DNA of 16,765 bases from Candidatus Woesearchaeota archaeon (GTDB taxonomy: Archaea > Nanobdellota > Nanobdellia > Woesearchaeales > GW2011-AR4): positions 362 to 17,126 of the forward strand of contig DUHN01000028.1 of assembly GCA_013330825.1 (NCBI GenBank). The letters run 5' to 3'. The notes under the pieces were generated by a model. It saw only the letters and a list, made by a program, of their open reading frames with translations. It made no database searches and had not been told where the DNA came from. Made by a program: the position numbers and the translations under genes. Of this stretch, positions 1 to 16,765 are shown piece after piece; position 1 is the stretch's first letter; the number at the start of each line of letters is the position of its first letter.

Positions 1-260
1 TTCTCACCCCCCAATCGAACGGCACCAGCCCTGACACCGTTCTGCGGCGGCGCATCCTTCAGGATGACGATGACGTTCGCCTCCCCCTGCTCGGAGAGAC
101 TCTCCATGACCTCCTCTCCGATTTTTTCTGAGGGGGCATGCAGGAGAGGTTGCGATGATTCATCAGGAGGACTGTTCCCTTCGAGCGGCGCGCTCCATGC
201 CAGCATAGCAAAGAGCAGGAACACTCCGACAAGAACAAGGACAGCACCGTCTTTCCTCAT
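1..260 (-). CDS. Secreted protein precursor, possibly subtilase-like with I9-type propeptide (C-terminus outside window)
   Basis: Only the first 86 residues are visible; the frame stays open to the window edge. The N-terminus (MRKDG followed by a run of V/L/F/A, about residues 5-24) is a clear signal peptide or membrane anchor. Residues 46-70 (EKIGEEVMESLS...ANVIVILKD) resemble the beginning of the inhibitor I9 propeptide of archaeal subtilisin-like proteases, which typically reads 'K-I-x-x-E-V-L-E-x-L...V-x-V-I-V-x-L-K-D'. That similarity is from memory and covers only the propeptide, so no catalytic triad can be checked. The start ATG at 260 is supported by a TATA box centred 26 nt upstream. 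The gene is divergent from the surface protein at 611. Other secreted proteins with an I9-like leader remain possible. Confidence 0.6.
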   Translation of the reverse strand, partial: MRKDGAVLVLVGVFLLFAMLAWSAPLEGNSPPDESSQPLLHAPSEKIGEEVMESLSEQGEANVIVILKDAPPQNGVRAGAVRLGGE

Positions 261-280
261 GGCCCCCCAGTCATATTCTT

Positions 281-291
281 ATTTTATAAAG
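281..291 (-). promoter_or_regulatory. TATA box for the secreted-protein gene, possibly bidirectional
   Basis: On the minus strand it reads CTTTATAAAAT, centred 26 nt before the ATG at 260, which gives a leaderless or near-leaderless mRNA. The A/T core is nearly symmetric. On the plus strand the same box lies about 20-26 nt before the first stem of structured element 1 (306), so it could also start that transcript. Confidence 0.6.
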
Positions 292-305
292 GTTATGAAG
301 GGAAA

Positions 306-543
306 GGCTCAGGTGAAAGCCTCGCTCACGCTCGGGGCAGCATCGGCTCAACTCCAACCTCGTGGAAACGAAGTTTCCGTTGGAAATGCCCGCGTGTAGC
401 GGGCTCCTTTTTGGTGAAGCTTTTTGGCCGCGTACTGAAGGGAAGCGTGTCAAAAAGATTCGGGGCGTCCCCCTTGTCGAACCGCTTTTGTTATGGGCGA
501 TACCGCTCACGAATTGATGCTGCCCTCCACTTTCTACTGAGCC
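306..543 (+). ncRNA. Structured intergenic element 1 (candidate ncRNA of a three-copy family)
   Basis: Outer stem: GGCTCAG 306-312 pairs with CTGAGCC 537-543, then after a 2x2 mismatch GAAAG 315-319 pairs with CTTTC 530-534. A 15-nt 5' loop (320-334) carries CTCGCTCACGCTCG opposite only TCCA (526-529). Second stem: GGGCAGCATC 335-344 pairs with GATGCTGCCC 516-525. The interior holds further hairpins: GGAAAC/GTTTCC 364-378, GCCCGC/GCGGGC 388-404 and CTTTTTG/CAAAAAG 420-457. The same design recurs at 3151-3309 and, on the minus strand, at 13281-13482, with compensatory changes in both stems. No ORF here is convincing. Whether it is an RNA gene or a cruciform-type repeat is unknown. Confidence 0.6.
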
Positions 544-580
544 GAAGGGAAAAGTTGCCCTGCTGTCTGAAAAAGCAACA

Positions 581-589
581 CATATAAAC
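581..589 (+). promoter_or_regulatory. TATA box of the beta-helix surface protein gene
   Basis: CATATAAAC is centred about 26 nt before the ATG at 611, consistent with a leaderless transcript. No Shine-Dalgarno motif precedes the ATG. Confidence 0.65.
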
Positions 590-610
590 GATGCCCATCA
601 AAATCCCTGC

Positions 611-1273
611 ATGAAAACGGGCGCAGCATTCCTCTTCTTCCTCTTCGCCTTGGCCCTGGGGGTCTCTGCCGAGTGCACCATTCCAGCTGACGGCCTCGTC
701 CTGGGATCATCGACAACGCTTTGCCCGGGCAATTACTCGGTCTCTGGGATGATGGTGGAAGGAACAAACATCGATCTGTCCTGCCAGGGAACAGTGCTGG
801 AAGGCAGCGGGGAAGGGGTGGGCATCGCGGTGCTGGACAGCTATGGAGTGAGCATACGGGACTGCACGCTCCGGAACTATGAGATAGGGATAGGCGTCCG
901 CAATTCAGCCTCCGTCTCGCTCACGGGGAACACCCTCGGCAGCAGCAAATTCGGGGTGGCGGTGATGGGCAGCGGGGGGATCGATGCGCAAAACAACACC
1001 TTCCTCGGCACGCTGACGGAGAGGATGATTACTGTTCCGGAGGAGGAAAGCATGGCTGCCCCGGAAACGGGAGAGGAAACTGCATCAGCGCAGGTGAGCG
1101 GGCAGGATGCGCGAGCCCAAGAGCCCGGCACCATCGCCGCACCAGCTCCGGGGGAGAAGGAAGAACCCCCTGCGCCGCGCAAACGCCCCGTGCCCACTGC
1201 GCCCGCCATCATCATCGCCGCCATATTGATCCTCGGCGTGCTGGTCGAAGGGTACAAGAGGACAAAGAAATAG
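611..1273 (+). CDS. Secreted parallel-beta-helix (NosD-like) surface protein with C-terminal membrane anchor
   Basis: 220 residues. Signal peptide 1-20 (cleavage probably after GVSA). Residues 21-135 look like short right-handed beta-helix coils: repeated 'G-V/I-x-V/I...S/C-T-L-x-N' units such as SIRDCTLRNY, VSLTGNTLGS and IDAQNNTFLG, as in NosD/periplasmic copper-binding-type repeats. It contains NYS and NNT sequons. Residues 136-196 form an E/P/A-rich, probably extended linker. Residues 197-214 are a hydrophobic helix followed by the basic tail KRTKK, giving a C-terminal membrane anchor with the beta-helix outside the cell. The coil domain is very short for a catalytic beta-helix enzyme, so a structural or binding role is likelier; the ligand is unknown. 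A TATA box 26 nt upstream supports the start. It is convergent with glk, with one base between the stop codons. Confidence 0.8.
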   Translation: MKTGAAFLFFLFALALGVSAECTIPADGLVLGSSTTLCPGNYSVSGMMVEGTNIDLSCQGTVLEGSGEGVGIAVLDSYGVSIRDCTLRNYEIGIGVRNSASVSLTGNTLGSSKFGVAVMGSGGIDAQNNTFLGTLTERMITVPEEESMAAPETGEETASAQVSGQDARAQEPGTIAAPAPGEKEEPPAPRKRPVPTAPAIIIAAILILGVLVEGYKRTKK

Positions 1274-1274
1274 C

Positions 1275-2288
1275 CTATCCCTGCCTGTTCAGCGCGTGCC
1301 ACGCGGCGCCGCGCACGCCCAAGCCGGTGTGTTTCACCACAAAGAGGGGGATTTTGGCGAGCAGCGGCTTCAGCTCCGCCGCGTTCTCCCATTCCTGCCT
1401 GAATTCCCGGGAGGAAAAGATGTCCGGGTTCTTGGCGGCAATGCCTCCTCTGATGTACAGGCCCCCGTACGGAAGCGCGGACGCCGCCGTCGTGCGCGCG
1501 AACCGGGCATAGAAGCGCGTGAAAAGGGAAAATGCCTCTTTGCAGAGCCTGTCCTTCTTCCGGTAGGCCGCGACAAGGGACGCCTTGTCCGATGCCGCCC
1601 GTATCTCCCTGTTGACGAGCAGCTCAGGCGGCGAAAGCGCCTGTTTTCTTTTGCTGACGGCGAAATCATACAGGGTGGCGATGCCCCTTCCGGAGAGCGC
1701 TTCCTCCCAGCACACCATCCTCATTTTTTTCGTCTTCCTGATGAACTGGAGCAGCGCGTATTCCTCGTCATCGGCGACGGGAAGCGGCGCATGCCCTTCC
1801 TCCGAGCGCAGGGCGGCATACCTGCCCGTCCCCGCGTCGTAGTGGAGCAACGCCTTTCCCAGCCCGGTGCCGGCGCCGATCACCGCCATGGGCGCGTTCT
1901 TCCTTGGCTTGTTCCGCGTCAGCGGGATGATGTCCCGCGATGATGCCGTCAGGATGCCATAGGCGGCAGCCTCGAAGTCATTGATGAGCCTCACGTTGCT
2001 TATGCCCAGGGCTTTTTGGATCTCCCGGACAGAGAGGGTGCAGGGCGCATTGGTGAGCCGCACCTTGCCGCCCTCGACAGGGCCGGCGACGCCGAAGCAG
2101 GCCGCGGTGATGGCTATGCCGCGCCCTTTCGCGTCCTGCGCCGCCTTCGCAAGCAGGAGGCGGAGGTTGGTTTCCCCAGTGCCGGAAGAGAACGTCATCA
2201 CCGGCCTAAGGCTGGGGGAGAAGATGCCGATGGTGGCGGTGGTGCCGCCGATGTCCGCCCCGAGGACACAGGAAAGCGCGCCTCTCAT
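1275..2288 (-). CDS. glk: Glucokinase, Glk family (ATP-dependent hexose kinase)
   Basis: 337 residues from the ATG at 2288; longer in-frame extensions are anti-sense-like low-complexity sequence. Visible motifs are the N-terminal phosphate loop GADIGGTT (10-17), the sugar-binding/catalytic region LINDFEAAAYG with D104, the second nucleotide motif GAGTGLGKAL (138-147), SEEGH with E163 and H166 (E157/H160 of E. coli Glk), EEALSG with E195 (E187 in E. coli), and the C-terminal adenosine motif YIRGGIAAKN. Length matches the family (about 320-340). It should phosphorylate glucose to glucose-6-phosphate in the cytosol. Most archaea use ADP-dependent or ROK sugar kinases, so a Glk-type enzyme suggests transfer from bacteria (inference). 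The start overlaps the upstream ACT-protein stop as ATGA, implying translational coupling. Confidence 0.88.
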   Translation of the reverse strand: MRGALSCVLGADIGGTTATIGIFSPSLRPVMTFSSGTGETNLRLLLAKAAQDAKGRGIAITAACFGVAGPVEGGKVRLTNAPCTLSVREIQKALGISNVRLINDFEAAAYGILTASSRDIIPLTRNKPRKNAPMAVIGAGTGLGKALLHYDAGTGRYAALRSEEGHAPLPVADDEEYALLQFIRKTKKMRMVCWEEALSGRGIATLYDFAVSKRKQALSPPELLVNREIRAASDKASLVAAYRKKDRLCKEAFSLFTRFYARFARTTAASALPYGGLYIRGGIAAKNPDIFSSREFRQEWENAAELKPLLAKIPLFVVKHTGLGVRGAAWHALNRQG

Positions 2289-2974
2289 CCCGCAACGACC
2301 TCCTGCAGGACGGTGTATGCCTTCATGGAATCCCTCTTGTGGATGATAACCGTGAGCTCCGTGATGGTGGAGACGATCTCGTAGATGTTGATGCTCTCCC
2401 ACGCCAGCCTGCGCACGGCGGAGAAGATGACGCCGGGGGTCGTGAGGAAATCCTTGGAGGAGAAGCGCAGGGTGATGGCCACGAGGTCCTGCTGCTTCGT
2501 GAGGACGGACTCTCCCTTGAGGAATCCCATCAGCCGCTCCCGGTATTTCTCGTTGGTGATGATGCACGCCTCGTTGTTGCCGAGGATGACATTGAAGACG
2601 TCCCCATGCTCGACGTCCACCATCTTGTAGAGGTCCTTGATCTTGGTCGAGAAGACGGGTGTCTTGAGGACATTGATATCGATGATGTTGGTGCGCATGA
2701 GGATCTCTCCCGGAAGGCGCCTGCCCTCGAGCCTCTTCGTTGTCTTGGAGAGCCCGTCCGCGTACCTGCGCAGCGCCATCACGACGGCCGCGTCCTTGAC
2801 CGGGCTGCCGAACTCCTTCTCTATCTCCGGCTTGATGAGCGCGGCAAGGTTGCCGTAGCTCACCAGGTCCTTGGCCATCGCCTCGAGGAGGAACTCGTTC
2901 TGCTGCACTGCCCTCTTGACGAGATGCGCGACGGTGACCATGTGCCTTGCGTCCTTGGGACCATTGATTTTCAA
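2285..2974 (-). CDS. ACT-domain protein with N-terminal helical (winged-helix-like) region, putative regulator
   Basis: 229 residues. Residues 12-85 are helical (VAHLVKRAVQQ, YGNLAALIKPEIEKEFG, AAVVMALRRYADGL) and look like the winged-helix/HTH half of an archaeal regulator family. Residues 86-160 are a beta-rich middle part. Residues 165-229 form an ACT-type fold: beta strand ITLRFS, then TPGVIFSAVRRLAWESINIYEIVST (helix and strand), a strand ELTVIIHK and a final helix AYTVLQEVV. ACT domains usually bind small ligands, often amino acids; the ligand here is not evident. The gene begins a two-gene operon with glk (ATGA overlap). A TATA box centred about 35 nt upstream gives a leader of roughly 10 nt. 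Divergent from the small ORF at 3028. Function as a transcription regulator is inference. Confidence 0.8.
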   Translation of the reverse strand: MKINGPKDARHMVTVAHLVKRAVQQNEFLLEAMAKDLVSYGNLAALIKPEIEKEFGSPVKDAAVVMALRRYADGLSKTTKRLEGRRLPGEILMRTNIIDINVLKTPVFSTKIKDLYKMVDVEHGDVFNVILGNNEACIITNEKYRERLMGFLKGESVLTKQQDLVAITLRFSSKDFLTTPGVIFSAVRRLAWESINIYEIVSTITELTVIIHKRDSMKAYTVLQEVVAG

Positions 2975-2997
2975 AATGTTATTATTGTAACGGAATG

Positions 2998-3014
2998 TTT
3001 AAATAATATATAAA
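2998..3014. promoter_or_regulatory. Bidirectional AT-rich TATA region
   Basis: Minus strand: TTTATATATT (3005-3014) serves the ACT protein gene starting at 2974. Plus strand: TTTAAATA (2998-3005) is centred 26 nt before the ATG at 3028. Overlapping divergent TATA elements in 17 bp suggest that the two transcripts compete or are co-regulated. Confidence 0.55.
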
Positions 3015-3027
3015 TCTTCCGCTTCCC

Positions 3028-3135
3028 ATGGGAAGAAAGCGCCTGGCGGAAGGGCCGGTGAAGGGCAGGGAGGACAGCCTCGTGCTGGAGGCCATGGACT
3101 GCAACAATTCCGCGGAAGAGATGGGGATGAAGTAA
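3028..3135 (+). CDS. Putative 35-residue leaderless small protein
   Basis: ATG at 3028 to TAA at 3135; the product begins MGRKRLAEG and ends SAEEMGMK. Codon choice (GAG, GCC, CTG, AAG, GAC) matches the GC-rich genes of the window, and a TATA-like TTTAAATA sits at the leaderless distance. The content is mixed charge with a short amphipathic stretch (SLVLEAMD). No family recognised. It ends 15 bp before structured element 2, so its transcript would run into that element. It could be a true small protein, the 5' part of an element-2 transcript, or the stump of a gene whose remainder was lost. Confidence 0.4.
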   Translation: MGRKRLAEGPVKGREDSLVLEAMDCNNSAEEMGMK

Positions 3136-3150
3136 GGGAAGGGACTGGGT

Positions 3151-3309
3151 GGTATTGAAAATTCTCGCTCACGCCCGGGCAGCACCGGTTCGCTCATTGA
3201 TTGAGACTTTGATGGGCGGCCCCTTCCCGTAGGGAGCCTCCCCTTCCGCCCCGCTTGTCCAACGGATGATGCCGCTCACAAATTGGTGCTGCCTGCACTT
3301 CTCAATATC
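3151..3309 (+). ncRNA. Structured intergenic element 2 (same family as 306-543)
   Basis: Outer stem: GGTATTGA 3151-3158 pairs with TCAATATC 3302-3309 (one G-T wobble). The 5' loop (3159-3176) contains CTCGCTCACGCCC. Second stem: GGGCAGCACC 3177-3186 pairs with GGTGCTGCCT 3285-3294 (terminal G-T). Relative to element 1, the T/A pair in the second stem has become C/G, keeping the pairing. Inner hairpins: CTCA/TGAG 3192-3205 and GGGCGG/CCGCCC 3214-3251 enclosing TCCC-GTA-GGGA. The 3' half also shares primary sequence with element 1 (3268-3300 versus 499-532, roughly 85% by eye). Confidence 0.6.
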
Positions 3310-3325
3310 GCTAGGGACTGGCAAC

Positions 3326-3334
3326 ATTTAAAAG
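3326..3334 (+). promoter_or_regulatory. TATA box upstream of the orphan hypothetical gene
   Basis: ATTTAAAAG lies about 40 nt before the ATG at 3370, predicting a leader of about 15 nt. It argues for the 3370 start over an upstream GTG at 3283 that falls within structured element 2. Confidence 0.5.
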
Positions 3335-3369
3335 TCGTACTGCATTACCCGGGCAAGTGGTTGGGAAAA

Positions 3370-3807
3370 ATGATTGATATGAAAGCTGGGGGGATGAAGA
3401 GCCTCATCATTCCTCTTTGCGTTTTTCCAAAAAACCTTATGAATGCACAGCAGCATTCCGATCTTACTACTCTTATGAGGGAATCAAATCCGCACTTTGC
3501 AGGGTTTCACGGCACTGTGGGCTTTCCTGACCTTTATGCCCTGACGAGAAGCGCCATGGAGGCTGCATACCTCCCCCATCAGCGGGACATAACCTACCAT
3601 AGCCAATTAACAGCCCTTGCTTCCTTGGAGAAATTTGACAAGGAGCGTGAACGCCTTACCCACCCGACAGATGCGGGGGAGCCGCGGCTCGTGCACAACG
3701 GGGGAGTGGGGGTCGTCATTGAGGTAGGGGTGCTTGGAGAGGGCGGCTATGCCATCCCGTCATACCCCACGCCCGGTCCAGTCCTCTACACTAATGGGGC
3801 ACATTGA
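3370..3807 (+). CDS. Hypothetical protein, 145 residues, no recognised family
   Basis: I do not recognise this protein. The visible product is soluble-looking, with no signal peptide or clear membrane helix. It has an N-terminal hydrophobic strand (SLIIPLCVF), a helix-rich middle (ALTRSAMEAAYL and LTALASLEKFDKERERL), then a Gly/Val segment (GGVGVVIEVGVLGEGG) and a Pro/Tyr-rich tail. Composition is somewhat lower in GC than its neighbours. The frame is open further upstream to a GTG at 3283, but that part overlaps structured element 2 and lies before the TATA box, so the ATG at 3370 is preferred. A T-rich tract follows the stop. It stands alone between the small ORF/element 2 and the lysine cluster; nothing ties it to lysine synthesis. 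Confidence 0.55.
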   Translation: MIDMKAGGMKSLIIPLCVFPKNLMNAQQHSDLTTLMRESNPHFAGFHGTVGFPDLYALTRSAMEAAYLPHQRDITYHSQLTALASLEKFDKERERLTHPTDAGEPRLVHNGGVGVVIEVGVLGEGGYAIPSYPTPGPVLYTNGAH

Positions 3808-3821
3808 GGCAATTTTAACAA

Positions 3822-3838
3822 TTCTTCTTCTTTTTGTT
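3822..3838 (+). terminator. T-rich archaeal terminator candidate
   Basis: TTCTTCTTCTTTTTGTT begins 14 nt after the stop of the orphan gene and precedes the dapB promoter. Archaeal RNA polymerase commonly terminates at such U-runs without needing a hairpin. Confidence 0.45.
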
Positions 3839-3853
3839 ATCTAAATAACAATA

Positions 3854-3866
3854 TGTTTAAAATATG
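3854..3866 (+). promoter_or_regulatory. Promoter of the lysine cluster (TATA before dapB)
   Basis: TGTTTAAAATATG is the best TATA candidate before dapB, predicting transcription from about 3885 and a leader near 38 nt. No strong Shine-Dalgarno and no known riboswitch fold is visible in the leader. Confidence 0.5.
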
Positions 3867-3922
3867 CGCAATTCTCCGTCCGCCAGAAGGACAACGCAAA
3901 GCAGTATGATAGAGAAATCACC

Positions 3923-4675
3923 ATGCGCATCGCACTGATTGGCTACGGGAAGATGGGAAGGGAGATCGAGGCTGTCGCCACGCAGCGCGGCCACTCCGTC
4001 GTCCGCATAGACCCCAATACGCCAGAGGCGGACTACCGGGCAGTCTCGAAGGATGCGCTGAAGGGAGCGGATGTCGCGATCGACTTCACCCTGCCATCCG
4101 CGGTGGTGGACAACATCAAGGCGGTCGCGTCCTGCGGCGTGGACATGGTCGTCGGAACCACCGGATGGTATGAGCGCATGGACGAAGTGGCCGGCATCGC
4201 GAAGAAGGGCGGCATCGGCCTCATCTGGAGCGGGAACTTCTCCATCGGCATGAACGTCTTCTTCGAGCTGGTGAGGCATGGCGCAAGGCTCATGGACAGG
4301 CTGGACGCGTACGACGTGCTGGTGCACGAGACCCATCACGCGAAGAAAGCGGACTCCCCTTCCGGAACGGCCGAGATGCTCGGGAAGATCCTGCTGGACA
4401 GCATGTCCAGGAAGACGGCGCTGGCGAGGGACCGCCTGGACAGGCCCATTGCGGAGAACGAGATCCATCTCACCTCGACGCGCGGCGGCCATATCCCCGG
4501 CATCCATGAAGTGATGTTCGACTCTCCCGCTGACACCATTGAGCTGAAGCACACCGCCCGCTCCAGGGCGGGATTCGCTTTCGGGGCGGTGCTCGCTGCG
4601 GAGTTCATCAGGGGAAGGAAGGGCATGCACACGGCGGATGACCTGATGGCATCCCTCCTGGAGGCCAGCCAATGA
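3923..4675 (+). CDS. dapB: 4-hydroxy-tetrahydrodipicolinate reductase
   Basis: 250 residues, usual DapB length. N-terminal Rossmann motif IGYGKMG (6-12); D30 at the end of the second strand is where family members carry an acidic residue that favours NADH. IDFT (53-56) and GTTGW (78-82) are the conserved nucleotide and substrate loops. The signature HETHHAKKADSPSGTA gives catalytic H138 and K142 (E. coli H159/K163), and SGT is the substrate-phosphate-like anchor. The C-terminal domain carries ELKHTARSRAGFAFGA. The enzyme reduces the DapA product to tetrahydrodipicolinate in the cytosol. First gene of the lysine cluster; its stop overlaps the dapA start as ATGA, so the two are probably coupled. 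Confidence 0.95.
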   Translation: MRIALIGYGKMGREIEAVATQRGHSVVRIDPNTPEADYRAVSKDALKGADVAIDFTLPSAVVDNIKAVASCGVDMVVGTTGWYERMDEVAGIAKKGGIGLIWSGNFSIGMNVFFELVRHGARLMDRLDAYDVLVHETHHAKKADSPSGTAEMLGKILLDSMSRKTALARDRLDRPIAENEIHLTSTRGGHIPGIHEVMFDSPADTIELKHTARSRAGFAFGAVLAAEFIRGRKGMHTADDLMASLLEASQ

Positions 4676-5562
4676 CGATGATGACGATGTTCAAGGGAGC
4701 ATACACGGCGCTGGTGACCCCGTTCGCCGCGGACGGCAGCATCGACGAGCAGGCCCTGCGGAAGCTGGTCGAGGCGCAGATAGCCGGAGGCATAGACGGC
4801 ATCGTGCCCTGCGGCACGACAGGGGAAAGCCCCACCATCACGGTCGAGGAGCAGGAGCGCATCTTCCGCATAGCGGTGTCGCAGGCCAAGGGAAGGTGCA
4901 CGGTCATCGCGGGGGCGGGGGCCAACTCCACCGAGGAGGCAATCAGGCTCACCCAATATGCCAAGGACGCGGGATGCGACGCCACCCTTCATGTCTCGCC
5001 CTATTACAACAAGCCCACCCAGGAAGGGCTCTTCCGCCACTTCAGGGCGGTCGCGGATGCCGTGGACATCCCCATCATCCTCTACAACATCAAGGGCAGG
5101 ACAGCCGTCAACATAGAAACAGAGACGCTCCTGCGCCTCTCCGCGGTGAAGAACATCGCCGGGGTCAAGGAAGCGTCAGGGGACATCAGCCAGATCATGG
5201 ACGTCATCGGATCGGTGCCGCAGGGATTCACCGTGCTCTCGGGGGACGACAACCTGACATTCCCCCTCATGGCACTCGGCGGCCACGGCGTCGTCTCTGT
5301 GGCGAGCAACCTCGTTCCCGGGGAGGTTTCGCAGATGGTGCACGCCATGCTGAAGAAGGACGTGGAGAAGGCACGCGCGCTCCATTACCGGCTCCTCCCG
5401 CTCTTCAAGGCCATCTTCATCGAGACCAATCCCATCCCCATCAAGGCAGCCATGGCGATGAAGGGGATGATCGAAGAGACGTACCGGCTGCCATTGTGCG
5501 AGATGCAGCCCAAAAACCGGGAGCGGCTGAAGGCTGCCCTTGGCAAACTCGGCATTCTTTAG
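4672..5562 (+). CDS. dapA: 4-hydroxy-tetrahydrodipicolinate synthase
   Basis: 296 residues, full-length TIM-barrel aldolase of the DHDPS family. Pyruvate-binding GTTGES has T49/T50 (E. coli T44/T45). SPYYNKPTQEG carries Y112 (E. coli Y107), ILYN carries Y138 (Y133), R143 matches R138, and the Schiff-base lysine is K166 in GVKEASGD (K161). One oddity is the segment YNIKGRT, where most DHDPS enzymes read YN-V-P-S/G-RT; a lysine replaces the proline. Catalytic residues are intact, so activity is expected: condensation of pyruvate with aspartate semialdehyde. Start at 4672 (ATGA overlap with dapB) is chosen, but in-frame ATGs at 4681 and 4687 are close and cannot be excluded. Confidence 0.95.
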   Translation: MTMMTMFKGAYTALVTPFAADGSIDEQALRKLVEAQIAGGIDGIVPCGTTGESPTITVEEQERIFRIAVSQAKGRCTVIAGAGANSTEEAIRLTQYAKDAGCDATLHVSPYYNKPTQEGLFRHFRAVADAVDIPIILYNIKGRTAVNIETETLLRLSAVKNIAGVKEASGDISQIMDVIGSVPQGFTVLSGDDNLTFPLMALGGHGVVSVASNLVPGEVSQMVHAMLKKDVEKARALHYRLLPLFKAIFIETNPIPIKAAMAMKGMIEETYRLPLCEMQPKNRERLKAALGKLGIL

Positions 5563-5571
5563 GGCCGCAAA

Positions 5572-5580
5572 CATTTATTA
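5572..5580 (+). promoter_or_regulatory. Possible internal promoter before lysA
   Basis: CATTTATTA in the 93-bp dapA-lysA gap, the only sizeable gap in the cluster. It predicts transcription from about 5603 and a leader near 50 nt, so lysA-dapF-dapL may be transcribed separately as well as from the dapB promoter. Confidence 0.35.
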
Positions 5581-5636
5581 ACGCCTCGTTTCGCCTTTTC
5601 ACCGGCAGGTCCTATCCGTTCAAAGTAGGATCATCA

Positions 5637-5651
5637 CAGGTGCATCAGGTG
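5637..5651 (+). promoter_or_regulatory. Duplicated AGGTG ribosome-binding motif before lysA
   Basis: AGGTGCATC occurs twice in tandem immediately before the ATG at 5656; the second AGGTG ends 4 nt before the start. It matches the anti-Shine-Dalgarno end of 16S rRNA. lysA thus looks leadered, in contrast with most genes in the window. Confidence 0.45.
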
Positions 5652-5655
5652 CATC

Positions 5656-6873
5656 ATGAACCAAGACACTAGCAATCTCATCGGATTGGCAGAGAAGTAC
5701 GGCACTCCCCTGTACGTCTATGACGGGGAACTGATCCGTCAACGATATAGGGAACTCCATACGTTCATCTCCTGGCCGAAACTGCGCATCTATTATGCGA
5801 TGAAGGCCAACGCCAACGTCCGGATACTGAAGCTCCTCGGAAAAGAGGGGGCAGGCCTGGACACGGTGAGCCCCGCAGAGGTTTTGCTGGGACTCAGGGC
5901 AGGATTCGCGCCGGAAAGGATGCTCTACACCGCAAACAACATGACGGACGGGGAGATCAGGGAAGTCCGGAAGACCGGCGTGCTGATGAATTTTGAATCC
6001 CTTGTCCATCTCGAGAAGTTCGGCAGCATGTTCCCGGGCTCAGAGGTATGCGTGCGGCTGAACCCAGACGTGATGGCGGGATATTTCGACAAGATCAAGA
6101 CCGGCGGGGCGCTCACCAAGTTCGGGATTCTCCTGCAGGACATCCCCCAGGTGCTGGACATCGCGCAGCGCCATCGCCTGAACATAGTGGGCATCCATGA
6201 GCACACGGGAAGCGGCATCAACAATTCTGATGCGGTCCTGCAAAGCATGAGGAACATCCTCGACGCGATAATCCCGGAAGCGTTCCCAGGGCTCAGGTTC
6301 GTGGATTTCGGAGGGGGCTTCGGCGTCCCGTACAAGCCGGATGACAGGAGGATAGACTACGCAACGTTCGGCAGGCACATCACGGACATCTTCTCGGCAT
6401 TCTGCAGGCGCTATGGAAAAGAGCTGGAGCTGTGCTTCGAGCCGGGAAAATACATCGTGGCGGAAGCCGGCACGTTCCTCGTCCAGGTGAACAACCTCAA
6501 GGACAACCGCGGACGGCTCATCGCCGGGGTCAACTCAGGCTTCCCCCAGCTCATCAGGCCGATGTTCTACGGGGCATATCATCATATGGACAATCTCTCC
6601 AACCCCGGCGGGAAAAGGAACGTGTATGACATCGTGGGGAACATCTGCGAGACCGGCGACCGCTTCGCGGAGCAGCGTGAGTTGCCCGAGATCCGCATCG
6701 GCGATTATCTTGCGATCAGGAATGCGGGAGCCTACTGCTACGCCATGGGCGGAGTCTACAACCTCAGGCCAATGCCGTCGGAAGTGATCGTGGAGAACGG
6801 CAAAGACCGGCTGGCGCGCAGGGGCCTCACGAACAGCGAGCTTGTTGAGCAGATGATGGGGGAAAGCGCATGA
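5656..6873 (+). CDS. lysA: Diaminopimelate decarboxylase
   Basis: 405 residues, PLP fold-type III. The PLP lysine is K50 in YYAMKANAN; HEHTGSG (181-187) supplies the histidine that stacks on PLP; DFGGGFGVPY (217-226) is the Gly-rich phosphate loop; EPGKYIVAE (262-270) carries the substrate-binding segment; and C331/E332 in NICETGD form the active-site Cys-Glu pair, with Y360 in NAGAY. It decarboxylates meso-DAP to L-lysine. The C-terminal part (LIRPMFYGAYHHMDN, then NP-x-GK) resembles, from memory, the Bacteroidota-style LysA branch more than the classical E. coli enzyme, hinting at bacterial origin. Overlaps dapF by ATGA. In the cluster it precedes the two genes that make its substrate. Confidence 0.95.
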   Translation: MNQDTSNLIGLAEKYGTPLYVYDGELIRQRYRELHTFISWPKLRIYYAMKANANVRILKLLGKEGAGLDTVSPAEVLLGLRAGFAPERMLYTANNMTDGEIREVRKTGVLMNFESLVHLEKFGSMFPGSEVCVRLNPDVMAGYFDKIKTGGALTKFGILLQDIPQVLDIAQRHRLNIVGIHEHTGSGINNSDAVLQSMRNILDAIIPEAFPGLRFVDFGGGFGVPYKPDDRRIDYATFGRHITDIFSAFCRRYGKELELCFEPGKYIVAEAGTFLVQVNNLKDNRGRLIAGVNSGFPQLIRPMFYGAYHHMDNLSNPGGKRNVYDIVGNICETGDRFAEQRELPEIRIGDYLAIRNAGAYCYAMGGVYNLRPMPSEVIVENGKDRLARRGLTNSELVEQMMGESA

Positions 6874-7715
6874 AGCTCCGGTTCGCCAAGATGGAGGGGA
6901 CGGGGAACGATTATGTCTACGTGGATTGCGTCAATGAGCCAGCCGAACGGCTTGGCGACCTGCCGCAGCTCAGCAGGCGCCTCAGCGACCGCCACTTCGG
7001 CATCGGCAGCGACGGCCTCATCCTCATCCTGCCGTCAAAGAAGGCGGACTTCAGGATGCGCATGTTCAACGCGGACGGCTCCGAGGGGGAGATGTGCGGC
7101 AACGGCATCCGATGCTTCGCGAAATACGTGCACGACAGAAAGCTAACGAGCAAGGATTCCCTTACGGTTGAAACAAAAGGAGGGATAAAGGAACTCGAGC
7201 TTTTTGTCAAAAGCGGAAAAACCATGAAGATTAAGGTTGACATGGGTGAGCCTGTGTTGGAGGGTAAAAAGATTCCCTCAACCATATCAAAGAAGCAGGT
7301 TGTAGGGGAACCTCTAAATATAGAGGGAAAGAAGGTGGAGATGACGCTCGTGAACATGGGGAATCCCCATTGCGTCATTTTTGTTAATAAGGTTACTGAT
7401 AGCTTAGTGCATGGCATTGGGCCAAAAATCGAGAAGCATCCCCTCTTTCCGAAACGAATTAATGTGGAGTTCATAACGGTAAGGAACAGGAAGGAAGTGG
7501 ACATGCGGGTCTGGGAGCGCGGCTCCGGGGAAACGCTGGCCTGCGGCACCGGCGCATCGGCTGCCTGCGTGGCCGGTGTCCTGAACGCTCTCACGGATCG
7601 CAAGGTCACCATCCACCTGCTTGGCGGGGACCTCCAACTGGAGTGGGGAACGGACAATCATGTGTACATGACCGGCCCGGCAGAGATGGTCTTTGAGGGC
7701 GAGATAGATATCTGA
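6870..7715 (+). CDS. dapF: Diaminopimelate epimerase
   Basis: 281 residues, normal length. The two catalytic cysteines are C76 (EMCGNGIRCF) and C225 (LACGTGASA), each starting one of the paired half-domains; GTGNDY (10-15) and GNPH (164-167) are conserved substrate contacts. It converts LL-DAP to meso-DAP. The start overlaps the lysA stop (ATGA). Oddity: bases 7141-7500 (residues about 91-210) are about 44% GC with codons such as AAA, ATA, TTA, GTT and AAT, whereas the flanking 60-base blocks are 60% and 75% GC. Both active-site halves lie in the GC-rich parts. The frame is intact and conserved residues remain, so the gene should be functional; a recombined (mosaic) middle is an inference. 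Confidence 0.95.
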   Translation: MKLRFAKMEGTGNDYVYVDCVNEPAERLGDLPQLSRRLSDRHFGIGSDGLILILPSKKADFRMRMFNADGSEGEMCGNGIRCFAKYVHDRKLTSKDSLTVETKGGIKELELFVKSGKTMKIKVDMGEPVLEGKKIPSTISKKQVVGEPLNIEGKKVEMTLVNMGNPHCVIFVNKVTDSLVHGIGPKIEKHPLFPKRINVEFITVRNRKEVDMRVWERGSGETLACGTGASAACVAGVLNALTDRKVTIHLLGGDLQLEWGTDNHVYMTGPAEMVFEGEIDI

Positions 7716-7721
7716 AACACC

Positions 7722-8933
7722 ATGGCCAAACGAAACCCCCATCTCGCAAAACTGCAATCCGGCTATCTCTTCCCCGAGATAAACAGGAGGAAGAAGGAAT
7801 TCCTGGCAGCGCATCCACAGGCGAAGCTCATCAGCCTGGGCATTGGCGATACCACGCAACCGATTGCCCCCCCTATCATCAAAGGGATTGTTCAGGCAGT
7901 GAAACGGCTCGGGAAACGGGATACCTATACCGGCTACGGCGATGAGCAGGGCATCACGGAGCTCCGGGAGAGGATAGCTTCGGTGCTGTATCATGGAAGG
8001 GTGAAGGGAGAGGAGGTCTTCGTCTCCGACGGTGCGAAGCCTGACACCGGAAGGCTGCAGATGCTCTTCGGCAGCGACACCGTGATGGCGGTGCAGGATC
8101 CCTCATACCCGGTCTATGTGGACAGCAGCGTCATGATGGGACAGACCGGGCCGCTTAGCTCAAAGACATCCCAATTCAAGGGCATCGCGTATCTTCCGTG
8201 CACTCCGGACAATGGGTTTTTCCCTTCCCTTGGGAACGCTAAGGATGCAGGCGTCATCTTCTTCTGCTCGCCGAACAACCCCACCGGGGCCGTGGCCACC
8301 AGGGAACAGCTGAAGGCGCTGGTGGATTTCGCAAAGGAGAACAGGTCCATCATCATCTTTGATGCCGCGTACAGCCAGTTCATCCGGGACGAGAATCTCC
8401 CACGATCCATCTACGAGATTCCGGGGGCGAAGGAGGTCGCGCTCGAGGTCTCCTCGTTTTCAAAGTCCATCGGCTTCACCGGGGTCAGGCTCGGCTGGAC
8501 CGTCGTTCCCAATGAGCTCTGCTTCGATGACGGCACTCCCGTGCGGAAGGACTGGAACCGCATCATGACCACGGTCTTCAACGGCGCGTCCAGCATAGCA
8601 CAGTATGGCGGGATAGCGGCTCTTGAGAGGGAAGGCATGAAAGAGATGGAGCGGACCGTTTCCTATTACATGGAGAACGCCTCCATCATCCGGCAGGCGC
8701 TGCGGAAGCTCGGCTACACGGTATTCGGCGGGGACAACGCGCCATACTTATGGGTGCAGACGAAGGGCATGACATCCTGGGACGCATTTTCCTTCCTTCT
8801 GCAGAAGGCCCACGTCATCACCACGCCCGGGTCCGGCTTCGGCCCCTCGGGAGAGGGCTTCCTGCGCTTCAGCGCCTTCGGGCACCGGGAGGATGTCCTT
8901 GAGGCGGTGAAGAGATTGGAGAAAATCCTTTGA
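7722..8933 (+). CDS. dapL: LL-diaminopimelate aminotransferase
   Basis: 403 residues, class I/II fold-type I PLP aminotransferase. DapL-type features: an opening near LFPEINRRKKEF, LGIGDTTQPI, TGYGDEQG and VSDGAKPDTGRLQ early in the protein; SPNNPTG (183-189); the DAAYSQF segment; PLP lysine K248 in SSFSKSIGFTGVRLGW with R256; and a C-terminal GEGFLRFSAFG with the substrate-carboxylate arginine. It transfers an amino group from glutamate to tetrahydrodipicolinate, giving LL-DAP in one step, so no dapD/dapC/dapE is needed. Only 6 bp follow dapF, so it is the last gene of the cluster. Its presence with dapF and lysA defines the aminotransferase variant of the DAP pathway. Confidence 0.93.
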   Translation: MAKRNPHLAKLQSGYLFPEINRRKKEFLAAHPQAKLISLGIGDTTQPIAPPIIKGIVQAVKRLGKRDTYTGYGDEQGITELRERIASVLYHGRVKGEEVFVSDGAKPDTGRLQMLFGSDTVMAVQDPSYPVYVDSSVMMGQTGPLSSKTSQFKGIAYLPCTPDNGFFPSLGNAKDAGVIFFCSPNNPTGAVATREQLKALVDFAKENRSIIIFDAAYSQFIRDENLPRSIYEIPGAKEVALEVSSFSKSIGFTGVRLGWTVVPNELCFDDGTPVRKDWNRIMTTVFNGASSIAQYGGIAALEREGMKEMERTVSYYMENASIIRQALRKLGYTVFGGDNAPYLWVQTKGMTSWDAFSFLLQKAHVITTPGSGFGPSGEGFLRFSAFGHREDVLEAVKRLEKIL

Positions 8934-9045
8934 TGGGCAATGGGTATCTTATCTTAATGGCCTCCATCTTTGATGGGGATGTTTGGGCCAAAGCGCAATG
9001 TTTTTCCGAAGCTAAAAGTATAAAGGAATTCGGGGGCCTGAGACC

Positions 9046-9471
9046 TTACCTTATTCCCGTATCGATGATGATATCCAACTTCGTTGTTTCTCTGGGGCTG
9101 ATTACGATTGCAGCAGGAAGATTGCTGCCCCCCACCCCAAAAGGCTGCTGCTTTTCGAAATCAACCACATAATCACCTGCTGGAAGCTCTATCCTGTACA
9201 TACCTTCCGGGCCAGGCTCAATTTGGGCAGCTTTTGTTTTTTTGTCTGATGTCCAAACGGCAATCTGCCTGGATGCATAGGTCTCTTCTGTTGGTTGGCA
9301 GCTTGGATTAGGCGGAATCCTCTCAACAGGGCAAAGAGGGCCGATAGCAACTCTTCCTTGCAGGAATCCTTTTTCAGTGGTCTCCTGGGTTGGTTGCTGC
9401 GCACAACCACTGATCAAGAACAGCCCTATCAAAGCAAGAATTCCAAAAGTCACATGATGCTTTAGTTTCAT
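9046..9471 (-). CDS. Small exported lipoprotein with carboxypeptidase-regulatory-like beta domain
   Basis: 141 residues from the ATG at 9471 (a GTG two codons earlier is possible). Residues 1-22 form a lipoprotein signal ending in the lipobox LISGC with C23 as the lipidated cysteine. The mature part begins with a Gln/Thr-rich spacer, then GFLQGRVAIGPLCPVERIPPNPSC, a motif I recall from small uncharacterised exported proteins. It is followed by strands ending in MYRIELPAGDYVVDFE and KLDIIIDTG, which resemble a transthyretin/CarboxypepD-regulatory-like beta sandwich. Two cysteines in the mature domain may form a disulfide. The protein would sit on the outer face of the membrane; the ligand is unknown. 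GC is lower than in its neighbours. Convergent with dapL across 112 bp. Confidence 0.78.
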   Translation of the reverse strand: MKLKHHVTFGILALIGLFLISGCAQQPTQETTEKGFLQGRVAIGPLCPVERIPPNPSCQPTEETYASRQIAVWTSDKKTKAAQIEPGPEGMYRIELPAGDYVVDFEKQQPFGVGGSNLPAAIVISPRETTKLDIIIDTGIR

Positions 9472-9496
9472 CGCCACATTTCAAATTCTATTTTTT

Positions 9497-9505
9497 GTAA
9501 ATATG
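9497..9505 (-). promoter_or_regulatory. TATA box of the lipoprotein gene
   Basis: Minus-strand CATATTTAC is centred about 30 nt before the ATG at 9471, giving a leader of only a few bases. Confidence 0.5.
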
Positions 9506-9574
9506 TTGGGGTATTGAAAACTTCAGGCTCCTTGCAGACAATGCTGCCGGCATCTGCGCATGCACGATAACACC

Positions 9575-11305
9575 TCATCTCCCCTTCTTCCCGCGGTGAT
9601 GCGCCTCGATCTCCTTCGCCGCCTTCTCGGACTTGAGGAACAGGATGGCCAGGATGATGAGGCAGGGTATGCTCAGTGCTGCCCAGAGGGGGTGCAGGCC
9701 CAGAACGGAGAACAGCGGCGGGATGGATATGGAGAGGATGAACAGCGCCGCGATCAGGACGATGTTCCGGTAGAGCTTCCTGCTGTTCGCAATCTCCCTC
9801 GGATAGGCCTCGACAAGGGATGTAGAGAAGTCGATGAGGAACTTCCGCAGGTTGCGCACGAAGCCGAACGTGGGGAAGATGAGGACGAGGACAAGCAGCG
9901 CCGCAAGCACCCGGGGAGAGATGGTGGAAAAGAGCGCGTTCGTTGCCGCCTGGAGGTACACGAACCCCGTTGCATGATACCAGAGCCAGAACAGGGCGAT
10001 GATGAAGATGATGCCAAGCAGGTTGTTGAGCATGTGCCTCCACTCCACCCTGAACGTGCGCAGGCGCAGCTTGTCGAGCTTCATGTGCGCCGAGACATCC
10101 CGCAGATAGGTGGCGGACAGGTCGAGGTCCTGCCGGACGGTGCGCGGGACCGTCCTCACGACGAGCCGGTAGATGGCATCCGTCCTCGTGACCAGTGCGC
10201 TCATCGCTATCGCGGAGAGGAAGATGATGGCCGCGGTGATGCTCACCAGGTCAAGCGAGGGCGCGAGGTTGTTGGCCTCCGCCGCGAGCAGGAGCGAGAA
10301 TTCCCCGAGCGAGACCATGGAGACGCCCGCGAACAGCGCCCCTTTCCCATTGGTGTTCGAGAGCAGGTACGCCGCGAAGCCCGTGGCGAGGAACTTCGCG
10401 ATGACGCTCACGAGGAAGAGGGCGAGGATGAGGGGCCAGTTGCGGACGATGGCGTGGAAGTCCACGATGCCGCCGATGGAGAAGAAGAACAGCGAGGTGA
10501 ACACGAAGATGAACGGGTGCATGGGCTTCTCGAAGCGCTCGGCGTTCTTCAGCGAGGCCACGATGTTGCCCGCGAGGAATGCGCCCACCGACTCCGACAG
10601 CCCGATGAGGTGCGCCAGCGCCCCCAGGCCGAAGGCGATGCCGATGGAGACGAAGACGAAGGTCTCGTCCGCGCTGTATTTCGTGATCCATTCCACGAGC
10701 CTGCTCGTCCTTCTCAGCAGCAGGAGGTAGACGGCGCCGATGATGGACACCGAGAGGAAGAGCTTTCCCACGATGGCGAGGGGCGTGATGTCGGCCACCG
10801 ACTCGAAGCTGGAGAAGAACGTCAACGCGAAGACGCCGAAGATGTCCTCGAGGATCAGCACGCCGACGAGGAGCGGCACCTCCTTCTGCCTGCTGAGGCC
10901 CTTCTGCTCCAGTATCTTGAGGAAGATGACCGTGGAGGTGATGGACAGGATGACGCCGATGGCCAGCGAGGCGAATGGCGAGTATCCCAGAAGCAGGGCA
11001 ACGGCCTGGCCCGCGAGGAAGACGAGGCCGAGCTTCACGGCCGTGATGATGAGGATGCGCGTCCCGGAGCTGAGGAAATGCGCGAGGCTGAATTCCATGC
11101 CGATGAGGAACAGCAGGAGGAACGCCCCTATCCGGATGCAGAATTCCAGCAGCGTTTCGTTGCCCACCCAGCCCAGCGCGTGCGGCCCGGTGATCGCCCC
11201 GACCAGGAGGAGCCCGAGGACAGGGGGCTGCTTCATCCGGACGGCGATGACGCCGCCGAGGAGCGCGAGGAGCGCGATGACGGTCAATTCGATGCCAAGC
11301 TCCAT
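9575..11305 (-). CDS. CPA2-family cation:proton antiporter with extra C-terminal membrane region
   Basis: 576 residues. Residues 1-385 form the Na+/H+-exchanger fold with about 12 helices. Inverted-repeat landmarks are GLLLVGAITGPHALG (31-45), the unwound-helix motif SITSTVIFLKIL (121-132), the ion site E153-D154 in ILEDIFGV, SVGAFLAGNIVASL (239-252), SIGGIVDFH (276-284), K304 in VIAKFLATG (probable NapA K305 equivalent) and SLGEFSLLLA (332-341). The region after about 390 is unusual: instead of the cytosolic TrkA-N/RCK domain of Kef proteins there are about four more hydrophobic segments (about 428-446, 464-483, 512-530, 538-557) and a basic tail. It would exchange Na+ or K+ for H+ at the membrane; the cation cannot be told from sequence. 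Own leaderless promoter; not overlapping its paralogue. Confidence 0.88.
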   Translation of the reverse strand: MELGIELTVIALLALLGGVIAVRMKQPPVLGLLLVGAITGPHALGWVGNETLLEFCIRIGAFLLLFLIGMEFSLAHFLSSGTRILIITAVKLGLVFLAGQAVALLLGYSPFASLAIGVILSITSTVIFLKILEQKGLSRQKEVPLLVGVLILEDIFGVFALTFFSSFESVADITPLAIVGKLFLSVSIIGAVYLLLLRRTSRLVEWITKYSADETFVFVSIGIAFGLGALAHLIGLSESVGAFLAGNIVASLKNAERFEKPMHPFIFVFTSLFFFSIGGIVDFHAIVRNWPLILALFLVSVIAKFLATGFAAYLLSNTNGKGALFAGVSMVSLGEFSLLLAAEANNLAPSLDLVSITAAIIFLSAIAMSALVTRTDAIYRLVVRTVPRTVRQDLDLSATYLRDVSAHMKLDKLRLRTFRVEWRHMLNNLLGIIFIIALFWLWYHATGFVYLQAATNALFSTISPRVLAALLVLVLIFPTFGFVRNLRKFLIDFSTSLVEAYPREIANSRKLYRNIVLIAALFILSISIPPLFSVLGLHPLWAALSIPCLIILAILFLKSEKAAKEIEAHHRGKKGR

Positions 11306-11327
11306 GCCGGTATTCTTGTGAGAAGAG

Positions 11328-11337
11328 GTATTTAAGT
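11328..11337 (-). promoter_or_regulatory. TATA box of the 576-residue antiporter gene
   Basis: Minus-strand ACTTAAATAC is centred about 27 nt before the ATG at 11305, so the transcript should be leaderless or nearly so. Confidence 0.6.
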
Positions 11338-11393
11338 GTTGCTCACTTGGGGTTCTGTGTAATCTGTGGCTGGTGGTCTTAGGTGCTTCGACG

Positions 11394-11410
11394 GAAGATA
11401 AAGATAAAAG
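11394..11410 (-). terminator. T-rich terminator candidate after the second antiporter
   Basis: On the minus strand CTTTTATCTTTATCTTC begins about 56 nt after the stop of the 398-residue antiporter and before the promoter of the next antiporter, so the two genes may be separate units. No strong hairpin is needed or seen. Confidence 0.35.
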
Positions 11411-11465
11411 CCGAGCAGCCGGGGATTATAACCAATATAGTGGTGCACAGACTGGCTCAGGAAAG

Positions 11466-12662
11466 CTATGAAACCGCCTTCCTCTCCTTCAGCAGCGGCC
11501 TCAACAGCATCGGGGTGACCACAGTCGTCAATAAGCTCATCATGACCAGGGAGACGTAGATGTCCTGCCCGATCAGCGCGCCATTGAGGCCGATGAGGGC
11601 GACGATCATGGCCACCTCCCCTCTCGGGGACATGCCGATGCCGATCATGGCGGAATCCTTCCAGCCCATGCCCAGGGCCCTGGCGGCGAGGCCGCAGCCG
11701 ATGAGCTTGGTGGCGATGGCCACGAGGGTGAGGACGAGCAGGAACCAGATGATGCCCAGCGTCAGGGCGTGGAAGTCCGCGAGGATGCCCAATGACACGA
11801 AGAAGATGGACGCGAAGATGATGTGGAGGTATTCCGCCCCCTCGTGGAAGTTCTTGCTGTTGTGCACCTTCACGCCCTCGAGGGAAACGCCGGCGATGAA
11901 CGACCCGATGATGGCTGACAGGCCAATCAATTCAGCGCCCATCGCGTAGAGGAACGCGGAGAGCATGGCGAAGATGAAGACGAATTCCGGGTAGCGGTGG
12001 GCTATCCTGCTGCCGTCCATCATCTCGACGAGCTTCCTGACGATGAAGATGCCCGCCAGGACGCCGACGGCAAGGAAGGCAAGGGCCTTGAGGACGAGCA
12101 GGCTGAAGGAGACGGCTGAAAAAGAGCCGGTGACGAGGGTGCCCGAGATGGACAATGCCAGCAGGCCGAGGATGTCATCGATGACCGCGGCCCCGATGAT
12201 GGCTCTCGACGCCTCGGTGTTCAGCCTGCCCATCTCCTTGAGCACCTGGGCCGTGATGGCGATGCTGGTGGCGGTCAATGCGGTGCCGACGAAGACGGCG
12301 CTCGCGAAGCCGAAACCGAAGAGATTGGCGATGGCATAGCCGCCCACCCAGGGGACGATGATGCCCACCAGGGCGATAGCGAAGTATTTCGGCCTGAAGA
12401 TGTCCAGGAGCCTGAACTCCAAACCCACGACGAACAGCAGGATGATCGCCCCCAGATGGGCGACGCCCGCGACGAAATCTGTGTACGTTATCCAGCCCAG
12501 CACGCTGGGGCCGATGACCAACCCCACCAGAATCTCCCCGATGACCGCGCTCTGGTTGATGCGCGCGGCGAGGATGTAGCCGGCGAGCGCGACGAAGAGC
12601 AGGAGGGACATCTGGAACTCTATGGAAGAAGCGAGCTCCTGCAGCATGCCTGAGGCGACCAT
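11466..12662 (-). CDS. CPA2-family Na+(K+)/H+ antiporter, DD-type
   Basis: 398 residues from the ATG at 12662. A longer in-frame start at 12728 is rejected because a TATA box is centred 26 nt before 12662 and the extra residues are polar and unlike family members. About 12-13 helices. Landmarks are GEILVGLVIGPSVLG (42-56), TALTATSIAITAQVL (127-141), the ion site D162-D163 in AAVIDDILGLL, GAELIGLSAIIGSFIAG (242-258), SLGILADFH (290-298), K319 in IATKLIGCG and MSPRGEVAMIVA (344-355). The Asp-Asp pair and the PRGE motif match NapA/GerN-like electrogenic Na+/H+ exchangers, so Na+ extrusion is a reasonable inference. The protein stops right after the transport domain, with no RCK domain. Paralogue of the adjacent antiporter, with which it shares little sequence beyond the fold. 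Confidence 0.88.
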   Translation of the reverse strand: MVASGMLQELASSIEFQMSLLLFVALAGYILAARINQSAVIGEILVGLVIGPSVLGWITYTDFVAGVAHLGAIILLFVVGLEFRLLDIFRPKYFAIALVGIIVPWVGGYAIANLFGFGFASAVFVGTALTATSIAITAQVLKEMGRLNTEASRAIIGAAVIDDILGLLALSISGTLVTGSFSAVSFSLLVLKALAFLAVGVLAGIFIVRKLVEMMDGSRIAHRYPEFVFIFAMLSAFLYAMGAELIGLSAIIGSFIAGVSLEGVKVHNSKNFHEGAEYLHIIFASIFFVSLGILADFHALTLGIIWFLLVLTLVAIATKLIGCGLAARALGMGWKDSAMIGIGMSPRGEVAMIVALIGLNGALIGQDIYVSLVMMSLLTTVVTPMLLRPLLKERKAVS

Positions 12663-12683
12663 GCGCGAAATGCCGTTTCGCCT

Positions 12684-12693
12684 GTATATTAAT
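12684..12693 (-). promoter_or_regulatory. TATA box of the DD-type antiporter, overlapping the upstream stop codon
   Basis: Minus-strand ATTAATATAC is centred 26-27 nt before the ATG at 12662 and contains the TAA stop (12689-12691) of the upstream membrane-protein gene. One sequence serves both ends. Confidence 0.6.
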
Positions 12694-13234
12694 GTTTTCC
12701 CGCGAACCGCTGCGCCAGCGAGGTGCATCCCCGTGCGACTGGCTCAAGGGAAAAATGGCCATTATACCAGTTCATCGCCTGGCGAACGCCGGTTGAGGCA
12801 AAGCTGGAAAAGGCATACCCTGCCAGTGGCGCAAGTCCGGGGTCAAACCCTTTTTCAAGCATATGGTAGTGCAGATATCCCCCCACTGCCGCGATTAATA
12901 CGCTTACCACATCGCTCGCGAGCAGCGAACGGGGGTATGTGGAAAAGGAGTGCGCATCCTCTCCAAGCCTGTTGTGCACCGCCTTACGGACAGCGAAGAA
13001 TGCGATATTATTCGCCGCATACGTTGCAATCACATTTTCCAAACTGCCCATTTCGGAAAGGGAAAGCCCATAGGAGGTAAGTGAAGCCGCGGCAAGCCCG
13101 GCAACGAGCGCGCTTCCCTCCGCTGCCAGGTATCTCCGGTTCTGCGTGGAGCACATCCCTGGATAGAGATTTCCCGTTCTTTCTGCCAAGGAAGGGGCAG
13201 GGTGTGCCCGCGATTCGTCAAATCCAAACGCCAT
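12689..13234 (-). CDS. Small hypothetical membrane protein, about four helices
   Basis: 181 residues, family not recognised. A polar N-terminal stretch (1-33) is followed by hydrophobic segments at about 36-56 (YLAAEGSALVAGLAAASL), 66-84 (ENVIATYAANNIAFFAV), 103-123 (LLASDVVSVLIAAVGGYL) and 133-150 (GLAPLAGYAFSSFASTG), then a basic soluble tail. Charged loops (RKAVHNRLGEDAH) lie between helices 2 and 3. Small residues are frequent within the helices, as in tightly packed bundles; no transport motif is visible. The ATG at 13234 sits 27 nt from a TATA centre. Its stop lies 27 bp before the antiporter start, inside that gene's TATA box; linkage to antiport function is only positional. Confidence 0.72.
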   Translation of the reverse strand: MAFGFDESRAHPAPSLAERTGNLYPGMCSTQNRRYLAAEGSALVAGLAAASLTSYGLSLSEMGSLENVIATYAANNIAFFAVRKAVHNRLGEDAHSFSTYPRSLLASDVVSVLIAAVGGYLHYHMLEKGFDPGLAPLAGYAFSSFASTGVRQAMNWYNGHFSLEPVARGCTSLAQRFAGKH

Positions 13235-13256
13235 TGGGCCTTCTGCGGTTTACTTC

Positions 13257-13265
13257 CATATAATG
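13257..13265 (-). promoter_or_regulatory. TATA box of the small membrane protein gene
   Basis: Minus-strand CATTATATG is centred 27 nt before the ATG at 13234, predicting a leaderless mRNA. It lies 16 bp from the edge of structured element 3. Confidence 0.6.
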
Positions 13266-13280
13266 CTTTCCAACAGGAAA

Positions 13281-13482
13281 GGGGTTGTTGCGTGATTGGA
13301 GGTTGCCATCATCCCGGCAAATCCCTGCAATGGTAAATCAAGCCGACAAGGGGGATGCCCCTGCTCGGAGGCGCACCTCCGGCATCCACTGCGTGGACTA
13401 TGGGGAATGTCGGCAATAGAGGAGGGCATGGAGGATTTGCCCGATGGCAACCCGAGCGAAGCGAGAATCACGCAACAACCCC
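13281..13482 (-). ncRNA. Structured intergenic element 3, 202-nt extended hairpin (same family as 306-543 and 3151-3309)
   Basis: Read on the minus strand. Outer stem: a perfect 17-bp repeat, GGGGTTGTTGCGTGATT at 13281-13297 (plus-strand reading) with its complement at 13466-13482. The 5' loop at 13465-13453 reads CTCGCTTCGCTCG opposite only TCC. Second stem: GGTTGCCATC 13301-13310 with 13443-13452. Further stems continue inward: GGCAAATCC 13316-13324 with 13433-13441, GCCGACA 13342-13348 with 13409-13415, GGATGCC 13353-13359 with 13381-13387, and a terminal GGAGG-CGCA-CCTCC 13367-13380. That gives about 55 pairs. The loop motif and order of stems match the other two elements while the stem sequences differ. 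A minus-strand reading of the A/T box at 13503-13512 would place a start near 13482. Confidence 0.65.
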
Positions 13483-13503
13483 CAACCGGGAAAAACCAAT
13501 ACC

Positions 13504-13512
13504 CATAAAAAC
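13504..13512 (+). promoter_or_regulatory. TATA box of the YkgJ-type gene
   Basis: CATAAAAAC is centred 26 nt before the ATG at 13534. It supports that start over the upstream in-frame ATG at 13444, which lies inside structured element 3. Confidence 0.5.
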
Positions 13513-13533
13513 CATAACCCCTCCGGAGTAGGC

Positions 13534-14343
13534 ATGCTCATCCCCCTCGACGAAAAGCCGCAGTTCCGGTGCAGTGCCTGCGGCTCCTGCTGCTCGCACA
13601 TCAGGGGATTCATCCCGGAGCAGGACAGGGCATTCCTGAAGGAGTACGCCTTCGGCAGGCTGCCGGTGGTGCAGCTCGTCCCCGTGGAGCGGATGACCTT
13701 CCCGCTCTGGGACTGGGAAGCATCGCGTTTCAGGCAATGGGGGAAAGAGGCCGGCATCGATCCCCGCGTGAAGCCCTTGCGCGTCATCTACGACGAAGGC
13801 AAGGGCACGGCCATCGTGCTGAGCTACTTCATGGATGCGGAGACGGACGCCTGCCCCATGCTGCAGGAAAGGAAATGCGCCATCTACCACACCAAGCGGG
13901 CGTACGTGTGCCGGCTGTTCCCGTTCAACAGGAGCCCTGTCTCCGACCCCTCCTCTTCAGGCATGGATGCCCGATCCTATTTCGGCGAATGCGGGGCAAT
14001 GGAGAAGATACTGCCGGAGCTGCCCGCCGACAAGGAGAATGTCGTCCCGTTTTTGATGGAGGCCTTCCCCAACGGCGAGTTCCTCAATGCCCTGCAGAAC
14101 GACCTCACGATAGAGTGGAGCAACAGGACCATCATCGAGCTGATGCAGGGGAAGAGGCTCCGGCCGGCCATGAACCTGCCCTACGAGGAGCTGAAGAAGA
14201 AGATGCTCTACTCGCGCCAGGTGGACTTCACCGATTTCCTGGTGGAGTGCGGCCATCTCAGCAAGGTGGAGCTTGACCTCCTCCTGCAGCGCTTCGACGA
14301 GAACGAGGATGCGAGGGAGTGGGTGGGGGGACATGAGCTATAA
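13534..14343 (+). CDS. YkgJ-family cysteine-cluster protein (putative Fe/Zn-chelating)
   Basis: 269 residues from the ATG at 13534. The upstream in-frame ATG at 13444 would add 30 polar residues encoded by structured element 3 and is rejected. The N-terminus carries C13-x2-C16-x2-C19-C20 (CSACGSCC), the hallmark of the YkgJ/UPF0153 'Fe-S cluster assembly/zinc- or iron-chelating' family. The rest of the signature follows: a CPMLQ...CAIYHTKRAYVCRLFPF block with three more cysteines and the family's 'C-x-IY-x-x-R-x-x-x-CR-x-(F)P' pattern, then FGECG with another. About 100 C-terminal residues are helical and charged, without a recognised domain. A metal cluster is likely; the substrate is unknown. 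Monocistronic, flanked by element 3 and an AT-rich island. Confidence 0.82.
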   Translation: MLIPLDEKPQFRCSACGSCCSHIRGFIPEQDRAFLKEYAFGRLPVVQLVPVERMTFPLWDWEASRFRQWGKEAGIDPRVKPLRVIYDEGKGTAIVLSYFMDAETDACPMLQERKCAIYHTKRAYVCRLFPFNRSPVSDPSSSGMDARSYFGECGAMEKILPELPADKENVVPFLMEAFPNGEFLNALQNDLTIEWSNRTIIELMQGKRLRPAMNLPYEELKKKMLYSRQVDFTDFLVECGHLSKVELDLLLQRFDENEDAREWVGGHEL

Positions 14344-14383
14344 AGTAAACATCACTTCCTACACCCTCTTACATCCCCTATAG

Positions 14384-14394
14384 TTTTATAAAAG
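14384..14394 (+). promoter_or_regulatory. TATA box of the AT-rich orphan gene
   Basis: TTTTATAAAAG is centred 28 nt before the ATG at 14417, so the imported-looking gene still has a host-style leaderless archaeal promoter. Confidence 0.55.
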
Positions 14395-14416
14395 AAACGA
14401 CGTCCTATTAGTTCAT

Positions 14417-15475
14417 ATGAGACTGATTGGTTTTGACTCCAAATTGATTAAAAGAGAAAAAAGGAATTTTAAAGCTCTGTTAGGGGTATCAGTTTTAGTA
14501 AATAACTATGATCAATTTTGTCAGAAATATGATGAATTGATTGACAAAACTTTGTCCTCCTTGTCTATCCCAAAATCACGAAGAGTCTATAAATCTTCAG
14601 ATTTAACAGAAATCACACATAGAGTTGGCGTGGATGTAGTAACTCTTGTGGCTAATGGGTTATTGAAATATATTGATTTTGTAGATGTGTATTATACATA
14701 TTTCCAACCAGAGTATCCAGATTCAATTATTGATAAATCGAAAATAAAAGAAGTTAAAGATATAAGTTGTTATTATATGCAAGAAATTGAAAGGCTTTCT
14801 CCTGTTAAATTTATTGATTTGATTTCTGGTTATTACCCCACTATATGTTGTCACGCTTATCTAAAAAATAAATCTTTCACATTACAGGAGCACTATTATT
14901 TAGACCATTGTTCTGGAATACAACCCAGTATTGCCATAAAAAACGTTCTTTCTAAGCCTAATGTTAAGTTTGTTTTCAGAGGAGACCAAATAAATCCTGT
15001 TATATCCTCAGCAGATATTATATGTAGGTACATAGATGATTTTGCTTTTAAAAATGGTCTTTCTCTTAATAGACATTTGCCAAAACGTCTTAATTTTGAA
15101 TCAAATAAATCACAAACTACTTTTATTGGGCCAAGTTGGTTATTTGATATCAAACCCTCCCACAAAGAACATCTAAATGTGTCTCATAAATGTTTGCACC
15201 CTATCTTTTACTTTATTACTGCACCAATAAGTGAAAGTATATTTGGAAAAAAAGCAAGAGATACTTTGGAAAAGTCCTCAATATTTTCATCAGCACTTGA
15301 AAAGGCTAGCCATCTAAATGGGTCTGTAAAGTTTTTTGAATCTAACGATCAGCTATACACCACCAAAGAAGATTTTGTGGTAGTTCATGATGAGTATAGC
15401 CAAAAAGTAGCTGACAATTTAGTAAGGATGGGTAGTCAAGCGAGTATAATTGATTATAATTACTTTAAAAAATAG
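14417..15475 (+). CDS. Orphan protein of foreign composition, distantly DUF3800-like at best
   Basis: 352 residues, full ORF with ATG and TAG. Base use is strikingly AT-rich (AAA, ATA, TTA, AAT and TCT codons) against GC-rich neighbours, indicating recent horizontal transfer. No signal peptide or membrane helix. An early acidic position follows a strand (RLIGFDSK); next come SVLVNNYDQFCQKYDELIDK and a lysine-bearing VYKSSDL; later VKFVFRGDQINP and SSADIICRYIDDFAF. The order strand-Asp, helix, K-S/T-x-D/E, and a late 'S-A-D-I-I' helix loosely recalls DUF3800 RNase-H-fold proteins, which occur in defence and mobile contexts. This is a weak guess and not an assignment. C-terminal half (HPIFYFITAPISESIFGKK) not recognised. 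No integrase, transposase or partner gene is adjacent. Confidence 0.8.
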   Translation: MRLIGFDSKLIKREKRNFKALLGVSVLVNNYDQFCQKYDELIDKTLSSLSIPKSRRVYKSSDLTEITHRVGVDVVTLVANGLLKYIDFVDVYYTYFQPEYPDSIIDKSKIKEVKDISCYYMQEIERLSPVKFIDLISGYYPTICCHAYLKNKSFTLQEHYYLDHCSGIQPSIAIKNVLSKPNVKFVFRGDQINPVISSADIICRYIDDFAFKNGLSLNRHLPKRLNFESNKSQTTFIGPSWLFDIKPSHKEHLNVSHKCLHPIFYFITAPISESIFGKKARDTLEKSSIFSSALEKASHLNGSVKFFESNDQLYTTKEDFVVVHDEYSQKVADNLVRMGSQASIIDYNYFKK

Positions 15476-15845
15476 GTATATCCACACGAATTAAACTAAC
15501 CCTTGGTCTAGGGAGAGTTCATAAACAATGTAGTATATTTAGTATATAAATCTTTCTTTGTTTAGGGAAATTTCCAAAGTTATGCCAAGATAGTTTAGAC
15601 ATTGGAATTTGATCTCCGTATGAAACTCACTTCTATATTTGAGTTCTATTTGCTAAAAAGCTGAGAGAAAATGCTTCTTTAGATGACTTTATTTTACAGC
15701 TCAGCGCAGCAGGTTCTGGTGCGTTGTCGGGAGGTAATACATTTATCCGTGAATAACCGACTTATAAACCGCCCTTTAACGCAACACAACCGCGCAGCAA
15801 AACCTTTAAATAACATCTTCCGTTCTTAACAATCGTTAACTCAAC
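15476..15845 (+). other. 370-bp gene-free interval with a composition switch
   Basis: No convincing ORF (longest plausible product about 14 residues). The first ~220 bp stay AT-rich like the preceding gene and include a TATA-like AGTATATAAATC (15541-15552) and the palindrome GGAAATTTCC (15566-15575), with no gene placed for them to serve. From about 15700 the composition returns towards that of the host. CTTATAAAC at 15761-15769 is another TATA-like site. I see no direct repeats, tRNA or attachment site marking an island boundary. Confidence 0.5.
15803..15839 (+). promoter_or_regulatory. Ferredoxin promoter with palindromic operator candidate
   Basis: TATA CCTTTAAATA (15803-15812) predicts a start near 15834 and a leader of about 12 nt. 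The inverted repeat TTAAC-AATC-GTTAA (15826-15839) covers the predicted transcription start, where a bound repressor would block initiation. No regulator is identified. Confidence 0.5.
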
Positions 15846-16130
15846 ATGGCAGAGCAGCAGGCAGCGCAGGAAACGAAGAAGAAATACCAGATACAGCACG
15901 ACAGGCCGAACTGCATCGGGTGCGCGGCGTGCGCGGCCATCGCCCCTGACTTCTGGACCATGCACGAGGACGGCAAGTCGGACATCGTCGGAAGCAAGAA
16001 GCGCGAGGATGGCTGGGAGGAGCTGGACATCGGGGAGAAGGACTACCAGCTCAACAGGGAGGCCGCGGACTCGTGCCCCGTCAATGTCATCCATATCGTG
16101 GACAAGGAGACAGGCGACAGGATCATCTAG
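15846..16130 (+). CDS. Single-cluster [4Fe-4S] ferredoxin
   Basis: 94 residues. Cluster ligands are C23, C26 and C29 (CIGCAAC) plus distant C77 followed by P (SCPVNVIHI), the pattern of monocluster 4Fe-4S ferredoxins such as those of Pyrococcus/Thermotoga type. The family residue A-P-D-F-W after the first motif fits. An N-terminal Q/E/K extension of about 13 residues and a 30-residue acidic insert between motifs are ordinary for archaeal members. It is a cytosolic low-potential electron carrier; its redox partner is not in the window. The stop codon overlaps the convergent VTT-protein stop within a shared CTAG. A palindrome over the predicted transcription start suggests regulation. Confidence 0.92.
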   Translation: MAEQQAAQETKKKYQIQHDRPNCIGCAACAAIAPDFWTMHEDGKSDIVGSKKREDGWEELDIGEKDYQLNREAADSCPVNVIHIVDKETGDRII

Positions 16131-16765
16131 TTCTTTGCATGCCCATTGCCGTTCCCCGCTGATTTCAGGAAGCGATGGACATAATCCCTGTACAGGTACA
16201 TGAAGAAAGAGAACGCCGCGAGCAGGGCGAAGAGCACGAAGACAACGACCAAGTGGCCCCGCGCAATGCCGTCCCCCGCCATGGCCAGGACGACAAAGCC
16301 GGGCAGCCGCCCGAAGAAGACGATGAGGGCGAACTGCTTCAGGGGGATTTTTGTCAATCCCGCGACAAAGCACAGGATGTCATCTGGCAGCGCCGGCAGG
16401 AGGAAGATCAGGAAAAGGGCTGCGGGGCCCTGCTTCCCAGCGACGTAATCGAATTTCCGGATGGCCGTCTTGGTGAAGGCCCTCTCCACAAAAGGCCTCC
16501 CGAATTTCCGTGCCACGAAAAAGGCGGTGAGGGAGCCGATGAACATCCCTATCAGCGCGTAGACAAGCCCATTGAAGGCGCCGAAGACGTATCCGGCGGC
16601 GAAGCCGAGGAACTCCCCCGGCACCGGGGCGAGCACCACCTGCAGGGCCTGGATAGAGATGAACATCAGGGGAGCAAAGGAGCCGAAGCCGAGGAGGAAT
16701 GGCTTTATCCTGGAAGGGTGCTTGAGGAAGGCAACTAACGGCCCGCCGAAGAGCAGCAGGGCAAG
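16127..16765 (-). CDS. VTT-domain (TVP38/TMEM64, DedA-like) membrane protein, N-terminus outside window
   Basis: 212 residues visible and the frame remains open through the window edge, so the ATG at 16666 is internal and the real start lies beyond 16765. Landmarks are ALQVVLAPVPGEFLGFAAGYVFG (the VTT-domain hallmark P-G-E followed by a Gly-rich re-entrant loop), GSLTAFFVARKFGRPFVERAF (the conserved 'G-x-x-x-x-Y/F-x-x-x-R-x-x-G-R' region), FLLPALPDDILCFVAGLT (second re-entrant P-D-D) and FFGRLPGFVVLAMAGD. Bacterial and eukaryotic homologues move or scramble lipids, or support membrane homeostasis; the substrate here is unknown. A basic C-terminal tail ends at TAG, overlapping the ferredoxin stop. 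Confidence 0.85.
   Translation of the reverse strand, partial: LALLLFGGPLVAFLKHPSRIKPFLLGFGSFAPLMFISIQALQVVLAPVPGEFLGFAAGYVFGAFNGLVYALIGMFIGSLTAFFVARKFGRPFVERAFTKTAIRKFDYVAGKQGPAALFLIFLLPALPDDILCFVAGLTKIPLKQFALIVFFGRLPGFVVLAMAGDGIARGHLVVVFVLFALLAAFSFFMYLYRDYVHRFLKSAGNGNGHAKN

Follow-up and report, generated by a model that had tools for sequence, protein, structure and literature searches.

Covarying intergenic elements of a Woesearchaeota archaeon are probably MITE-type transposons, with IS5-family insertion sequences as putative mobilisers

The window analysed here (the whole stretch of 16,765 nucleotides from a Candidatus Woesearchaeota contig) carries two plus-strand intergenic elements in which stems are kept while their sequences change, raising the question of whether a structured RNA or a piece of mobile DNA is being conserved. 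The first-pass annotation had reported a 5' spacer shared by the two copies (CTCGCTCACGCTCG and CTCGCTCACGCCC), a second stem (P2) whose two arms both change from T-A to C-G, and outer stems that differ in sequence yet pair in both copies; each of these features is present as described. The exact ends of copies 1 and 2 were set from flanking direct repeats (Table 1), and a third copy was located on the minus strand, with no clear target-site duplication in its flanks. In folding energy, copies taken singly stand out less, with a z-score of -2.96 in copy 1 and of only -1.14 in copy 2. The 10-mer common to copies 1 and 2 was not significant within the window (3 matches with at most one mismatch, relative to 1.45 expected), and open frames crossing the window copies were judged to be due to chance.

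Table 1. Positions of the three element copies and their parts within the window
Feature	Position	Strand	Sequence	Remark
Copy 1, mobile element	306..543	+		238 bp; interior longer than in the ~165-bp basic form
Copy 1 left target-site duplication	297..305		GAAGGGAAA	
Copy 1 right target-site duplication	544..552		GAAGGGAAA	
Copy 1 P1 / terminal inverted repeat, 5' arm	306..319	+	GGCTCAGGTGAAAG	
Copy 1 5' spacer	320..334	+	CCTCGCTCACGCTCG	Far longer than its 3'-side counterpart
Copy 1 P2 5' arm	335..344	+	GGGCAGCATC	
Copy 1 P2 3' arm	516..525	+	GATGCTGCCC	
Copy 1 P1 / terminal inverted repeat, 3' arm	530..543	+	CTTTCTACTGAGCC	
Copy 2, mobile element	3149..3312	+		164 bp; basic length
Copy 2 left target-site duplication	3140..3148		AGGGACTGG	
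Copy 2 right target-site duplication	3313..3321		AGGGACTGG	
Copy 2 P2 5' arm	3177..3186	+	GGGCAGCACC	
Copy 2 P2 3' arm	3285..3293	+	GGTGCTGCC	
Copy 3, mobile element	13283..13480	-	GTTGTTGCGTGATT / AATCACGCAACAAC	Sequences of the outer stem; same as L060:13644-13841

The elements belong to a dispersed family. BLAST with copy 2 returned 21 places in the genome, itself included, and one of the others (L002) is 96% identical to it over 165 bp. The covariance-model search that the first-pass annotation had proposed gave many further copies, the stems of which also pair: with a model built from 31 copies, 27 of them from the window's genome, 57 places were found at E ≤ 1 and 54 at E ≤ 1e-3 in the 1.16-Mb genome, some of them partial. 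A chance repeat was rejected since the copy number is too high. The copies are spread over many contigs and form no single array, and 93 of the 97 aligned copies are 144 to 204 bp long. Across the order (inferred to be Woesearchaeales), at least one match was present in at least 83 of 287 genomes and at least 66 of 192 genera, these counts being minima because only eight candidates per genome were scored; counts from a 378-genome search, which may include other orders, are likewise minima (six candidates per genome). Viral contigs searched with two element patterns and one inner-module 20-mer gave no match. Matches in named genomes numbered five stretches; the one in Methylorubrum (L069) did not resemble the element and was taken as due to chance. 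The literature search returned no description of the element family and no MITE described for this archaeal order, a large and uncultured one that gains a family of mobile elements with these copies.

Direct repeats of 9 bp flank copies 1 and 2 exactly, and the same offset recurs in many copies of the family. Among 94 copies (3 of the 97 were dropped from the flank test), 39 matched at 8 or 9 of the 9 flanking bases, compared to 0.56 expected in shuffled flanks, and 25 had an exact 9-bp duplication (0.32 expected), while duplication lengths of 7, 8, 10 and 11 gave 1 to 5 copies. Copy 2 is absent from the 39 because the model set its left end one base early; the remaining copies showed no such match at the model-set ends. 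In a second copy set, 14 of 31 carried a 9-bp duplication. An empty-site search for one locus against eight genomes of its family recovered no syntenic site.

In many copies, the unit between the 9-bp duplications is delimited precisely by the outer ends of its two P1 arms, and P1 is the terminal inverted repeat of the element. This stem (up to 15 bp) was paired in 88.8% of cells in a structure-free alignment of 31 copies, and in the 39 duplication-flanked copies 550 of 585 terminal positions formed Watson-Crick pairs, even though 96 copies contained 74 distinct 5'-arm strings. That unrelated outer stems should still pair is to be expected, since the two ends of a transposon share one sequence. 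Pairing in P1 dropped as the duplication decayed, from 0.957 (9 of 9 bases matching) to 0.834 (4 of 9 or fewer; Spearman 0.47, p = 1.8e-6), a trend that was not significant within the window's genome alone (0.24, p = 0.12). Pairing in P2 and P4 showed no drop with duplication decay; this persistence is unexplained by transposition alone, though detection favours copies with an intact P2.

Judging from these ends, insertion sequences of the IS5 family are the probable mobilisers. Outside the window's genome, 46 of 172 P1 arms (86 copies) were identical at all 14 bases compared to an IS5-family end, four such ends being involved (25 to GGCTCTGTCCTAAA, 16 to GGCTCTGTAGAAAA, 4 to GGCTCTGTCCTGAA and 1 to GGCTCCGGTGAAAA). 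None of the 84 arms in the window's genome was identical to such an end; 17 were one base off (including the 3' arm of copy 1) and 42 were at least 6 mismatches from any IS5 end seen, while the two arms of copy 2 differ from the closest such end at 5 and 7 of 14 positions. The transposases match PF01609 and also, mostly below the cut-off, NF033579 (the nearest NCBIfam model), and the insertion sequences presumably resemble IS903. Their ends begin with GG, and the terminal repeat of ~14 bp is identical or nearly identical to P1 of many MITE copies. As in the MITE, inverted GG ends came with a 9-bp duplication (at least 8 of 9 bases), though at only 9 of 53 distinct transposase loci, some of which are cut by contig ends; one more locus had 8 bp. 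None of the PF01609 loci L143, L145-L147 and L150 showed an inverted repeat accompanied by a corresponding duplication, and L149 had an inverted repeat starting with CC and 7 of 8 duplication bases matching. Given these shared ends and duplications, the first-pass conclusion that the elements are not merely a copied repeat could not be upheld.

Unlike the MITE copies, the IS5-family insertion sequences are mostly ~0.9 to 1.2 kb long and carry a transposase gene, and none was found in the window's genome (87% complete), where a search with PF01609 and NF033579 gave no match. Matching of ends within a genome was distinctive only in G225, where an insertion-sequence end and a MITE arm differ by a single base and none of 48 other genomes comes as near; for the other 13 ends compared, 5 to 44 of 48 other genomes were equally close or closer. 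Transposases matching NF033579 were no commoner in genomes with a MITE match than in those without (25 of 83 and 57 of 204, respectively, p = 0.77, assuming that both 287-genome searches represent the same draw). A co-occurrence of MITE and IS5 transposase had been expected.

The family is thus very likely to consist of MITE-type non-autonomous DNA transposons, for which we infer mobilisation in trans by IS5-family transposases. A DDE transposase of this family, supplied by resident or passing insertion sequences, would bind both P1 arms and cut at their outer ends, and the element would be joined to a staggered target cut. Transposase use would keep both arms the same in sequence, and P1 would covary as transposase specificities differ. 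P2, P4 and the conserved core would belong to the element itself, as they are absent from the insertion sequences compared: blastn of 12 IS5-family insertion sequences against 128 MITE copies yielded 17 matches confined to the 30 bp next to an end, one more that reached 35 bp, and no match deeper in the interior. Hairpin-forming or symmetrically placed DNA probably aids movement or tolerance, by which the inner stems would be kept, and a replication process that copies one arm of the palindrome onto its partner may help.

Covariation was compared to a phylogeny-aware null in a structure-free alignment (2 of 97 rows dropped), in which 18 of 31 pairs lay above all 300 simulations; it also exceeded sliding controls. 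The paired changes on which the first-pass annotation based its claim of structural conservation are therefore real and beyond the phylogenetic expectation. G-U and A-C mispairs were then counted as a measure of RNA-like wobble. In the model-fitted alignment, the G-U to A-C ratio was 52:25 in P1, 14:16 in P2, 14:15 in P4, 15:27 in the C-G core stem and 7:14 in the inner hairpin H2, and P1, P2 and P4 together gave 80:56 (p = 0.048; 53:34 in the window genome's copies alone). The structure-free alignment gave 40:33 over all stems, and P1 with ends fixed by duplications gave 10:7, with no clear lean. Among copies oriented by tandem neighbour genes (n = 36, from crude gene calls), 21 G-U were found relative to 33 A-C equivalents. 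By comparison, the tRNA control from the same genome gave 28:2 (19 of the 22 distinct tRNAs called by ARAGORN, the other 3 being left out). As there is no clear RNA-like G-U excess, the constraint looks DNA-level, and the covarying arms look like a reflection of mobile DNA rather than of a functional RNA, which leaves that part of the structural claim unsupported.

A DNA-level constraint could in principle also arise with no selection on pairing, if the arms covary mainly by template switching, one palindrome arm being copied onto the other in replication. Such a process predicts the near-equal G-U and A-C mispairs of most stems and accommodates a P1 that is paired in so many different sequences. 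The outer arms are, however, more than 100 bp apart, a distance greater than that of most documented template switches, and selection on DNA pairing fits the result equally well; we regard template switching as the main cause as rather unlikely, while giving it real weight. Template switching would, in addition, allow the two ends to change in step and so to follow new transposases.

Some MITE copies might have been recruited by the host, as transcript hairpins (a read-through block or RNase III site) or as promoter-region DNA, comparable to Correia and ERIC elements. The maintenance of P2 and P4 in copies with decayed ends would fit recruitment, but it is biased since the detection model rewards P2. 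Of the 75 copies that crude ORF calls could classify, 31 sit between divergent genes and 8 between convergent genes; 22 of the 97 copies are at contig edges, the gene calls are mechanical ORFs, and a kept long ORF overlaps the copy in 22 classified copies. The MITE review PMC10969869 lists effects on expression, among them cleavage by RNase III at Correia elements. The copies oriented by transcription showed no RNA-like G-U preference. Altogether, recruitment appears distinctly unlikely.

Poorly compatible with the mispair counts is a functional structured RNA family (a regulatory RNA or small RNA gene) with stems kept by selection on the transcript, the reading suggested by the first-pass annotation. 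The strong covariation, the core conserved across the order, the P2 still paired in copies with decayed ends and the G-U lean of the model-fitted P1, carried into the combined and window-genome counts, would all be consistent with it. On the other hand, G-U is not favoured in P2, P4, the C-G core stem, H2 or the structure-free stems, the lean of P1 is no longer clear when its ends are fixed by duplications, the transcription-oriented counts run the opposite way, orientation relative to neighbouring genes is mixed, and no family reached its gathering score in an Rfam scan of the window. With 9-bp duplications bounding the units as well, a functional RNA is very improbable, and it was rejected as the leading reading on the Rfam scan and the wobble test. 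Another hairpin-based mobile system (integron attC sites, or REP/IS200-IS605-like single-strand transposition) can hardly apply, in spite of the folded hairpin, single asymmetric bulge and variable sequence, because the copies are dispersed with no cassette array and carry 9-bp target duplications, which neither integron recombination nor IS200/IS605 single-strand transposition is known to make. For RNA discovery the MITE reading carries a caution, as transposon palindromes can yield strong covariation above a phylogenetic null; the ratio of G-U to A-C mispairs, with a tRNA control, helps separate the two.

Palindromic intergenic repeats of ~100 to 200 bp that are thought to be mobilised in trans are familiar from other hosts (Correia in Neisseria, ERIC, RUP and BOX), each family having one conserved terminal repeat. 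The present family is set apart from these, by description, in having many terminal repeats on one interior. In its general features it agrees with prokaryotic MITEs as characterised in the review PMC10969869 (less than 500 bp, gene-less, intergenic and multicopy, with terminal inverted repeats, strong hairpins and direct-repeat flanks that decay with age). In contrast to prokaryotic MITEs in general, it is GC-rich in the window's genome, it combines differing terminal repeats with a core that has been conserved throughout an archaeal order, and 73 of 97 copies have a P1-P2 spacer that exceeds its counterpart on the other side by 10 to 11 nt. The same source reports MITEs from Sulfolobus, Halobacterium and Haloquadratum, likewise archaeal non-autonomous elements but of different lineages, and likened here by description.

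The interior comprises the asymmetric one-turn spacer, P2, P4 and a CCCC-GTA-GGGG-CCCC core, and this hairpin-rich arrangement is unusual beside the insertion sequences compared. The conservation of the core across the order under many different ends invites a bolder reading, which we put forward as speculative and consider unlikely: a gene-less lineage older than any of its mobilisers, with one palindromic interior whose two ends would have been re-tailored to successive transposases, while the hairpin itself would enable either arm to be rebuilt from its partner and would act at the DNA level, in transposition or in tolerance by the host. If it is true that the interior outlives its transposases, the family would offer a testable case of helper switching with both ends changing together. 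The C-G-C core was also considered, by eye, as a possible triple strand.

Both structured elements described in the first-pass annotation, with their stem pairing, were confirmed in the window sequence, and further copies were found elsewhere in the genome by BLAST and covariance-model search. The two elements are copies of one dispersed repeat. With copy 2 as BLAST query, 21 places (self included) were found in the host genome (1.157 Mb in 83 contigs, 87.1% complete), one other place showing 96% identity across 165 bp; a longer copy gave 54 matches, part of these to single arms only. The covariance model R1, built from 31 copies, found 57 places at E<=1, of which 54 were at E<=1e-3 and some were partial. 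The outermost stem, P1 (up to 15 bp), differs in sequence by class, with 74 distinct 5'-arm sequences in 96 copies, and by eye is not recognisable in some copies of the window's genome. It is followed inward by a 5' spacer, usually of 13-14 nt (CTCGCT..CGCTCG-like), an opposite-side spacer of 2-3 nt, a 10-bp second stem (P2), a variable stretch, an inner stem (P4) and a C-rich/G-rich/C-rich core. In 73 of 97 copies the length difference between these spacers is 10 or 11 nt; 56 of the 97 measure 163-167 bp. By eye, three copies (L059, L003 and L035) have a perfect P2 and no recognisable P1, and in two of them P2 reaches 12-13 bp, as though now the outermost stem. Another (L047) looks by eye like a chimera of a GGCTCTGTCCCGAAT-class 5' half and a GTTGTTGCG-class-like 3' half, which suggests recombination between copies. 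Between the 5' side of P2 and the GGGGCGTCCCC core, the interior of copy 1 resembles that of no other copy seen and carries hairpins of its own.

Locations of the repeat copies and associated features (G000, the window's own genome; G, C and L, handles for genomes, contigs and loci; IS, insertion sequence)
Feature	Location	Remark
Copy 1	window 306-543 (+)	
Odd interior of copy 1	window 350-465	
Copy 2	window 3149-3312 (+)	
Copy 3	window 13283-13480 (-)	
Copy L059	G000:C18:12304	
Copy L003	C41:3543	
Copy L035	C60:7391	
Copy L047	G000:C81:20661-20862	
Inner module (example sites, among others)	L022 inner part (query 73-141); C50:28058; C39:1791; window 13344-13412	
Module hairpin, L063	G011:C9:241870-241897	
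Five-gene run	window 3923-8933	
352-aa ORF	window 14417-15475	
GG-ends with 9-bp duplication		GGCCGCGATGAAAATC; GGCTAATATGAAACCC (two loci); GGCTCTGTTCAAAATC; GGGTTTGTCCCAAATC; GGCTCTGTTGAAAATC; GGCTCCGTAGAATTGC; GGCTCTGTCCTGAATC; GGCTCCATCCAAAAAT
IS end with 8-bp duplication		GGCTCTGTAGAAAAC
IS ends without clear duplication		GGCTCTGTCCTAAATC, GGCTCTGTAGAAAATC

Copies 1 and 2 each sit between perfect 9-bp direct repeats (GAAGGGAAA; AGGGACTGG), which begin exactly at the element ends. Across 94 copies, the 9-bp flanks at the model's ends matched at 8 or more positions in 39 and at all 9 in 25, against 0.56 and 0.32, respectively, expected from shuffled flanks, and other duplication lengths (7, 8, 10, 11) were seen in 1 to 5 copies. 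Copy 1 is one of the 39; copy 2 drops out because its start was placed one base early by the model. In a second copy set, 14 of 31 had the 9-bp duplication. These duplications are the signature of a DDE-type transposon whose terminal inverted repeat is P1, and by the features tested the element is a MITE (a small gene-less, non-autonomous DNA transposon). P1 pairing drops as the duplication decays, from 0.957 at 9/9 (n = 25) to 0.834 at 4/9 or less (n = 43; Spearman 0.47, p = 1.8e-6), with no fall for P2 (0.988 to 0.963, p = 0.23) or P4; this pattern is suggestive only, because detection favours intact P2, and in the window's genome alone the P1 trend was weak (0.24, p = 0.12) and that of P4 opposite (-0.34, p = 0.04).

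The covariation reported in the first-pass annotation is genuine. When 31 copies were aligned without use of structure, both sides had changed in 188 cells, compared with 59.8 when shuffled and at most 46 when slid. It also exceeded phylogenetic expectation under a tree-based null of our own (300 simulations, MAFFT alignment of 95 copies), with 8 of 15 P1, 6 of 10 P2 and 4 of 6 P4 pairs above all 300 runs. RNA stems tolerate G-U far better than A-C, whereas in DNA both are one mismatch seen from opposite strands. G-U:A-C counts were 40:33 over all stems of the structure-free alignment; counted separately from this, they were 14:16 in P2, 14:15 in P4 and 15:27 in the core stem, and 10:7 in P1 with ends set by the duplications. 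The model-fitted alignment leans towards RNA (P1, 52:25; P1, P2 and P4 together, 80:56, p = 0.048; window genome's copies alone, 53:34), but these ratios were discounted because such an alignment favours standard pairs. Nineteen parsed tRNAs of the same genome gave 28:2, and the RNA-equivalent ratio was 21:33 in 36 copies oriented by tandem neighbours (crude ORF calls). The mispair ratios are unlike those of tRNA, and we therefore conclude that pairing is maintained at the DNA level; lacking a tRNA-like G-U excess and bearing 9-bp target duplications, the element was not filed as an RNA family.

R1 matched at E<=1e-4 in at least 83 of 287 genomes and at least 66 of 192 genera of the presumed order, Woesearchaeales; in a class-wide draw of 378 genomes, at least 23 were positive at E<=1e-5, every one in the same order. 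For copies from elsewhere (78 aligned), the spacer and a core of TTCCCCGTA-GG-C-CCCCCT persist in the consensus, with much else variable; a loose core pattern occurred in 71 of 86 copies and a strict spacer pattern in only 37. On a contig titled Thaumarchaeota (L067, JACPBJ010000150.1), a copy very like the window genome's GGCTCAGTAG class is flanked by an exact 10-bp repeat and represents either a transfer or a misbinned contig. No description of MITEs in Woesearchaeota or DPANN was found by title and abstract among the open-access journal papers listed; the single paper mentioning both DPANN and miniature inverted elements concerns diversity-generating retroelements.

A transposase made elsewhere would bind the matching P1 arms, and the element would then be excised or copied and inserted at a 9-bp staggered cut. 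IS903 has GG ends and makes 9-bp duplications. According to PMC11708052, IS5 belongs to the IS903 sub-group, and duplication lengths across several IS families range from 1 to 9 bp. Among 53 distinct transposase loci inspected in the order (IS5-family models PF01609 and NF033579), 9 had inverted ends beginning GG, together with a 9-bp duplication (at least 8/9). Of 172 MITE arms (86 copies from other genomes and records, identity over 14 bases), 25 were identical to GGCTCTGTCCTAAA, 16 to GGCTCTGTAGAAAA, 4 to GGCTCTGTCCTGAA and 1 to GGCTCCGGTGAAAA. None of the 84 arms in the window's genome was identical to an IS end, 17 being at most one base off and 42 at least six; the 3' arm of copy 1 lies within one base of an IS end, and the arms of copy 2 lie 5 and 7 bases from the nearest. 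In one genome (G225), a resident IS end differs from a MITE arm by a single base, and none of 48 other genomes comes as close; for each of the remaining 13 IS ends, between 5 and 44 of the 48 were at least as close. The NF033579 cut-off was passed in 20 of 82 positive genomes; over 287 genomes, NF033579 and the MITE were independent (25/83 versus 57/204, p = 0.77), and the window's genome (87.1% complete) had neither a PF01609 nor an NF033579 match. IS5 was kept as the candidate despite these absences because assembled bins often miss insertion sequences. It is the probable, though unproven, mobiliser of the GGCTC-type classes, an assignment not extended to the class of copy 2.

When 12 insertion sequences were compared with 128 MITE copies, 17 matches stayed inside the outer 30 bp and one more reached 35 bp; the MITE interior is not that of the compared insertion sequences. 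The element differs from ordinary MITEs in having an order-wide conserved core, unlike these insertion sequences, under many different ends. The interior may be passive cargo, may act as a DNA module whose spacings at the two ends differ by one helical turn, or may fold when single-stranded. In the window's genome, 21 of 42 aligned copies, across different outer-stem classes, are longer because their core holds a ~57-bp inner hairpin module (ATTCCCC-GTAGTCCACGCAGTGGATGCCGGAAGC..GCTTCCGGGCA-GGGGCGTCCCC), which occurs in 0 of 86 aligned copies from other genomes. In another genus, the module's hairpin (CCACGCAGTGGATGCCGGAA) is also present immediately upstream of an ORF (L063), in surroundings that by eye do not resemble a MITE copy.

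Each of the three window copies has divergent frames on its two sides (ORFs of at least 80 aa); in raw, uncorrected counts from crude ORF calls, 31 of 75 classifiable copies had divergent and 8 convergent neighbours. The five-gene run in the window matches DapB, DHDPS (DapA), a LysA-type decarboxylase, DAP epimerase and a class I/II aminotransferase, and looks like a diaminopimelate/lysine pathway in an archaeon with a small genome. The 352-aa ORF, with zero Pfam matches at E<=0.001, is AT-rich by eye in otherwise GC-rich surroundings and was possibly acquired.
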